A stretch of DNA of 64,000 nucleotides from Methylovirgula ligni. GTDB taxonomy: Bacteria > Pseudomonadota > Alphaproteobacteria > Rhizobiales > Beijerinckiaceae. Of the stretch, positions 1-64,000 are shown piece after piece. The notes beneath the pieces are model-generated. The model was given only the letters and a program-made list of their open reading frames with translations, was not told the DNA's origin and searched no databases. Made by a program: the position numbers and the translations under genes. Numbering within the stretch: position 1 is the stretch's first letter; every line of letters starts with the position of its first letter. The stretch covers positions 558,001 through 622,000 of the forward strand of contig NZ_CP025086.1 in the NCBI RefSeq assembly GCF_004135935.1, given 5' to 3'.

Positions 1-86
1 GCGCCATACTTCGGCCATTGCCGCTTCAATAGCTGTGATTCGTGACGCCGCCCAACGCGCCCGTCCATTGGGACAAGCACCGCCTC

Positions 87-1442
87 ATGCGCCTCGCGCC
101 GCTCGGACTGGCCTTCGCCGTGCTGGCGCCGCTGCCGCTCGCCGCGCAAATATCCCATGCACCTGCACCTAATGCGCCCGCGTCGCCGTCGCCTGCGATC
201 ACCAGTAAAGAGAACGACATATCGGCGCATAAGACCGAATTGCAGGGCGTCGAGGATACGATCAGCGCCTCCGATGCGCAGCGGCAGAAGATCGAGGCGG
301 AGGTCGAGAACCTGCGGGGCGATCGGGCCCGGCTCTCGGCAGCCTTGATCGAAACCACGCAGCAGATCCAGGACAATGAAACCAAGGTGAGCGATGCCGA
401 GGCGCGGCTCGCGAGCCTCAAGGGGCGCGAGGACGCCATCCGCCGTTCCCTCGCCAGCCGCCGCGACGTCATCGCCGAGGTTCTCGCCTCGCTGCAACGG
501 ATGGGCCGCACGCCGCCGCCCGCGCTCCTCGTCTCGCCAGAGGACATGCTGCAGGCGATTCGCACCTCGATGCTGCTCGGCGCCGTCGTGCCGCAGATGC
601 GCGCCGAGACCGAGGCGCTCGCGAGCGACCTTTCGGCGCTCGTGCAATTGCGTGACGCGGTGGCGACGGAAAAGACGCAATTGGCGCAAAGGAACGCGGA
701 GCTTGAGCTGCAGCGTCAAACGCTTGCCGCTCTTGTCTCGGCGCGGCAGGCTTCGCTCGGTGTCGCTGAGCAGGCGCTCGACGCCGAGCAGCAGCGCGCC
801 GCCGACCTCGGCCGCCAGGCGACGAGCATGAAACAGCTCATCACCCGGATGGAGGAAGACCTCGCCGGGGCGAAAAAGGCCGCCGAGGAAGCCGCGAAAG
901 CCGAGGCGGCGCGGAAACTTGCCGAAGCCGCCGTGCCGCCTGTTCAAAAAACGATTATTTCGCCGTTCAAAGACCCCGGCCGCCTTGCTCCCGCCATGGC
1001 CTTCGCGGATACGAAGGGCTTGCTGCCTTTTCCTGCGGCAGGCACGATTCTGCGCTCTTTTGGTGCGCCGGATGGCGTCGGCGGTACGGAAAAGGGAATG
1101 TTGATGGCGACACGGCGCGGGGCCATTGTCGCCGCGCCTTATGACGGTTGGGTTGCCTTTTCGGGACCTTACCGGAGCTTTGGACAAGTCTTGATCATCA
1201 ATGCCGGCGGAGGCTATTATGTGGTCTTGGCCGGAATGAAGAGAATTAACGTAGAGGCGGGACAATTCGTCCTCGCCGGTGAGCCCGTCGCGAATATGGG
1301 TGACGGGTCGGTCAAGACTGCCGCGGCGATGGCCATTGGCGCGGCTGAACCTATCCTCTATGTCGAGTTTCGGAAAGACGGGGCGGCGATCGATCCGGGC
1401 CCATGGTGGGCAAAGCCGGACATGCAAAGGGTTCGCGGATAA
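87..1442 (+). CDS. envC: EnvC-like murein hydrolase activator (degenerate LytM/M23)
   Basis: Periplasmic protein expected to switch on cell-wall amidases at division. A signal peptide (MRLAPLGLAFAVLAPLPLAA) starts at the ATG at 87; the frame stays open to a GTG at 42, but this ATG gives a cleaner leader. Residues about 40-275 are Gln/Glu/Ala-rich coiled coil. The C-terminal ~120 residues have the M23/LytM fold pattern (AAPYDGWVAFSGPYRSFG, then YVEFRKDGAAIDPGPWW), but the zinc-ligand histidines are gone: the usual HxxxD reads KGMLMA and the usual HLHFE reads ILYVEF. This matches the non-enzymatic activator role known for EnvC. The stop overlaps the ctpA start by one base (TAATG), so the two are translationally coupled. 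Confidence 0.85.
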   Translation: MRLAPLGLAFAVLAPLPLAAQISHAPAPNAPASPSPAITSKENDISAHKTELQGVEDTISASDAQRQKIEAEVENLRGDRARLSAALIETTQQIQDNETKVSDAEARLASLKGREDAIRRSLASRRDVIAEVLASLQRMGRTPPPALLVSPEDMLQAIRTSMLLGAVVPQMRAETEALASDLSALVQLRDAVATEKTQLAQRNAELELQRQTLAALVSARQASLGVAEQALDAEQQRAADLGRQATSMKQLITRMEEDLAGAKKAAEEAAKAEAARKLAEAAVPPVQKTIISPFKDPGRLAPAMAFADTKGLLPFPAAGTILRSFGAPDGVGGTEKGMLMATRRGAIVAAPYDGWVAFSGPYRSFGQVLIINAGGGYYVVLAGMKRINVEAGQFVLAGEPVANMGDGSVKTAAAMAIGAAEPILYVEFRKDGAAIDPGPWWAKPDMQRVRG

Positions 1443-2875
1443 TGCGCAAAATTTCGCTTTTGTTGTGCGGCGCTGCTCTCGGCGCGGCGACGGCTTTGGT
1501 TGGTACCCAGGCTTTTCTGATACCCGGTGCGACGCCAGCCACGGCGGCGGCGGCGGATACCTATCGCAGCCTCAACCTGTTCGGCGACGTCTTCGAGAAG
1601 ATCAGAACCGATTATGTCGAAAAGCCCGACGACGAGAAGCTCGTCGAGGCGGCGATCAACGGCATGCTCTCATCGCTCGATCCGCATTCCAGCTATATGG
1701 ACGCCAAAGCGTTCAACGACATGCAGGTGCAGACCCGCGGCGAATTCGGCGGTCTCGGCATTGAAGTGACGCAGGAAAACGGCCTCATCAAAGTCGTGAC
1801 GCCGATCGACGACACCCCGGCCTCTCACGCCGGCATCCTCTCCGGCGACATCATCGCGGCGATCGACGGCCAGGCCGTCGACGGCCTGACGCTGAACCAG
1901 GCTGTCGACAAGATGCGCGGCGAGCCGAATACGGTGGTGACACTCAAGATCCTGCGCGGCCCCAAGAAGGATGCCCGCGACGTCAAGCTGACCCGCGCGG
2001 TTATCCAGATCAAATCGGTGCGCTCGAAGACCGAGGGCGACGATATCGGCTATATCCGCATCACCCAGTTCAACGAGCAGACCGCCGACGGCGTCCGCGA
2101 CGCGCTGCTGAAATTCCAGACCGACCCCGGCGACAAGCTCAAGGGCTATATCCTCGACTTGCGCAACAACCCGGGCGGCCTGCTCGACCAGTCGATCGCG
2201 GTCGTCAATGCTTTCGTCGACCACGGCGAGATCGTTTCGACCCGCGGCCGCAACGCCGACGAGACGATGCGCTACAACGCCCGGCCGGGCGATCTGTCTC
2301 ATGACAAGCCGCTCGTGGTCCTGATCAATGGCGGCTCGGCCTCGGCGTCGGAGATCGTCGCCGGCGCGCTGCAGGATCACAAACGCGCGACCATCATCGG
2401 CACGCGCTCCTTCGGCAAGGGCTCGGTGCAGACCATCATCCCGCTCGGCTCGGACAGCGGCGCGCTGCGGCTCACCACGGCGCGCTACTACACGCCGTCT
2501 GGCCGTTCGATCCAGGCGCAGGGCATCGAGCCGGATATCATTGTGCTGGAAGACGTCCCGGCCGATCTCAAGGGCCGCGACGAAACCAAGGGCGAAGCCT
2601 CGCTCAAGGGCCACTTGCTGAACGGCACGCATGAGCAGTTCGGCTCGCAGGCTTATGTTCCGCCGGATGAGAAAAACGACAAGCAGCTGATCGCCGCCGA
2701 GGATTTGCTGCGGGGCATCAAGCGCGCCGACGCGGCTTCTGCCGAGACGCCCGCGCCGGGTGTGTCGGTTGCTCCGACCCCTGCTCCGGCTCCCGCGCCA
2801 GCCCCGGCGAAGCCGGCGGCGCCCGCCGCCAAACCGGCGGCAACGCCTGACCCGAGCGCCGGCAAGAGCCCCTGA
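1442..2875 (+). CDS. ctpA: S41 family carboxy-terminal processing protease CtpA
   Basis: Periplasmic serine protease of about 477 aa that trims or degrades proteins from the C-terminus. The start at 1442 overlaps the envC stop and gives a signal peptide (MRKISLLLCGAALGAATALV). A PDZ domain follows (around EFGGLGIEVTQENGLIKV to VTLKILRG), then the S41 domain. The catalytic Ser is in GGSASASE (S301) and the Lys in RSFGKGSVQ (K326), 25 residues apart as in the family. The last 50 residues are a Pro/Ala-rich tail (APTPAPAPAPAPAKPAAP) that is probably unstructured. The envC-ctpA pairing is standard in alphaproteobacteria. Confidence 0.95.
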   Translation: MRKISLLLCGAALGAATALVGTQAFLIPGATPATAAAADTYRSLNLFGDVFEKIRTDYVEKPDDEKLVEAAINGMLSSLDPHSSYMDAKAFNDMQVQTRGEFGGLGIEVTQENGLIKVVTPIDDTPASHAGILSGDIIAAIDGQAVDGLTLNQAVDKMRGEPNTVVTLKILRGPKKDARDVKLTRAVIQIKSVRSKTEGDDIGYIRITQFNEQTADGVRDALLKFQTDPGDKLKGYILDLRNNPGGLLDQSIAVVNAFVDHGEIVSTRGRNADETMRYNARPGDLSHDKPLVVLINGGSASASEIVAGALQDHKRATIIGTRSFGKGSVQTIIPLGSDSGALRLTTARYYTPSGRSIQAQGIEPDIIVLEDVPADLKGRDETKGEASLKGHLLNGTHEQFGSQAYVPPDEKNDKQLIAAEDLLRGIKRADAASAETPAPGVSVAPTPAPAPAPAPAKPAAPAAKPAATPDPSAGKSP

Positions 2876-2897
2876 TCGCTCCTTCGACGACAAGATC

Positions 2898-2936
2898 AAG
2901 TCCCGCAATCACACCGATTGCGGGACTTTTCTTTTT
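2898..2936 (+). terminator. Rho-independent terminator after ctpA
   Basis: A perfect 13-bp stem (AAGTCCCGCAATC / GATTGCGGGACTT) with a 5-nt loop is followed by TTCTTTTT. It ends the envC-ctpA transcript; the next gene starts 110 bp further on. Confidence 0.9.
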
Positions 2937-3045
2937 GATTTCGCTGCCGGTTCCTGCCCCATCCGCGCCTGTGTATGATGGGCGGCCCTGATTCGCGCTC
3001 GCAGTAGAAACTGCGCGCGACCTTGCGGCCGGAAAAAGCGAAGCA

Positions 3046-4239
3046 ATGCCGAGCGATGATCTCCACAAGCCGCTAGGACTCGACCGCAAAACCGCGGCGC
3101 GCCGCCGGCCCGGCTGGTTGATGCCCGCGCTTCTGGGTTGCGCCGCGATCGGCGGCCTTATTCTGTGGCACGAGTTCGCCGCACCCCCGATAGACACGCA
3201 GACCGTCGCCGCCATTGTCGCGCCGACGCCTCAGCCTGCCCCGCCACCGCCCGCGCCGAAAATGACCTCAGCAACAGCGCCGACGGCACATGATTTCATT
3301 CAGAGCGCGGCGCAAGTCGAATACGAAAGCGGCGTCAAGGTCGTCCGCGCCAATGGCGGCACCGCGCCCGATTCGATGATCATCGAGGTGCCGCAGGCGC
3401 ATGGTCTCGCACTGGCATCCGCACCGGATCCGAGACTCGTCGAAAGCAGCCGCTACGGGCCTTTGCCGCGCGTCGGCGACGACGGTTCGCGCCCGGCCGA
3501 TGTCTATGCGCGGCCGGTCGAGGCAAATTCCGCACTCAAAGCCGGCGCGCCGCGTATCGTCCTCGTCATCGGCGGCCTCGGGCTCAGCCGCCCGATCACC
3601 GACGCGGCCATCGAGAACCTGCCCGGCGGCGTGACCTTCGCTTTCGCGCCCTACGGACGCGACCTCGCCGCCAGCGTGGCACAGGCCCGCGCGCGCGGCC
3701 ACGAAGTGATCCTGCAAGCGCCGATGGAACCGGTCGATTATCCGCAAACCGATCCCGGTCCGCATACGCTGATGACTACTGCGACCCCGGCCGAGAACAC
3801 CGACAATCTGCACTGGCTGATGAGCCGCTTTTCCGGCTATGTCGGCATCGGCAATTTCCTCGGCGCCAAATTCACCGCCGATACCGCGAGCTTCGCGCCC
3901 GTGCTGCAGGAAATCGGCGAGCGCGGCCTTATATATCTCGATGATGGTACGTCGCCGCAAAGCCTGACGGCGAGTCTCGCCGCGCAGGATGGTGTGCCCG
4001 CCGTCAAAGCCGATCTCGTTCTCGACACGGCCCCGGACGGGATCGACGCGACCCTGGTAAAGCTCGAAGCCATCGCCCGCGACAAGGGTCTCGCGATCGG
4101 CGTGGCAAGCGCTTTGCCAGAGAGTCTCGAGAAGATCGGCCGCTTCGCCCGCATCGCCCAGTCACGCGGGCTGGCGCTTGTCCCGCTGAGCGCGGCGGTC
4201 AGCCGGGACGCGCCGAGCGTCGTCGATCGAGGCCAGTAA
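3046..4239 (+). CDS. Divergent polysaccharide deacetylase family protein (YibQ type)
   Basis: A 397-aa protein with one N-terminal membrane anchor (about residues 22-42), a Pro/Ala-rich linker (PTPQPAPPPPAPK) and a C-terminal domain of the divergent polysaccharide deacetylase family. The core runs from PRIVLVIGGLGLSRPITDAA through VILQAPMEPVDYPQTDPGPH to GLIYLDDGTSPQSL. The conserved Asp/His set of active NodB deacetylases is not obvious, so activity is unproven. The position between ctpA and rppH is conserved in alphaproteobacteria and points to a cell-envelope role. It starts at an ATG after the ctpA terminator, so it probably has its own promoter. Confidence 0.85.
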   Translation: MPSDDLHKPLGLDRKTAARRRPGWLMPALLGCAAIGGLILWHEFAAPPIDTQTVAAIVAPTPQPAPPPPAPKMTSATAPTAHDFIQSAAQVEYESGVKVVRANGGTAPDSMIIEVPQAHGLALASAPDPRLVESSRYGPLPRVGDDGSRPADVYARPVEANSALKAGAPRIVLVIGGLGLSRPITDAAIENLPGGVTFAFAPYGRDLAASVAQARARGHEVILQAPMEPVDYPQTDPGPHTLMTTATPAENTDNLHWLMSRFSGYVGIGNFLGAKFTADTASFAPVLQEIGERGLIYLDDGTSPQSLTASLAAQDGVPAVKADLVLDTAPDGIDATLVKLEAIARDKGLAIGVASALPESLEKIGRFARIAQSRGLALVPLSAAVSRDAPSVVDRGQ

Positions 4240-4263
4240 AAGAACCCAGTCGTCAAGAGTCAC

Positions 4264-4755
4264 ATGAGCGAGTTCCTGGATTATCGTCCGTGCGTGGGCA
4301 TCATGCTTCTCAACCGGGAGGGGCTTGTCTTCATCGGCCGCCGCCGTCACCGCCGTCGCGAACATTTCGATTTTGACTGGCAGATGCCGCAGGGTGGCAT
4401 CGACCCCGGTGAGGCGGCCTATGACGCGGCGGTGCGCGAGCTGTTCGAGGAAACCAATGTGTCCTCGACGAAGCTGCTCGCCGAAGCGCCTGCTTGGTAC
4501 AGCTACGATTTGCCGGCCGAGTCCGCGAGAGCCTCATGGCGAGGCCGGTATCGCGGCCAAAGACAGAAATGGTTCGCGTTGCGCTTCGAGGGCGACGAAT
4601 CCGAGATCGACATCCATACGCCCGGCGGCGACGCGCATCCCGAATTCGATGCCTGGCGCTGGGAACGCATAGAGCGGCTGCCCCAGCTTATCGTTCCCTT
4701 CAAGCGCGAGGTTTACGAAAGCGTGATCCGGGATTTCGGCCATCTGGCGGAGTGA
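4264..4755 (+). CDS. rppH: RNA pyrophosphohydrolase (Nudix)
   Basis: A 163-aa cytoplasmic Nudix hydrolase that converts 5'-triphosphate RNA ends to monophosphate and so starts mRNA decay. The Nudix box is at residues 44-66 (GGIDPGE...RELFEETNV). The N-terminus ([19 protein letters not shown]) and the C-terminal [19 protein letters not shown] are typical of RppH/NudH. It lies 24 bp downstream of the deacetylase gene on the same strand, so the two are probably co-transcribed. Confidence 0.93.
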
Positions 4756-4777
4756 GGCCGCCGCGCCGGGGCGGGCG

Positions 4778-5122
4778 CTATTTCGCGATGATGACGCCCT
4801 TGGGCGCGTCCTCGTGGAAATCGTCGAAGAAATCATATTTGCCGGGTGCCAGCGGATGCACTTCGACGCTCACCGTGCGACCGGCCGCTACGACCTTCTC
4901 CTTGTGCAGCCTGTGGCTCTCGAACTCGGAGGCCGTCTTTCCGGTGTTGCGCACCACGATCTTGAACCGCGTATTGGCCGGCACTTCGAGATGCAGCGGT
5001 GTGATCGTGCCATCGTGGAACTCGATCGTCGGCGCGTCGGCCGCACGCGCCGGAACGGCGGCGAAAGCGAACGTGAAGGCAAGCGCCGCGGCATGAGCCA
5101 TATTCAAGCGAGTCATGGGCAT
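4778..5122 (-). CDS. Small exported cupredoxin-domain protein
   Basis: About 114 aa, starting at the ATG at 5122 (MPMTRLN...) or the next ATG at 5116. A signal peptide (AAALAFTFAFAAVPARA) precedes one cupredoxin-like beta-sandwich (FHDGTITPLHLEVPANTRFK, then VVRNTGKTASEFESHRLHKEK and PGKYDFFDDFHEDAPKGVII). There is no cysteine, so it is not a classical blue-copper type 1 site; His residues in ESHRLHKE and DFHED are candidate ligands. Relatives are found with EfeO and FTR1-type iron transporters, but neither lies beside it here. It converges with rppH and diverges from the helicase gene. The family is fairly certain, the metal and role are not. Confidence 0.8.
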   Translation of the reverse strand: MPMTRLNMAHAAALAFTFAFAAVPARAADAPTIEFHDGTITPLHLEVPANTRFKIVVRNTGKTASEFESHRLHKEKVVAAGRTVSVEVHPLAPGKYDFFDDFHEDAPKGVIIAK

Positions 5123-5149
5123 TTTCCGAAGTCCTGTTTGGCCGTGTAT

Positions 5150-5213
5150 GGAACATCTAGAGCGCGAAGTTTTGGCCAAAAGCAAGTCAAGCCTGAGAGA
5201 ATGGAAATGTTCC
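5150..5213. promoter_or_regulatory. Divergent intergenic region with dyads
   Basis: Between the cupredoxin and helicase genes (5123-5292) there is a perfect 12-bp palindrome TTTTGGCCAAAA (5170-5181), framed by the inverted pair GGAACAT (5150-5156) and ATGTTCC (5207-5213). This is a plausible operator region for the divergent pair; no regulator family is recognised. Confidence 0.35.
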
Positions 5214-5292
5214 AAGGGCTTGTTTAGAAGCGTTTTCAACACCGCCGCCGCACGCCCCCGATTCGCCCCGAATGGCATGATCTGACGCAAGC

Positions 5293-6381
5293 ATGGAATG
5301 GTCACCCCAACAGGATGCTGCGCTGAAAGCAGTCAGCTTCTGGCTGAAGCGCGGCGCACCGCAGGTCTTCCGTCTGTTCGGTTATGCCGGCAGCGGCAAG
5401 ACGACGCTCGCCCGCACGATCGCCGACGCCCAAGATGGCGAGGTTCTGTTCGGCGCCTTCACCGGCAAGGCGGCGCTGGTGATGCGCTCGAAAGGCTGCC
5501 GCGACGCGCGCACCATCCACAGCATGATCTATCGCGCCAAGGAAACCGACAGCGAGGAACCGCTGTTCGTGCTGAACGAGGAAAGCCCCGTCGCCAAGGC
5601 GGAGCTCATCATCATCGACGAATGTTCGATGGTCGATGAGGAACTCGGTCGCGATCTCCTCTCCTTCGGCAAGCCCGTCCTCGTGCTGGGCGATCCGGCG
5701 CAATTGCCGCCGATCAAGGGCGGCGGCTTCTTCACCGAGGCCGAGCCCGACGTCATGCTGACCGAAGTGCATCGCCAGGCCGCCGACAATCCGATCATCC
5801 GCCTTTCCATGACGATCCGCGAGGGCGGCCGGCTGTCGCCCGGCCTCTATGGTGCCTGCCGCATCATCCATCGCGACGCGATCGATGCCGAGCAAGTGAC
5901 CGAAGCCGATCAGGTGCTGGTCGGCCTCAACCGCACGCGCCGCGCCTACAATCGCCGGATTCGCGAATTGCTCGGCCGCTCCGACATCTTGCCGGAGCCC
6001 GGCGACAAACTCGTCTGCCTGCGCAACGACCGCAAGAAGGGCCTGCTCAACGGCTCGCTGTGGAATGTGCGCACGGCGGGCAGCCTGCGCCGCCGGAAGA
6101 TCCGCATGACCGTCGTGCCGGAAGAGGACAGCACGCACAAACCCTTGCGCATCGGCGTGCTGCCGGAATTCTTCACCAGCGAGGAGGAGATTCCCTATGC
6201 GCTGCGGCGTGAATCCGACGAATTCGACTATGGCTACGCATTGACCGTGCACAAGGCGCAAGGCTCGCAATGGGACGATGTCGTGCTGTTCGACGAAAGC
6301 AGCGCCTTTCGCGATCATCGCGCCCGCTGGCTCTACACAGGCGTGACCCGCGCCGCGGTGAGCTTAACCATCGTACTTTAG
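5293..6381 (+). CDS. RecD-like ATP-dependent DNA helicase (AAA/UvrD fold)
   Basis: A 362-aa superfamily 1 helicase-like ATPase. Walker A is GYAGSGKTTLA near residue 30, Walker B is ELIIIDECSMVDEE, motif III is LVLGDPAQLPPIKGGGFF, and the C-terminal motifs are YALTVHKAQGSQWDDVVLFD and WLYTGVTRA. It is about half the length of RecD2 and lacks its long N-terminal region, as in the short 'ATP-dependent RecD-like helicase' genes common in alphaproteobacteria. It starts at the ATG at 5293. The substrate is unknown, and it is not linked to recB or recC here. Confidence 0.88.
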   Translation: MEWSPQQDAALKAVSFWLKRGAPQVFRLFGYAGSGKTTLARTIADAQDGEVLFGAFTGKAALVMRSKGCRDARTIHSMIYRAKETDSEEPLFVLNEESPVAKAELIIIDECSMVDEELGRDLLSFGKPVLVLGDPAQLPPIKGGGFFTEAEPDVMLTEVHRQAADNPIIRLSMTIREGGRLSPGLYGACRIIHRDAIDAEQVTEADQVLVGLNRTRRAYNRRIRELLGRSDILPEPGDKLVCLRNDRKKGLLNGSLWNVRTAGSLRRRKIRMTVVPEEDSTHKPLRIGVLPEFFTSEEEIPYALRRESDEFDYGYALTVHKAQGSQWDDVVLFDESSAFRDHRARWLYTGVTRAAVSLTIVL

Positions 6382-6437
6382 ATTCTTTGTGTTAGGCGCA
6401 AATTCGGGCATCATGCGCCCGCAACCGGACGAGGCCG

Positions 6438-7277
6438 ATGAAGTCGATCCTGATCCCCGTCGAAACGCACGCGGGCATGTCGGCCGTACTCGAGACCGCC
6501 CGTCTGCTCGCCCAGAAATTCGCCAGCTATATCGAAGGCGTCGCGCTGGGGCCGGATCTGACGCAGATCGTCGCGGCGGATTTTTCCCTTGATGGCATCG
6601 TCTTCGACTATGCGGTGCGGCGCGACCTTCTCGATGAGGCGCGCAAGACCTTCGAGAGCTTCATGCGGGACGCGGCGATCCCGCCGCGGTCCGAGGCGGC
6701 GGACGCTTCCGCCCCCAGCTACGGCTGGGTCCGCGACGGGCTGATCTCCGACACGGGCGTCGGCGAATATGGCCGCGTCTTCGACATTATCGCCGTCGGT
6801 CGGCCAGGGCCCGGCGCCGAGCAGCCGCGGAAATCGACCCTCGAAGCGGTGCTGACCGAAAGCGGCCGGCCGCTGCTGATCGCCCCGCCCCGCGCCCCGG
6901 AGCGGCTCGGCGAGGTGATCGCCATCGCCTGGAACCGCAATTCCGAGACGGCGCGCACCGTCGCCTTCGCCTTGCCGCTGCTGAAGCTGGCGCGGGACGT
7001 GCCGGTCTTCACCATCCCCGGCTATACGCTCGCCGGACCGGACCATGTGCAACTGGTCGAGAATCTGAAACGTCACGGCGTGCCGGCGCGCGCCATCGAC
7101 GTACATGAAACCGCCAAGACGCCCGGTCTCGCCGTTCTGGTCACCGCCCGCTCCGTCGGCGCCGATCTTTTGATCAAGGGCGGCTACACGCAGAGCCGTC
7201 TGCGCCAATTCATCTTCGGCCGTGCCACCGGCCAAATTCTCGCCGAGGCGAATATTCCGATCTTTATGGCGCATTAG
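6438..7277 (+). CDS. Universal stress protein family protein
   Basis: A 279-aa cytoplasmic protein made of two Usp-type halves. The first begins MKSILIPVETHAGMSAVLETA and the second GEVIAIAWNRNSETARTVAFA. It ends with the characteristic tail TQSRLRQFIFGRATGQILAEANIPIFMAH. The usual ATP-binding pattern G-2x-G-9x-G(S/T) is partly kept in that tail (FGRATGQIL). It lies 57 bp after the helicase gene and 83 bp before the RND genes. The stress it responds to cannot be told from sequence. Confidence 0.88.
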   Translation: MKSILIPVETHAGMSAVLETARLLAQKFASYIEGVALGPDLTQIVAADFSLDGIVFDYAVRRDLLDEARKTFESFMRDAAIPPRSEAADASAPSYGWVRDGLISDTGVGEYGRVFDIIAVGRPGPGAEQPRKSTLEAVLTESGRPLLIAPPRAPERLGEVIAIAWNRNSETARTVAFALPLLKLARDVPVFTIPGYTLAGPDHVQLVENLKRHGVPARAIDVHETAKTPGLAVLVTARSVGADLLIKGGYTQSRLRQFIFGRATGQILAEANIPIFMAH

Positions 7278-7359
7278 CCGTGGCGCCGATTGCCTCGGCA
7301 AGCTGTTCAAGGTTAGGGTCGCCGCATATTTCCGGTCGGCACCGGTTCGAGGGGAACGA

Positions 7360-8523
7360 ATGCTGGCGGTTTTCAGAACGGGTCGGAGCGTCGCGGCACT
7401 CGGGCTTCTGACCCTGCTCGGAGCTTGCCAACAGGAAAACACCTATGTGCCGCCGCCACCGCCCACGGTCGGCGTCGCCAATCCAATTCAAAAGACGGTG
7501 CAGCCCTATCTCGAAGCCACCGGCAATATGGCGGCGGTCAACAGCGTCAATCTTGTCGCCCGCGTGCAGGGCTTCCTTCAGGAGATCGATTACAAGGACG
7601 GCGCGGCGGTCAAGAAAGGCACGACGCTCTTCGTCATCGAGCCCGAACCCTACAAGCTGAAGATCGACCAGGCGCAGGCGGCGCTCGACGGCGCCAAGGC
7701 GCAACTGCTTCAGTCGCAGACCGAATTCGGCCGCCAGCAGGCCCTCGCCTCCCGCCAGATCTCGACCCAGGCGACGCTCGATCAGGCGCGCGCCACCCGC
7801 GATCTCAATCAGGCGACGGTCGAGCAGGACGAGGCCAATCTGCAGCAGGCGCAGATCAACCTCGGCTATACGCATGTTGACGCGCCGTTCGACGGCACGG
7901 TGACACAGCATCTCGTCTCGGTCGGCGAACTCGTCGGCACCAATTCGCCGACACAGCTCGCGACCATCTATCAGCTCGATCCGATCTGGGTGAATTTCAC
8001 CATCAGCGAACGCGATGTGCAGACGATCCGCGCCGCGATGGCCAAGCACGGGATCACCACGGCCGATATTGTCGGCAAAGTGTCCGTCGAGGTCGGGCTG
8101 CAGACCGACCACGGTTTCCCCTACAAGGGCGTGATCGATTATATCGCGCCGAACGTCGATCCTTCGACCGGCACGCTGAACGTGCGCGGCGTGCTCGACA
8201 ACAAAGAGGCCCGGCTTCTGCCCGGCTATTACGTGCGCGTCCACCTGCCGCTGCGGCCGGTCGATGCTGTGCTGGTGCCCGACGAAGCGATCGGCGCCGA
8301 TCAGAGCGGCCGCTATGTCCTCGTCGTCAACGCCAGCAATGTCGTCGAGCAGCGCAAAGTGACGATCGGCGAAACGTTCGACGGCATGCGCCGGATTCTT
8401 TCGGGACTGACGGCGAAGGACAAGGTCATCGTCGCCGGCCTGCTGCAAGCCGCGCCGGGCCAGAAGGTTGTACCGCAAGTCCAGCAGATAACCGCTACCG
8501 ATCCCGACACCGAAGCCAAATAG
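7360..8523 (+). CDS. RND efflux periplasmic adaptor (membrane fusion lipoprotein)
   Basis: About 387 aa. The ATG at 7360 gives a lipoprotein signal (RSVAALGLLTLLGAC) with Cys in the lipobox, so the protein is probably tethered to the inner membrane. The HlyD/MexE-type layout is clear: a barrel-sandwich hybrid half (VNLVARVQGFLQEIDYKDG), an alpha-hairpin coiled coil rich in Gln/Ala/Leu (about residues 100-165), the second lipoyl half (LGYTHVDAPFDGTVTQHLVS) and a beta-barrel/membrane-proximal domain. It bridges the permease encoded 9 bp downstream to an outer-membrane channel, which is not encoded here. No local regulator gene is present. Confidence 0.93.
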   Translation: MLAVFRTGRSVAALGLLTLLGACQQENTYVPPPPPTVGVANPIQKTVQPYLEATGNMAAVNSVNLVARVQGFLQEIDYKDGAAVKKGTTLFVIEPEPYKLKIDQAQAALDGAKAQLLQSQTEFGRQQALASRQISTQATLDQARATRDLNQATVEQDEANLQQAQINLGYTHVDAPFDGTVTQHLVSVGELVGTNSPTQLATIYQLDPIWVNFTISERDVQTIRAAMAKHGITTADIVGKVSVEVGLQTDHGFPYKGVIDYIAPNVDPSTGTLNVRGVLDNKEARLLPGYYVRVHLPLRPVDAVLVPDEAIGADQSGRYVLVVNASNVVEQRKVTIGETFDGMRRILSGLTAKDKVIVAGLLQAAPGQKVVPQVQQITATDPDTEAK

Positions 8524-8532
8524 GCCGGCGCG

Positions 8533-11500
8533 ATGATTTCAAAATTCTTCATCGACCGGCCGATCCTCGCCAACGTGATCGCCATCCTCACGATGGTGAT
8601 CGGCGCGGTCTCGCTGTGGCGTCTGCCGGTCTCGCAATATCCCGATATCACCCCGCCGACGATCCAGGTGACGACGAGCTATCCGGGCGCCAGCGCCAAG
8701 ACGCTGGTCGAAACCGTCGCCCAGCCGATCGAGGAGAAGGTGAACGGCGTCGAAAACATGATCTACATGCAATCGACGAGCGCTTCCGATGGCACCTATA
8801 CCCTGACCGTCACCTTCAACATCGGCACCGACATCAATTTCGCGCAGATCCTGGTGCAGAATCGTGTCGCCTCGGCGCTGGCCTCGCTGCCGGTAGCGGT
8901 GCAGGCCCAGGGCGTCGTCGTCCAGAAGAAATCGACCGCGATTCTGCTTTTTGTCACGCTCTATTCGCCGGACTCACGTTACAATTCTCTCTATCTCGCG
9001 AATTACGCGACCATTCATCTGCAGGATGAACTGGCGCGCGTGCCGGGCGTCGGCAATGTCAATGTTTTCGGCGCCGGCCAATATGCGATGCGCCTGTGGC
9101 TCGACCCCAACAAGCTCTATGCGCGGGCGCTCACGACGCAGGATGTCATCACCGCCGTCCAGCAGCAGAACGAGCAGGTCACCGCCGGCCAGCTCGGCAT
9201 GCCGCCGGTGAAGGCGGGGCAGGCGTTCCAATATACGCTCAATGTCGCTGGCCGCCTCGACGACGTGCATCAGTTCGAGAACATCATCGTCAAGACGGGG
9301 GCCAACGGCGCCGTCACCCGCATCCGCGACATCGGCCGCGTCGAGCTCGGCGCGCAGACCTATAGCCAGTCCTTCTCTCTCGACAAGCAGCCCGCGGCCG
9401 GCATCGCCATCTATCAATTGCCCGGCGCCAACGCGCTCCAGGTCGAGCAGGCCGTCGAAGCCAAGATGAAGCAATTGGCGAAGGAATTTCCCGAGGGTCT
9501 TACCTATACGGTTCCTTTCGACACGACGACCTTCGTCCAGGCCTCGGTGAATGAAGTCTACAAGACCCTGTTCGAGGCGGGGATTCTCGTGCTCATCGTG
9601 ATCCTCGCCTTCCTGCAGGACTGGCGCGCGATGCTCGTGCCCGCGACGACCGTGCCAGTGACGATCATCGGCGCCTTTGCGGCCATGGCGGCTTTGGGCT
9701 TCAGCATCAATCTCTCGACGCTTTTCGCGATCATCCTCGCCATCGGTATCGTCGTCGACGACGCGATCGTCGTCGTCGAAGGTGCCGCGTCGCATATCGA
9801 GGAGGGACTGACGCCGCACGACGCCGCCATCCGCGCCATGCAGCAATTGCTCGGGCCGATCGTCGGCATCACGCTCGTCCTCCTGTCGGTGTTCCTCCCG
9901 GCCGCCTTCCTACCCGGACTGACGGGGCGCATGTATGCGCAATTCGCGCTCGTCATCGCCGCGACGGCGCTGATTTCCGCCGTCAACGCCGTCACGCTGA
10001 AGCCGACGCAAGCGGCGCTTTGGCTGCGCCCGGCCAAGCCACCCGATCAGCGCAACATTCTGGCCCGTGGTTTCAACAAAACCTATGCGCACGCCGAAGC
10101 CGGCTATATGTGGCTCATCCGCCACCTGACGGCGCATAGCGGCGTGACGGTCGTCGTCGGTCTCCTGATCGTCGCTGGCGCCATTTATGGCATCGCACGG
10201 ATTCCGACCGGCTTCCTGCCTCTGGAGGATCAGGGCTATTTCATCGCCGCCGTGCAATTGCCGGACGGTGCTTCGCTGGAGCGCACCGAGGCCGCGATGA
10301 AGGATGTCAGCACCGTCTTGAGCAAGGTCGAGGGCGTCCAGCACGTGGTCGCCGTCTCGGGCGTCTCGGTGCTCGACAACAGTGCGAGCCTCGCCAATGC
10401 GGGCGTCGCCTATATCATCCTGACGCCCTGGAACGAGCGCGGAACGAGGCTCGGCCTGCTGCCGATGTACAAGAATCTCAACGCGGCGCTGTCGAAGCTT
10501 GATGAGGCGCGGATCGCTGTCGTTCCGCCGCCGCCAATCCAGGGTGTGGGCAATGCCGGCGGCTTCACGTTCCAGATCGAATTGAAAGACGGCAGTTTCG
10601 ATCTCGCGAAATTGCAGAGCATCACCAACCTAGTGGTCAGCGACGCCAACGCCCAGAGCGCGCTGCAGCATGTCTCCTCGCCCTTCCGTGCGAACGTGCC
10701 GCAACTCTCCATCGAGGTCGACCGGACGAAAGCCGAGAGCCTGCATGTCACGGTCCAGCAGGTCTTCGATACGCTGACCTCCTATCTCGGCTCGACCTAT
10801 ATCAACCAGTTCAACAAATTCGGCCGCACCTTCCAGGTCTACACGCAGGCGGATTCGCAATTCCGCGTCAGACCGGCGGATGTCGAGAATCTGCCGGTGC
10901 GCAACACCGACGGAAACATGATCCCGCTCGGCACGGTGGTTCATTTCCAGTCGGACGTAGGGGCCTCGCTGATCAGCCTCTACAATCTCTATCCATCCTC
11001 GACGGTCATCGGCTCGCCGGCACCGGGGTATAGCTCCGGGCAGTCCATGAGTCTGATGGAGCAGATGGCCGACCGCGAATTGCCGCGCGGCACCGGCTAC
11101 GATTGGACGGCGATGTCCTATCAGGAGAAGATCGCCGGCGGCCAAATGTATCTCACCTTCGGCCTCGCGCTGCTGCTCGTCTATTTCGTCCTCGCCGGGC
11201 AATATGAAAGCTGGCTGCTGCCGCTCGCCGTTATCCTCGCCGTGCCGCTGTCGCTGGTGGGGCCGGTTGCGGTCTTCACTTCTCTGCGGCTCGACATCAA
11301 TCTCTATGTGCAGATCGGCCTAGTCCTGCTGATCGCGCTGTCGGCGAAGAACGCCATCCTCATCGTCGAATTCGCCCGCGATCTGCACCTCGAGGGCCAC
11401 GACATCGTCGAGGCGGCGCGGGAGGCGGCGCGCGCCAGATTCCGGCCGATCCTGATGACGTCTTTCGCCTTCATCCTCGGCGTTGCCCCGCTCGTCGTGG

Positions 11501-11679
11501 CCGAAGGCGCCGGCGCCAACGCCCGCAAATCGATCGGCATCACCGTCTTCTCCGGCATGCTGGCGTCGACCTGCCTCGCGGTCCTGTTCGTGCCCGCCTT
11601 CTACGTGATCGTCCAGAAGATCCAGGAGCGCCGCAAGGCCAAGGCGCCGACGCCGGCCCCGGCGACCCCCGCGGCATAG
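8533..11679 (+). CDS. RND multidrug efflux permease (HAE-1 family)
   Basis: A 1048-aa inner-membrane proton-driven drug exporter of AcrB/MexF type. It starts MISKFFIDRPILANVIAIL, has the large periplasmic porter loops, and shows the family motif GIVVDDAIVVVEGAASHIEEG in TM4 with the Asp pair that carries protons. The second half repeats the architecture (TGFLPLEDQGYFIAAVQLP, then LLIALSAKNAILIVEFA in TM10 with the conserved Lys). Length and order match complete HAE-1 pumps. It forms a two-gene operon with the adaptor. Substrates cannot be predicted. Confidence 0.95.
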   Translation: MISKFFIDRPILANVIAILTMVIGAVSLWRLPVSQYPDITPPTIQVTTSYPGASAKTLVETVAQPIEEKVNGVENMIYMQSTSASDGTYTLTVTFNIGTDINFAQILVQNRVASALASLPVAVQAQGVVVQKKSTAILLFVTLYSPDSRYNSLYLANYATIHLQDELARVPGVGNVNVFGAGQYAMRLWLDPNKLYARALTTQDVITAVQQQNEQVTAGQLGMPPVKAGQAFQYTLNVAGRLDDVHQFENIIVKTGANGAVTRIRDIGRVELGAQTYSQSFSLDKQPAAGIAIYQLPGANALQVEQAVEAKMKQLAKEFPEGLTYTVPFDTTTFVQASVNEVYKTLFEAGILVLIVILAFLQDWRAMLVPATTVPVTIIGAFAAMAALGFSINLSTLFAIILAIGIVVDDAIVVVEGAASHIEEGLTPHDAAIRAMQQLLGPIVGITLVLLSVFLPAAFLPGLTGRMYAQFALVIAATALISAVNAVTLKPTQAALWLRPAKPPDQRNILARGFNKTYAHAEAGYMWLIRHLTAHSGVTVVVGLLIVAGAIYGIARIPTGFLPLEDQGYFIAAVQLPDGASLERTEAAMKDVSTVLSKVEGVQHVVAVSGVSVLDNSASLANAGVAYIILTPWNERGTRLGLLPMYKNLNAALSKLDEARIAVVPPPPIQGVGNAGGFTFQIELKDGSFDLAKLQSITNLVVSDANAQSALQHVSSPFRANVPQLSIEVDRTKAESLHVTVQQVFDTLTSYLGSTYINQFNKFGRTFQVYTQADSQFRVRPADVENLPVRNTDGNMIPLGTVVHFQSDVGASLISLYNLYPSSTVIGSPAPGYSSGQSMSLMEQMADRELPRGTGYDWTAMSYQEKIAGGQMYLTFGLALLLVYFVLAGQYESWLLPLAVILAVPLSLVGPVAVFTSLRLDINLYVQIGLVLLIALSAKNAILIVEFARDLHLEGHDIVEAAREAARARFRPILMTSFAFILGVAPLVVAEGAGANARKSIGITVFSGMLASTCLAVLFVPAFYVIVQKIQERRKAKAPTPAPATPAA

Positions 11680-11756
11680 GCCTCGCCTTCAACCTTTCCA
11701 TTGCACTTGGCGGGACACTTCGCGGCCAATTGGGCGCGGCTGCAATGTCACACCCC

Positions 11757-11785
11757 TTGACGTAAATGTAGCTAAGGCTACATTA
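11757..11785 (+). promoter_or_regulatory. mntH promoter with MntR-like operator
   Basis: A perfect 8-4-8 palindrome AATGTAGCTAAGGCTACATT (11765-11784) lies 30 bp before mntH. A -35-like TTGACG (11757-11762) and a -10-like TACATT (11779-11784) bracket or overlap it, so a bound repressor would block the promoter. Layout, length and the GC...GC core resemble the E. coli MntR box as I recall it, and the downstream gene is a manganese transporter. Confidence 0.7.
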
Positions 11786-11814
11786 GGGTGCATGGGTAAC
11801 ATCTGCGCTCGAAG

Positions 11815-13128
<1,314 letters not shown>

Positions 13129-13148
13129 CCGACAAGTACACCAGTTGG

Positions 13149-13230
13149 TTAGAAGTATTCTCACGCAGTTTTTAGAAGCGTTCTTATTTATCTTTTAGAA
13201 CAGTTCTTGTGTAGTCTTTAGAAAAACTCC
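13149..13230 (+). promoter_or_regulatory. Four tandem Irr-box (ICE)-like dyads, 23-bp period
   Basis: TTAGAA begins at 13149, 13172, 13195 and 13218, exactly 23 bp apart. The first three are dyads (TTAGAAGTATTCT, TTAGAAGCGTTCT, TTAGAACAGTTCT) and the fourth is decayed (TTAGAAAAACTCC). The left arm TTTAGAA is intact in three copies. The core TTAGAAnnnTTCT is the same as the palindrome before mbfA at 37237. A promoter-like TTGACT (13248-13253), a 17-nt spacer and TATCGA (13271-13276) lie just downstream. The array is therefore upstream of -35, the position expected of an activator. Confidence 0.75.
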
Positions 13231-13311
13231 TTTCTTAACTCAAAGTATTGACTGTGCAAATTTCGCGCAATATCGATCTCGTAAGGTTTTATTCTTTGTG
13301 CGGGGGCGCAA

Positions 13312-14811
13312 ATGGCACGAGCCAAGAATCGTATGCCAACGGATGGCAATCACGGGCGCCTGTCGCGGCGCATCCATGCACTGGAGACTGGCACGGCGCT
13401 CACATTGTGCTTGGTCGCGAGCGCGCTGAATGATTCGGCGTGGGCCGCGGATGCCAGCACCCTGACGGCTCCGGCGCCCACCTTCACCTTGAGCGATCTT
13501 TTCGCACCATCGCGCACGACTCTTCTGGGGGACGCCGGCGGAATTCGTCCCGCGCTCGCCAAATACGGCATCACGTTCACGCTTTTTGAAGAAAGCGAAG
13601 TCTTCGGTAACGTCACCGGCGGCTATAAGCGCGGCGCGGATTATGATGGCGTCACGACGCCGACGGTCATGCTCGACACGAGCAAGGCGTTCGGCTGGGA
13701 CGGCGGCACGTTCGAGGTCAGCGGCTTCCAGATTCACGGCTCGAATCTCAGCGCCAAGAATCTCGGGGTGATGCAGTTGGTCAGTGGTCTGGAAGCGGAA
13801 GATTCCACGCGCCTGTGGGAACTTTGGTATCAGCAGACGCTCGGCAAGAGCGGTTGGGATATCAAGATCGGACAGCAAAGTCTCGACCAGGAATGGATCA
13901 CCAGCGCTACGTCGCTATTGTTCCTCAATACGTCGATGGGCTGGCCGCTGGTTCCGTCCGAAGATATGTATGCCGGCGGTCCAGCGTACCCGCTCTCCGC
14001 CCTGGGCATACGGGCACGCGGTCAGATCGTGCCGAACCTGACGGCGCTTATCGGCGTTTTCAACGACAATCCGCCGGGCGGTCCCTTCAACGACGATTCG
14101 CAATTGCGTGGACCGGAAGCGAATGGCGTGCGCTTCAATCTCAACACCGGCGCGCTCATCATGGGCGAATTGCAATATGCCTTGAACCCGGCGCCGACCG
14201 ATCCGAAAGTGAAGGCGACCGGCCTGCCGGGCACCTACAAGATCGGCTTCTGGTATGACACAGGCTCGCTCCCCGATCAGCGGTTCGGCACCGATGGCCT
14301 GTCGCTGGCGAACCCGGCGAGCAACGGCGTCGCCGTCTTGCATCAGGGCAATTACAGCTTCTACGGCATCGCCGATCAAGTGATCTGGCAGCCGGATCTA
14401 TCCGCGCCCCGCGCGCTCAGCGCCTTTATCCGTGTGATGGGCACGCCGGAGAGCGACCGCAATCTCATCACGTTCAGCGCTAATGGCGGCTTCGCACTTA
14501 AGGCACCATTCCAGGGGCGCGACGGCGATATCGTCGGCCTCGGTTTTGGTTACGGTCTAATCTCAGGCAATACACGCGCCTTTGACGCCGATGCCGCCAC
14601 CTTTGCCGCACCTGGAACGCTCTCGCCGATCCGCACCTCGGAAGCGTTCCTCGAAGCTTTCTACACAATCAATCTCGCCACCTGGTGGCAGATAACACCG
14701 GACTTCCAATACATCTTCAATCCCGGCGGCGGGATCGTGAATCCTGAGATCCCGAGCCAGCTCGTGCATGATGAAGCCGTGTTCGGCGTACGCACGACCA
14801 TCGCATTCTAG
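13312..14811 (+). CDS. OprB-type carbohydrate porin
   Basis: A 499-aa outer-membrane beta-barrel. The N-terminal leader (THALTL-like hydrophobic stretch ALTLCLVASALNDSAWA) is followed by an OprB-family body (IRPALAKYGITFTLFEESEVFGNVTGG, WYQQTLGKSGWDIKIGQQSLDQE) and ends in Phe (VFGVRTTIAF), the outer-membrane insertion signal. OprB relatives pass sugars or other small solutes. It is first in a run of exported iron-related genes behind the Irr-like array, so its role here may be an iron source rather than sugar; that is inference. The ATG at 13312 has a G-rich Shine-Dalgarno. Confidence 0.85.
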   Translation: MARAKNRMPTDGNHGRLSRRIHALETGTALTLCLVASALNDSAWAADASTLTAPAPTFTLSDLFAPSRTTLLGDAGGIRPALAKYGITFTLFEESEVFGNVTGGYKRGADYDGVTTPTVMLDTSKAFGWDGGTFEVSGFQIHGSNLSAKNLGVMQLVSGLEAEDSTRLWELWYQQTLGKSGWDIKIGQQSLDQEWITSATSLLFLNTSMGWPLVPSEDMYAGGPAYPLSALGIRARGQIVPNLTALIGVFNDNPPGGPFNDDSQLRGPEANGVRFNLNTGALIMGELQYALNPAPTDPKVKATGLPGTYKIGFWYDTGSLPDQRFGTDGLSLANPASNGVAVLHQGNYSFYGIADQVIWQPDLSAPRALSAFIRVMGTPESDRNLITFSANGGFALKAPFQGRDGDIVGLGFGYGLISGNTRAFDADAATFAAPGTLSPIRTSEAFLEAFYTINLATWWQITPDFQYIFNPGGGIVNPEIPSQLVHDEAVFGVRTTIAF

Positions 14812-14896
14812 ACTTGCCAAATTCGCTGCCCGCGGCCGCGACGGCCGACTCACGCGCACAGTTCTTTGCAATGAATATGAGTAAGGACACATTATC

Positions 14897-16009
14897 ATGA
14901 GTAAATCCGGCAATTGGATTTCCTTCGCCGCCGTCGCCGCATTGGCATCCGCCCTGACAGCAGCGCCGGCTGCGGCAAAGACAAACTTCCTCGACACGAT
15001 CAAGAAGAACACGACGCTCGGCTCGACCATTCCGGCCAACGGCGACGTCAATCCTTACGCGATCATCGTCGCCCCCTATTCGACCGGGACGATCAAGAAG
15101 GATGATGTGCTGGTCGGTAATTTCAACGACAAGGGCAACCTGCAAGGCGTCGGCACCACCATCGTCGATTACAATCCGGCGACCAGCAAGACGACCCTGT
15201 TCGCGTCCGTGCCGAAGACTCTGCCGTCCTGCCCCGGCGGGGTCGGCCTGACGACGGCAATCGCCTTCCTGAAGGCCGGTTATGTCATCATCGGCAGCCT
15301 GCCCTCGACCGACGGCACGTTCAAGACCACGGGGCCCGGCTGCCTCATCGTCTTCGACAGCAACGGCAAGTTCATCAAGACTCTGGCTGGCAGCAAGATC
15401 GATGGACCCTGGGGCAATACGGCGCTGGTCGACCATGGCAAGACCGCAACCCTGTTCGTCTCGCAGATCGGCGCGGGCAAATTTCCGTCGGTCACGCAAT
15501 CGGGCAAGCTCGCGTCTGTCCTGCGCCTCGAACTTGCGATCGGCAAGGACGGACCGGCGATCAAGAAAGAGACCGTCATCGGCGACGGCTTCGGCGAACG
15601 CGCCGACAAGGATGTGTTCGTGATCGGCCCGACCGGGCTCGCGCTCATCGGCAGCACACTTTACGTCTCCGACGCTGTCGGCAATTCGGTCAATGCCATT
15701 CCGCACGCCCTGACCCGCAACGATAGCGCCGGCACCGGGACCCTGATTTCCAAGGACGGCTTGTTCAAGCGCCCGCTCGCGCTCGAAAATGCGCCGAACG
15801 GCAACTTGCTCGTGATCAATGGCCTCGACGGCGAGATCATCGAAGTTGACCCGGCGTCGAAGAAGCAGGTCGCCTCGCGCTGGATCAATACCAACAAGGC
15901 GCAGACCCCGCCCGGCAGCGGCAATCTCTTCGGCGTCGCGCTGACGCCCGACCACAAGGGGTTCTATTACGTCAACGACGACGTCAATACGCTGGCCGTC
16001 GCACGCTAA
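14897..16009 (+). CDS. Secreted beta-propeller-like protein (NHL/SMP-30-like)
   Basis: A 370-aa exported protein with signal peptide WISFAAVAALASALTAAPAAA. The body repeats strand-rich blades (GVGTTIVDYNPATSKTTLFA, GCLIVFDSNGKFIKTLAG, GLALIGSTLYVSDAVGNSVN, NGNLLVINGLDGEIIEVDPA), a beta-propeller pattern of NHL type. No catalytic residues can be assigned. The Shine-Dalgarno is AAGGA. It lies 85 bp after the porin gene and 158 bp before the Dyp peroxidase gene on the same strand, so a periplasmic partner in the same uptake process is plausible. The fold class is fairly likely; the function is unknown. Confidence 0.65.
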   Translation: MSKSGNWISFAAVAALASALTAAPAAAKTNFLDTIKKNTTLGSTIPANGDVNPYAIIVAPYSTGTIKKDDVLVGNFNDKGNLQGVGTTIVDYNPATSKTTLFASVPKTLPSCPGGVGLTTAIAFLKAGYVIIGSLPSTDGTFKTTGPGCLIVFDSNGKFIKTLAGSKIDGPWGNTALVDHGKTATLFVSQIGAGKFPSVTQSGKLASVLRLELAIGKDGPAIKKETVIGDGFGERADKDVFVIGPTGLALIGSTLYVSDAVGNSVNAIPHALTRNDSAGTGTLISKDGLFKRPLALENAPNGNLLVINGLDGEIIEVDPASKKQVASRWINTNKAQTPPGSGNLFGVALTPDHKGFYYVNDDVNTLAVAR

Positions 16010-16167
16010 TTTCGAGTGGTTCTAATCTCTTGGTTTGACAGCGGAATTTGATGGCGATCAATGCAAAAATCGTCTACCGCCAGCATCTGAGAGACAGGCA
16101 ACAAAGGCATTCCGGCGCGCTTAGAGCATGCGCCGGAGCCCAACTCGGTGAGGCGCACGAGCCTGAC

Positions 16168-17451
16168 ATGAGCAAATCCGACGACAAGAAGATGCAGAGC
16201 TCGCGCAGGAATTTTCTTGTCGGCGCGGGCGGCGTCCTGGCCGCGACCGGTATCGCCGCACAAAGCCCGGCAACCGCATCGCCGGAAGTCGGCATCACGC
16301 CGAAACCTTCCACGCTTGAAGCCGATATCGAGCCCTTCTTCGGCACGCATCAGGGCGGCATCGCCACGGCGGCGCAGACGCAGACCTATTTCGCCGTCTT
16401 CGATCTGCAGACGGAGAAGGTCGAAGAGGTGAAGGCGCTGCTGCGGCGCTGGACCGACCTCGCCGCGAAGCTTTCGACCGGCGTCATCAACCTCGCGCAA
16501 TCGCCGGAGATTCTGAAGACCGACAGCGGCGAGGCTTTGGGCCTTGAGCCCAGCCGCCTCACGTTGACCTTCGGTTTCGGCAAGGGCCTTTTCGAGAAGG
16601 GCGGCAAGGATCGTTACGGCCTCAAAGCCAAGATGCCGGAAGCGCTGATCGATCTGCCCTATTTCAATGGCGATCAATTGATCGACGGTCACAGCGGCGG
16701 CGATCTTTCGATCCAGGCCTGCGCCAACAATCCGCAAGTCGCGTTCCACGCCGTGCGCCAGTTGGTGAACCAGGCGCATGGCGTCGCCTCAATCCGTTGG
16801 GCGCAGAGCGGATTTTCCGCCCAATATGGGGAGAAAGCGCCGCGCAACCTGATGGGCTTCAAGGACGGGACGATCAATCCGGGGACGCCGCTCGATTACG
16901 ATCGCTTCGTCTGGGTGGGCAACGAGGGACCGGCGTGGATGAACGGCGGCAGCTATGTCGTCGCCCGGGTCGTCCGCATCGCGCTTGAGCATTGGGACCG
17001 GATGGACATCGACTATCAGGAACAGACCGTCGGCCGGCGCAAGTTCTCCGGCGCGCCGCTCAGCGGCAAGAAGGAATCCGACCCGCTTGACCTTGATGCC
17101 GTCGACAAGGACGGCAATCCTCTCATCCCGGCGATGGCCCATGCGCGGATCGCTTCCGCGGCGATGAACGACGGCACACAGATCCTGCGGCGCGGCTATT
17201 CCTATAACAACGGCGCGACCTTCACCGCCGAGCGCTGGCCGCCCTGGCATCAGGGGATCGAATATGATGCCGGCAGCCTTTTCATCTGCTATCAGCGCGA
17301 CCCGCGCACCGGCTTTGTCAAACTGTTCGACAAGCTCTCCAAGCTCGACGCGATGAACCAGTTCACCACCCATATCGGCAGCGGCCTGTTCGCCTGCCCC
17401 CCTGGCGTGACGGCTGGCGGTTTTATCGGCGACAGACTGTTCGAGAGCTGA
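16168..17451 (+). CDS. efeB: Tat-exported Dyp-type peroxidase, EfeB-like
   Basis: About 427 aa, the usual EfeB length. The ATG at 16168 gives a twin-arginine signal (SSRRNFLVGAGGVLAATGIAA); the longer frame from 16048 is not needed. The GxxDG heme-peroxidase motif is in LMGFKDGTINPG, and the typical EfeB C-terminal FICYQRDPRTGFVKLFDKLSK is present. EfeB is a folded heme protein exported through Tat that oxidises ferrous iron in EfeUOB systems and has been proposed to release iron from heme. efeU and efeO are not in the window; instead the gene sits between a porin/propeller pair and exbB-exbD-tonB. Confidence 0.88.
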   Translation: MSKSDDKKMQSSRRNFLVGAGGVLAATGIAAQSPATASPEVGITPKPSTLEADIEPFFGTHQGGIATAAQTQTYFAVFDLQTEKVEEVKALLRRWTDLAAKLSTGVINLAQSPEILKTDSGEALGLEPSRLTLTFGFGKGLFEKGGKDRYGLKAKMPEALIDLPYFNGDQLIDGHSGGDLSIQACANNPQVAFHAVRQLVNQAHGVASIRWAQSGFSAQYGEKAPRNLMGFKDGTINPGTPLDYDRFVWVGNEGPAWMNGGSYVVARVVRIALEHWDRMDIDYQEQTVGRRKFSGAPLSGKKESDPLDLDAVDKDGNPLIPAMAHARIASAAMNDGTQILRRGYSYNNGATFTAERWPPWHQGIEYDAGSLFICYQRDPRTGFVKLFDKLSKLDAMNQFTTHIGSGLFACPPGVTAGGFIGDRLFES

Positions 17452-17492
17452 ACGAGGCGTAAGGGATTTTTTCCCAGATGGCGGTTCATATT

Positions 17493-17564
17493 TTCTCGAT
17501 AGGATCGAGAAGACTTGCCAATAATCTCGCTGTAAAAGAACGGCGCGCTCGGGAAAGGACCGAG
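17493..17564 (+). promoter_or_regulatory. Two related dyads upstream of exbB
   Basis: TTCTCGAT-AGG-ATCGAGAA (17493-17511) is a perfect 8-bp inverted repeat. A second, similar dyad CTCGG-GAAAGGA-CCGAG (17548-17564) follows 53 bp on, and both share the ending CGAGAAG. They may be binding sites for one regulator of exbB-exbD-tonB. The remainder of the 222-bp gap shows no gene. Confidence 0.4.
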
Positions 17565-17673
17565 AAGTCATTCAATTGCGCGAATATTTCCTACCGCCAA
17601 TTGACCATGGGCGCACTGCCACGCAAGCTGGCCGCACTTACGGGCGGGAAGGCAAAGAACAGGGATAGAATTC

Positions 17674-18672
17674 ATGCTGTTGTTTGATACGCGTCGCGTA
17701 AAGGCCCGGTTCGGCACTTTCGTCCCTTCCGCAGTCCTCCTCGCCCTGATCGCCATTCCGACATTCGGCGCCGCGCAGACCGCCGGCCCGTCGCCAGCTC
17801 CAGTCACCGCGCCAGCGCCTGCTGTCCCCGCGCCCGCAATCTCCGCACCAGCAACTCCCGCAGTTGCGAGCCCCGCACCCGTCGCAGGCGCGCCGAAACC
17901 CGCAGCGGAGGATGTACCCACCTTGCAACCCGCGCCGGGATCGATCTCGGCCAGCCTGTTGCCGCAGAATCTTTCGCCTTGGGGCATGTTCCTCAACGCC
18001 GACATCATCGTGAAAGTGGTGATGGTCGGCTTGGCTCTGGCCTCGCTGCTGACCTGGACGGTTTACATCGCCAAGAGCATCGAACTCTTTGCCGCGAAGC
18101 AAAAGGCGCAAAACCAGCTCGCCATCCTCGCGCACGCCGCGACGCTCGATGCCGCCCGCGCCGAACTCGAGGGCGCAAAAGGCCCGGTGGTGCGCATGGT
18201 CGATGCCGGGGCCGCCGAGGTCGACCGCTCTGCCGATCTCAACACCGACGGCATCAAGGAACGCGCCGCGGCGCTCATCGCGCGGATCGAGGCCCGCGCC
18301 GGCCGGGTGATCAATCGCGGCACCGGCATTCTCGGCACGATCGGCGCGACCGCGCCTTTCATCGGTCTCTTCGGCACCGTCTGGGGCATCATGAACAGCT
18401 TCATCGGCATTTCGAAGACGCACACGACCAATCTCGCCGTCGTCGCGCCGGGCATTGCCGAGGCGTTGCTCGCGACCGCCTTCGGCCTCGTCGCCGCCAT
18501 TCCGGCGGTGATCATCTACAACGTCTTCGCGCGCAGCATTTCCGGCTATCGCGCCATTCTCGCCGACGCCGCGGCGGAAATCCTGCGCCATGTCTCACGC
18601 GATCTCGACCGCGGCACCTCCGCGACGGCCGATAACTGGCACGTCGTCGGCATGCGCCGCCCGGCGGAGTGA
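17674..18672 (+). CDS. exbB: ExbB, TonB-complex proton channel (MotA/TolQ/ExbB family)
   Basis: A 332-aa inner-membrane protein that with ExbD energises TonB. It has a cleavable-type leader ([15 protein letters not shown]) and a long Ala/Pro-rich periplasmic segment (about residues 30-95), as in alphaproteobacterial ExbB, then three membrane helices. The signature [20 protein letters not shown] and [21 protein letters not shown] are MotA/TolQ/ExbB hallmarks. The gene precedes exbD by 3 bp. It is distinct from TolQ at the far end of the window. Confidence 0.94.
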
Positions 18673-18675
18673 GTC

Positions 18676-19134
18676 ATGGCCGTCAAGCTCTCGACGAGCG
18701 ACGACACGCTCGATGAAACCCACGAGATAAACGTCACGCCGTTCATCGACGTGATGCTCGTGCTGCTCATCATCTTCATGGTGGCGGCGCCGCTCTCGAC
18801 GGTCGATATCAATGTCGATCTGCCGGCCTCGACGGCGCAGGCCTCGCAGCGGCCGGACAAGCCGATTTTCGTCTCGATCAAGCCCGACCTGACGCTGGCG
18901 ATCGGCGATTCGCAGGTCGCGCGCGACTCGCTCGGCGCCGCGATCGATGCGGCCTCGGGCGGCGACAAGCAGCAGCGTGTCTTTCTGCGCGGCGACAAAT
19001 CCATCTCTTACGGCAGCGTCATGGACATCATGAACTTGCTACGCAAGGCGGGCTATCTGAAGATTGCCCTTGTCGGTCTCGACGCCTCGCAGGCGCCGCC
19101 GGAAAAAGCGCCGGGGCCCGCCGCAGCGCCATGA
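18676..19134 (+). CDS. exbD: ExbD, TonB-complex accessory protein
   Basis: A 152-aa protein with one N-terminal membrane helix. The hallmark INVTPFIDVMLVLLIIFMV contains the protonatable Asp needed for proton-motive-force coupling. The periplasmic part (STVDINVDLPASTAQ, then VFLRGDKSISYGSVMDIMNLL) is typical. It lies between exbB and tonB, overlapping tonB by the ATGA tetranucleotide. Confidence 0.95.
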   Translation: MAVKLSTSDDTLDETHEINVTPFIDVMLVLLIIFMVAAPLSTVDINVDLPASTAQASQRPDKPIFVSIKPDLTLAIGDSQVARDSLGAAIDAASGGDKQQRVFLRGDKSISYGSVMDIMNLLRKAGYLKIALVGLDASQAPPEKAPGPAAAP

Positions 19135-19973
19135 GCGACGCCGCAAGAGCACTGCCGGCGAGCTTCGCCGAAACCATATTGCCGCCGCAGGAGCACCTCG
19201 GCTGGCGACGCTGGGGCCTTGCGGCGTTCATTGTCGTCGCCGTCCATCTGGCGTTTCTGGCGGGCTACATTCTGACGCCGCATGACGACCGGCCACCGGG
19301 CGCGCCGCCGGATACCGTGATGATCGATCTCGCGCCCATCGCCGTCGCGCCGCCGCCGCAAGACGAGGTCGATACGCCGCCGCAGCCGGACCAGGTGCAG
19401 CCCGACCAACCGCCGCCGGTAACCCCGAATATCCCGCCGCCGCCCGACCAGCCGCCGCCGACGGACACGACCGCACCGCCCGATCCCGACGTCCTGCCAG
19501 CGGAGCAGGCGGAAGTCGTCATGTCCGCGCCGCCGCCACCGCCGCCGAAACCGGTGATCGAGAAGAAGGTCGAAAAGCCGAAGCCGACCAAGCATTTGCC
19601 GAAGCCGCAGCGGCGGATCAAATCGACGCGCACCGACCTGCCGCATTCGGCGCAGCAGGCGGCGCCGATGGCCGGCCTCCGTGGTGCCGCCGTCGCCGAC
19701 TGGAAGAGCGAAATCGTCATGCGCATCATGGCCGAGAAGGAATATCCGGAGGAGGCGCGGTCGCAGGGCGTCGGCGGCACGGCGCTCGTCGCGTTTTCGG
19801 TCGGCCCCAGCGGCAGCATCCGCGGCGTGCGTCTGGCGCGAAGCTCGGGCTCCGCGATCCTCGATCGGGCGGCGGTCGAGACGGTGCGCCGGGCCAATCC
19901 GGTGCCCCCGGCGCCCCCCGGCGTCAACGGCGGCGCGTTCACCGTGCCGCTGCATTTCAGCGTCGGCCGCTGA
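19131..19973 (+). CDS. tonB: TonB energy-transducing protein
   Basis: 280 aa: an N-terminal membrane anchor (WGLAAFIVVAVHLAFLAGYIL), a long Pro-rich periplasm-spanning region (VAPPPQDEVDTPPQPDQVQP, then PPPPPPKPVIEKKVEKPKP) and a TonB C-terminal domain (IMRIMAEKEYPEEARSQGVG, GTALVAFSVGPSGSIRGVRL, SSGSAILDRAAVETVRRA). It carries proton-motive energy to outer-membrane receptors, of which one is encoded at 25113. The start overlaps exbD by 4 bp. The sequence after the stop (19974-20173) shows no gene and no convincing terminator. Confidence 0.94.
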   Translation: MSDAARALPASFAETILPPQEHLGWRRWGLAAFIVVAVHLAFLAGYILTPHDDRPPGAPPDTVMIDLAPIAVAPPPQDEVDTPPQPDQVQPDQPPPVTPNIPPPPDQPPPTDTTAPPDPDVLPAEQAEVVMSAPPPPPPKPVIEKKVEKPKPTKHLPKPQRRIKSTRTDLPHSAQQAAPMAGLRGAAVADWKSEIVMRIMAEKEYPEEARSQGVGGTALVAFSVGPSGSIRGVRLARSSGSAILDRAAVETVRRANPVPPAPPGVNGGAFTVPLHFSVGR

Positions 19974-20173
19974 TACGCGCTCACCCGTCGGACGCACTCA
20001 TCCGGCGGGAGAACCACGATGCCGTCACACGGTCTTTGACGAGGCATGGTGAACTGGCGTAAGTCCTCGCCGGGTCGCCTGCGCCCTCCTGCGCCCGTTT
20101 TGCTGGCGCGACATTCGCTAAGCGGTCCTCGACCCGGCTGATCCCCTGCCGTTTCTCTTTCGGAATGAGACCC

Positions 20174-21052
20174 ATGGCTGACATCAATAAAATCGGAATT
20201 ATCGGCGCCGGGCAGATGGGTGCCGGCATTGCGCAGGTCTGCGCCGTCGCAGGTTTCGACGTCATACTGAACGACGTTTCCGATGAGCGGGTCGATCACG
20301 GTCTGGCGACGATCAGCGGCAACCTCACCCGCCTCGTCGAACGCAAGCAGATCGACGAGGCCGCCGTGCAGACGGCGCTCACCCATGTTTCCCGTGCGAC
20401 CGATTACAACGCTCTTGCGGATTGTGATCTGGTGGTCGAGGCGGCGACCGAAAACGAGACGATCAAGCACGCGATCTTTCAGAAGGTCGGCCAGAACCTG
20501 AAGCCCGGCGCCATCCTCGCGACCAATACGTCGTCGATTTCGATCACCCGCCTTGCGGCCGCGACCGACCGGCCGGAACATTTCATCGGCATACATTTCA
20601 TGAATCCGGTGCCGCGCATGCAGCTTGTCGAATTGATTCGCGGCATCGCCACGGACGAGGTCACCTTCACCGCCGCCAAGCAGTTGATCGCCAAGCTCGG
20701 CAAGACCGCGATCGTCTCGGAAGATTTCCCCGGCTTTATCGTCAACAGAATTCTGCTGCCGATGATCAACGAGGCGATCTATACGCTCTACGAGGGCGTC
20801 GGCTCGGTCGACTCCATCGATACCGCTCTGCGGCTCGGCGCCAATCACCCTATGGGGCCGCTGCAGCTCGCCGACTTCATCGGCCTCGACACCGTGCTGT
20901 CCATCATGCAGGTTTTGCACGAGGGGCTGGCCGATTCGAAATATCGCCCCTGCCCGCTACTGGTGAAATATGTGGAAGCTGGCTGGCTCGGCCGCAAAAC
21001 CCAGCGCGGCTTTTACGATTATCGCAGCGGTACGCCGGTGCCGACCCGCTAG
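20174..21052 (+). CDS. 3-hydroxybutyryl-CoA dehydrogenase
   Basis: About 292 aa. NAD(P)-dependent oxidation/reduction of 3-hydroxyacyl-CoA, in butanoate or polyhydroxybutyrate metabolism or fatty-acid degradation. The Rossmann motif GIIGAGQMGAGIAQ is at the N-terminus, the catalytic region FIGIHFMNPVPRMQLVELI contains the active-site His, and the helical C-terminal domain (FPGFIVNRILLPMINEAI, HPMGPLQLADFIGLD) is complete. The ATG at 20174 (MADINKIG) is preferred over the in-frame ATG 9 bp upstream. No pathway partners are adjacent. Confidence 0.94.
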   Translation: MADINKIGIIGAGQMGAGIAQVCAVAGFDVILNDVSDERVDHGLATISGNLTRLVERKQIDEAAVQTALTHVSRATDYNALADCDLVVEAATENETIKHAIFQKVGQNLKPGAILATNTSSISITRLAAATDRPEHFIGIHFMNPVPRMQLVELIRGIATDEVTFTAAKQLIAKLGKTAIVSEDFPGFIVNRILLPMINEAIYTLYEGVGSVDSIDTALRLGANHPMGPLQLADFIGLDTVLSIMQVLHEGLADSKYRPCPLLVKYVEAGWLGRKTQRGFYDYRSGTPVPTR

Positions 21053-21084
21053 CCAGGCGCTCGCGTTTTCGTATTCATAGGCCC

Positions 21085-21100
21085 GTCATGCCGGCATGAC
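21085..21100. other. Perfect 16-bp palindrome in intergenic gap
   Basis: GTCATGCCGGCATGAC reads the same on both strands. It lies 33 bp after the dehydrogenase stop in a 217-bp gap that otherwise holds nothing recognisable. It could be an operator or part of a weak terminator; no T-tract follows. Confidence 0.3.
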
Positions 21101-21269
21101 AGAGAGGATTCGGGCGATTTGCCATAAAGCGTGAGGTGTTTTAGAGAGGGTCCGGCGGTTTGCGGCGTGTGCCGCCGCCAGGAAAGGGATGTGAGGGGTC
21201 GATAGGGTTACAAGCCGGTCGCGCTGAATAGATCTGGTCGTTGCGCCGCCGGCGAAAGAGGTGCCAGGT

Positions 21270-21839
21270 TTGACGATTCACTGCCAACCCACGGTCTCGC
21301 CGGAAGGTTGTCCGGCCCTTGTGCTCAACGCCGATTTCCGGCCTCTGAGCTATTATCCTTTGTCTCTCTGGTCATGGCAGGATGCGATCAAGGCGGTGTT
21401 CCTCGATCGCGTCAACATCGTCTCCCAATATGAGAAGACGGTCCGCAGTCCCAGTTTCGAGATGCGGCTGCCGTCGGTGGTTTCACTCAAGACCTATATC
21501 AAGCCCTCGCGCCACCCCGCCTTCACACGGTTCAATGTTTTCCTGCGCGACCGCTTCTCCTGCCAATATTGCGGCACGCGCGAGGAATTGACGTTCGACC
21601 ATGTCGTCCCGCGCTCGAAGGGCGGCATCACGAGCTGGGAAAACGTCGTCGCCGCCTGTTCCGTCTGCAATCTGCAAAAAGGCGACCGGCTGACGAGCGA
21701 GGCGCATATGTGGCCGGCGCGGCACCCCTATCAGCCGACGGTCGCCGATCTCCACCAGAACGGCCGGCTGTTTCCCCCCAACTATCTGCACGAAAGCTGG
21801 ATGGATTATCTCTACTGGGATTCGGAACTGGAGCCCTAG
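21270..21839 (+). CDS. HNH endonuclease
   Basis: About 189 aa. The TTG at 21270 with AAAGAGG upstream is preferred to the GTG at 21261. The conserved N-terminal block ALVLNADFRPLSYYPLSLW and the HNH core are clear: a first zinc knuckle FSCQYCG, catalytic LTFDHVVPRSKGGITSWEN, and a second knuckle ACSVCNLQKGDR. Close relatives are single-copy chromosomal genes throughout Hyphomicrobiales, so this is probably a housekeeping or domesticated nuclease rather than a restriction enzyme. No methylase or phage genes flank it. Confidence 0.88.
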   Translation: MTIHCQPTVSPEGCPALVLNADFRPLSYYPLSLWSWQDAIKAVFLDRVNIVSQYEKTVRSPSFEMRLPSVVSLKTYIKPSRHPAFTRFNVFLRDRFSCQYCGTREELTFDHVVPRSKGGITSWENVVAACSVCNLQKGDRLTSEAHMWPARHPYQPTVADLHQNGRLFPPNYLHESWMDYLYWDSELEP

Positions 21840-21907
21840 AGCGTCCGGCCGGAAAGCGCGTGTGTGGTTCACCCCAATTCATTGTGAAAAGTTCCGCTTC
21901 GGCGGAA

Positions 21908-21940
21908 AGACACGCCACCGCGTCAAGCGATGGCGTGTCT
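21908..21940. terminator. Hairpin between convergent HNH and ABC ATPase genes
   Basis: A 10-bp perfect stem AGACACGCCA / TGGCGTGTCT with a 13-nt loop lies between two convergent stops. There is no T-tract, so it may act as a bidirectional attenuator. Just before it, at about 21838-21862, is TAGAGCGTCCGGCCGGAAAGCG, which resembles one half of the REP-like element at 38264. Confidence 0.45.
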
Positions 21941-21984
21941 GTCGAGTCCAGTCGACTCTGCTCCTGCGGGATCGCGTTCAGCGT

Positions 21985-22737
21985 CTAGCGATCGATCCTA
22001 TAGAGCGGTATAGCCGCCTCAAATATTCTGTCGTGATCCGTCACGGCCAGACGCTTGACCGGAACGCCGTAAAGCTTCGAGAGATTCGCTTCGCTCAGCG
22101 TTTCCTGGACCGGTCCGAATGTATGAAAACCATCGCCAAGAAAAAGAAGTGCTTTATCGGCGACGCTCAACGCATGATCGGGCTGATGCGTCGTGAACAG
22201 AACGGTGAGACCCCGCTCGGCAGCCAAGCGGCTGAGCAGCTTCAGCATGAGCCCGGCGTTCGCAAGGTCGAGCGCCGAAGCCGGCTCGTCGAGCACGAGA
22301 GCGACACAATCCGTCGCCAGAGCGCGCGCAAGCAAGACCAACTGGCGCTGGCCGCCGCTTAATTGGTCATAGCGCGCGTGCGCAAGCCCCGCCAGACCGA
22401 CATCGTCCAGACAGGCAAGCGCGCGCTCCATATCGGAATGCCCCGGCGCGCCAAAACGGCCGAGATAGCGGCTGCGCCCCAGCAGCACCATGTCGAGGGC
22501 GCTATAGGCGTGCTCGGCGTAAAGCGCCTGTGGAACATAGCCAATGACGCCGCTGCGGACGAAATGCCCCTCTTTCGGGTGGATGACACCGCAGAGGCTG
22601 CGCAAGAAGGTCGTCTTGCCGCTGCCGTTCACGCCGAGGAGCGCTGTGATCGTCCCAGGCGCAAAGCTGAGCGAGACATGGCGGAAGAGCCATTGGCCGG
22701 GCCGGTACCAGAAGCCGATGTCATGTGCTTCCATCAT
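21985..22737 (-). CDS. FecE-type ABC transporter ATP-binding protein
   Basis: About 250 aa, starting at the ATG at 22737 (MMEAHDIGFWYRPG) that overlaps the permease stop; the longer open frame upstream is a shadow of the permease gene. Walker A is GVNGSGKTT, the Q-loop is GYVPQALYA, the signature is LSGGQRQ, Walker B is ALVLDEPASALD, and the switch His is in LFTTHQPDHAL. It drives import of a metal chelate, heme, cobalamin or oxyanion through the FecCD-type permease. The three ABC genes are translationally coupled. Confidence 0.93.
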   Translation of the reverse strand: MMEAHDIGFWYRPGQWLFRHVSLSFAPGTITALLGVNGSGKTTFLRSLCGVIHPKEGHFVRSGVIGYVPQALYAEHAYSALDMVLLGRSRYLGRFGAPGHSDMERALACLDDVGLAGLAHARYDQLSGGQRQLVLLARALATDCVALVLDEPASALDLANAGLMLKLLSRLAAERGLTVLFTTHQPDHALSVADKALLFLGDGFHTFGPVQETLSEANLSKLYGVPVKRLAVTDHDRIFEAAIPLYRIDR

Positions 22738-23792
22738 CTGCCGCCCGCAATGACGCTGCGAAGCAGATAGGCAAAGATCGGCGTTCCGACGATGGCAGTG
22801 ATAATGCCAACCGGAATTTCCGCGGGCGTCAATGTCCGCGCCAGCGTGTCGGCAACGATCATGAAGGCCGCGCCCATCACGGTCGCAAAGGGCAGCATCC
22901 GGCGATGATCGGCACCGATGACGAAGCGGGCGAGATTGGGAACGACGAGACCGATCCAGCCGATCGAACCGCTGACCGCAACCTGCGCCGAGACAATGAG
23001 GCAAATGGCGGCGAGAAGGATGAGCCGATCCTTCGCCGGGTCGAGACCCAGCAGCCGCGCTTCCTCATCGCCGAGCGAGAGGACGTTCACGCGCCAACGC
23101 ATGCCGAGCAGGATTGCGCCGCCGATGAGACAAAAGGCTCCGACCAGAATGACGCGATGCCAGTCGGCAGCAGCAAAGCTGCCGAGCAGCCAGAAGACCA
23201 TTCCGGGCAATTGCGTATCCGGATCAGCCACAAAGGTTGCGAGCCCGACGATGGCCGAGCAAAAGGCGCCGACGACCACACCGGCGAGAACGAGAGTCAG
23301 CAGCGGCGACTGACCATCACTGCGCTGCAGGGCGACCACGGCCGCCAGCGCCGCCGCTGCTCCGACAAAGGCGCAGATCTGGACCGCCGGGCCGAAACCA
23401 AAAAAGAGGATCGCCGCAACACCGCCGAGCGCGGCGCCCGACGATGCCCCAATGGTCTGGGGTCCTACGAGCGGATTGCGAAATATGCCTTGCAGGACTC
23501 CGCCACAGAGCGCGAGACCGGCGCCGACGAAGGCCGCAGTGATGAGCCGCGGCAGACGCACCGAATCGACGACGATCTCCTCGTCCGCCGTCCAGCCATG
23601 CGTACCGGCGTGGAGATGCGAAAGCAGAATATCGATCACATGGCCGGGCGGTACCGCATAGCGGCCCGACGCCAGCGAAATAAGAACAATGCCGCAGAGC
23701 GTTGCGATCAGCACAAGCCACGCGACGATATTCCTCCTGAGGTGAGGTTGCTCAGGCATGGCCGTCCGCGCCATGGCGTTCCCGACACTCAT
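22734..23792 (-). CDS. FecCD family ABC transporter permease
   Basis: A 352-aa BtuC/FecCD-type inner-membrane permease with about ten helices. Typical motifs are VDSVRLPRLITAAFVGAGLALCGGVLQ, RNPLVGPQTIGASSGAALGG and SGSIGWIGLVVPNLARFVIG. A single permease gene serves the transporter, presumably as a homodimer. It overlaps both the substrate-binding gene (4 bp) and the ATPase gene (4 bp). Confidence 0.94.
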   Translation of the reverse strand: MSVGNAMARTAMPEQPHLRRNIVAWLVLIATLCGIVLISLASGRYAVPPGHVIDILLSHLHAGTHGWTADEEIVVDSVRLPRLITAAFVGAGLALCGGVLQGIFRNPLVGPQTIGASSGAALGGVAAILFFGFGPAVQICAFVGAAAALAAVVALQRSDGQSPLLTLVLAGVVVGAFCSAIVGLATFVADPDTQLPGMVFWLLGSFAAADWHRVILVGAFCLIGGAILLGMRWRVNVLSLGDEEARLLGLDPAKDRLILLAAICLIVSAQVAVSGSIGWIGLVVPNLARFVIGADHRRMLPFATVMGAAFMIVADTLARTLTPAEIPVGIITAIVGTPIFAYLLRSVIAGGR

Positions 23793-24892
23793 GGTGTAGT
23801 CAGCCGCGCGTAATCCGTCGACGTTCCGTTCTGCTTGACGAAAAGGATGCGGTCGAGGTCGGCGTCGGTGACCGTGCGATTGTAAAGAAACCGATACCAG
23901 TCGCGCACATCCTTGCGCAGATCGTATTTGATCCGGTCAGGATGCAGGAGAAGCGCGAGCCAAGTCCAGGCAAGCGCCGATTCCTCGCTCGGCGGATCCC
24001 AGCGATAGCCGCCGAGCGGCACGCGATAGACGCGATGCGCCTTGACGGCGGCGACATCTTGCCAGCGGGGATCGTTGTAAATGTCCTGCGGCATCGTCTT
24101 GTCGAAATTGCCGAGCAGGATGACCTGCGGATTCCACGCCAGCACTTGCTCGAATGTCACCGCCTGCGAGACGCCGGGCAGGGAATGCGCAACGTCTTCG
24201 CCGCCCGCGAGGCGGATGAGAAAATCGCTATAGGCGCCCGCGCCATTGACGCCGAGCGAATCCGAAAAGCGATGAAGATAGAGCACGCGGGGTCGCTCGC
24301 CATCCGGCAAGCCCTTGAGCGCATCGGCGATCTCCTTCGCACGTTGCTTTTGTTTGTCGACGATCGCTTGGGCCCGCGCGGACGCGCCGGCGACTTGCCC
24401 CATCAGCAAGGTCGCTTCAAGCAAATCATCCTGGCCGCCATTGCGGATGCCGAAGACCGTGAGACCCGCGTTCTCAAGCGGTGCGAACACGCCACTGCCG
24501 GGATTCGTCCATTGGAAGACAGCATCTGGATGCAGCGCGAGGATCGATTCGACATTGGGCGCAAAACCGTCTCCGCGCACGATGTCGGTCGAGACGGTAT
24601 CGAGCACGGGAAAGAACTTGGTGAGCGCGCCCTCGCGCGCCGCGATCTTTGATGACGGGTTCATGCCGACGATGTGCTGCGCCGAACCATCGACGGCGAC
24701 ATACATCGCCGGCCCCGGCATCGGCAGAAAAACCATCCGCTGCGCCGGTGCCTTGAGTGTCGCGTGATGCCCGCGCTGATCCACGATCTCCGCGCCGTTC
24801 GCCGTAAGCGCACCCGCCCCCACGCCAAACATAAAAGCCAAGCTCAGAACGCGGAGAACTCCACGACCGCGCCGCAACCTATTCCAGAGCAT
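23789..24892 (-). CDS. FecB/BtuF-type periplasmic substrate-binding protein
   Basis: A 367-aa class III binding protein with a leader (LRVLSLAFMFGVGAGALTANGAEI). The two-lobe pattern is seen in AEIVDQRGHHATLKAPAQRM, NVESILALHPDAVFQW, then VTFEQVLAWNPQVILLGNFD and AHRVYRVPLGGYRWDPPSEE. Family members bind ferric siderophores, heme, cobalamin or, in MolA-like cases, molybdate/tungstate. The ligand cannot be assigned from residues, but the divergent FmdE-like gene favours a non-heme metal or oxyanion. It is first in the ABC operon. Confidence 0.9.
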   Translation of the reverse strand: MLWNRLRRGRGVLRVLSLAFMFGVGAGALTANGAEIVDQRGHHATLKAPAQRMVFLPMPGPAMYVAVDGSAQHIVGMNPSSKIAAREGALTKFFPVLDTVSTDIVRGDGFAPNVESILALHPDAVFQWTNPGSGVFAPLENAGLTVFGIRNGGQDDLLEATLLMGQVAGASARAQAIVDKQKQRAKEIADALKGLPDGERPRVLYLHRFSDSLGVNGAGAYSDFLIRLAGGEDVAHSLPGVSQAVTFEQVLAWNPQVILLGNFDKTMPQDIYNDPRWQDVAAVKAHRVYRVPLGGYRWDPPSEESALAWTWLALLLHPDRIKYDLRKDVRDWYRFLYNRTVTDADLDRILFVKQNGTSTDYARLTTP

Positions 24893-24955
24893 TCGAATCC
24901 CTCGTTTCGCGCATCAATTCACGCAGGGCACTTAAATAGAACTATTATAATTCAA

Positions 24956-25085
24956 AAGTAATTCTTGGAAAAATTACTTGCTTTCATGAGTTACATGGGA
25001 TGTATCAGCACAGTTCAGAATGCATTTCTACTAAAACCCCTAATTTATAATTGTTACAAACAAGATCTAGTCGCACAATATTGTG
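24956..25085. promoter_or_regulatory. AT-rich divergent control region of the uptake locus
   Basis: The 220-bp gap between the binding-protein and receptor genes is much more AT-rich than its surroundings. It holds a perfect inverted repeat AAGTAATT (24956-24963) / AATTACTT (24972-24979) and a perfect 12-bp palindrome CACAATATTGTG (25074-25085), the latter just before the preferred receptor start. These are candidate operators for a metal-responsive regulator. No clear Irr, Fur, RirA or ModE site was recognised. Confidence 0.5.
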
Positions 25086-25112
25086 ACTAAACGTGCCGAA
25101 GGGGGCTTGGTA

Positions 25113-27350
25113 GTGCGTTCATCTCTAAAGTATTCGCGGTCGCGTTGCATAGCGCGCGCGAGGCTCAACCGCTGGCATATTATGGGTATCGTGATGGCGA
25201 CGACGGCGCTGACGCCGCTGAACGCTGCGCGAAGCCAGGAGGCAGGCACTTCTCGCCCGCAGACCCTGCCGCAAGTCGAGGTCACGACGCAGGGTGGTCC
25301 GCCATCCAAGGCACATCCCATCGTTGGCCCCATTGGCGGAAATCTGCCGAAGCCGAAAAGCCTTAGACAGGTGACACAGAACGTCTCCGTGGTTGATCGT
25401 CAGCAGCTCGAGTTGACCAATCCCCCGACGCTTCTGGACGCTTTGGGACAGGTCCCCGGCGTCGAAATTTCGCGGACGGGCGGCCTCGGCGGCCAGATTT
25501 ATCTGCGCGGCTTCAGCACCAATAATTGGCGCGTGCCGCTCTTCGTTGACGGTGATCGGCTGCAAGGGCGCAACACGCTCCAGCTTGCCTATTTCCAGCC
25601 CGATGAGATCGAGCAGATCGACGTGATCCGCGGGCCGGCCTCGGTCCTCTATGGCAGCGACGCGATGGGCGGCCTTATCAACGTCATCATGCGCCATCCG
25701 ACAGCCGATCCAGACGGGCCGTTCAGATTCGCCGGCGGCGGCGTTTCATTCGGCTTTGGTTCGAACGGCACTGCGCTCAGCAATTATCAATGGGTCGAGG
25801 CCGCGGGCCTCGGATTTAACATCCGCTCAAGCATCGGCGAGCAGAAGTCCAATTCTTATGAAACTCCCAACGGTCTCGCCAGGAACAGCGACTACCGCGA
25901 CCTCGATGCCGGACTGACGATCGAATACACGCCCGTCGCAAACCAGCATTTGAGCGGCACGTTCCACGAGAGCATCGAAACCGATGGCCGCGCCGGCGGC
26001 GTCGGCGGCGCGCCCGGCTATCCCTATCTACAAGTGAGGCAAAGCCCGAATGATCTCATGATGGGCCGTGTCGATTATTCCGGCGATTTCGCTGAAGGGC
26101 CGTTCTCGCACATCGAAGCATCCGGATATATCGATTATTTCGACACCCATGTGCTGACGCTCAACACCAGCAGCGCGACCAAGATCGTCAACTCGAACAG
26201 CCATGTGATCGGTCCGGAGACCGTCGGCGGCCGCGTCCTCGGCGTCGTGGTGCCGTTGAGCGGGCCGGGCTGGGGCCGTCTCGATCTCAAGGTCGGCGCC
26301 GATTCGTTCCGCGAATATCGGCCGGGAAGCACTTTATATTCGGCCACCGAAACCCTGGCGACCGGCGCGATAAAAATTTCGCCCGAAGCGCAGAACGTCC
26401 CCAATTCGCAGCAGTTGAATGTCGGCGTCTTCGGCCTCGCCGAATGGACGCCGATCGCGCCGTTGACATTCTCGGCGGGTCAGCGCGTCGATTATTTCGA
26501 CACGTCGTCGGCCACGAGCCCGCTTGCCTCCCCGGCGCTGTTGCCGGCCTATGAGTCCGCAAACAATTCCCGCGTCGCGCCGACCGAAAGCATCGGCGCG
26601 GTCGTCCGCCTTCTGCCGGTGTTCGATCTCATCGGCGACATCCAGACATCGTTCCACGAACCGACGGATACGGAGCTTTTCAGCTCCACCGCTTCGACCA
26701 TCCCGAACCCCTATCTGAAGCCGGAGACGGGCCTGACTTACGAAGGCGGATTCCGGTTCCACACCGGTGACGCGACGCTGACCGCGACGGCCTATCACAG
26801 CGTCTATCAGAACCTCATACTCACCGTGCCAGTCACCTACGACGGGCTCAATACCTACACGCAGCAGCAGAACGCCGGCGACGCGCAAATCGACGGTATC
26901 GAGATCGAGGAACGTTGGCAGGCAACGCCGTCGATCAATCTTTTCGCCAATATCACCGCCATACGCGGGACCAACACAACAACCGGCGTGCCGCTGCCCT
27001 ATATCTCGCCGCTACGCGGCCGGACGGGGATCCAGTATGCGCCGCCGGATTCGGGCTATTCGGTCGAAGGCGTCGTGAATTGGGCGGCGGCGAAAACCCG
27101 GATCGACCCAAGCCAGGAGCTGTCGACATCGGGCTATGCGGTCGCGAACCTCTATGCAACGCTGCAACTCGGTAAGCTGGTGTCGCCGGCCCTCGGGGAC
27201 ACAAGGCTTTCGCTCGGCGTCGAGAATATTTTCGATACGGCCTACGCCGACGCCGCGACCTTCGCAAATGTCGCCTATGACAGAAGCGTGACCAATCCGC
27301 TGCTTGAACCGGGACGCAATTTCACCGTTAAGGTCACGCACACATTCTGA
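25113..27350 (+). CDS. TonB-dependent outer-membrane receptor
   Basis: About 745 aa. The GTG at 25113 is chosen because GAAGGGGG lies 7 bp upstream; a GTG at 25083 is the longer alternative. A leader (IVMATTALTPLNAARS) is followed by a plug domain (LRQVTQNVSVVDRQQLEL, GVEISRTGGLGGQIYLRGFS, DVIRGPASVLYGSDAMGGLI) and a 22-strand-type barrel ending in aromatic residues (NPLLEPGRNFTVKVTHTF). It imports a ligand into the periplasm, presumably for the divergent FecBCD system. TonB-ExbBD at 17.7-20 kb could energise it. Confidence 0.94.
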   Translation: MRSSLKYSRSRCIARARLNRWHIMGIVMATTALTPLNAARSQEAGTSRPQTLPQVEVTTQGGPPSKAHPIVGPIGGNLPKPKSLRQVTQNVSVVDRQQLELTNPPTLLDALGQVPGVEISRTGGLGGQIYLRGFSTNNWRVPLFVDGDRLQGRNTLQLAYFQPDEIEQIDVIRGPASVLYGSDAMGGLINVIMRHPTADPDGPFRFAGGGVSFGFGSNGTALSNYQWVEAAGLGFNIRSSIGEQKSNSYETPNGLARNSDYRDLDAGLTIEYTPVANQHLSGTFHESIETDGRAGGVGGAPGYPYLQVRQSPNDLMMGRVDYSGDFAEGPFSHIEASGYIDYFDTHVLTLNTSSATKIVNSNSHVIGPETVGGRVLGVVVPLSGPGWGRLDLKVGADSFREYRPGSTLYSATETLATGAIKISPEAQNVPNSQQLNVGVFGLAEWTPIAPLTFSAGQRVDYFDTSSATSPLASPALLPAYESANNSRVAPTESIGAVVRLLPVFDLIGDIQTSFHEPTDTELFSSTASTIPNPYLKPETGLTYEGGFRFHTGDATLTATAYHSVYQNLILTVPVTYDGLNTYTQQQNAGDAQIDGIEIEERWQATPSINLFANITAIRGTNTTTGVPLPYISPLRGRTGIQYAPPDSGYSVEGVVNWAAAKTRIDPSQELSTSGYAVANLYATLQLGKLVSPALGDTRLSLGVENIFDTAYADAATFANVAYDRSVTNPLLEPGRNFTVKVTHTF

Positions 27351-27411
27351 TGGATTGCGTGGCGGCCGGGAACACCGTTCGCCACGCTTTTCTGCGACCA
27401 AGGACAAATGC

Positions 27412-27921
27412 ATGTCGTCGCCAACCCTCACTATCGCCGGCGAGGAAGAGCCGATCATCATCGGCTATGAAGCCGTCGCGGCCTATCACGGCCAAAGCGC
27501 ACTGGCGATGCTCGCCATCACCTTTCAGGCATTGCGTGCGATTCTGCCCGTCCTGTCACCGGATGGACCGCCCCCGCGCGCGGCTTTATCCATCACCAGC
27601 GGCCACCCGGGCCCGGGCGTGAGAGATGCCTTCGAATTCGTGACGCGCGCCGTGACACGAAACGCCTATGTCGTCGATCGATCTCTGCCCGACGCCCGGC
27701 TGAACCCGCAGGCTGACATCTCCTACAGTTTTGTGGTCTCGCTCGGTGAGCGAAGAGTCCGCGCTAGCCTGAAAGAGGACGTGCTGCCGCAACGCTTCTT
27801 CGAGCTACTCGCGATCAAAGAGAAAACGGATGCGGAGCGCGCCGAGTTCAGCCAACTCAAGCGTGCCATCGCGGCTCGCGTGCTTGCCCAGGAGCCTGTA
27901 AGCCTCTTCGTGTTGAGTTGA
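27412..27921 (+). CDS. FmdE-like protein lacking cysteines
   Basis: About 169 aa from the ATG at 27412 with AAGGA upstream. The layout follows the FmdE family: an N-terminal helix AYHGQSALAMLAITFQALR where FmdE has FHGHxCPGxxxGxR, a middle block SITSGHPGPGVRDAFEFVTR where FmdE has a Cys-containing GVDAFQxLTGCT pattern, then DISYSFVVSLGERRVRASLK and VLPQRFFELL. No cysteine is present, so the FmdE zinc/metal ligands are lost except for histidines at 26 and 65. The assignment rests on pattern recall and is moderate. It follows the TonB receptor by 61 bp, a context also seen for FmdE genes beside FecBCD transporters. Confidence 0.55.
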   Translation: MSSPTLTIAGEEEPIIIGYEAVAAYHGQSALAMLAITFQALRAILPVLSPDGPPPRAALSITSGHPGPGVRDAFEFVTRAVTRNAYVVDRSLPDARLNPQADISYSFVVSLGERRVRASLKEDVLPQRFFELLAIKEKTDAERAEFSQLKRAIAARVLAQEPVSLFVLS

Positions 27922-27933
27922 ACGGAAGCTCGC

Positions 27934-28545
27934 ATGGCACAACTTCTCTATCTCTCGTCAGGTGCGCAGGAGACGATCGAAAAGATACAATGCTGGTCCA
28001 CGCCAGACGCGCCGATTACGATCGGTAATATTTATAGCGACCTGTTTAAGTCCCTCGATGCCTATGACGCAATCCTGATCGGCATGCACGCCGATCAGCG
28101 CCGGCTCGCAGCGCACACCGGCGAACTCGCGGCCTATCTCGAACGCGGCGGCACGATTGTCGCCAATGGCCATGTCGCCTACCCCTATCTGCCGCAGATT
28201 GCGCCGTTTCAGCCGATCCCCGATTACCGTCGCGACGATCTCATCGTTTACCGAGACTCTCTGCATCCCGTGTGGGACGGCGTAGCGACGGAAGACCTTT
28301 CACAGCGGCGTGGCGTCGCCGGATTTTATGCGCGCGGCTGGCATGCCCCGCCACCTAGCGCGCAGGTAATTCATTCGATCGGGGACGCACGGCGGCCGGT
28401 CGATTTCATGTACCGGGTCGGTAGCGGACGCGTATTGTTCCATGGCGGCAACGAATTGTGGGCCTTCGACGACGGCACCAGCACGGCAGGGCGGCTCGCC
28501 CCGCAATTGTTCGCATGGCTCTCGGCAGGGAAGCGCAATTCATGA
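27934..28545 (+). CDS. Uncharacterised ThuA/GATase-1-fold-like protein A
   Basis: A 203-aa protein without signal peptide. The pattern resembles the flavodoxin-like ThuA/class I glutamine-amidotransferase-like fold: MAQLLYLSSGA, DAYDAILIGMHADQ, LAAYLERGGTIVANG, then GRVLFHGGNELWAFDDGTST and a C-terminal helix. There is no GATase nucleophile elbow; the only cysteine is near the N-terminus (IQCWSTP). It starts 12 bp after the FmdE-like stop and overlaps the next gene by 4 bp. It seems to be a distant paralogue of that next gene. Function unknown; a cytoplasmic step in handling the imported ligand is an inference from context. Confidence 0.6.
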   Translation: MAQLLYLSSGAQETIEKIQCWSTPDAPITIGNIYSDLFKSLDAYDAILIGMHADQRRLAAHTGELAAYLERGGTIVANGHVAYPYLPQIAPFQPIPDYRRDDLIVYRDSLHPVWDGVATEDLSQRRGVAGFYARGWHAPPPSAQVIHSIGDARRPVDFMYRVGSGRVLFHGGNELWAFDDGTSTAGRLAPQLFAWLSAGKRNS

Positions 28546-29192
28546 CTCTTGCCGTACTCGACGGGGGCACTTTCTACCATCACGAGTCGATCCACGGCGC
28601 GCGCTATCGCGACCGCTTCGATCGTGTGATCTACGCGCCCGAGTTGCGCGCCGGCGATCTCGACAATGTTGCAACGCTCATCGTGCCGGACCGAATCGAC
28701 CCGGTGCTATTGCGCGCGCATAGGCCCGTGCTGCTCGATTTTCTCGACCGCAAACGCACGCTCATCGTTCTGGGGCAAACCGAAGCCTATACGTGGGCGC
28801 CCGGTGTGCGCTGGCTGCCACGGCCGATAAATTACTGGTGGTGGCTTGAGAAAGACGCCGTACCGGTGCAGCAACTCGCGAGCCCCGATCACGAACTCTT
28901 TCATTACATGCCATTCGAGGACGCTATCTGGCATTTTCACGGCATTCTTCTGCCGCCGCCGGGGGCAGAAGCCCTGGTCACGGTTCCGGGCGATCCGCAG
29001 CTTGGCGATCCTCCGGGCGCACTCCTTTACGAAGATCGCGTCTCGACGCCGGGACGCCTGCTCGTTTCGACACTCGACCCCTTTTATCACAACGGCAGCC
29101 ATTTCATGGCTGCCGCTACCCGTTTCCTTAAGGGGCTACTCGATTGGGCTAATGCGACCGCCGCTGCTACGTATCAGAAACCTATCTTGTAG
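28542..29192 (+). CDS. Uncharacterised His/Trp-rich ThuA/GATase-1-fold-like protein B
   Basis: About 216 aa from the ATG at 28542, overlapping the previous stop (ATGA). It repeats the layout of protein A: LAVLDGGTFYHHESIHGARY, DNVATLIVPDRIDP, LLDFLDRKRTLIVLGQ, then STPGRLLVSTLDPFYHNGSHF and a C-terminal helix (FLKGLLDWA). It is rich in His and Trp (FHYMPFEDAIWHFHG, PINYWWWLEK) and has no cysteine, so metal or aromatic-ligand binding is possible. It is last in the receptor operon. The gap to the convergent GST gene (29193-29305) shows nothing. Confidence 0.6.
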   Translation: MTLAVLDGGTFYHHESIHGARYRDRFDRVIYAPELRAGDLDNVATLIVPDRIDPVLLRAHRPVLLDFLDRKRTLIVLGQTEAYTWAPGVRWLPRPINYWWWLEKDAVPVQQLASPDHELFHYMPFEDAIWHFHGILLPPPGAEALVTVPGDPQLGDPPGALLYEDRVSTPGRLLVSTLDPFYHNGSHFMAAATRFLKGLLDWANATAAATYQKPIL

Positions 29193-29305
29193 GTGAGACC
29201 ATGGTGGACACGAAGCAAATTGCCCCTATGCCCGCCTTTTGAGGTGAGCCACAGCGTATGCAGCCAGCCTGCATTTCGAATGCACCCCGTGAACCGCGTT
29301 GCGAC

Positions 29306-30004
29306 TCAGAGTCCGCGTTTCACGGCCTCGTGGATCGCCTCGCAATGGCGCACCAAAGCCGGGTGCCCGGAAACAAACTCTTTCAAGGGCGTGTCGATAT
29401 CGTAGAAATGGATATTGGCGACGAAGCCATAAATTGCGGCGTCTACACTGGTTGGCTTAGCCCCATGCACATAGTCGTTGGGCGCGATTAAATCGGCCAG
29501 CACATGGAGATCGGCGAGACCGCGCGCATAGGCGGCATCCGGCTCATATCGGCCTATGCCCTGGAAATAGTACCTCTTCAAATTGAACTCACGCGCCTGA
29601 ACGATGTCATCGTCAGTCAGGTGTGGATGTTCGCGCATAAGCGCCGCGCTGAACGCTGGCCAGTAGCGTTCGTCTTTCCAGCGCGAATAAGACATCACCC
29701 AATAGAGATCGTCCAACAGACGAACGACAAGCAGATTCAAGTCCCGTTGACGGGCATCGAGCGCCGCATCGATCATCAGGCGATATTTGGAAATAAGATG
29801 AGCGATAATGGTATTGCTGTCGCCGATGGTTTCGCCGTCATCGACGATGTAAGGCAATTGCCCGCGTGGAGCATGCGATGCGTCGAAAACGTGCTCGTGC
29901 CTGAAGGGCAAACCCACAAGCCGCAAGAAGGCAAAGACCTTCAACCCGTATCCATTGTTGTCGGCGACGCCGAACAATGTTGGATAGGAATAAAGAACGA
30001 TCAA
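29306..30004 (-). CDS. Glutathione S-transferase/metaxin-like protein
   Basis: About 232 aa. The TTG at 30004 is the likely start (LIVLYSYPTLFGVADNNGYG), with GGGGGA about 10 bp upstream; ATGs at 30058 and 30067 are alternatives. The N-terminal thioredoxin-like half has the cis-Pro and Glu-Ser-like loop of GSTs (GQLPYIVDDGETIGDSNTII), and the helical C-terminal half resembles the Tom37/metaxin type (KPTSVDAAIYGFVANIHF). Substrate unknown. It diverges from the exported methyltransferase gene. Confidence 0.82.
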   Translation of the reverse strand: MIVLYSYPTLFGVADNNGYGLKVFAFLRLVGLPFRHEHVFDASHAPRGQLPYIVDDGETIGDSNTIIAHLISKYRLMIDAALDARQRDLNLLVVRLLDDLYWVMSYSRWKDERYWPAFSAALMREHPHLTDDDIVQAREFNLKRYYFQGIGRYEPDAAYARGLADLHVLADLIAPNDYVHGAKPTSVDAAIYGFVANIHFYDIDTPLKEFVSGHPALVRHCEAIHEAVKRGL

Positions 30005-30074
30005 GATGCGGTGTCCCCCGTCAGCGCCGCGTGCAGTGTAAGGCGCCATAGCGCCCATGTCAGCGAGTGGATAC

Positions 30075-30114
30075 GAATATCGTCGTGTCTCTGCCCGGAA
30101 AGGTGACGATATTC
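30075..30114. promoter_or_regulatory. 10-bp inverted repeat in divergent gap
   Basis: GAATATCGTC (30075-30084) and GACGATATTC (30105-30114) are perfect inverted copies 20 nt apart, in the 249-bp gap between the divergent GST-like and methyltransferase genes. A nested pair GGAAAG / CTTTCC overlaps the right arm. This is a candidate shared operator. Confidence 0.4.
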
Positions 30115-30253
30115 TTTCCGCGGCCGTCGCCTGAGAAATAAAGCGCGATCTTTGCAGACCTTCTTCACAGATTCGCAATTTGCATTATTCTACAAATTTA
30201 GTGGAATACGGAGCCGTCACCTTTCGTCTCAGTGTTCAGGCTGGAGAGATAAA

Positions 30254-31063
30254 TTGCGCCTTACGCCTTTCGCGATCACCTTCGTTCTTTCTCTCGCGCC
30301 CGTCATCGCACAAGCTGACTCTGTCGGCGCGGCGACAGCGGAGAACGCAATCAAAACGGCGGTCGCAAGCCCGCAGCGCAGCCCGAAAAACATCGCGCGC
30401 GATATCTATCGGCACCCCGTCGAGACGCTGACGTTTTTCGGCGTGAAGCCTGACCAGACAGTGGCGGAGATTTGGCCGGGCGGCGGCTGGTACGCCGAGA
30501 TTTTGGCCCCGCTGCTCCGGGATCACGGCAAATATATCGCGGCCGTGCCCCCCGGAAAGGGTCACGATGCGATCGTCGCTCTCTTCGCCAAGGATTCCCC
30601 ACGCTTTGGCAAAGCCATCCTCACGACGCTGCAAGTTGGCAAAGTCTCGGACATCGCGCCGCCGGGAAGCGCGGATGTCGTTCTGACGTTCCGCAACGTC
30701 CATAATTTTCTGAAGGCCGGAGACGCCGCATCGGCGCAATTTTTCGCGGATGCCTACCGGGCGCTGAAGCCCGGTGGCGTGCTGGGCGTGGAAGATCATC
30801 GCCTGCCGGAGGATGCCGCTGGCGGCCTCGAAATCAGCAGCGGCTACATCAAGCGGTCGACTATTATCCGGCTGGCTACGGCTGCGGGGTTCAAGTTCGA
30901 CGGCGAGAGCCCGGTCAACGCCAATCCGAAAGACGACCACAATCATCCGAAAGGCGTTTGGACATTGCCGCCCACCTATGCGTTGGGCAGCGTCGACCAC
31001 GCGCAATATGAAGCGATCGGCGAATCCGACAGGCTCACGCTGCGGTTTGTCAAACCGCGGTGA
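30254..31063 (+). CDS. Exported class I SAM-methyltransferase-fold protein
   Basis: About 269 aa. The TTG at 30254 with GGAGA upstream gives a clean signal peptide (LTPFAITFVLSLAPVIAQA); a longer frame begins at 30152. The body is a class I methyltransferase fold: VAEIWPGGGWYAEILAPLL replaces the usual glycine-rich motif I, and YRALKPGGVLGVEDHRLP corresponds to the post-I region. Secreted members of this family are common in proteobacteria, yet S-adenosylmethionine is cytoplasmic, so the periplasmic ligand is unclear. The gap to the convergent glnT-like gene is only 50 bp. Confidence 0.82.
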   Translation: MRLTPFAITFVLSLAPVIAQADSVGAATAENAIKTAVASPQRSPKNIARDIYRHPVETLTFFGVKPDQTVAEIWPGGGWYAEILAPLLRDHGKYIAAVPPGKGHDAIVALFAKDSPRFGKAILTTLQVGKVSDIAPPGSADVVLTFRNVHNFLKAGDAASAQFFADAYRALKPGGVLGVEDHRLPEDAAGGLEISSGYIKRSTIIRLATAAGFKFDGESPVNANPKDDHNHPKGVWTLPPTYALGSVDHAQYEAIGESDRLTLRFVKPR

Positions 31064-31113
31064 GGGCACGACCGGAGCGTAACCCCGGCCGAAGTGCATC
31101 CCGCCTCGCGGCC

Positions 31114-32415
31114 TCAGCAATCCATTGAGTTATCGCGTTCCCAGTCGCTGAGGTGACGGGTGTATTCCTGCCATTCCTGATGTTTCAGCTTGGCGTAGGA
31201 ATCGACGAAGGAATCACCGAGACCTTCGCGGATGACTTTGGAATTCTCGAAGAGGCGCAGCGCGTCGAGAAGATTTTGCGGCAGCTTCTTGGCGCCGTTG
31301 ACCTTGTGCGGCTCCGCATACATGTCAAAGTCGGAACGCGCGCCGGGATGGCGGTTCGACTTCACGCCGTCGAGACCCGCGACGAGGACCGCCGATTGCA
31401 GCAGGTAGGGATTGGCGGCGCCGTCCGCCAGGCGGAATTCGAAGCGCCCGCTGTCCGGAATGCGGATCATGTGCGTGCGGTTGTTGCCAGTATAAGTGAT
31501 CGAGCTGGGCGACCAGGTCGCGCCCGACAGCGTCCGTGGCGCGCTGAGTCGCTTGTAGGAATTGACCGCGGGATTGGTCAGCGCGCACAAAGCGTCCGCG
31601 TGTTCCATGAGACCGCCGAGAAAGCGATAGCCAAGCTCGGACACGCCAAGTTCGCCGTTCTCGTCCTCGAAAGCATTCTCCTCGCCGCGCCAGAGCGAGA
31701 CATGCGAATGACAACCGGAGCCGGTGAGGTTGAGGAAGGGCTTGGGCATGAAGGTCGCCCGCAACCCGTGCTTTTCCGCCAGCGACTTGACCAGATATTT
31801 GAAGAATGAATGACGATCGGCCGTCTTGAGCGCCTCGTCATATTCCCAGTTCATCTCGAACTGGCCGTTGGCGTCCTCGTGATCGCTTTGATAGGGATTC
31901 CAGCCTAGGCCCTCCATCGCCGCCGAGATTTCCGAGATCACGTCATAGCGGCGCATGAGCGCTTGCTGGTCGTAACAAGACTTCGATTGCTTGTCCGACG
32001 CGTCCGAAATGGCGCCGCCGTCCGGCGTCAGCAGGAAGAACTCGCATTCGACGCCGGCGCGCATCTCATAGCCAAGCTCCTTCGCCCGCGCGGTGAGGCG
32101 TTTCAGCGTATTGCGCGGGGCCTGATCGACCGGCTTGCCTTCCATGTAGAGATCGGCGGCGAGCCAGGCGACTTCAGGCTTCCACGGCAACTGGATAAGG
32201 CTCTCGGGATCGGGGACCGCGAACAGGTCGGGCATGGCGGGCGTCATATCGAGCCAGGTGGCGAAGCCGGCGAAACCCGCGCCCTCTTTCGCCATCTTGT
32301 CGATGGCGCGCGCCGGCACGAGCTTGGCGCGCTGGTGGCCGAAAAGGTCCGTGTAGGACACGAGGAAATTCTTGATTCCGCGCTCCTTGGCGATTCCTGA
32401 AAGCGGTGTTGTCAT
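31114..32415 (-). CDS. glnT: Type III glutamine synthetase-like ligase (GlnT/GmaS)
   Basis: About 433 aa from the ATG at 32415 with AGAGGAAA upstream. ATP-dependent ligation of an amine to glutamate: ammonia for GlnT, methylamine for gamma-glutamylmethylamide synthetase. Catalytic-domain motifs are GVECEFFLLTPDG, FEMNWEYDEALKTADRH, FMPKPFLNLTGSGCHSHVSLW and NRTHMIRIPDSGRFEFRLADG. It ends WERDNSMDC. It is the last gene of a four-gene operon with split glutamate-synthase-like subunits, the arrangement of both glxBCD-glnT and mgsABC-gmaS. The mgdABCD genes that would settle methylamine use are absent nearby, so the amine substrate is left open. Confidence 0.85.
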   Translation of the reverse strand: MTTPLSGIAKERGIKNFLVSYTDLFGHQRAKLVPARAIDKMAKEGAGFAGFATWLDMTPAMPDLFAVPDPESLIQLPWKPEVAWLAADLYMEGKPVDQAPRNTLKRLTARAKELGYEMRAGVECEFFLLTPDGGAISDASDKQSKSCYDQQALMRRYDVISEISAAMEGLGWNPYQSDHEDANGQFEMNWEYDEALKTADRHSFFKYLVKSLAEKHGLRATFMPKPFLNLTGSGCHSHVSLWRGEENAFEDENGELGVSELGYRFLGGLMEHADALCALTNPAVNSYKRLSAPRTLSGATWSPSSITYTGNNRTHMIRIPDSGRFEFRLADGAANPYLLQSAVLVAGLDGVKSNRHPGARSDFDMYAEPHKVNGAKKLPQNLLDALRLFENSKVIREGLGDSFVDSYAKLKHQEWQEYTRHLSDWERDNSMDC

Positions 32416-32480
32416 TATTTGTGTTTCCTCTGGATTTTTATTCGTTGTGATGAAACCGCCGTCCAATCTTGTGTCATGCA

Positions 32481-33815
32481 TCAGCGTTTTTCCGCGCCTG
32501 GTATCCAATTCGTCCCGGCCAACGGCACGCCGGCCATGGCGGCGGCCTCGACGGTGAGGGCGACGAGGTCTTCGGGTTCGAGGTTATGGACGTGGCTTTT
32601 GCCGGCGGCGCGGGCGATCGTCTGGGTTTCGAGCGTCAGCACCGAGAGGAAGTTGGCGAGGCGGCGCCCGGCGCCGATCGGATCGAGCCGTTTGGCGAGA
32701 TCGGGGTCCTGCGTGGTGATGCCGGCGGGATCGCGGCCCTCGTGCCAGTCGTCATAGGCGCCGGCGACCGTGCCCAGCATCTCGTAATCGGATTCCCAAT
32801 GCGGATCGTTGTCGCCGAGCGCGACCAGCGCGGCGGTGCCGATCGAGACCGCGTCGGCCCCGAGCGCGAGCGCCTTGGCGACGTCGGCGCCGTTGCGGAT
32901 GCCGCCGGAGACGATGAGCTGCACCTTGCGGTGCATGCCGAGGTCCTGCAGCGCCTGCACCGCCGGGCGGATCGCCGCCAGCGTCGGGATGCCGACATGC
33001 TCGATGAATACTTCCTGCGTCGCCGCCGTGCCGCCCTGCATGCCGTCGAGGACGATGACATCCGCCCCCGCCTTCACCGCCAGCGCGATATCGTAATAGG
33101 GCCGCGAGGCGCCGACCTTCACATAGATCGGCTTCTCCCAATCGGTGATCTCGCGCAGTTCCTCGATCTTGATCTCGAGATCGTCGGGACCCGTCCAGTC
33201 GGGGTGCCGGCAGGACGAGCGCTGGTCGATCCCCTCCGGCAGCGTGCGCATCTGCGCAACCCGCGGCGAGATCTTCTGGCCGAGCAGCATGCCGCCGCCG
33301 CCGGGCTTGGCGCCCTGTCCGACCACCACCTCGATCGCATCCGCCTTGCGCAGATCGTCCGGGTTCATGCCATAGCGCGAGGGCAGATATTGATAGACGA
33401 GGATATTGGAATGGCCGCGCTCTTCCTGCGTCATGCCGCCGTCGCCGGTCGTCGTCGAGGTGCCGACGAGCGAGGCGCCGCGCCCCAGCGCTTCCTTGGC
33501 CTGCGCCGACAGCGAGCCGAAGCTCATGCCGGCGATGGTGATCGGGATCTTCAGTTCGATCGGCTTCTTGGCGAAGCGGGTGCCGAGCGTCACCGAGGTG
33601 CCGCACTTCTCCCGGTAGCCCTCAAGCGGATAGCGCGACATAGAAGCGCCGAGAAACAGCAGGTCATCGAAATGCGGCAGGTGCCGCTTCGAGCCGCCGC
33701 CGCGGATATCGTAGATGCCGGTCGCCGCGGCGCGGCGGATCTCCGACAGGGTATGGGGATCGAAGGTCGCCGAAAAACGCGGCGTGGTGCGCGGGATCTT
33801 GACTTGCTCGTTCAT
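32481..33815 (-). CDS. glxD: Glutamate synthase-like FMN domain subunit (GlxD/MgsC)
   Basis: 444 aa from the ATG at 33815, overlapping the previous stop; upstream frame is a shadow. It corresponds to the FMN-binding catalytic barrel of glutamate synthase: TIAGMSFGSLSAQAKEALGR, GQGAKPGGGGMLLGQKISP, then VIVLDGMQGGTAATQEVF and LIVSGGIRNGADVAKALALG. In GltB-type enzymes this domain moves electrons through FMN and an Fe-S cluster to make glutamate; in MgsC the product is N-methylglutamate. It acts with the amidotransferase and GXGXG subunits encoded upstream. Confidence 0.88.
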   Translation of the reverse strand: MNEQVKIPRTTPRFSATFDPHTLSEIRRAAATGIYDIRGGGSKRHLPHFDDLLFLGASMSRYPLEGYREKCGTSVTLGTRFAKKPIELKIPITIAGMSFGSLSAQAKEALGRGASLVGTSTTTGDGGMTQEERGHSNILVYQYLPSRYGMNPDDLRKADAIEVVVGQGAKPGGGGMLLGQKISPRVAQMRTLPEGIDQRSSCRHPDWTGPDDLEIKIEELREITDWEKPIYVKVGASRPYYDIALAVKAGADVIVLDGMQGGTAATQEVFIEHVGIPTLAAIRPAVQALQDLGMHRKVQLIVSGGIRNGADVAKALALGADAVSIGTAALVALGDNDPHWESDYEMLGTVAGAYDDWHEGRDPAGITTQDPDLAKRLDPIGAGRRLANFLSVLTLETQTIARAAGKSHVHNLEPEDLVALTVEAAAMAGVPLAGTNWIPGAEKR

Positions 33816-34567
33816 CAATAAGCCCCCGCATTGTCGACATGGAAGTGATAGAGCGTGCGGGCCGAGCCGTAGCGCCGGAACGTGCCGACATCGACCTCGC
33901 CGGCGAGGCCCTGCTGCGCGAGCTTGGCGTAAAGCGCCGCGCGGTGCGCCTCCTCCATCGGCTTCTCGATACAATCGGCGCCAAGGCTGGCGACGCTGCC
34001 GCGCACATAGAGCTGGGCCTCGTAGAGCGAATCGCCGAAGGCTTCGCCGACATCGCCGAACACCGCCAGCGTCCCGGCCTGCGCCATGAAGGCCGACATC
34101 GGCCCGATCGAGCCCTTGACGATGATATCGACGCCCTTCATCGAAATGCCGCAGCGCCCCGAGGCATTGCCGTCGACGATGATGGTGCCGCCATGCGCCG
34201 TCGCCCCGAGCGAATCGCTGGCATTGCCGCGCACATGGATGAGGCCCGACATCATGTTCTCGCCGAGGCCGATGCCGGCGCTGCCGTCGATCAGGATCGT
34301 GGCGTGCTGGTTCATGCCGCCGCAATAATAGCCGACGTCGCCGGCGATCTCGATGGTCACATCGGCATCGACCCCCGCCGCCACCGCATGCACGCCGCGC
34401 GGATTGAGCACCCGCAGCGCCGTCGCATTGCTGCCCGGCGGCAGAGCGCGTGGCAAGTCGTGCAGAAACTGGTTCAGCTCGCGCACCGAACTCGTGTCGA
34501 GATCGATGGTCCGGGCGAAGGCCGTGTCGGCCGTGTCCTTGGTCTGTGTCTGGGATCGGATGTTCAT
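33815..34567 (-). CDS. glxC: Glutamate synthase-like GXGXG domain subunit (GlxC/MgsB)
   Basis: 250 aa starting MNIRSQTQTKDTADTAFART at 34567 and overlapping glxB by ATGA. The right-handed beta-helix of the GltB C-terminal (GXGXG) domain is evident in repeated turns: VTIEIAGDVGYYCGGMNQHA, GSAGIGLGENMMSGLIHVRG, DGNASGRCGISMKGVDIIVK, GTLAVFGDVGEAFGDSLYEA. It is a structural subunit of the split glutamate-synthase-like enzyme. Confidence 0.88.
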   Translation of the reverse strand: MNIRSQTQTKDTADTAFARTIDLDTSSVRELNQFLHDLPRALPPGSNATALRVLNPRGVHAVAAGVDADVTIEIAGDVGYYCGGMNQHATILIDGSAGIGLGENMMSGLIHVRGNASDSLGATAHGGTIIVDGNASGRCGISMKGVDIIVKGSIGPMSAFMAQAGTLAVFGDVGEAFGDSLYEAQLYVRGSVASLGADCIEKPMEEAHRAALYAKLAQQGLAGEVDVGTFRRYGSARTLYHFHVDNAGAY

Positions 34568-35454
34568 GCCGCGCGGTTCCAGAAATAGACGGTGGCGGGA
34601 TTGGGCTCGAAAATGTTCGCGCTCTCGATGCCGGGCAAAGCGCTCAAGGCCCGGTACTCGGTGCCGAAGGCCACATACTGGTCCGTCTCGGCCATCACCG
34701 CGTGCTTGCAGGCGATCGGATCGCGCAGCACGCCGAAGCCGGTGTCGGTGCCGACGACGAAAGTGTAGAAACCGTCGAGGTCCTTCAGCGAGGATTCGAG
34801 CGCCTCGCCGAGGCTGTCGCCCTCCGCCAGCCGCCAGGACAGATAGCCCGCCGCAACCTCGGTGTCGTTCTCGGTCGCAAACGGGATCCCCTCGCGGATC
34901 AGCCGGCGGCGCACCTGATTGTGGTTCGACAGCGAGCCGTTGTGGACGAGGCATTGATCCTTGCCAGTCGAGAACGGATGCGCCCCCGCCGTGGTCACCG
35001 CCGATTCCGTCGCCATGCGCGTATGGCCGATGCCATGCGTGCCGGCCATCTCGGAGAGCTTGAACTGGCTCGCCACATCCGCCGGCAGGCCGACCTCCTT
35101 ATAAAGCTCCATATGCGCGCCGACGGAACTCACCGCCAGCGCCGGCGCCGCCGTCTTGATCTTCTGCAGGATGACATCGAGCTGGTTCGTCGGCACGCTC
35201 ACGACGATATGGCTGCCGCGCCGCGTCAGCCGCGCCCCCGCCCCCAGTGCCGTCTCCAAAGCCGCGAAATCGTCGAACCCGGCCGGCGCCCGCAGCGTCA
35301 CCTTGGTCCGCCCCGCCTCGCCGCCGCCGTACACCGCAAACCCGGCACTGTCAGGTCCGCGCGCCGTCATCGTCTCCAGCATCACCGACAGATGATGCCC
35401 CAGCTCAGACTCAAGCGAGGCATCCTTCAAAAATAACCCAACAATGCCACACAT
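34564..35454 (-). CDS. glxB: Class II glutamine amidotransferase subunit (GlxB/MgsA)
   Basis: 296 aa. The N-terminal nucleophile hydrolase class II amidotransferase domain begins MCGIVGLFLKD, with Cys2 as nucleophile once Met is removed. The glutamine-binding region is seen in GIGHTRMATESAVTTAGAHP and CLVHNGSLSNHNQVRR, followed by FATENDTEVAAGYLSWRL. It releases ammonia or methylamine from glutamine or gamma-glutamylmethylamide for the FMN subunit. First gene of the operon; a strong dyad lies 22 bp upstream. Confidence 0.88.
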   Translation of the reverse strand: MCGIVGLFLKDASLESELGHHLSVMLETMTARGPDSAGFAVYGGGEAGRTKVTLRAPAGFDDFAALETALGAGARLTRRGSHIVVSVPTNQLDVILQKIKTAAPALAVSSVGAHMELYKEVGLPADVASQFKLSEMAGTHGIGHTRMATESAVTTAGAHPFSTGKDQCLVHNGSLSNHNQVRRRLIREGIPFATENDTEVAAGYLSWRLAEGDSLGEALESSLKDLDGFYTFVVGTDTGFGVLRDPIACKHAVMAETDQYVAFGTEYRALSALPGIESANIFEPNPATVYFWNRAA

Positions 35455-35475
35455 CGCGGCCCATCTCCGTCCCGG

Positions 35476-35500
35476 GTTAGTTTCCTATTACGAAACTAAC
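35476..35500 (-). promoter_or_regulatory. Operator-like inverted repeat before glxB
   Basis: GTTAGTTTC (35476-35484) and GAAACTAAC (35492-35500) form a perfect 9-bp inverted repeat with a 7-nt spacer. A further GTTAG half-site lies at 35504-35508. The rest of the 299-bp gap up to 35753 shows only a short palindrome-rich stretch near 35560-35600 and no gene. Confidence 0.6.
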
Positions 35501-35753
35501 CTTAGTTAGAAGAAAATTACAAGCGGGAATTCGACAGCGGCCCGCACAACCAAAAAATCATCTTGAGGATGAGCCTCAGGCTCACCGCGGGAGGCCGCTT
35601 GCGCCGCCCGGCGCTATCTAAAAGAGACTCTCAGAAACAGGGTCAATGATGCCCCTTGGCACCAATCAGCCGCAAAAGGGGGACGTATTCAGCCGCAACA
35701 GCGCGGCTGCCGCGCCATGCGACAATCGGGACTTGTGGGTCTAAGATGGAGGG

Positions 35754-36161
35754 ATGCCGCCGCGTGTTCTTCTCCTCGCGCTTCTCCCGGCGCTCGTCCC
35801 CCTCCTGGCCGGCGCAAGCGCGGAGCCTCGCGCGCGCGGCCTCGACACCCATCAGCGCGACATCATCAAACGTTTCGTGCTGCGTGAGGCGAAAGCCTCG
35901 ATCGTTTCGCCGCATCAGGGCGAGCCGCACGATTTCGCTGGGGCACTCGCCTCGGCGCTACGCGCGGCGGGTGCCTGGGTCGCCGACGATCAACGCAATT
36001 CCGTCGAACCCGGCACGACGGGCCTGACCGTCGCTTACGATCACGGGGTCCCCGCCGATTCCTCGATCTTTCTGGCGTTGCAGCGCGCCGGGCTCAATCC
36101 CAGGGACGAGAACATCCCCGGCGCGCCGGTCGCGACGATCATCGTCGGGCCGCAATCCTGA
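35754..36161 (+). CDS. Small exported hypothetical protein
   Basis: 135 aa with a strong signal peptide (VLLLALLPALVPLLAGASA). The mature part has alternating helix/strand character (GLDTHQRDIIKRFVLREAKA, GALASALRAAGAWVADDQRN, GAPVATIIVGPQS) and no cysteine or recognisable motif. It converges with the GNAT gene 7 bp away. Codon use looks normal for the window, so it is probably real. Function unknown. Confidence 0.65.
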   Translation: MPPRVLLLALLPALVPLLAGASAEPRARGLDTHQRDIIKRFVLREAKASIVSPHQGEPHDFAGALASALRAAGAWVADDQRNSVEPGTTGLTVAYDHGVPADSSIFLALQRAGLNPRDENIPGAPVATIIVGPQS

Positions 36162-36168
36162 TGGGGTT

Positions 36169-36675
36169 TCAGCCGAGGCGCGCGCGGGTCACGCGGCCGC
36201 CGATGCTGTCGAGACCGTCATCGGTCAGCGGGCAATACAGCAGCCGCGCGGGATCGACCGGCCCCGGAAAGACGAGCCGCCCTTCCGGCACCAGCCGGAA
36301 GCCCATCCGCTGATAATAGGCGAGATCGCCGACAAGGATGACGAGCTTGTGACCCGCGGCGCGGGCCGCCTCCAGAGACTTGTTCACCAGCGCTTCGCCG
36401 ATGCCGGACGAGCGGAAGGCCGGCTCGACGCTCAGCGGACCGAGCAGAAGGATCGGCGTCTCGCCGCAACGGATATGGGTTATGCGATTGGCGCCGACGA
36501 GATAGGTGCCGACGCGGGCGACATAGGAGAGCCGCAAATCCGCCGGGACACCTTCGCGCAAACGATAGGCCGAACGCGCGAACCGGCCGGGCCCGAAGAC
36601 ACGCTCGTCGAGCTTGTCGATCGTAGCCTGATCGGCCGCCGTCTGGGGCGCGAGGATGAGCGAGAGATCAGCCAT
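36169..36675 (-). CDS. GNAT family N-acetyltransferase
   Basis: 168 aa. Acetyl-CoA-dependent N-acetyltransferase fold: LLLGPLSVEPAFRSSGIGEALV carries the V-x5-R/Q-x-x-G/A-like pyrophosphate-binding loop, and LVILVGDLAYYQRMGFRLVPEG is the conserved strand-helix of this subgroup. Relatives act on small molecules or proteins; the substrate is unknown. It lies downstream of a same-strand Nudix gene with a 43-bp gap. Confidence 0.88.
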   Translation of the reverse strand: MADLSLILAPQTAADQATIDKLDERVFGPGRFARSAYRLREGVPADLRLSYVARVGTYLVGANRITHIRCGETPILLLGPLSVEPAFRSSGIGEALVNKSLEAARAAGHKLVILVGDLAYYQRMGFRLVPEGRLVFPGPVDPARLLYCPLTDDGLDSIGGRVTRARLG

Positions 36676-36718
36676 GGCGGCTGCCTATTACCTTGCAAAG
36701 CCTAGCGCAGCAAATTCC

Positions 36719-37189
36719 TCACCATGTGTCGACCGGCGGAGCTTCGGCGAAAATTTCGGCGATGCGCGCCCGGGTAGCGGGACTGGTGCCGTCCGGCAGA
36801 GCATCGTGCGGGAAGAAGCGCATTTCGGCGATTTCGAAATCCGGCGCACGCGGCCCGGCGCTGCGAAACGCACGCACGATATAGAGAGCGACATGATCGC
36901 GGCTGCCGCGCTTGAAATAGAAGCCGTAGAGTTTCGGTGGTTCGATAGTCTCGAATCCCGTTTCCTCGCGCAGTTCCCGCGCCGCTGCCTCCAGCGCCGA
37001 CTCGCCGGGGTCGACGCCGCCACCTGGCATGTACCAGCCCTCAATATACGTATGGCGGACCAAAAGGACTTGGGGCGGCCCAGCGTTCTCTGCAATCAGG
37101 AGGCAGCGGACGCCAAGCCGCGGCGGCCGCAAAAGGCTCAGCACGCGCAATCGCAACCGCTCAGCGATGTGACGGAAATAAATGGGCAT
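36719..37189 (-). CDS. Nudix hydrolase
   Basis: 156 aa with Nudix box GGGVDPGE...[10 protein letters not shown] in the middle. The N-terminal helix ([20 protein letters not shown]) and the partner motif [13 protein letters not shown] match the short NUDIX proteins common in alphaproteobacteria. Substrate unknown, probably a nucleoside diphosphate derivative. It diverges from mbfA; the Irr-box-like palindrome lies between the two starts. Confidence 0.88.
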
Positions 37190-37236
37190 CCACGCCTTTT
37201 AAGGCCGGGTTGCCAGAGCCCAAAGCTTTCATATAA

Positions 37237-37253
37237 ATTAGAATTATTCTAAA
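37237..37253 (+). promoter_or_regulatory. Irr box (ICE) before mbfA
   Basis: ATTAGAATTATTCTAAA is a near-perfect dyad of the form TTTAGAAnnnTTCTAAA, the iron control element bound by Irr as I recall it. It lies 37 bp before the mbfA start. mbfA is an established Irr-repressed gene in Bradyrhizobium and Agrobacterium. Confidence 0.82.
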
Positions 37254-37290
37254 TATATCGACAGGCAGTCATCATTCTCAGGAAAAATTC

Positions 37291-38262
37291 TTGAAACCTT
37301 TCTCGCAACTCACCGAGCGCGAAATCCTGGCTCTGGCGATCGACGCGGAGGACGACGACCATCGCGTCTATTCGGCGTTCGCCGAGGATCTGGGCGAACG
37401 CTATCCCGGCACCGCTAAGATGTTTGCCGAAATGGCCGACGTCGAGCAGTCGCACCATGACACGCTGCTCAAAACCTATCGTGAGAAATTCGGCAAGAAC
37501 CTGCTGCCGATTCGCCGCGCCGATGTCTCCGGCTTCATGAAGCGGAGGCCAATCTGGCTGGTGCGCAACCTGCCGCTTTCGCAAATCCGCTCTGAAGTCG
37601 CGTTGCGCGAGACCGAGGCCTATAATTTCTACATCAAAGCCGCCTCGCAGGCCAAAGACCCGGCGATCAGGAAATTACTCGGTGATCTGGCCGAGATCGA
37701 GAAGGGCCACGAAGCGATCGCGGCCGATGTCGAGACCGAATATCTGACCCCGCAGGAGCTTCAGAAGGAAGATGCCCGCCAACGGCGCAACTTCATTCTG
37801 CGATATGTACAGCCGGGGCTCGCCGGTTTGATGGACGGCTCGGTCTCGACCCTCGCGCCGCTCTTTGCTGCGGCCTTCGCCACCCACAACAATTGGTCGA
37901 CCTTCCTCGTCGGCCTCGCGGCCTCCATCGGCGCCGGGATCAGCATGGCCTTCGCCGAAGCGCTCTCCGACGACGGCGCGATCAGCGGGCGCGGCGCCCC
38001 TTGGCTGCGCGGACCGATCTGCGGCGCCATGACCGCCCTCGGCGGTCTCGGCCATACGCTGCCCTATCTCGTTCCCAATTCGCTGCCGAATGCCTTTGCG
38101 ATCGCGACCGGGATTTCCGGAATCGTGGTCTTCTTCGAGCTTTGGGCCATCGCCTGGGTTCGGGCGCATTATATGGACACGCCGCTGCTGCAGGCGATCT
38201 TCCAGATCGTCCTTGGCGGCGTCATCGTTCTGCTGACCGGCATTCTGATCGGCAACGCCTAG
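37291..38262 (+). CDS. mbfA: Membrane-bound ferritin MbfA (ferritin-VIT1 fusion)
   Basis: 323 aa starting at a TTG with AGGAAAAA upstream. The N-terminal half is a ferritin-like four-helix bundle with paired Glu/His ligands (LAIDAEDDDHRVYSAFAED, FAEMADVEQSHHDTLL, RETEAYNFYIKAASQA, LGDLAEIEKGHEAIAA). The C-terminal half is a VIT1/CCC1-like membrane domain (LAGLMDGSVSTLAPLFAAAF, GLAASIGAGISMAFAEALSD). Known members export iron from the cytoplasm and protect against iron and peroxide stress. The Irr box implies repression when iron is scarce. Confidence 0.93.
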   Translation: MKPFSQLTEREILALAIDAEDDDHRVYSAFAEDLGERYPGTAKMFAEMADVEQSHHDTLLKTYREKFGKNLLPIRRADVSGFMKRRPIWLVRNLPLSQIRSEVALRETEAYNFYIKAASQAKDPAIRKLLGDLAEIEKGHEAIAADVETEYLTPQELQKEDARQRRNFILRYVQPGLAGLMDGSVSTLAPLFAAAFATHNNWSTFLVGLAASIGAGISMAFAEALSDDGAISGRGAPWLRGPICGAMTALGGLGHTLPYLVPNSLPNAFAIATGISGIVVFFELWAIAWVRAHYMDTPLLQAIFQIVLGGVIVLLTGILIGNA

Positions 38263-38263
38263 A

Positions 38264-38309
38264 GCATCGGACCGAAAAGCGCGCAGCGGTTTTCGGATAA
38301 ATCCGATGC
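38264..38309. repeat. REP-like intergenic palindromic element
   Basis: Nested stems GCATCGGA/TCCGATGC and CCGAAAA/TTTTCGG begin just after the mbfA stop. It belongs to a widespread class of Hyphomicrobiales intergenic palindromes (AGAGCAT...CCGAAAA...). An A-run follows rather than a T-run, so it is not a canonical terminator for mbfA. Confidence 0.65.
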
Positions 38310-38401
38310 GATCAAAAAAACATAACAACCCCGGGGCGAATTCAGTGCGCTCGTTGGTTTCTCCAGCGCTCTGATGCCAAACATTGAAAACAGGCGGCAT
38401 T

Positions 38402-38435
38402 CTGTGGTTTGGATCGGGTTCGATCCGAACCACAG
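38402..38435 (+). promoter_or_regulatory. Strong hairpin in the phosphoesterase leader
   Basis: Two 15-nt arms starting CTGTGGTTTGGATCG and pairing with CGATCCGAACCACAG (one G-U pair, loop GGTT) end 24 nt before the phosphoesterase start. No T-tract follows. If transcribed it would form a stable 5'-UTR stem. Confidence 0.5.
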
Positions 38436-38459
38436 CTATCCAATGCGCCTGGAGTCCTG

Positions 38460-39344
38460 TTGAGCCTGCTGCTTGCCCATCTGTCCGACGCACATATTGG
38501 CCCGCTGCCGCGCCCGCGAAACCGCGAGCTGCTGGGCAAAAGGCTGACCGGCTACGTCAACTGGACCCGTGGCCGTCATCTCGTCCACGACATGGACGTG
38601 CTGAACCGGCTCGTCGCCGATCTCAAGGCGCAACACCCCGGCCATATCGCCATGACCGGCGATATCCTCAACATCGGTCTCAAGGCCGAATTTCCGCCGG
38701 CCCGCGCCTGGCTCGAAACGCTCGGCAGCCCGCACGACGTGAGTTTCGTGCCCGGCAACCACGATGCCTATGTCAGATCGTCGCTGCCCTATCTCGCGAG
38801 CACTTTCGCGCCCTGGACGCAGGGCGATTCCGGCGCGCCGGGCTTTCCTTATCTGCGGATACGCGAGAGCGTGGCGATCATCGGCCTCTCCTCCGCCGTG
38901 CCAACCGCGCCGCTGATCGCCTCGGGCCGGGTCGGGCGGCCCCAGCTTGCCGCTGCCGGCGATCTGCTCGACCAAACGGGCCGCGACGGGTTGATCCGCG
39001 TCGTCCTAATCCACCATCCGCCACACCGGAACGGCGCGAAATTCGGCCGCATGCTGTCCGACGCGGCCCTGTTCGAGTCGATGATCCGCCGCCACGGCGC
39101 CGAACTCGTGCTCCACGGCCATAATCACCGGCTTTCGGTGACGCATATCCCGGGGCCCGATCATCAGGTGCCGGTCATCGGCGTCGCCTCCGCCTCGGCC
39201 AACCACGGCACGCACAACCACCGCGCCGGGTATAATCTGTTCCGGATCGAGGGCGACCAGAAGAAACCGCGCATCAGCGGGCGGATGCGCGGCCTGCTGC
39301 CGGGCGGGCGCGAGATCGGCGATCTGCGGCCGATCGTGCTGTGA
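38460..39344 (+). CDS. Calcineurin-like metallophosphoesterase
   Basis: About 294 aa from the TTG at 38460 with GGAG upstream. All dinuclear-metal motifs are present in order: HLSDAHIGP (DxH), MTGDILN (GD), VPGNHDAYV (GNHD), IHHPPHR, and LHGHNHRLSV (GHxH). These are class III cyclic-nucleotide phosphodiesterase/Icc-like features. Substrate unknown; cytoplasmic, with no leader. The strong hairpin just upstream may affect its expression. Confidence 0.9.
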   Translation: MSLLLAHLSDAHIGPLPRPRNRELLGKRLTGYVNWTRGRHLVHDMDVLNRLVADLKAQHPGHIAMTGDILNIGLKAEFPPARAWLETLGSPHDVSFVPGNHDAYVRSSLPYLASTFAPWTQGDSGAPGFPYLRIRESVAIIGLSSAVPTAPLIASGRVGRPQLAAAGDLLDQTGRDGLIRVVLIHHPPHRNGAKFGRMLSDAALFESMIRRHGAELVLHGHNHRLSVTHIPGPDHQVPVIGVASASANHGTHNHRAGYNLFRIEGDQKKPRISGRMRGLLPGGREIGDLRPIVL

Positions 39345-39350
39345 GCTTAC

Positions 39351-39380
39351 CGTCATTGCGAGCGAAGCGAAGCAATCCAG
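39351..39380 (+). repeat. Dispersed repeat, left copy flanking GIY-YIG gene
   Basis: A 30-bp unit beginning CGTCATTGCGAG and ending AAGCAATCCAG. The exact reverse complement lies at 39740-39769, so the pair encloses the GIY-YIG gene. Related units are at 46660 and 60197. Confidence 0.9.
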
Positions 39381-39410
39381 AAGAACGCGCCAACGGGCGG
39401 ACGGCCAAGA

Positions 39411-39701
39411 TCATCGGCTCAATTCTTCATAGAGATCGTTCCATTGAGGATTCACAGTCTCAATCAACGCGAGCTTTTTGGCGCGTGACCCGGCTTTTAC
39501 CTGCTTCTCCCGCGCTATGGCTTCGTCCATGCGCTCATAATGCTCGTACCAAACAAGAAGCTTGCAGCCATATTGCTTGGTAAACCCGGAAATTAGCCCT
39601 TCTCGGTGCTGAAATGCGCGGCGCGCGAGGTCAGATGTTACGCCTGTATAGAGCGTCCCGTTGCGCTGGCTGGCCATAATATAAACGCTCGGCTGCTTCA
39701 C
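39411..39701 (-). CDS. GIY-YIG nuclease superfamily protein
   Basis: 96 aa, a single-domain GIY-YIG nuclease of the YhbQ/UPF0213 type. The GIY and YIG strands read VYIMASQRNGTLYTGVTSDL, followed by the catalytic Arg helix (ARRAFQHREG), the conserved YEHYERMDEAIAREKQVK with metal-binding Glu, and the WNDLYEEL C-terminus. It would cut one DNA strand at a specific or structured site. It is flanked at 30 bp and 38 bp by perfect inverted copies of a dispersed intergenic repeat, which suggests that gene and repeat form one unit. Confidence 0.88.
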   Translation of the reverse strand: MKQPSVYIMASQRNGTLYTGVTSDLARRAFQHREGLISGFTKQYGCKLLVWYEHYERMDEAIAREKQVKAGSRAKKLALIETVNPQWNDLYEELSR

Positions 39702-39739
39702 CGATCACCACAAACAACAGTGAATTCACCCTTCCAAGG

Positions 39740-39769
39740 CTGGATTGCTTCGCTTCGCTCGCAATGACG
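39740..39769 (-). repeat. Dispersed repeat, right copy flanking GIY-YIG gene
   Basis: Perfect reverse complement of 39351-39380, starting CTGGATTGCTTCG and ending GCAATGACG. It lies between the GIY-YIG start and the yqeY-like stop. Confidence 0.9.
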
Positions 39770-39786
39770 CCACGGCTTGTATTGCC

Positions 39787-40242
39787 TTAGCCCCCGAGCT
39801 TGGCCTTCACCGCGGCACTCGCCTTGGCCATGTCCAGCCGGCCGGCATATTTGCCCCGCAGCACCCCGACGACCTTGCCCATATCCTTGATCGAGGCGGC
39901 GCCAGTCTCAGCGATGGCGGCAGCAATGGCGGCCTCCGTCTCCTCTGCGCTCAGGGCCTGCGGCAGGAAGGTCTGGATGACGGCGATTTCCTCGCGCTCC
40001 TGCGTCGCGAGATCGACTCGGCCGGCCTTGTCGTAGATTTCGACCGATTCCTGCCGGCTTTTCACCAGCTTCTGGAGAAGCGCCAGAATATCGTCGTCGG
40101 AAACAGTCTTGCCCTGTCCCCGCGCGTCGATGTCGCGATCCTTCAGCGCGGCATTGACGAGGCGGATCGTATCGACGCGACGCTTGTCGCCCGCCTTCAT
40201 CGCCGTCTTCAATTCGCTCGTCAGTTCCTCGCGTATCGCCAC
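39787..40242 (-). CDS. GatB/YqeY domain-containing protein
   Basis: 151 aa, a helical YqeY-family protein related to the tail of the amidotransferase subunit GatB. It begins MAIREELTSELKTAMKAGDK and contains the family motif DTIRLVNAALKDRDID and the C-terminal KDMGKVVGVLRGKYAGRLDM. YqeY-like proteins may bind tRNA, but the role is not established. Divergent from carA with a 96-bp gap, an arrangement conserved in alphaproteobacteria. Confidence 0.92.
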   Translation of the reverse strand: MAIREELTSELKTAMKAGDKRRVDTIRLVNAALKDRDIDARGQGKTVSDDDILALLQKLVKSRQESVEIYDKAGRVDLATQEREEIAVIQTFLPQALSAEETEAAIAAAIAETGAASIKDMGKVVGVLRGKYAGRLDMAKASAAVKAKLGG

Positions 40243-40338
40243 GTTCGACCCTATCTACCAAATAACCGCATTGACCGACGGCGCGCGCCGGGCCACTTAG
40301 ACCCGCGAAACCGCCGCCGCAGAGGGTGTAAAGCAGGC

Positions 40339-41559
40339 ATGACTGGGCAGCAAGACAAACCGGCCGGCACTCCGGAAGGCTGGACAAAACCGCTGAAGAC
40401 CGCGCGGCTCGTCCTCGCCGACGGCACGGTGCTGGAGGGCTTCGGCCTCGGCGCGACCGGCGAAGCCGTTGGCGAGCTCTGCTTCAACACCGCCATCACG
40501 GGCTATGAGGAAATCCTCACCGACCCCTCCTACACCGGGCAGATCGTCACCTTCACCTTCCCGCATATCGGCAATGTCGGCACCAACGAGGAAGATATTG
40601 AGACGAGCAATCTCGCCGCGGCGGCCGCCGCCTGCGGCGTTGTCGTCCATGCGCCGATCACCGACCCGTCGAATCACCGCGCCACACGCCACCTCGACCA
40701 ATGGCTGAAGGCACGCGGCGTCATCGGCCTTTACGGCATCGATACGCGCGCGCTCACCGCCTACATCCGCGACAAGGGCATGCCCAATGCCGTGATCGCC
40801 CATGCGCCGGACGGAAATTTCGACATCGCCGCGCTGAAGGCCAGGGCCGCCGGATGGCCGGGGCTTGTCGGCATGGACCTTGTGCCGAGCGTGACCAGCG
40901 CCCAGTGCGCCGAATGGGACGAGACAAGCTGGGACCCGGAGCACGGCTACGGCCGGCGCACGCACGACAAATTCCACGTCGTCGCCATCGACTATGGCGT
41001 CAAGCGCAACATCCTGCGCCTGCTCGCCGATCTTGGCTGCGGCATCACCATCGTGCCCGCTGCGACGAGCGCAGCGGAAATCGTCGCGCTTCAGCCCGAT
41101 GGCGTCTTTCTCTCCAACGGGCCGGGCGATCCCGCCGCAACGGGCAAATATGCGGTGCAGGTGATCCGCGATCTGATCGACCGAAGGATTCCGACCTTCG
41201 GCATCTGCCTCGGCCATCAGATGCTGGCGCTCGCCATCGGCGCTCAGACGGTCAAGATGCGCCAGGGCCACCACGGCGCCAATCATCCGGTGATGGATTT
41301 CACCACCAACAAGGTCGAGATCGTCTCGATGAACCACGGCTTCGCCGTCGATCGCGACACGCTGCCGGCCAATGCGACGGAGACGCATCGCTCGCTCTTC
41401 GACGGCACGAATTGCGGCATCGCGCTGACCGACCGGCCGGCCTTTTCCGTGCAGCATCATCCCGAGGCCTCGCCCGGCCCGCAGGACAGCCATTATCTCT
41501 TCAAGCGCTTCGTCGATTTGATGGAAAAGGCGCGGCTCGAGGCGGAGGCCCAAGCCTAG
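40339..41559 (+). CDS. carA: Carbamoyl phosphate synthase small subunit
   Basis: 406 aa from the ATG at 40339; the longer frame overlaps the divergent yqeY-like gene and is rejected. It hydrolyses glutamine and channels ammonia to CarB for carbamoyl phosphate (arginine and pyrimidine synthesis). The N-terminal CarA domain (LVLADGTVLEGFGLGA, ITGYEEILTDPSYTGQIV) is followed by a class I amidotransferase domain with catalytic Cys in FGICLGHQM and His-Glu in VQHHPEASPGP. carB is not adjacent; a cytochrome gene follows. Confidence 0.96.
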   Translation: MTGQQDKPAGTPEGWTKPLKTARLVLADGTVLEGFGLGATGEAVGELCFNTAITGYEEILTDPSYTGQIVTFTFPHIGNVGTNEEDIETSNLAAAAAACGVVVHAPITDPSNHRATRHLDQWLKARGVIGLYGIDTRALTAYIRDKGMPNAVIAHAPDGNFDIAALKARAAGWPGLVGMDLVPSVTSAQCAEWDETSWDPEHGYGRRTHDKFHVVAIDYGVKRNILRLLADLGCGITIVPAATSAAEIVALQPDGVFLSNGPGDPAATGKYAVQVIRDLIDRRIPTFGICLGHQMLALAIGAQTVKMRQGHHGANHPVMDFTTNKVEIVSMNHGFAVDRDTLPANATETHRSLFDGTNCGIALTDRPAFSVQHHPEASPGPQDSHYLFKRFVDLMEKARLEAEAQA

Positions 41560-41634
41560 GCGCATTTGATCTGGCGCATCGCGAGAAGGGCGCGCGCCAG
41601 CTATCGAGATCGGACCCAGGCTGGATTGTCCGCC

Positions 41635-41958
41635 ATGCTCCGATTGATTTCACGTCTCATCTGCTTCGACTTCATTACAATTTTCGCACTGCCGGCATTG
41701 GCCGCGACGCCACCTGATCCCGCGCAGGGCCAGACCATCGTCAAACGCTGGTGCGCCGGCTGCCATCAGGTGGCGCCCGACCAGAAGCCGGTCAGTTCCG
41801 ACGTGCCGAGCTTCGTGTTCGTCGCCCATCAGGAAAAGCTCACGGAGAAGGTGCTTTCGGATTTTCTCGCCACGTCGCATCCAAGGATGCCGGACATGGC
41901 CCTGACACGCGCTGAGATCGCCGATATCGTCGCCTATATCAAAAGCCTCGACCGATAA
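41635..41958 (+). CDS. Small c-type cytochrome
   Basis: About 107 aa from the ATG at 41635. A leader (FDFITIFALPALAA) directs it to the periplasm, where heme is attached at WCAGCHQ. The axial Met is probably in HPRMPDMALTRAEIADIV, a class I cytochrome c pattern. The ccm genes at 52-56 kb would mature it. Its redox partners are unknown. It lies 75 bp after carA on the same strand. Confidence 0.87.
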   Translation: MLRLISRLICFDFITIFALPALAATPPDPAQGQTIVKRWCAGCHQVAPDQKPVSSDVPSFVFVAHQEKLTEKVLSDFLATSHPRMPDMALTRAEIADIVAYIKSLDR

Positions 41959-42006
41959 GCCGCATCGAATTTGCTCGGAGGGCTTTCGCGCGTAAACTGC
42001 GATCAC

Positions 42007-43287
42007 ATGACCGCTCGCACGAAGCTTCGCGACATTGCCGCCGATCCGACCCTCGCGCTGATGCTGGCGCTCGGCTTTTCCTCCGGCCTGCCTTTCCTGC
42101 TCATCCTCGGCACGCAGGCGGCACGACTCGCCGAGGCGAAAATACCGATCGAGGAAATCGGCCTCCTGAGCTGGGTCGGCCTTTGCTATTCGCTGAAATT
42201 CCTCTGGGCGCCGATCATCGACGAAGTCGATCTGCCCTGGCTCGCCAAAGTCCTGGGGCGCCGCCGCGCCTGGCTGCTCGCCGCGCAAATCGGCGTCGCG
42301 GGCGGACTCGTCGCGCTTGCCTTCGCCGATCCGGCGCATTCGCTTTTCGGGCTGATCGTCCGCGCCGCCATCACCGCCTTCGCCGCCGCGACGCAGGATA
42401 TCGTCATCGACGGCTGGCGCATCGATTCCGCCCCCCCCGAGCGGCAGGGCATCATGGCGGCGACCTATAATCTTGGCTATCGGTTTGGCTTGATCGCAGC
42501 TGGCGCGGGGGCGCTCTACATCGCCGATTATTCCGGCTGGCGGGCGGCCTATCTCATCATGGCGGTGCTGATGCTGGTCGGCATGATCGCCTGCCTCCTG
42601 TCGCCGCGCCTGCCCGAACGCGTGAGCGTCGATGGCGCTTCGGCCGCCGAGAAATTCATCGCGCCTCTGACCGATCTCTGGCAGCGCTTCGGACCGATGC
42701 TCGCCGCGATCCTGCTGCTCGTCGCGCTCTACCGCCTGCCGGATTTCCTGAGCGGCGTGATGGCGAACCCGCTCTACATTGGCCTCGGCTTCTCGAAGAG
42801 CCAGATCGCCACCATGTCGAAAGTCTATGGCATCTGGATCGGTATCGCCGGCGCCTTTGCCGGGGGCTTTGCGATCACCCGCATCGGCTTGATGCCGGCA
42901 CTGCTGATCGGCGGCGTCACCGCTGCCGCCTCGCATCTCTGCCTCGCACTGCTCGCCGCGACGGGCAAGAGCCTGCCGCTGCTGGCGCTCTCGGTCAGTG
43001 TCGAGAATTTCGCCGGCAATTTCGCCGGTGCGGCGCTCATCGCCTATATGTCGTCGCTGACCTCGCCGGCCTACGCCGCGAGCCAATATGCCTTGTTGAG
43101 CTCGCTCTATGCGCTGCTCGGCAAGTTTCTCGGCGGCCTCTCGGGCTTCGCGGTGAAAGACATCGGCTTCGCCAAATTCTTCGCCTCGACGTCGCTCATC
43201 GGGCTGCCGGTCGCGGCGCTATGCCTCTTCATCTGGGCCCACCAGCGCCGGCTCGGGCGCAAGCGCGGAGAGCCGGGGATTTCTTGA
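42007..43287 (+). CDS. ampG: AmpG-like MFS permease (muropeptide transporter family)
   Basis: About 426 aa from the ATG at 42007. A 12-helix major facilitator protein with AmpG features: LALGFSSGLPFLLILGTQAA, SLKFLWAPIIDEVDLPWLAK with the AmpG-typical short loop, and ATQDIVIDGWRIDSAPPERQG. Known AmpG imports anhydromuropeptides for cell-wall recycling. The gap to ffh (43288-43509) holds no gene; only two GTCAGAT direct repeats near 43434 were noted. Confidence 0.9.
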   Translation: MTARTKLRDIAADPTLALMLALGFSSGLPFLLILGTQAARLAEAKIPIEEIGLLSWVGLCYSLKFLWAPIIDEVDLPWLAKVLGRRRAWLLAAQIGVAGGLVALAFADPAHSLFGLIVRAAITAFAAATQDIVIDGWRIDSAPPERQGIMAATYNLGYRFGLIAAGAGALYIADYSGWRAAYLIMAVLMLVGMIACLLSPRLPERVSVDGASAAEKFIAPLTDLWQRFGPMLAAILLLVALYRLPDFLSGVMANPLYIGLGFSKSQIATMSKVYGIWIGIAGAFAGGFAITRIGLMPALLIGGVTAAASHLCLALLAATGKSLPLLALSVSVENFAGNFAGAALIAYMSSLTSPAYAASQYALLSSLYALLGKFLGGLSGFAVKDIGFAKFFASTSLIGLPVAALCLFIWAHQRRLGRKRGEPGIS

Positions 43288-43509
43288 CTCGGCCGGGGCC
43301 GGAGCCTAAAAGCCCCTGTTCTCGCAAGAGATGAAAGTCCAATCAGCCGACCGGCCCTTGAGGCAGGCGGTTCTCGTCCGGCAGCGCGTTGCGCCCCCGG
43401 GCGCGTTTGGTGTTGGACGTATTTCGGCGCCAGTCAGATTGCGCCGGTCAGATAAAGGCCGCAAGGGCAGCGTTTGCTTGAGGTCCCCTCAGGCTGAAGG
43501 ATAGATGGC

Positions 43510-45012
43510 ATGTTCGAAGGGCTTTCGGAAAAGCTCTCTGGCATATTGGACGGGCTGACCCGTCGCGGCACGCTCTCGGAAGAGGATGTGAACCTCGCCT
43601 TGCGCGAGGTGCGCCGCGCCCTGCTCGAGGCCGATGTCGCGCTCGATGTCGTGCGCTCCTTCGTCGACAAGGTGAAGAACCGCGCCGTCGGGGCCAATGT
43701 CGTCAAGTCGGTCACGCCCGGCCAGATGGTCATCAAGATCGTCAACGACGTCTTGATCGAGACCCTCGGCTCGGACGCGCAGCCGATCGACCTCGACGCA
43801 CCGCCCCCCGTCGCCATCATGATGGTCGGCCTGCAAGGCGCCGGCAAGACGACGACCTCCGCCAAGATCGCCAAGCGCCTCACCGAACTCCAGAAGCGCC
43901 GCGTGCTGATGGCCTCGCTCGACGTGAAGCGCCCGGCGGCGCAGGAGCAGCTCGCCGTCCTCGGCCGGCAGGTCGGCATCGATACGCTGCCGATCATCGC
44001 CGGGCAGACGCCGGTGCAGATCGCCAAGCGGGCCGAAGAGGCCGCGCGATTGCAAGGTTATGACGTGGTGATGCTCGACACCGCCGGCCGCACCCATATC
44101 GACGAGGCCCTGATGGCCGAGATGGTGGAGATCAAGCGGGCCGCGAACCCGCATGAAATCCTGCTCGTCGCCGACAGCCTCACCGGCCAGGACGCCGTCA
44201 ATCTCGCCAAGAATTTCGACGATCGCGTCGGCATCACCGGCATTGTGCTCACCCGCGTCGACGGCGACGGGCGTGGCGGCGCGGCGCTGTCGATGCGCGC
44301 CGTCACCGGCAAGCCGATCAAGCTGCTCGGCACCGGCGAGAAGATGGATGCGCTGGAGGATTTCCATCCCAACCGCATCGCCAACCGCATCCTCGGCATG
44401 GGCGACATCGTTTCGCTGGTCGAGAAGGCGGCGCAGACGATCGACGCGCAGAAGGCGCAGAAGATCGCCGAGCGGATGCGCAAGGGCAAGTTCGACCTCG
44501 AGGACTTGTCGGATCAGCTTGCGCAGGTCGAGAAAATCGGCGGCCTCGGCGGCATTATGAGCATGCTGCCCGGCATGGCCAAGATGAAAGACCAGATCGC
44601 CTCCGCCAATCTCGACGACAAGGTCATCAAGCGCCAGCGTGCCATCATCTTCTCGATGACGCCGCAGGAGCGGCGCAACCCCGACATCCTCAAGGCCTCG
44701 CGCAAGAAGCGTATCGCCGCCGGCTCCGGCACAAGGGTCGAGGACGTGAACCGGCTGTTGAAGCAGCATCGCGGCATGGCCGACATGATGAAACAGCTTG
44801 GCTCCGCGAAGCGCGGCCCGCTCTCGCAAATGGCCTCGGCCTTCGGGCTTGGTGGCGGCATGCCAAAACTGCCGGAGCTGCCGCAGGGCCTCTTGAACAA
44901 TCCGCCGAAGAGCCTTCCCGGCCTGCCGGGTCTCGGCGGCGGCAAGCTGCCGGGCGGTTTGCCCGGTCTCGGCGGCGGTGGATTCAACCCCTTCGGGGGG
45001 AAGAAGAAATAA
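43510..45012 (+). CDS. ffh: Signal recognition particle protein Ffh
   Basis: 500 aa. SRP GTPase that delivers nascent membrane proteins to FtsY. The N domain is followed by the G domain (MMVGLQGAGKTTTSAKIAKR, DVKRPAAQEQL, VVMLDTAGRTHID, TRVDGDGRGGAAL) and the Met-rich M domain that binds 4.5S RNA (MSMLPGMAKMKDQ, SRKKRIAAGSGTRVEDVNRL). It ends in a Gly/Pro/Leu-rich low-complexity tail, usual in alphaproteobacteria. rpsP follows after 31 bp. Confidence 0.97.
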   Translation: MFEGLSEKLSGILDGLTRRGTLSEEDVNLALREVRRALLEADVALDVVRSFVDKVKNRAVGANVVKSVTPGQMVIKIVNDVLIETLGSDAQPIDLDAPPPVAIMMVGLQGAGKTTTSAKIAKRLTELQKRRVLMASLDVKRPAAQEQLAVLGRQVGIDTLPIIAGQTPVQIAKRAEEAARLQGYDVVMLDTAGRTHIDEALMAEMVEIKRAANPHEILLVADSLTGQDAVNLAKNFDDRVGITGIVLTRVDGDGRGGAALSMRAVTGKPIKLLGTGEKMDALEDFHPNRIANRILGMGDIVSLVEKAAQTIDAQKAQKIAERMRKGKFDLEDLSDQLAQVEKIGGLGGIMSMLPGMAKMKDQIASANLDDKVIKRQRAIIFSMTPQERRNPDILKASRKKRIAAGSGTRVEDVNRLLKQHRGMADMMKQLGSAKRGPLSQMASAFGLGGGMPKLPELPQGLLNNPPKSLPGLPGLGGGKLPGGLPGLGGGGFNPFGGKKK

Positions 45013-45043
45013 CAGGTTTGTTCGTTAGAAAGGAAAACGCAAA

Positions 45044-45409
45044 ATGTCTCTGAAAATTCGTCTCGCACGTGGCGGCGCCAAGAAGCGCCCCTTCTATCGT
45101 GTCGTCGTCGCCGATTCACGCATGCCGCGTGACGGCCGCTTCATCGAGAAGCTCGGCACGTTCGATCCGGTAAAGCCGAAGGACGCCGCCGACCGGCTGG
45201 TGCTCGACACTGAAAAGGCTCTGGCCTGGATCGCCAAGGGCGCGCAGCCGACGGATCGCGTCGCACGCCTGCTCGACGGGCTTGGCGCCGTGAAGCGCGA
45301 AGCGCAGAATAACCCGGAGAAGGCACTGCCGAAGAAGAAGGCGCAGGAGCGCGCCGCAGCCGCCGCCGCCAAGGCCGGCGCCGCCGAAGAAGCCGCACCG
45401 GCGGCCTGA
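45044..45409 (+). CDS. rpsP: 30S ribosomal protein S16
   Basis: 121 aa. It starts [20 protein letters not shown], the S16 signature, and carries [15 protein letters not shown]. The C-terminal Lys/Ala-rich extension ([20 protein letters not shown]) is longer than in E. coli but normal for alphaproteobacteria. The Shine-Dalgarno is GAAAGGAAA. It lies in the ffh-rpsP-rimM-trmD operon. Confidence 0.97.
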
Positions 45410-45411
45410 AC

Positions 45412-45984
45412 GTGACGCCGAGCCGCCCCGTCCCGCCCCCGGCGCACGATCTTGTGCTCGTCGGGCGGATCGGCGCGGCGCATGGCATCAAGGGCGAGGT
45501 GCGCCTCGTCTCCTTCACCGAAGATCCCAAAGCGATCGGCGATTACGGCGCGCTGCAGGATGCAGACGGCAAACGGCGCTTCGAGATCGCGACGCTGCGA
45601 CGGGTGAAGGACAATATTTTTATTGCGCGTTTCGTCGGTATTTCAACACGCGACGCGGCCGAGGCGCTGAACAATCTCGAGCTTTATCTTCCCCGCGCGG
45701 CGCTGCCCGCGGCGGCGGAGGGCGAATTCTACCACGCCGATCTCATCGGCCTCGCCGCTGTCGACGGCGCCGGCACGGAGATTGGCCGCGTGCTGAATGT
45801 GCTGAATTTCGGCGGCGGCGATATTCTCGAAATCGCGCCCGCGGGCGGCGGCGAAACTTTGCTGCTGCCGTTCACCACGGCCTGCGTGCCGTCGGTCGAT
45901 CTTGCGGCAAAGCGTCTTCTCATCGTGCCGCCAATCGAGATCGAGGCCGTCCCCGAGGGCGACGATCTGGACACGTTCCGCTGA
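45412..45984 (+). CDS. rimM: Ribosome maturation factor RimM
   Basis: 190 aa with a GTG start 2 bp after the rpsP stop. It assists 30S head assembly by binding S19. The N-terminal RimM barrel is seen in [20 protein letters not shown] and the PRC-like C-terminal half in [20 protein letters not shown] and [15 protein letters not shown]. The stop overlaps the trmD start by one base (TGATG). Confidence 0.96.
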
Positions 45985-46700
45985 TGTGGCGCGCAACTAT
46001 CCTCACGCTCTTTCCCGAAATGTTTCCGGGGCCGCTTGGGCTTTCGCTCGCCGGCGATGCGCTGAAGCGCGACATCTGGAGCCTTGAGGCGATCGACATC
46101 CGTGCCCACGGCCTCGGCAAGCATCGCAGCGTGGACGACACGCCCTTCGGCGGCGGTGCCGGCATGGTGATACGGGCCGACGTGCTCGCCGCGAGCCTCG
46201 ACGCCGCACTGGCGCCGGACGATGCGCGGCCGCGCCTGCTGATGAGCCCGCGCGGCAAGCCGTTGACGCAGGCTCGCGTGCGCCAACTCGCGGACGGCCC
46301 CGGCGTCGCACTCGTCTGCGGCCGTTTCGAGGGCATCGACGAGCGGGCGATCGAAGCGCGTGATCTCGAAGAGATTTCGATCGGCGATTACGTACTCTCC
46401 GGCGGCGAGCTTGCGGCTTTGGTGCTGCTCGACGCCGCCGTGCGTTTGCTGCCCGGCGTCATGGGCAAGCTGGAATCAGGTGCCGAGGAGAGTTTCGAGA
46501 ACGGCCGGCTCGAATATCCGCACTATACCAAGCCGCGCACCTTCGAGGGCCGCGCGGTGCCGGAGGTCCTGCTCTCGGGAGATCATGCGAAGATCGCTGC
46601 CTGGCGCGAAGCCGAAGCACAGGCGCTGACCGCGGCGCGGCGGCCGGATTTGCTCGCCACGTCATTGCGAGCGAAGCGCGGCAATCCAGAATCGAAATAG
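45984..46700 (+). CDS. trmD: tRNA (guanine-N1)-methyltransferase TrmD
   Basis: 238 aa. SPOUT enzyme making m1G37 in tRNA, which prevents frameshifting. Key motifs: [49 protein letters not shown] and the knot loop [20 protein letters not shown]. The last 14 residues or so ([14 protein letters not shown]) are encoded by a copy of the dispersed repeat (46660-46689), so the native C-terminus seems to have been replaced or extended. rplS, which normally follows, is absent here. Confidence 0.95.
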
Positions 46701-46740
46701 GGCTGGATTGCTTCGGCGCTGCGCTTGCGCGCCTCGCAAC
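46660..46740. repeat. Dispersed repeat pair at the 3' end of trmD
   Basis: A direct copy (46660-46689, CGTCATTGCGAG...GGCAATCCAG) lies inside the trmD frame. A degenerate inverted copy (CTGGATTGCTTCGG... from 46703 to about 46740) follows after 13 bp. Together they could form a large hairpin between trmD and the convergent yjbQ gene. Confidence 0.8.
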
Positions 46741-46744
46741 GATG

Positions 46745-47173
46745 CTATTCCCCGATGAGATGCAGCACGACTTCACGGTGATGCGGCGCGCGGCGATGTT
46801 CGAAGAGATAGACGCCCTGCCAGGTGCCGAGCAGGAGCTTGCCGCCATGCAGGGGGATCGAAAGCTGCGTCTGCGTCAACGCGGCGCGGATATGCGCCGG
46901 CATGTCGTCGGGGCCTTCCGCGTTATGGACGTAGAGGTTGCCGTCCTCCGGCGCGATCCGCGCAAAGAAGGCTTCGAGATCACGGCACACATCGGGATCG
47001 GCATTTTCCTGGATGAGCAGCGAGGCGGAGGTGTGCCGGCAGAAGAGCGTCAGCAGCCCGTCTTCGATATCGAGATGCGACAGCCAATCCTTGATCGGCT
47101 TGGTGATCTCGACAAGCCCTTGGCCGTACGTCTCGACGCCCAGCCTGTGAAGGGCCTGGCGGAGTTCCGTCAT
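46745..47173 (-). CDS. YjbQ family secondary thiamine-phosphate synthase-like protein
   Basis: 142 aa of the YjbQ/UPF0047 family. The conserved core is TLFCRHTSASLLIQENADPD, then HNAEGPDDMPAHIRAALTQT and GTWQGVYLFEHRRAPHHREV. Family members show weak thiamine-phosphate synthase activity; the real role is unknown. The start overlaps the HPr stop by one base (TAATG), so it is co-translated with the PTS-Ntr genes. Confidence 0.92.
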   Translation of the reverse strand: MTELRQALHRLGVETYGQGLVEITKPIKDWLSHLDIEDGLLTLFCRHTSASLLIQENADPDVCRDLEAFFARIAPEDGNLYVHNAEGPDDMPAHIRAALTQTQLSIPLHGGKLLLGTWQGVYLFEHRRAPHHREVVLHLIGE

Positions 47174-47484
47174 TATTCGTCTTCGCCGAATCTGTTGGCG
47201 ATCAGCGCTTCGAGCGCGTCGAGGACTTCAGCGGCTTCCTTCCCCCTGGCCGTGACGATGATGGTCGAGCCAATGCCGGCGCCGAGCGTCAATATGCCCA
47301 TGATCGAGGTGCCGCCGACCGTCTCGCCGGCGCGGCTCACAGTGACATCGGCCGCGAACTGCTCGACGCACTGGACGAATTTCGCGGTCGCGCGCGCATG
47401 CAGGCCCTTACGATTGATGATCGGCAGTTCGCGCACAAGCGTACCGTCGTCGATCTCGGGAAGGGGTTGCCGGGCCTCGTTCAT
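47173..47484 (-). CDS. ptsH: HPr-family phosphocarrier protein
   Basis: 103 aa. The phosphorylated His is at residue 29 in NRKGLHARATAKFV, and the Ser regulatory site region is GGTSIMGILTLGAG, the target of HprK. It passes phosphate from EI-Ntr to EIIA-type proteins in the regulatory PTS of alphaproteobacteria, which does not import sugar. It overlaps the EIIA gene by ATGA. EI-Ntr (ptsP) is not in the window. Confidence 0.95.
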   Translation of the reverse strand: MNEARQPLPEIDDGTLVRELPIINRKGLHARATAKFVQCVEQFAADVTVSRAGETVGGTSIMGILTLGAGIGSTIIVTARGKEAAEVLDALEALIANRFGEDE

Positions 47485-47882
47485 TTGCCCCCAAGCACGC
47501 GGCTGGCGACATAGATATATTTGCGGCCGGCGTCCTGCGCCTGAAGCACCGCCTGGTCGAGGCTCAGCGCGTCGCGGATCGAGGCAAGCTTGATGAGCAT
47601 GGGCAGGTTGATGCCGGCAACGACCTCGACCTGACCGCCGTTCATCACTGAAATCGCCAGATTGGACGGCGTACCGCCGAACATATCGGTCAAGACCACG
47701 ACGCCCATGCCGTGATCGACCTGCCTGACCGCCGCGAGAATATCCCGGCGGCGCTCCTCCATATCATCCTCGGGTCCAATGGAAACGGTGGCGATCTGCT
47801 TCTGCGGGCCGACGACATGTTCCAGCGCGGCGCGGAACTCGGTCGCCAAATGGCCGTGGGTGACCAGCACCATCCCGATCAT
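47481..47882 (-). CDS. PTS EIIA-Man family regulatory protein
   Basis: About 133 aa from the ATG at 47882 (MIGMVLVTHGHLATEF); an ATG at 47891 adds three residues. The active His is in VTHGHLA, and the fold motifs VVVLTDMFGGTPSNLAISVM and VVAGINLPMLIKLASIRD are typical EIIA-Man. There is no IIB/IIC permease, so it is a regulatory member of PTS-Ntr. The gap to hprK (47883-48107) shows no gene. Confidence 0.93.
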   Translation of the reverse strand: MIGMVLVTHGHLATEFRAALEHVVGPQKQIATVSIGPEDDMEERRRDILAAVRQVDHGMGVVVLTDMFGGTPSNLAISVMNGGQVEVVAGINLPMLIKLASIRDALSLDQAVLQAQDAGRKYIYVASRVLGGK

Positions 47883-48107
47883 TGACAGCACCGTTTCAAG
47901 CCGCGGCCATGCCGCGCACCGAGCAAGGACAATCGAAAGACGCTAATGCCGCCGTTCATTTCCTGCCCTTTGATCCTTGACGTTGAAAACCGACGCAAAA
48001 TTCAAGTCCAGGTCCAGGCTGCTGGGGCGCGAAATTTCCAAGTCGCGATGGGGACGCCATCTTGTGCAGCGCGGCGAAATTCGCAAGTGAAATGACAGCC
48101 TCCCGCC

Positions 48108-48584
48108 TCAGATTGTCCCAAATTGTCGAAGCCATGCCACAGCCGCCAGCGCCGAATCGGTGGCGCCGCCGCCGGCGCGCAAGCGCAAGAGCGGCAATTC
48201 TACATCGCAAAGCGTAACATAAGGGTTGACCGGGTCCGGATAGCGCGCCGCCTGATCCGGTGGGAGAAGATCGACGACGAGCCGGACCACGGCGGCGGAT
48301 TCCGCGCCGATCTCGACGATGCCTTGGCCACGGCGCTCGATTTTGCCGTGCACCGCCGGATGGCCGCGGGCGATCAAGCGTCCGTGATTTGCGAAGAGAT
48401 GAACCACGTCATCGCCGATCAGGGCGCCGAACCGGCCCATTTGATGCGCCGCCTCCAGCAAGGCCAGCGCCAGGCTGCTCTTGCCCGCGCCGGAAGCCCC
48501 ACGGATGAGAATTCCGGCCTCTCCCACCGCGACCGCGCTGGCGTAAATCGCGACCGGCGCCGGGGCGGCTCCGCCAACGCTCAC
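48108..48584 (-). CDS. hprK: HPr kinase/phosphorylase, short alphaproteobacterial form
   Basis: 158 aa. Only the C-terminal kinase domain is present, as usual in alphaproteobacteria. Walker A is GASGAGKSS at about residues 29-37, and the HPr-kinase signature region is seen in ARGHPAVHGKIERRGQGIVE. It phosphorylates and dephosphorylates Ser of HPr. It overlaps chvG by 4 bp, linking phosphotransferase state to the ChvG-ChvI system. Confidence 0.93.
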   Translation of the reverse strand: MSVGGAAPAPVAIYASAVAVGEAGILIRGASGAGKSSLALALLEAAHQMGRFGALIGDDVVHLFANHGRLIARGHPAVHGKIERRGQGIVEIGAESAAVVRLVVDLLPPDQAARYPDPVNPYVTLCDVELPLLRLRAGGGATDSALAAVAWLRQFGTI

Positions 48585-50410
48585 CGCGCCGCCCGTATCC
48601 AGACAACAAAGCGCGCGCCCAGAATCCGCGGCGCGCCGTCTGCACCCGCGGCGATACGGTTCATCCCCCGGATACGGCCGCCGTGCGCCTCGATAATCTG
48701 GCGCGAGATGGAGAGGCCGAGGCCCGAATTCTGACCGAAGCCCTGATTCGGCCGGTCGGTGTAGAAGCGCTCGAAAATGCGCTCGAAGGCGTCGGCGGGA
48801 ATGCCCGGCCCATCGTCATCGACGATAACCTCGAAGCCATCGGCCAGCGTGCCGTTGGCGAGCGCCGCTTTGGCCGGACGCAGGCTGACGCGGACGCTGC
48901 CGCCCGGCTGGGAAAAGGATTTGGCGTTGTCGATCAGGTTGTTGAGAACTTGACCCAGACGCGAGTCGTGACCGAGAATCAAAAAGCCGTTCTTGCGTGC
49001 GTCCTCGCCGGGGCCGGGCGCGGCAATATCGAGCATGACGCGCGCGCTCTCCTGCTCGACATGGTTGGCGATCTCGACGACCGTGCCGACGATACGCGCC
49101 AGATTGACCGGCTCCATGTCGGCACGGGCGAGTTCGGCATCGAGGCGCGAAGCATCGGAAATATCGCTGATCAGCCGGTCGAGCCGGCGCACGTCGTGCT
49201 GGATGATGGCGAGAAGGCGCTTGTGTGCGTCCTCCGTGCGGGCGATCGGCAGAGTCTCGACAGCGCTGCGCAGGGAAGTGAGCGGATTTTTCAATTCGTG
49301 CGCCACATCGGCGGCGAAGCTCTCGATGGCGTCCATGCGATGATAGAGCGCCCGCGTCATGTCGCGCAGCGCGCCGGAGAGATGGCCGATCTCGTCGCTG
49401 CGGTTGGTGAAATCGGGAATCTCCTGGCGCGATTTGATGCCGCGCCGCACCCGCTCGGCGGCTTCCGCCAGCCGGTGCATCGGCCCGGCGATCGTGCCCG
49501 CAAGCAGCAGCGACAGCAGCAGCATGATCGCCGCCGAAACCAGGAAGACGCGGATAATCGCCCAGCGCTCGGAGGCGATGATCGCGTCGATATCGCCGCC
49601 TTGCGTCGAGAGCAGAAGCGCGCCGCCCACGGTGTGCAGAAGTTCGATCGGCACGGCGACGGAGACGATCGTCTCGCCCCTGGCGTTCATCCGCACGACG
49701 GATTTGGCCTCGTTGGAGAGCGCACGGGCAACTTCCGGATAGGTATTGCCGTTGGCCATGCCGATATCTTCGTAGAGCGGCAGCTCGTTATAGGTGAAGG
49801 AGCGCTTCATCGCCGCCCAGATCCGGTCCAGCCAGTTGCCGGTATCCTCGTTCTGCGGCGGCAGATCGAGACGCAGAATGTCGCCGCGCGCGCTGAGCGC
49901 GCGTGAATCGAGCAGCAGATAGCCGTCACGGTCGTAGATGCGGGCGCGGGTGCGGGTCGGCGACACGAGCCGGCGCAGCACCGGACCGATACGCTCCGGA
50001 TTTATGGAAAATTCGAGCGAGGGGCGGCTCTCGTCGGGCGCGCCACCTTTACCGGGGATGAGTTGCAGCAGCTTTTCCGGATCGACGGTGATTGCGTCCG
50101 TCGCGACGCTTGCCGAAGCGGCGACAGCCGCGGCGATGATCTCGCCCTGCACCTGCAGGCTCTGCACCCGCGCGTCGATGAGACCTTCGCGGAACTGGTT
50201 GAGATAGAGGAAGCCGAGCAGCAGCGCGACGAGGCCGCCGAGGTTGAGCACGACGATGCGGCGGGTGAGCGAGGACGAGAAGCGGATCGCGACCGCCTGC
50301 TCAAGCGTGCGGAAACGCCGCCAGAACCGCCACGCGAGGCTGCGCCGGAGGTTGCGCTTGCGCGGGGCTTCGAGGACTTGCTCGAACTGCTCGTGCGCTT
50401 CGACGCTCAT
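48581..50410 (-). CDS. chvG: Sensor histidine kinase ChvG
   Basis: 609 aa inner-membrane kinase. Two membrane helices (IVVLNLGGLVALLLGFLYLN; AIIRVFLVSAAIMLLLSLLL) flank a periplasmic stimulus-sensing domain, followed by HAMP, a HisKA domain with phospho-His 371 in VAHELKNPLTSL, and an ATPase domain (NNLIDNAKSFSQPG, VDDDGPGIPADAFERIFERF). In rhizobia the ExoS/ChvG-ChvI pair responds to acid and envelope stress. It lies 14 bp after chvI. Confidence 0.95.
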   Translation of the reverse strand: MSVEAHEQFEQVLEAPRKRNLRRSLAWRFWRRFRTLEQAVAIRFSSSLTRRIVVLNLGGLVALLLGFLYLNQFREGLIDARVQSLQVQGEIIAAAVAASASVATDAITVDPEKLLQLIPGKGGAPDESRPSLEFSINPERIGPVLRRLVSPTRTRARIYDRDGYLLLDSRALSARGDILRLDLPPQNEDTGNWLDRIWAAMKRSFTYNELPLYEDIGMANGNTYPEVARALSNEAKSVVRMNARGETIVSVAVPIELLHTVGGALLLSTQGGDIDAIIASERWAIIRVFLVSAAIMLLLSLLLAGTIAGPMHRLAEAAERVRRGIKSRQEIPDFTNRSDEIGHLSGALRDMTRALYHRMDAIESFAADVAHELKNPLTSLRSAVETLPIARTEDAHKRLLAIIQHDVRRLDRLISDISDASRLDAELARADMEPVNLARIVGTVVEIANHVEQESARVMLDIAAPGPGEDARKNGFLILGHDSRLGQVLNNLIDNAKSFSQPGGSVRVSLRPAKAALANGTLADGFEVIVDDDGPGIPADAFERIFERFYTDRPNQGFGQNSGLGLSISRQIIEAHGGRIRGMNRIAAGADGAPRILGARFVVWIRAAR

Positions 50411-50424
50411 TCAGATCGCCGCGT

Positions 50425-51126
50425 TCATTCCTTGAATCGATAACCGACGCCGTAAAGGGTTTCGATCATCTCGAACTCCTCGTCGACGATTTTGAACTTC
50501 TTGCGCAGGCGCTTGATGTGGCTATCGATCGTGCGGTCATCGACATAGACCTGATCGTCATAGGCGGCATCCATCAGCGCGTTGCGGCTCTTGACGACGC
50601 CGGGCCGGGTCGCCAGCGCCTGAAGAATGAGGAACTCGGTCACGGTGAGCGTCACCGGCTCGTTCTTCCAGGTGCAGGTATGGCGCTCGGGGTCCATCTT
50701 GAGCAGGCCGCGCTCGAGGATCTTGGCCTCGGACTCCTTTTGCGCCGCCGCTTCCTTGGGGTTGGCGCGGCGCAGGATAGCGCGGACGCGCTCGACCAGC
50801 AGACGCTGCGAGAAGGGTTTGCGGATGAAATCGTCGGCGCCCATCTTGAGGCCGAACAATTCATCGATCTCCTCATCCTTCGAGGTGAGGAAGATGACCG
50901 GCAGATCGGACTTCTGCCGCAGCCGCCGCAACAGCTCCATGCCGTCCATGCGCGGCATCTTGATATCAAAAATCGCGAGGTCTGGCGGATTGGTCTTCAA
51001 CCCGTCGAGCGCGGTCGAGCCGTCGGTGTAAGTCTGAACCCGATAGCCTTCCCCCTCGAGCGCGATGGAAACCGATGTGAGGATGTTGCGGTCATCATCG
51101 ACCAAGGCGATCGTCGGCATCGACAC
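50425..51126 (-). CDS. chvI: Response regulator ChvI
   Basis: 233 aa OmpR-family regulator. The receiver has phospho-acceptor Asp54 in [13 protein letters not shown] and acidic pocket ALVDDDRN; the winged-helix DNA-binding domain contains [20 protein letters not shown] and [16 protein letters not shown]. The start may be the Met at 51126 or 51120. The first gene of the chvI-chvG-hprK-EIIA-ptsH-yjbQ block. Confidence 0.96.
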
Positions 51127-51433
51127 TCCTAAGGTTCATAAGGACCGAGATGTTGCTAGACGCTACCGGCGGGCCTCATACAGGCACTAGCTAACCCGGC
51201 ATCAGATGAACACGACGTGAGGGACTTCTTAACCCAAAAGCACCGCCATGCGGCCACGACGTGATCGACGCATGAACGACCTTGGAAACCTCTTCGAGCT
51301 TAAGGGCTGAAATGAGGCCGCAATCCGCGTCTAGGCAAGCCATACCATTAGAACTATAGGGGAATCTACCCCTGTAATGGGCAAAAGCGCGCCTTGGGCG
51401 TCAGACGGCTCTCGGAGATGGAGAACAGCGGCC
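51127..51433. promoter_or_regulatory. Divergent chvI / HugZ-like intergenic region
   Basis: This 307-bp gap must hold promoters for both genes. The clearest element is a nested inverted repeat 51345-51380: outer arms CCATTA/TAATGG and inner arms AGGGG/CCCCT, ending 53 bp before the HugZ-like start. TTAGAACTA inside it resembles half an Irr box only. No gene or RNA was recognised. Confidence 0.35.
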
Positions 51434-52213
51434 ATGAATGCCCCCGATCGATCCGAAAACCCGCCGGAAAATCAACCCGAAAGCCCGAAATTCGACGCTG
51501 TTGCCGAGGCAAAGCTGCTTCTGCGCACGGTTCGCTGGGCGAGCCTCGCCACCCTCGCACCCGAGTCGGGCGACCCCTTCGCCACCTTGGTCAATGTCGC
51601 GAGCGCCCCCGACGGCAGCCCCATCCTGCTGCTGTCGCAGCTCGCGGCCCACCGCCGGCATATCGCGGCCGATCCCCGGGTTTCGCTTCTGTTCTATCTG
51701 CCGAAAAAAGGTGATCCGCTGGCGCATCCGCGCCTTACCCTGGGCGGCCGGGCGATCTTGGTCGAAGACACGGCCGAACGCGCCAATCTGCGCGCCCGTT
51801 TTCTCGCCCGGCACCCGAAATCCGCGCTTTATGCGGACTTCCCGGACTTCGCCTTCTTCCGCGTCGAATTGGACAGCCTGCATCTCAACGGCGGCTTCGG
51901 CCGCGCCGCGCCGGGCCTCACCGTGGCGCAAGTCCTGACTCCGATCGCCGGTGCGACCGAGTTTGTCGCCGGCGAAGCGGGCGCGCTGGCGCATGTAAAT
52001 CAAGACCACGCCGATTTCGCACCGCTGCTGGCGCAAGCCTTCGGCCGGAAAAGCGGCGGCCATTGGCGCACGCTGGGGTTCGACCCCGAGGGCGTCGATC
52101 TCGGCAATGATGAAACGATCCTGCGGCTACCCTTCCCGCAGCCGATCGCGACGATCGCCGAATTGCGGCACGCGCTGGTCGCGCTGGCGCAGTCGGCGCG
52201 GACGCAGAACTAA
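51434..52213 (+). CDS. HugZ-like / pyridoxamine 5'-phosphate oxidase-fold protein
   Basis: About 259 aa from the ATG at 51434. The split-barrel FMN-binding-type domain (LLRTVRWASLATLAPESGDP, LLLSQLAAHRRHIAADPRVS, VEDTAERANLRARFLARHPK) is followed by a DUF2470-like C-terminal domain (LAHVNQDHADFAPLLAQAFG). This two-domain layout is that of HugZ/HutZ heme-utilisation proteins, some of which degrade heme. A heme role would fit the iron content of the window but is not shown by the sequence. It stands alone. Confidence 0.85.
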   Translation: MNAPDRSENPPENQPESPKFDAVAEAKLLLRTVRWASLATLAPESGDPFATLVNVASAPDGSPILLLSQLAAHRRHIAADPRVSLLFYLPKKGDPLAHPRLTLGGRAILVEDTAERANLRARFLARHPKSALYADFPDFAFFRVELDSLHLNGGFGRAAPGLTVAQVLTPIAGATEFVAGEAGALAHVNQDHADFAPLLAQAFGRKSGGHWRTLGFDPEGVDLGNDETILRLPFPQPIATIAELRHALVALAQSARTQN

Positions 52214-52226
52214 AGGTTTTTTTGGC

Positions 52227-52270
52227 GCGTTTTCTTCACGCGAACCCGTATCCGCTTCGCTCGAAAACGC
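52227..52270. repeat. Second-type intergenic palindromic repeat
   Basis: Outer arms GCGTTTTC/GAAAACGC with inner GCGAA/TTCGC, lying between the convergent HugZ-like and ccmG genes. It resembles a common Hyphomicrobiales intergenic element and could also act as an attenuator; a T-run (52217-52223) precedes it. Confidence 0.6.
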
Positions 52271-52275
52271 TCCAG

Positions 52276-52881
52276 CTATTTGCGGGCGGCCTCGATCTGC
52301 GGCCAGATGGCGTTCCGCAGCGTCGCGTCGTCGATGGGGCCGACGAATTTGAAGGCGATCTTGCCGTCGCCCTTGATGATGTAAGTCTCGGGTACGCCAT
52401 AGACGCCGAAATCGATGCCGGTGCGCCCGCTCGCATCGACGCCGATGGCCGCATAGGGGTTGCCCTCCTGGCCGAGGTAGCGGCGTGCATCCTCGGGCAG
52501 GTCCTTATAGTCGATGCCGACCAGCCTTATGCCCTCACCGGCGAGGCGCTTGTCGTGCGAAAGCGCCACCAACTGCGGATTTTCCTCGTGGCAGGGACCG
52601 CACCAGGAGGCGAAAATGTTGAGCACCGTGACATGGCCCTGGCGCAGATCCTTGTCCGAAAGCCCGGGCTGGCCCGCCAGGAGCGCCGGCAGATCGAAAG
52701 CCGGCGCGGATTTGTCGATCAGCGCTGAGGGAAGACGCGAGGGATCGCCCGAGAAAAGTCGCCCCAGGAGCAGCGCGACCACGCCAACAAAAATGAACAG
52801 CGGCACATAGGCCAGCGGCGCACGTCGCTGGCGCGGAGGCACTTCCGAAGTTTCGTCAATGGGCGGCAGGGTCTCGCTCAC
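52276..52881 (-). CDS. ccmG: Thiol:disulfide interchange protein CcmG (DsbE)
   Basis: 201 aa, GTG start at 52881 overlapping ccmD (GTGA). One N-terminal membrane anchor (APLAYVPLFIFVGVVALLLG) and a periplasmic thioredoxin fold with active site ASWCGPCHEE. It keeps apocytochrome c cysteines reduced for heme attachment. The C-terminal VYGVPETYIIKGDGKIAFK is typical. Confidence 0.95.
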   Translation of the reverse strand: MSETLPPIDETSEVPPRQRRAPLAYVPLFIFVGVVALLLGRLFSGDPSRLPSALIDKSAPAFDLPALLAGQPGLSDKDLRQGHVTVLNIFASWCGPCHEENPQLVALSHDKRLAGEGIRLVGIDYKDLPEDARRYLGQEGNPYAAIGVDASGRTGIDFGVYGVPETYIIKGDGKIAFKFVGPIDDATLRNAIWPQIEAARK

Positions 52882-53045
52882 GTGCCGGCGTCCCGACCGC
52901 GATTTGCCCGCGCGGCGATCCGTTCGAGGCTGCTCTTGAGCGTCCGATAATCGATGAGCGTGCCGAGGATCATGACCGCGATCACCACGAAGGCGATGCC
53001 ATAGGCGGCGATCACATAGCCCACATGCGGCGCGGCGAGATTCAT
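52878..53045 (-). CDS. ccmD: Heme exporter protein CcmD
   Basis: 55 aa, starting MNLAAPHVGYVIAAYGIAFV at 53045, with one membrane helix and a basic C-terminus. It stabilises the CcmABCD complex and helps release holo-CcmE. Stop and start overlap with neighbours ccmC and ccmG. The longer open frame to 53897 is a shadow of ccmC. Confidence 0.92.
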   Translation of the reverse strand: MNLAAPHVGYVIAAYGIAFVVIAVMILGTLIDYRTLKSSLERIAARANRGRDAGT

Positions 53046-53806
53046 TCCGCCGGCTCCAGCACGATGTCGAGGGGAGCGGCGCCGGCGGCGGCGAGCAGCG
53101 ATAGGCGGCGCAGGCGGCGGCGCAAGATTTCGTTGCGGATCGCCAGCATGTGCAGCGTCAGAAACAGCGTGGTGAAGCCGAGCGCCATGATGAGCAGCGG
53201 CCAGAGCATCGAGGCTGCGACGGTCGGGCCACCCATGCGGAACACCGAGGCCGGCTGATGCAGCGTGTGCCACCAATCGACCGAGAATTTGATGATCGGA
53301 ATATTGACCGCGCCGACGAGGGTGAAGATGGCGACCAGCCGCGCCGCCTTGCCCGGGTCCTCGATCACCTGCCACATCGCGATGATGCCGAGATAGATGA
53401 GAAAAAGGACCAGCACGGAGGTGAGCCGCGCGTCCCAGACCCACCAGGTGCCCCATTCGGGCTCGCCCCAGAGCGAGCCGGTCGTCAGGCATAAAAACGT
53501 GAACCCCGCGCCGAGCGGTGCCGCCGCCTTCTGCGCCACATCGGCGAGCGGATGGCGGAAGACCAGCGTCCCAATCGCCGCCGAGGACATGACGAGATAG
53601 ACGAACATCGCCATCCAGGCCGAAGGCACGTGCAGATACATGATCCGCACCGTCTCGCCCTGCTGATAGTCCGGCGGCGCGACGAAAAGCGCGAGCGTGA
53701 GCCCGACGGCCAGCAGGATGGCCGTGAGCACGGCCATGATCGGCACCAGGACGCGCACAAGCCGCAGGAATTGCGTCGGATTGGCGAAATTCGGCATGCG
53801 CTCCAT
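53042..53806 (-). CDS. ccmC: Heme exporter permease CcmC
   Basis: 254 aa with six membrane helices. The heme-handling WWD motif is SLWGEPEWGTWWVWDARL, with flanking His residues in YLHVPSAWM and WWHTLHQPASV. It loads heme onto CcmE in the periplasm. ccmC normally follows ccmB directly; here an oppositely oriented ATP-grasp gene intervenes, so it needs its own promoter or transcription through that gene. Confidence 0.95.
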   Translation of the reverse strand: MERMPNFANPTQFLRLVRVLVPIMAVLTAILLAVGLTLALFVAPPDYQQGETVRIMYLHVPSAWMAMFVYLVMSSAAIGTLVFRHPLADVAQKAAAPLGAGFTFLCLTTGSLWGEPEWGTWWVWDARLTSVLVLFLIYLGIIAMWQVIEDPGKAARLVAIFTLVGAVNIPIIKFSVDWWHTLHQPASVFRMGGPTVAASMLWPLLIMALGFTTLFLTLHMLAIRNEILRRRLRRLSLLAAAGAAPLDIVLEPAE

Positions 53807-53945
53807 CTAGGCCGCCCGCCCGTGGAAGGCAAATTAAACTGGGGCCTATCCTTGCTGGAAAGTTTGCCCAATCCCGGAAGCGGCAGCACATTGGCAAAGC
53901 CCGTAACCGGCGCTAAGCCTCCGGCAAGTGATACCCGGGATGCCC

Positions 53946-54824
53946 ATGGCCCTGAAGGACACGATCAGACCTCGCCTGCCGGGCTGGGCGGACGCGATCT
54001 GGCAGCATTGGGAGCAGCACGGCGAATTTCCCAATATCCTGCGGCCGAAGACCTTCTGCGACAAGGTTTTGCATCGCATCCTCTTCGAACGCGACGAGCG
54101 GCTGATTGAAACGACCGACAAGCTGCGCGCCCGCGCCTATGTCGAAAAGCGCCTCGAGGCGGCTGTGCTCCCGAGGCTGCTCCATGTGACCGGCGATCCG
54201 GCCACCCTCCCCTTCGACGACCTGCCGCCACGATTCGTCGTAAAACCGACGCATGGATCGGGCTGGTTCGAGGTGGTGCGCGACAAGACGCGGCTCGACC
54301 GCGCCGCGTTGATCGCGACCTGTCGCGACTGGCTGGCGCGCAGCTATTACGGCCGCCATCGCGAATGGGCCTACAAGAACATCGTCCCGCGCATCCTCGT
54401 GCAGGAATTGATCGACGACGGCACCGGGCCGCTGCCGCTTGACTACCGGGTCTATACTTTCGGCGGCAAGACGACTTTCATCATCGTCGACAAGATCGAG
54501 AACGGCGTTACCTGCAGCCGTTTCTTCGACCTCGACTGGCGGCGGCTCGATATTTCCAACGGGCTGCCGGAATTTTCCGGCGACCTGCCGCGACCGAAAC
54601 ATCTGGCCGAGATGATGCGCGCCGCCGAAATCCTCGCGGAAGACACGGACTTCGTCCGCGTCGATTTCTTCGACACCGCCGCGCAGCTTTATTTCGTCGA
54701 GATGACCTGGACGCCGAACGCGGGTTTCAGGCGTTTTCACCCGCCGGTCTATGAGCGCCACTTCGGCGATCTCTGGGCAAAGCCCGGCCTCGCCGCGGTG
54801 AAATCACTCCACCCCGTACCGTAG
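53946..54824 (+). CDS. TupA-like ATP-grasp protein (polysaccharide type), inserted in ccm cluster
   Basis: About 292 aa from the ATG at 53946 (ATG 53940 and GTG 53928 are alternatives). ATP-grasp fold of the TupA/glycosyltransferase-associated family: FPNILRPKTFCDKVLHRILF, LPPRFVVKPTHGSGWFEVV (ATP-binding lysine), RILVQELIDDG, LDYRVYTFGGKTTFIIV and DFVRVDFFDTAAQLYFVEMT with metal-binding Asp/Glu. Relatives lie in teichuronic acid, capsule or O-antigen loci. Here it lies between ccmB and ccmC on the other strand, and its 3' end overlaps the ccmB 3' end by 21 bp. No sugar genes are nearby. Confidence 0.82.
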   Translation: MALKDTIRPRLPGWADAIWQHWEQHGEFPNILRPKTFCDKVLHRILFERDERLIETTDKLRARAYVEKRLEAAVLPRLLHVTGDPATLPFDDLPPRFVVKPTHGSGWFEVVRDKTRLDRAALIATCRDWLARSYYGRHREWAYKNIVPRILVQELIDDGTGPLPLDYRVYTFGGKTTFIIVDKIENGVTCSRFFDLDWRRLDISNGLPEFSGDLPRPKHLAEMMRAAEILAEDTDFVRVDFFDTAAQLYFVEMTWTPNAGFRRFHPPVYERHFGDLWAKPGLAAVKSLHPVP

Positions 54825-55487
54825 CGCCGCCGCCGCGGCGAAGGGCGTCAGCGCTACGCTGGCGAGCGTCAGCCCGCAAAGGATCAGAAACGGCGTCTTG
54901 AAGCCGACGATTGGATCGCCCGCCGCCGCCACTCCGAAAATCAGAACCGGCACCGCCAGAGGCAGGATCAGCACCGCGAGCAGAAGGCCGCCACGGCGCA
55001 GGCTCACCGTCAGCGCCGCGCCGATGGCGCCGAGCAGGGTCAGCGCCGGCGTGCCGACGAGCAGCGAGGCGACGACACGCGGGAGTTCGGCTGGCGCGAG
55101 TCCCAGCATCAGGCCGAAAATCGGGCTCGCCGCGACGAGCGGCAGGCCGGTCAGCAGCCAATGCGCCAGGCATTTGACGAGGACGATCAATTCCAGCGGC
55201 GTTTCGCTGGTGAGGAAAAGATCGAGCGAGCCGTCTTCGGCATCGGCCTGGAGCAGCCGGTCGAGGCCCAGCAACGTCGCGAGCAGCGCCGCGATCCAGA
55301 GGATCGCCGGACCGATGCGTGCCAGCAGCGTCTGGTCCGGCCCCACCGCGAAGGGCGTAATCGTGACGAGGCACAGGAAGAACACGACGCCCATGCTGAT
55401 AGCGCCGCCGATGCGCCGGCCGATCCGCAGATCGCGCAGCAGCAGTGCCCGGAGCGGCGCCGGTCGAGTGCGCGGGCTCTGGCTCAT
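54804..55487 (-). CDS. ccmB: Heme exporter permease CcmB
   Basis: 227 aa from the ATG at 55487, overlapping ccmA by 4 bp. Six membrane helices; conserved features are LLLRDLRIGRRIGGAISMGV, LLQADAEDGSLDLFLTSETP and RGGLLLAVLILPLAVPVLIFG. With CcmA it forms the ABC module that releases holo-CcmE from CcmC. Its 3' end overlaps the convergent ATP-grasp gene. Confidence 0.95.
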   Translation of the reverse strand: MSQSPRTRPAPLRALLLRDLRIGRRIGGAISMGVVFFLCLVTITPFAVGPDQTLLARIGPAILWIAALLATLLGLDRLLQADAEDGSLDLFLTSETPLELIVLVKCLAHWLLTGLPLVAASPIFGLMLGLAPAELPRVVASLLVGTPALTLLGAIGAALTVSLRRGGLLLAVLILPLAVPVLIFGVAAAGDPIVGFKTPFLILCGLTLASVALTPFAAAAALRYGVE

Positions 55488-56077
55488 GCGGCGCGGCCCA
55501 GCACCAGTTCCCGTGCCGTGACCGGCAAGGGCGCATGGGTCGCCGCGACGAGGAGACCGCCGGCGGCCAGATGCTCCCGCATCAATTCGCCGACGCTCTC
55601 CTGCGAGGCTGCGTCGAGCGCCGTCAGCGGCTCGTCGAGGAGCCAAAGCGGGCGCTGGACAGCGACGAGGCGCGCGAGAGCGGCGCGACGCTTCTGGCCG
55701 GCCGAGAGATAGGCGGCTGGGAGATCGGCGACGGCGGCAAGGCCGAGACGTCCGATCGCATGCTCGACATTCTGCCCTCCGAGCAGCGCGGAGGAGAACG
55801 CGAGGTTCTCGATGAGCGTTAAGGCCGGTTTCAGGGCATCGGCATGCCCAATATAATGGCAGAGTTCGCCGCGCCGCGCCTCGGTTTCGGGGCTCAAGGC
55901 GATCTGCCCGGCGGCGAGCGGCAGGAGACCGGCGAGAGCGCGCAGCAGCGTCGATTTGCCCGCCCCGTTCGGCCCTTTGACGACGAGCGCCTCGCCGGGG
56001 CCGAGGCGAAAGCCGAGCCCGGCGAAAATGACGCGTCCGCCGCGTTCGACGCTGAGGCCCGAAGCTTCAATCTGCAT
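55484..56077 (-). CDS. ccmA: Heme exporter ATP-binding protein CcmA
   Basis: 197 aa from the ATG at 56077 ([18 protein letters not shown]). Walker [10 protein letters not shown], signature LSAGQKRR, Walker [13 protein letters not shown] and switch His in AATHAPL. First gene of the ccm cluster, divergent from acnA as in most Hyphomicrobiales. Confidence 0.95.
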
Positions 56078-56209
56078 GGCGGGCGCGGTCCCGGTCGTCC
56101 TATGGCGCGCGGCCTGCATGGCGCGGCTTTTGTTGGTGTAGCGGCTAGATTGGAAATTATCTATAAGCCGGCATCATCGCGTTTCTCAACATCAAGGGCC
56201 CTGCAGCCG

Positions 56210-58939
56210 ATGGCTTCGCTCGATTCCTTTAAAAGCCGAAAAATCCTCAATGTCGGCGCCAAAACCTACCATTATTTCTCGCTGAAAGCGGCCGAGAGGC
56301 ACGGCCTGCCTGGCATTTCCCGGCTTCCCTTCTCGATGAAGGTGCTGCTCGAAAATCTGCTGCGCTTCGAGGACGGCCGCTCGGTCACCAAGGAAGACAT
56401 CCAGTCGGTTGCCGAATGGCTGACCAATAAGGGCAAGGAGGAAAAGGAAATCGCTTTCCGTCCGACGCGCGTCCTGATGCAGGATTTTACCGGCGTGCCG
56501 GCGGTCGTCGATCTCGCCGCCATGCGCGACGCCATGCTGAAACTTGGCGGCAGCCCGCAGAAGATCAATCCGCTCGTCCCGGTCGATCTCGTCATCGACC
56601 ATTCGGTGATCGTCGATGCCTTCGGCAATTCCAAGGCGCTCAAGACCAATGTCGATCTCGAATATGACCGGAACGGCGAGCGCTATCGCTTCCTGAAATG
56701 GGGCCAGGGCTCGTTCGACAATTTCCGCGTCGTGCCACCCGGCACCGGCATCTGCCATCAGGTCAACCTCGAATATCTCGCCCAGACCGTCTGGACGCGG
56801 AAGGAAAAATTCTCTCCCGGCAAAGGCAAGGAGGCGACGGTCGAGGTCGCCTATCCCGACTCACTCGTCGGCACCGATTCGCATACGACCATGGTCAACG
56901 GCCTCTCGGTTCTCGGCTGGGGCGTCGGCGGCATCGAGGCGGAAGCCTGCATGCTCGGCCAGCCGCTCTCCATGCTGCTGCCGGAAGTCATCGGCTTCAA
57001 ACTGACCGGCGAATTGAAGGAAGGCGTCACCGCCACCGATCTCGTGCTGACCGTCACGCAGATGCTGCGCAAGCTCGGCGTCGTCGGCAAGTTCGTCGAA
57101 TTCTACGGCCAGGGCCTCAAGCACCTCTCCCTCGCCGACCGCGCGACCATCGCCAATATGGCGCCGGAATATGGCGCGACCTGCGGCTTCTTCCCGGTTG
57201 ACGGCGAGACGTTGAACTATCTGCAGACCTCGGCCCGCACGCCGGCCCGTGTCGCCCTCGTCGAGAAATATGCCAAGGCGCAGGGCCTGTTTCGCACCTC
57301 GGCGGCGCCGGACCCGATCTTCACCGACACGATCGAGCTCGATCTTTCGACCGTCGTGCCGTCGATGGCCGGCCCGAAGCGGCCCGAGGGCCGCATCGCG
57401 CTCGGTGCCGTCGCACCGGGGTTCAAGACCGCGCTCGCGGGCGAATACAAGAAGACCGAAGACGGCGAGAAGCGCTATGCCGTTGTGGGCAAGAATTTCG
57501 ACATCGGCCACGGCGATGTCGTGATCGCGGCGATTACCTCCTGCACCAACACCTCGAACCCGAGCGTGCTGATCGGCGCGGGCCTGCTCGCCCGCAATGC
57601 CGTCGCGCGCGGGCTGACGGCGAAGCCGTGGGTGAAGACCTCGCTCGCGCCCGGCAGCCAGGTCGTCGCCGAATATCTCGCCAATTCCGGCCTGCAGAAA
57701 GACCTCGACAAGCTCGGCTTCAACCTCGTCGGCTTCGGCTGCACGACCTGCATCGGCAACAGCGGGCCGCTGCCGCAGGAGATTTCCGACACGATCAACC
57801 AGAACGGCATCGTCGCCGCGGCGGTGCTCTCCGGCAACCGCAACTTCGAAGGCCGCGTCAGCCCTGACGTGCAGGCGAACTATCTTGCCTCGCCGCCGCT
57901 CGTCGTCGCCCATGCCATCGCCGGCACGGTGACGAAAGATCTCGATACCGAACCGCTCGGCCACGATAAGAAGGGTAATCCCGTCTATCTGCGCGACATC
58001 TGGCCATCCACCGAGGAGATCAACGAGTTCGCCGAAAAATATGTGACGAAGAAGATCTTCAAGAGCCGCTACGCCGCCGTCTTCGAAGGCGACGCGCACT
58101 GGCGCAAGGTGAAGGTGCCGGACGGCGAGACCTATCGCTGGGACATCGGCTCGACCTATGTGCAGAACCCGCCCTATTTCGAGGGTCTGACCAAGGAGCC
58201 GGTGCCGGTAACGGATATCGTCAACGCCCGCGTGCTCGCGCTCTTCGGCGACAAGATCACGACCGACCACATCTCGCCGGCCGGCTCGATCAAGGCCGCC
58301 TCGCCGGCCGGCAAGTTCCTGCTCGAACATCAGGTGTCGCAACAGAACTTCAATCAATACGGCACGCGCCGCGGCAACCATGAGATCATGATGCGCGGCA
58401 CCTTCGCCAATATCCGCATCAAGAACTTCATCCTCTCCAAAGCCGATGGCAGCGTGCCGGAAGGCGGCCTGACCAAGCACTGGCCCGACGGCGAGGAACT
58501 GTCGATCTATGACGCGGCGATGAAATATCAGGCCGAGGGCGTGCCGCTCGTCGTGTTCGCCGGCGCTGAATATGGCAATGGCTCCTCGCGCGACTGGGCG
58601 GCCAAGGGCACGCGCCTGCTCGGCGTGCGCGCCGTGATCGCCGAGAGCTTCGAGCGCATCCATCGCTCGAACCTCGTCGGCATGGGCGTGCTGCCGCTCA
58701 CCTTCGAGCCGGGCACGAGCTGGAAGTCGCTCGGCCTCAAGGGCGACGAGCAGGTGACGATCCACGGCCTCGGCGACACGCTGAAACCGCGCCAGACGCT
58801 CGAGGCGCTCATCAAATATGCCAACGGCACCGAGAAGAAAGTGCCGCTGCTCAACCGCATCGCGACCGAGGATGAGCTTGAGTACTTCAAGAACGGCGGC
58901 ATCCTGTCCTACGTCCTGCGCCAGCTCGCTGCGGCGTAA
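56210..58939 (+). CDS. acnA: Aconitate hydratase AcnA
   Basis: 909 aa from the ATG at 56210; the longer frame runs antisense to ccmA. TCA-cycle isomerisation of citrate to isocitrate. The [4Fe-4S] cluster ligands are Cys445 ([10 protein letters not shown]), Cys511 and Cys514 ([12 protein letters not shown]). Also seen are [37 protein letters not shown] and the C-terminal swivel domain [20 protein letters not shown]. As an iron-sulfur enzyme it ties into the iron economy. A strong terminator follows. Confidence 0.97.
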
Positions 58940-58964
58940 CGCAGAAACATCTGACGGAAACAGC

Positions 58965-58995
58965 GATGGCCGGGCTTAGCCCGGCCATCTTTTTT
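58965..58995 (+). terminator. Rho-independent terminator after acnA
   Basis: An 11-bp perfect stem GATGGCCGGGC / GCCCGGCCATC with a TTA loop is followed by six T residues. Confidence 0.95.
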
Positions 58996-59085
58996 CCGCG
59001 CGAGCGGAATTTCGAGCAAATAGCCGGCGTACTTGCCCCCACTCTCCCAACCTGCTTAAAACCCCGCCGACAGCAGGAGCAGAAT

Positions 59086-60195
59086 ATGTCGGTCAACAAG
59101 CTTTTCGTTTTGCCGGGCGACGGCATCGGTCCCGAAGTGACGGCCGAAGTCGAGAAGATCGCCAATTTTCTCACCAAGGAAGGCATCGCCCGTTTCGAGA
59201 TCGAGCGCGGCCTCGTCGGCGGCGCGGCTTATGATGCGCATGGCGTCGCCATCAGCGAGGACGACATGGCGCGCGCTGGCGCCGCGGACGCCATTCTGCT
59301 CGCCGCTGTCGGCGGCCCAAAGTGGGACAAGGTGCCTTACGACGTGCGCCCGGAAGCCGGTCTGCTGCGGCTGCGCAAGGACTTCAATCTCTATGCCAAC
59401 CTGCGCCCGGCGATCTGCTATCCGGCGCTCGCCGACGCCTCCTCGCTGAAGCGCGAACTCGTGGACGGTCTCGATCTCCTCATCGTCCGCGAACTGACCG
59501 GCGGCGTTTATTTCGGCGAACCGAAACAGATCATCGATCTCGGCAACGGTCAGAAACGCGCCATCGATACGCAAGTCTACGACACTTACGAGATCGAGCG
59601 GATCGGCCGCATCGCCTTCGAACTCGCGCGCAAGCGCCGCAACAAGGTCACCTCGTCCGAGAAGCACAATGTCATGAAGTCCGGCGTCTTGTGGCGCGAG
59701 GTCATCATCGATCTGCACAAGCGCGAGTTCCCGGATGTCGAGCTCGAGCATCAGCTCGCCGACGCGCTCGGCATGCAGCTTGTGCGCCGGCCGAAGCAGT
59801 TCGATGTGATCGTCACCGACAATCTCTTCGGCGACATGCTGTCCGATGTCGCCTCGATGCTCACCGGCTCGCTCGGCATGCTGCCGTCGGCCTCGCTCGG
59901 CGCGGAAGACGCGAAGACCGGCCATCGCAAGGCGCTCTATGAGCCGGTGCATGGCTCGGCGCCGGATATCGCCGGCAAGGGTCTCGCCAATCCGATCGCA
60001 ATGATCGGCTCATTCGGCATGGCGCTGCGCTATTCCTTTGGCCTGACGGAACTCGCCGACAAGCTCGAAGCCGCCATCGCCGGGGTGCTCGACAAGGGCC
60101 TGCGCACCGCCGACATCAAGGGCAATGCGCCGAAGGCGATCTCGACCTCAGAGATGGGCGACGCCATCCTGGCGGAGCTGAAGGCGCGCGTCTGA
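59086..60195 (+). CDS. leuB: 3-isopropylmalate dehydrogenase
   Basis: 369 aa from the ATG at 59086 with AGGAG upstream; the longer frame starts within the acnA terminator. NAD-dependent oxidative decarboxylation in leucine synthesis. Motifs: [73 protein letters not shown] and [19 protein letters not shown]. leuC and leuD are not adjacent. The stop is immediately followed by a dispersed-repeat pair. Confidence 0.97.
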
Positions 60196-60196
60196 T

Positions 60197-60273
60197 CGTC
60201 ATTGCGAGGAGCAAAGCGACGAAGCAATCCAGAAATCGAAAGAGTGGATTGCTTCGCTTCGCTCGCAATGACG
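60197..60273. repeat. Dispersed repeat pair between leuB and tolB
   Basis: A longer variant of the repeat (60197-60232, CGTCATTGCGAGGAG...GAAGCAATCCAG) is followed after 12 bp by an inverted copy (60245-60273). The two arms can pair as a long hairpin, which may serve as a bidirectional terminator between the convergent leuB and tolB genes. Confidence 0.9.
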
Positions 60274-60280
60274 CGCAGAA

Positions 60281-61597
60281 TTAGCCTAGCAACGGCCCCC
60301 AGGCTGGGTCTGACGCATAGGATGGCGTCGGCACCTTGAATTCGGCGCGGCCGAAAACGTCGATCATGAAAATATGCGGCCCGGATTCGCCGCCCGGGTC
60401 GCGGAAGAACATCAGGAACAGACCGTTGGGCGCCCAGGTCGGGCCCTCGTTGTGGAAGCCTTCGGTGAGGATGCGCTCGCCCGAACCGTCCGGTTTCATG
60501 ACACCGATGGCAAAGGTGCTGGTCTTCTGCTTGGTGAAGGCGATGTAGTCGCCCTTCGGCGACCAGACCGGCGTCGAATACGACCCTTCTCCGAACGAGA
60601 TGCGCTGCGCGTCCCCGCCCGAGGCCGGCATGACGTAGATTTGCTGACTGCCGCCACGGTCGGACTCGAAGACGATCTGCGAACCGTCCGGCGAGAACGA
60701 GGGCGCGGTGTCGATGGACGACGAATTCGACAGCCGCGTCGATGCGTGCGAGGCGATATTCATCTCGTAGATGTTGGTGACGCCGTTCTCCTCCAGCGAC
60801 AGGACGACGTTCTGCCCGTTCGGCGAGAAGCGCGGCGAAAATTCCATGCCGGGGAAATTGCCGACGACCTGCCTCTGGCCGGTCTCGATATTGAGCAGCA
60901 GCACTTTCGGATCGCCGGCGCCGAACGCCATATAGGTGATCTGCTGCGAGGACGGCGAGAAGCGCGGCGTGACGACGAGGTCCTGTCCGCCCGTCAGATA
61001 GCGCACATTGGCGCCGTCCTGATCCATGATCGCAAGGCGCTTGCGGCGGTTCTCCGCCGGGCCGGTTTCATCGACGAATGCGACGCGCGTATCGAAAAAG
61101 CCCTTCTCGCCGGTGATGCGCGAGAAGATCGCATCCGAGATGATATGTGCGACGCGGCGGGAATTGTTGGGATCGGTGACATATTGCTGGCCCGCGACCT
61201 GCGCACCGGAATTCACGTCCCAGAGACGGAACTCGGTCTGCAGCCGGCCCCCATCGCCCGCGCCGCTGCGCCCGGTGACGACGAATTGCGTATCGATCGC
61301 CTTCCAGCCGTCGAACTGCGGCGCCTGGTCGGGGTTGCTGATCTGCTGCGGGAAACGGCCGGGATCGACCGGCGCGAGAAAGACCGAGCGGCTGAAATTA
61401 TTACTGATGATCGACGCGATATTCGGCCCCGCATCGCCGGCGAATTGCGTCACCGCGACATTGACCGGCTTGAAATTGCTGCCCGGCTTGACGTTGAAAT
61501 ATTGGTCCTGCGCAAAGCTGCTCCGCGGGAGCAGGAGGCTGGACGCGACTCCGGCAAGAAGCCCGGAGGCAGTACGCCGCGTGAGAATAAGAGGCAT
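60281..61597 (-). CDS. tolB: Tol-Pal system beta-propeller protein TolB
   Basis: 438 aa periplasmic protein. Leader [20 protein letters not shown], an N-terminal alpha/beta domain ([20 protein letters not shown]), then a six-bladed propeller ([73 protein letters not shown]). It works with Pal in outer-membrane constriction. pal normally follows tolB directly; here leuB and repeats lie downstream instead. Confidence 0.96.
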
Positions 61598-61687
61598 GAA
61601 TGGGTCCGCTGGTTGGCGTCGAGCTATGAATGAAAATTGCGGCGATCAAAGGGAAACGGCCTCGCGTCGAGGCGCAAGGCGCGCGGG

Positions 61688-62764
61688 CTACATCGTATCG
61701 TCTTCGAACCGGACGATTCGATTCCTCCACTCGTCGTAATAGGGCTTGAAGCGATCCGGCACCGGCAGCGGATCGCATTTGCGCACCGCGCGCATGGCGC
61801 TATCCGCCAGCGCCTGCCAGGACGGATCGTCCGGCGGGTTGAGCAATGTCGGGTCGGCCGCGAGCGAGCCGTCGAGATTCAGCGGCACGCGGATTTCCGG
61901 CACATATTTCGGCCCCTGCGGCACCGTTATCGGCTGAATCCAGCAGCCCTGGAACTGGTCCTGGAACCAGCCTTCCATGGCCGCTTGAAGCGACGGTGAC
62001 ATGCGCGGCGCGCTCGCGGTCGGCGAGCCGAGCGAGGCAAGCTGCTGCAGCCGCGCGCCGGTGGAGGCGCGGCGGGACGGCGCCTCGTGGCTCAGCAGCC
62101 GGCTGATGTCGTCGGCATCGAAGTGGCGCGGCGGATCGTGCGTGTCGTCGCCCGACTTCGGCTTGCTGGCATGATGCTCATGCACCTTGGAGGGCTTCGG
62201 CGGGGCATCGTCCAGCAATTTGGCGATCTGGTCCGGCTTGAACTGCGGCGGCTTCTGCGCCTCGACCTTGGGCGGCGGCGGTTTCTTCGGCAGAATCTTG
62301 GGCCGCGGCGGCGGCAACGGTTCGTCCGCCGTCGTATCCGGTGGCGGCTTGGCCTCGATGGGTGGCACCGGGAGCAGCTTGGCCGCTGGCGGCGGCGGCG
62401 CGGCGGCGTCAGCGGGCGGCTTCGGCGGCTCGACCTTGTCGTCCTGGCCCGGATCGGCGATGCGCTTCAGCGGCGGCGGCGGTGTCGGCACGTCGCGCTT
62501 GGCATCGGCGATCGGCGGCTTGGGCTTTAAGTCCTCGGTCGTGGCGACCTGATCGACATGCGGATGCTCTTGCACCGTCTTCGCCGACTTGTCGCCCTTG
62601 ACGATCTGATTGACGTCGGAATCGGTCACGAGATCGACCGGCACCGTCTCCTGCACGTCATCGAATTTCGGACTATATGAAAAGGAGATGAGCATCGCCG
62701 CGAGCAGAGCCACATGCGCGGCGCCCGAAGCGATATATCCGGGTTTTCCCGATGCATCATCCAT
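61688..62764 (-). CDS. tolA: TolA-like cell envelope integrity protein
   Basis: 358 aa. One N-terminal membrane helix (PGYIASGAAHVALLAAMLIS), a long Pro/Lys-rich periplasmic region (PPKPPADAAAPPPPAAKLLP, LPKKPPPPKVEAQKPP) and a C-terminal TonB/TolA-type domain (FQGCWIQPITVPQGPKYVPE, WQALADSAMRAVRKCDPLPV) with two Cys. It links TolQR in the inner membrane to the envelope. Order between tolR and tolB is canonical. Confidence 0.92.
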   Translation of the reverse strand: MDDASGKPGYIASGAAHVALLAAMLISFSYSPKFDDVQETVPVDLVTDSDVNQIVKGDKSAKTVQEHPHVDQVATTEDLKPKPPIADAKRDVPTPPPPLKRIADPGQDDKVEPPKPPADAAAPPPPAAKLLPVPPIEAKPPPDTTADEPLPPPRPKILPKKPPPPKVEAQKPPQFKPDQIAKLLDDAPPKPSKVHEHHASKPKSGDDTHDPPRHFDADDISRLLSHEAPSRRASTGARLQQLASLGSPTASAPRMSPSLQAAMEGWFQDQFQGCWIQPITVPQGPKYVPEIRVPLNLDGSLAADPTLLNPPDDPSWQALADSAMRAVRKCDPLPVPDRFKPYYDEWRNRIVRFEDDTM

Positions 62765-62794
62765 CGCGGCTCAATTGCCCAGTTGCTCTTGCGC

Positions 62795-63244
62795 TCAGTT
62801 GCTCTTGACCGGCTCTGTGACGAGGGCGACCTTTTTGTAGCCGGCAGTGGTAATCAGCGACATGACTTCGGCGATCTTGCCGTAACTCACGTCGTTGGAG
62901 CCGCGCACATAGATCCGCTCGTCGAAGCCGTCCTTGGCGGCCTCTTTCAGCTTGTCGACGAGTTGGTCCATCGTCACCGGCTCGTCCATCACGAAGATCG
63001 CACCCTTCTCGTCGATCGCCACCGACAGCGGCTTCTGATCGAGATTGAGCGCGGACGCCTTGGTGTGCGGCAGATCAATCGGCACGCCCGTCGCGAGCAG
63101 CGGCGCGGCGACCATGAAAATGATGAGCAGCACGAGCATGACGTCGATGAACGGCGTCATGTTGATGTCGGCCATCGCCTTGTACCGCGGGACGCCGCGA
63201 CGACGGCGACCGCCACCCCGGCCTTGCGCGACGGACATACCCAT
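62795..63244 (-). CDS. tolR: Tol-Pal system protein TolR
   Basis: 149 aa with one membrane helix. The hallmark ADINMTPFIDVMLVLLIIFM contains the protonatable Asp, as in ExbD. The periplasmic part (TGVPIDLPHTKASALNLDQK, YVRGSNDVSYGKIAEVMSLI) is typical. A Gly/Arg-rich N-terminus (QGRGGGRRRRGVPRYKA) precedes the helix. With TolQ it forms the proton-driven motor for TolA. Confidence 0.95.
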   Translation of the reverse strand: MGMSVAQGRGGGRRRRGVPRYKAMADINMTPFIDVMLVLLIIFMVAAPLLATGVPIDLPHTKASALNLDQKPLSVAIDEKGAIFVMDEPVTMDQLVDKLKEAAKDGFDERIYVRGSNDVSYGKIAEVMSLITTAGYKKVALVTEPVKSN

Positions 63245-63289
63245 GCGCTGTTCTCCTTATCAAACGGCCCGCCGCAGAGCGGGCGCAAA

Positions 63290-64000
<711 letters not shown>

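Follow-up and report, generated by a model that had tools for sequence, protein, structure and literature searches.

We identified a tandem array of four Irr-type boxes ahead of an OprB-family porin gene in the 64,000-nucleotide stretch of Methylovirgula ligni DNA analysed here (the window), and consider it probably a multi-site operator through which Irr, a Fur-family regulator that senses haem, activates transcription under low iron by contacting RNA polymerase. This reading rests on the boxes and their phase, on how far the last box lies from a TTGAC that also occurs in relatives, on two irr genes, and on the same array in a sister species. From these we infer Irr binding, an iron response, activation and cooperativity. 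The array and its surroundings are as follows.

11815..13128, + strand: MntH, an Nramp Mn/Fe transporter (NF001923, 525.1 bits against a cut-off of 430; PF01566); ends 20 bp before the array
13149..13163, + strand: Irr box 1, TTAGAAGTATTCTCA; start 99 bp before TTGAC
13172..13186, + strand: Irr box 2, TTAGAAGCGTTCTTA; 19.4 bits, top of the four; start 76 bp before TTGAC
13195..13209, + strand: Irr box 3, TTAGAACAGTTCTTG; start 53 bp before TTGAC
13218..13232, + strand: Irr half-box 4, promoter-proximal, TTAGAAAAACTCCTT; start 30 bp before TTGAC (30 or 31 in relatives)
13248..13253, + strand: probable -35, TTGACT; relatives keep it 30-31 bp from their proximal box; not confirmed by a consensus scan
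13271..13276, + strand: possible -10, TATCGA, after a 17-bp spacer; weak, predicted from sequence and absent from the consensus scan
13312..14811, + strand: OprB-family porin, first gene behind the array (PF04966, 297.5 bits)
14897..16009, + strand: unassigned protein, secreted-looking by eye, with no Pfam or NCBIfam match; in the same place in a congener (locus L061)
16048..17451, + strand: EfeB-type DyP peroxidase / deferrochelatase (TIGR01412, 429.4 bits against a cut-off of 428); longest reading frame, true start may be later
17674..18672, + strand: ExbB (PF01618)
18676..19134, + strand: ExbD (PF02472)
19131..19973, + strand: TonB (PF03544)
37238..37252, + strand: single, perfect Irr box ahead of an mbfA-like gene (37291-38262); 28.0 bits; repressor-like position

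The boxes and their candidate regulator

TTAGAA cores begin at 13149, 13172, 13195 and 13218, and each step is exactly 23 bp, confirming the constant spacing noticed when the DNA was first read from sequence alone. That sequence-only reading spoke of four Irr-box-like dyads, three of them with the full core. Three copies do carry the complete AGAAnnnTTCT (AGAAGTATTCT, AGAAGCGTTCT and AGAACAGTTCT); in the fourth (AGAAAAACTCC) only the left half is intact, so it is not a full dyad. Boxes 1-3 lie within two mismatches of the Irr-box consensus TTAGAAnnnTTCTAA, and the fourth is a half-site. The consensus itself is general background, and the boxes found at Irr-type targets in the order match it. 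With up to two mismatches it matches the window seven times, where 0.26 matches are expected and none of 100 shuffles reaches seven; three of the seven are array copies.

A matrix scan, proposed earlier as a check, peaked at period 23. The summed score over four phased positions is 45.7 there, whereas the best other period (17-40) gives -22.0; reversing the window brings the period-23 value to -33.7. The matrix favours the form TTAGAA...TTC because its training boxes were required to begin so, and it scores boxes 1-4 at 12.1, 19.4, 14.4 and -0.2 bits. Singly, the array sites are weak to middling compared with the mbfA box at 28.0 bits.

At 10.5 bp per turn, 23 bp corresponds to 2.19 helical turns, so that successive sites are rotated by about 69 degrees. 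The boxes therefore cannot line up on a single face of the helix, and the earlier suggestion of binding along one side fails. Phased bending by T-tracts was set aside on the same ground, 23 bp being out of helical phase. Cooperative binding of Fur dimers to adjacent sites on almost opposite faces has been described (PMC4506495, excerpts); thus the 23-bp spacing does not exclude contacts between boxes.

The same type of core was also said to precede mbfA, and a perfect box does stand ahead of the mbfA-like gene at 37291. By eye it overlaps the probable promoter, as for repression. In this it resembles the mbfA box of Rhodobacter, which contains the mapped 5' end (excerpts of PMC3413700). Elsewhere in the window a weaker Irr-like box (24936-24950, 12.1 bits) precedes a periplasmic-binding-type gene (23789-24892, minus strand; NCBIfam matches below cut-off).

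The genome (3.3 Mb, one contig) encodes three Fur-family matches. Two of these exceed the IrrA cut-off of model NF045678 (158.1 and 163.3 against 150) and stay under that of a second Irr model, NF045677 (150.6 and 158.2 against 170). By eye both translations contain an HXH motif (HSH and HCH) and neither contains Cys-Pro, the haem-binding HXH and the Cys-Pro motifs being used as defined in the available parts of PMC11442138 and PMC7762939. The third protein has Zur as its best match (108.1 against a cut-off of 167). Fur or Mur was rejected as the regulator since the only Fur-family proteins of the genome are these two IrrA-type and one Zur-like, and a RirA-controlled promoter was rejected as neither of two Rrf2 proteins comes near the RirA cut-off (at most 55.1 bits against 193). 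Irr is the only predicted iron regulator found within the two families searched, FUR and Rrf2. The two IrrA paralogs (G000:C1:1711596 and 1935538; loci L005 and L006) might divide repression and activation between them. Box-like sites in 19 further stretches of the genome include good boxes next to a gene for an FTR1 iron permease, one for a cytochrome b561 and, by eye, one for an isc-type cysteine desulfurase; the 3.1-kb locus of a hemP gene elsewhere in the genome has no box of at least 7 bits.

Neighbouring genes and the distance to TTGAC

Behind the porin, the gene order in one congener (L061) is, by eye, that of the window. In three other congeners (G005, G006 and G009) the porin ortholog follows a hemP-like gene, recognised by a Pfam match in G005 and by eye in G006 and G009, which connects the porin with iron in this genus. 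A perfect palindrome (AATGTAGC-TAAG-GCTACATT, 11765-11784) ends 30 bp before mntH and, as a guess from its position, is possibly the operator of another metal regulator.

Each of the four boxes is entirely upstream of the TTGAC shared with relatives, an element of a promoter that is itself predicted. The sequence-only reading had placed the array upstream of a plausible -35/-10 pair. TTGACT is indeed at 13248-13253, but a sigma-70 promoter scan of 13100-13330 at its own threshold found none, and the -10 is weak and predicted from sequence.

From the start of the proximal box to TTGAC the distance is exactly 30 bp in the window, in the sister genome G007, in Methylocapsa and in congener G002; in congeners G005, G006 and G009 it is 31 bp. 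A degenerate box (8 of 12 positions) occupies offset 30 in an uncultured Rhizobiales MAG (L109), with a strong box at 60. The enrichment at offset 30 over eight promoters has a z of 4.4, which overstates the case because the promoters, and the TTGAC in each, were chosen by hand. Congener G002 has a second, better box closer to the gene (17.8 bits) without TTGAC behind it.

A search with less selection bias, for TTAGAA-N24/25-TTGAC in the 11 genus genomes, returned seven exact matches. Five of them are at the porin or hemP-porin promoters just described; of the other two, one precedes a gene with ferric-iron-binding proteins as its best solved relatives and the other a DUF6662 gene. The reversed control returned 11, so the count is not enriched and location alone speaks for function. 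When up to one mismatch was permitted in TTAGAA, the element was found upstream of three of 23 porin relatives in a mostly alphaproteobacterial set. This set also contains one Caballeronia, three MAGs without an alphaproteobacterial name, and a locus with 3 bases of upstream sequence. It occurs at none of 57 other porin-relative loci, mainly from Burkholderiales (56 of them with at least 500 bases upstream), six of which have one box with two mismatches.

Strict boxes followed by TTGAC were found in 31 of 397 genomes of the family (43 rows), with six at 30-31 bp against 2.8 expected. Their offsets are spread out without a sharp distance. A family-wide 30-bp rule for strict boxes is therefore not supported; the distance holds for the chosen promoters only. 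A helical rhythm in the family-wide offsets has p between 0.01 and 0.09, depending on which of three periods is assumed, with rows that are not independent.

A location upstream of TTGAC, at a distance kept in relatives, favours an activator, in keeping with the earlier view that the position would suit Irr in that role, and the shared 30-31 bp would fit an activator that contacts RNA polymerase.

Occurrence and age of the array

Single ICE sites had been thought usual. Contrary to this, 37 of 397 genomes in the order have paired Irr-type boxes, against three of 397 in the reversed control (exact cores, period range searched 16-46, periods found 19-46 bp). By eye, they precede mbfA-, bfr-, ferritin-, isc- and iron-ABC-like genes. 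A pattern of three cores with free spacing is present in two of 397 genomes of the order and four of 397 of the family. Since the reversed control (three and seven) is at least as high, this pattern alone is at chance, and uniqueness could not be argued from it. One of its matches, in G245, falls within a reading frame at a repeated stretch; the matches in G612 and G619 appear repetitive by eye, and a further match is in G592. A single 23-bp pair with up to three mismatches is likewise at chance (25 of 248 family genomes, control 23). Among the rows listed for 23-bp pairs, pairs that follow one another in phase occur only in G007 and in the window's own genome. The three-core searches miss degenerate arrays, that of G007 included. 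Because pattern searches are at chance and blind to such arrays, 'unique' can mean only that no other four-copy phased array was seen. The four-copy array with the given promoter distance was seen in the window and its sister only. Among the literature matches listed, in a coverage that leaves out most subscription papers, no title dealt with arrays of at least three Irr boxes.

Other multiple boxes were encountered. Congener G004 has an Irr-type pair with the window's 23-bp period (L165, 1501-1538), flanked by a divergent gene with a cupredoxin domain (PF13473) and, by eye, a helicase-like gene. Two genomes from a different genus of the family (L171 and L174, 1499-1573) carry three Irr-like boxes, with spacings of 23 and 37 bp, ahead of a periplasmic binding protein gene (PF01497; NCBIfam below cut-off).

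A porin search over 80 genomes, the window's own included, gave a match in 18 at the threshold used. Eight of the 11 genus genomes have a match, and the upstream region is readable in seven (own, G001, G002, G005, G006, G007 and G009) and cut off in G004; these counts omit more distant porin relatives outside the genus and the second porin copies of G005 and G006 (L026 and L027), which have no phased boxes. Alignment of the orthologous upstream regions had been proposed as a check. Comparison of these regions shows the phased copies kept in one sister, but the four-copy array is limited to two of the seven readable promoters, the window and G007. The G007 locus, identical to that of Methylovirgula sp. 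MAG_BA316, has four copies with period 23 in the same register, the same distance between array and TTGAC, and mntH upstream. The porin of this sister MAG is only 78% identical to that of the window. Other relatives have different spacings (31 or about 40 bp), single boxes or no array. Methylocapsa sp. S129 carries three boxes 31 bp apart before its porin gene. Congener G001 (L141) has no array and little room between mntH and the porin, which lies close behind mntH as if cotranscribed.

One could suppose that only the proximal box matters and that the upstream copies are a tandem duplication of little function. Congeners with one or two boxes do keep the proximal box, and half-sites of non-orthologous units (84% alike) resemble each other almost as much as those of orthologous units (86%). 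However, linkers are more alike between orthologous units (58%) than between non-orthologous ones (42%), and the array is therefore older than the species split. Between the sister and the window, orthologous units agree at 38 of 44 positions in half-sites, against 27 of 48 in spacer and linker (Fisher p = 0.0025, with positions that are few and not independent); the comparison indicates that half-sites have been held better than linkers since the split. Methylocapsa, moreover, has an array of its own with another period. We regard a purely proximal function as improbable.

Proposed mechanism and comparison with known systems

Apo-Irr binds ICE boxes and acts as an activator or a repressor depending on ICE position (PMC7762939, in the part available). 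Under low iron, apo-Irr would fill the array cooperatively, and a dimer on the weak proximal half-box could be stabilised by its better upstream neighbours. The fixed place 30 bp upstream of the -35 would then let Irr contact RNA polymerase, in a class-I-like activation, and expression of the porin, perhaps also of the EfeB and ExbBD-TonB block that follows, would be turned on by the occupied array. When iron is plentiful, haem would inactivate or remove Irr, and an array of weak sites would be vacated earlier than strong ones. Repression would be the role of the strong lone site at mbfA, which lies over the probable promoter there. A weak proximal half-site with better sites upstream of it points to cooperative occupancy and a steep response. 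In B. japonicum, HmuP is a transcriptional activator, perhaps through interaction with Irr (excerpts of PMC11442138). In Rhodobacter, low-iron induction of iron genes did not need Irr, according to the sections of PMC3413700 available, which counts against reading the array as a site of Irr activation.

The boxes could instead form an Irr operator for repression, at which low-iron Irr blocks the porin promoter or the region upstream of it. However, all four lie wholly upstream of TTGAC, whereas the mbfA box overlaps its probable promoter by eye, and the downstream genes appear to serve uptake, a function that a low-iron repressor would not be expected to close down; we judge repression quite unlikely. 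Binding of the repeat by another factor, be it the Zur-like protein, a DtxR-type regulator or something unrelated, is very improbable, for although mntH lies directly upstream with its own palindrome, so that another metal regulator may act nearby, that palindrome differs in sequence from the repeat core, and the core is an Irr-type box found paired before mbfA-, bfr-, ferritin- and iron-ABC-like genes (by eye) in the order.

Activation by Irr from a multi-site operator, our preferred reading, can be extended to a more general proposal, which we offer tentatively and think rather doubtful as it stands. Irr might activate as a short filament on DNA, with the number and strength of upstream boxes setting the iron threshold of each promoter. 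The proximal half-site 30-31 bp from the -35 would be too weak alone and be filled only when upstream boxes seed Irr. Lineages could then tune copy number and spacing (23, 31 or about 40 bp) while the contact distance stays fixed.

Activation by Irr seems less clear than repression, and a promoter that combines four box copies with an apparently fixed contact distance, and that has a counterpart in a sister, offers a clean test bed. A 2020 review states, in the part available, that there is no crystal structure of Irr (PMC7762939). The array also appears to link an OprB porin to iron control in a soil methylotroph.

Fur arrays serve mainly repression. Fur multi-dimer operators resemble the proposed Irr array in having neighbouring sites for a Fur-family regulator, bound in the case of Fur cooperatively and on nearly opposite faces, and differ from it in that their sites overlap within one box, whereas the boxes of the window are separate and upstream of the promoter (PMC4506495, excerpts).

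The porin itself has two counterparts. In Bradyrhizobium, the manganese porin MnoP is paired with mntH, and a porin similarly lies beside mntH in the window, in G007 and in G001; unlike MnoP, that of the window belongs to the OprB family and has an Irr-type array ahead of it. MnoP is described as a Mn transporter in the available part of PMC6011978. Slr1908 of Synechocystis, an SLH/OprB porin linked to iron uptake (PMC8707739, excerpts), is likewise an OprB-domain porin tied to iron, through uptake in its case and through gene context in that of the window. In contrast to the window porin, it is cyanobacterial and has an SLH domain, and the excerpts of PMC8707739 contain no link to Irr.

A further close parallel is with the Irr/ICE promoters of Bradyrhizobium (Rudolph et al. 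2006, as cited in the available parts of PMC7762939 and PMC11442138). They share with the window the type of box, Irr as the regulator (a probable one in the window), and a predicted dependence of activation or repression on box position; the window differs in its four phased, mostly weak copies and in a proximal half-box 30 bp before TTGAC. The paired boxes of the order also place more than one box at a promoter, but those are exact-core pairs, while the array has four copies of which the last is degenerate. Multiple Irr boxes are thus of a known kind, and what appears to be new here is a four-copy phased array with a putative proximal half-box.
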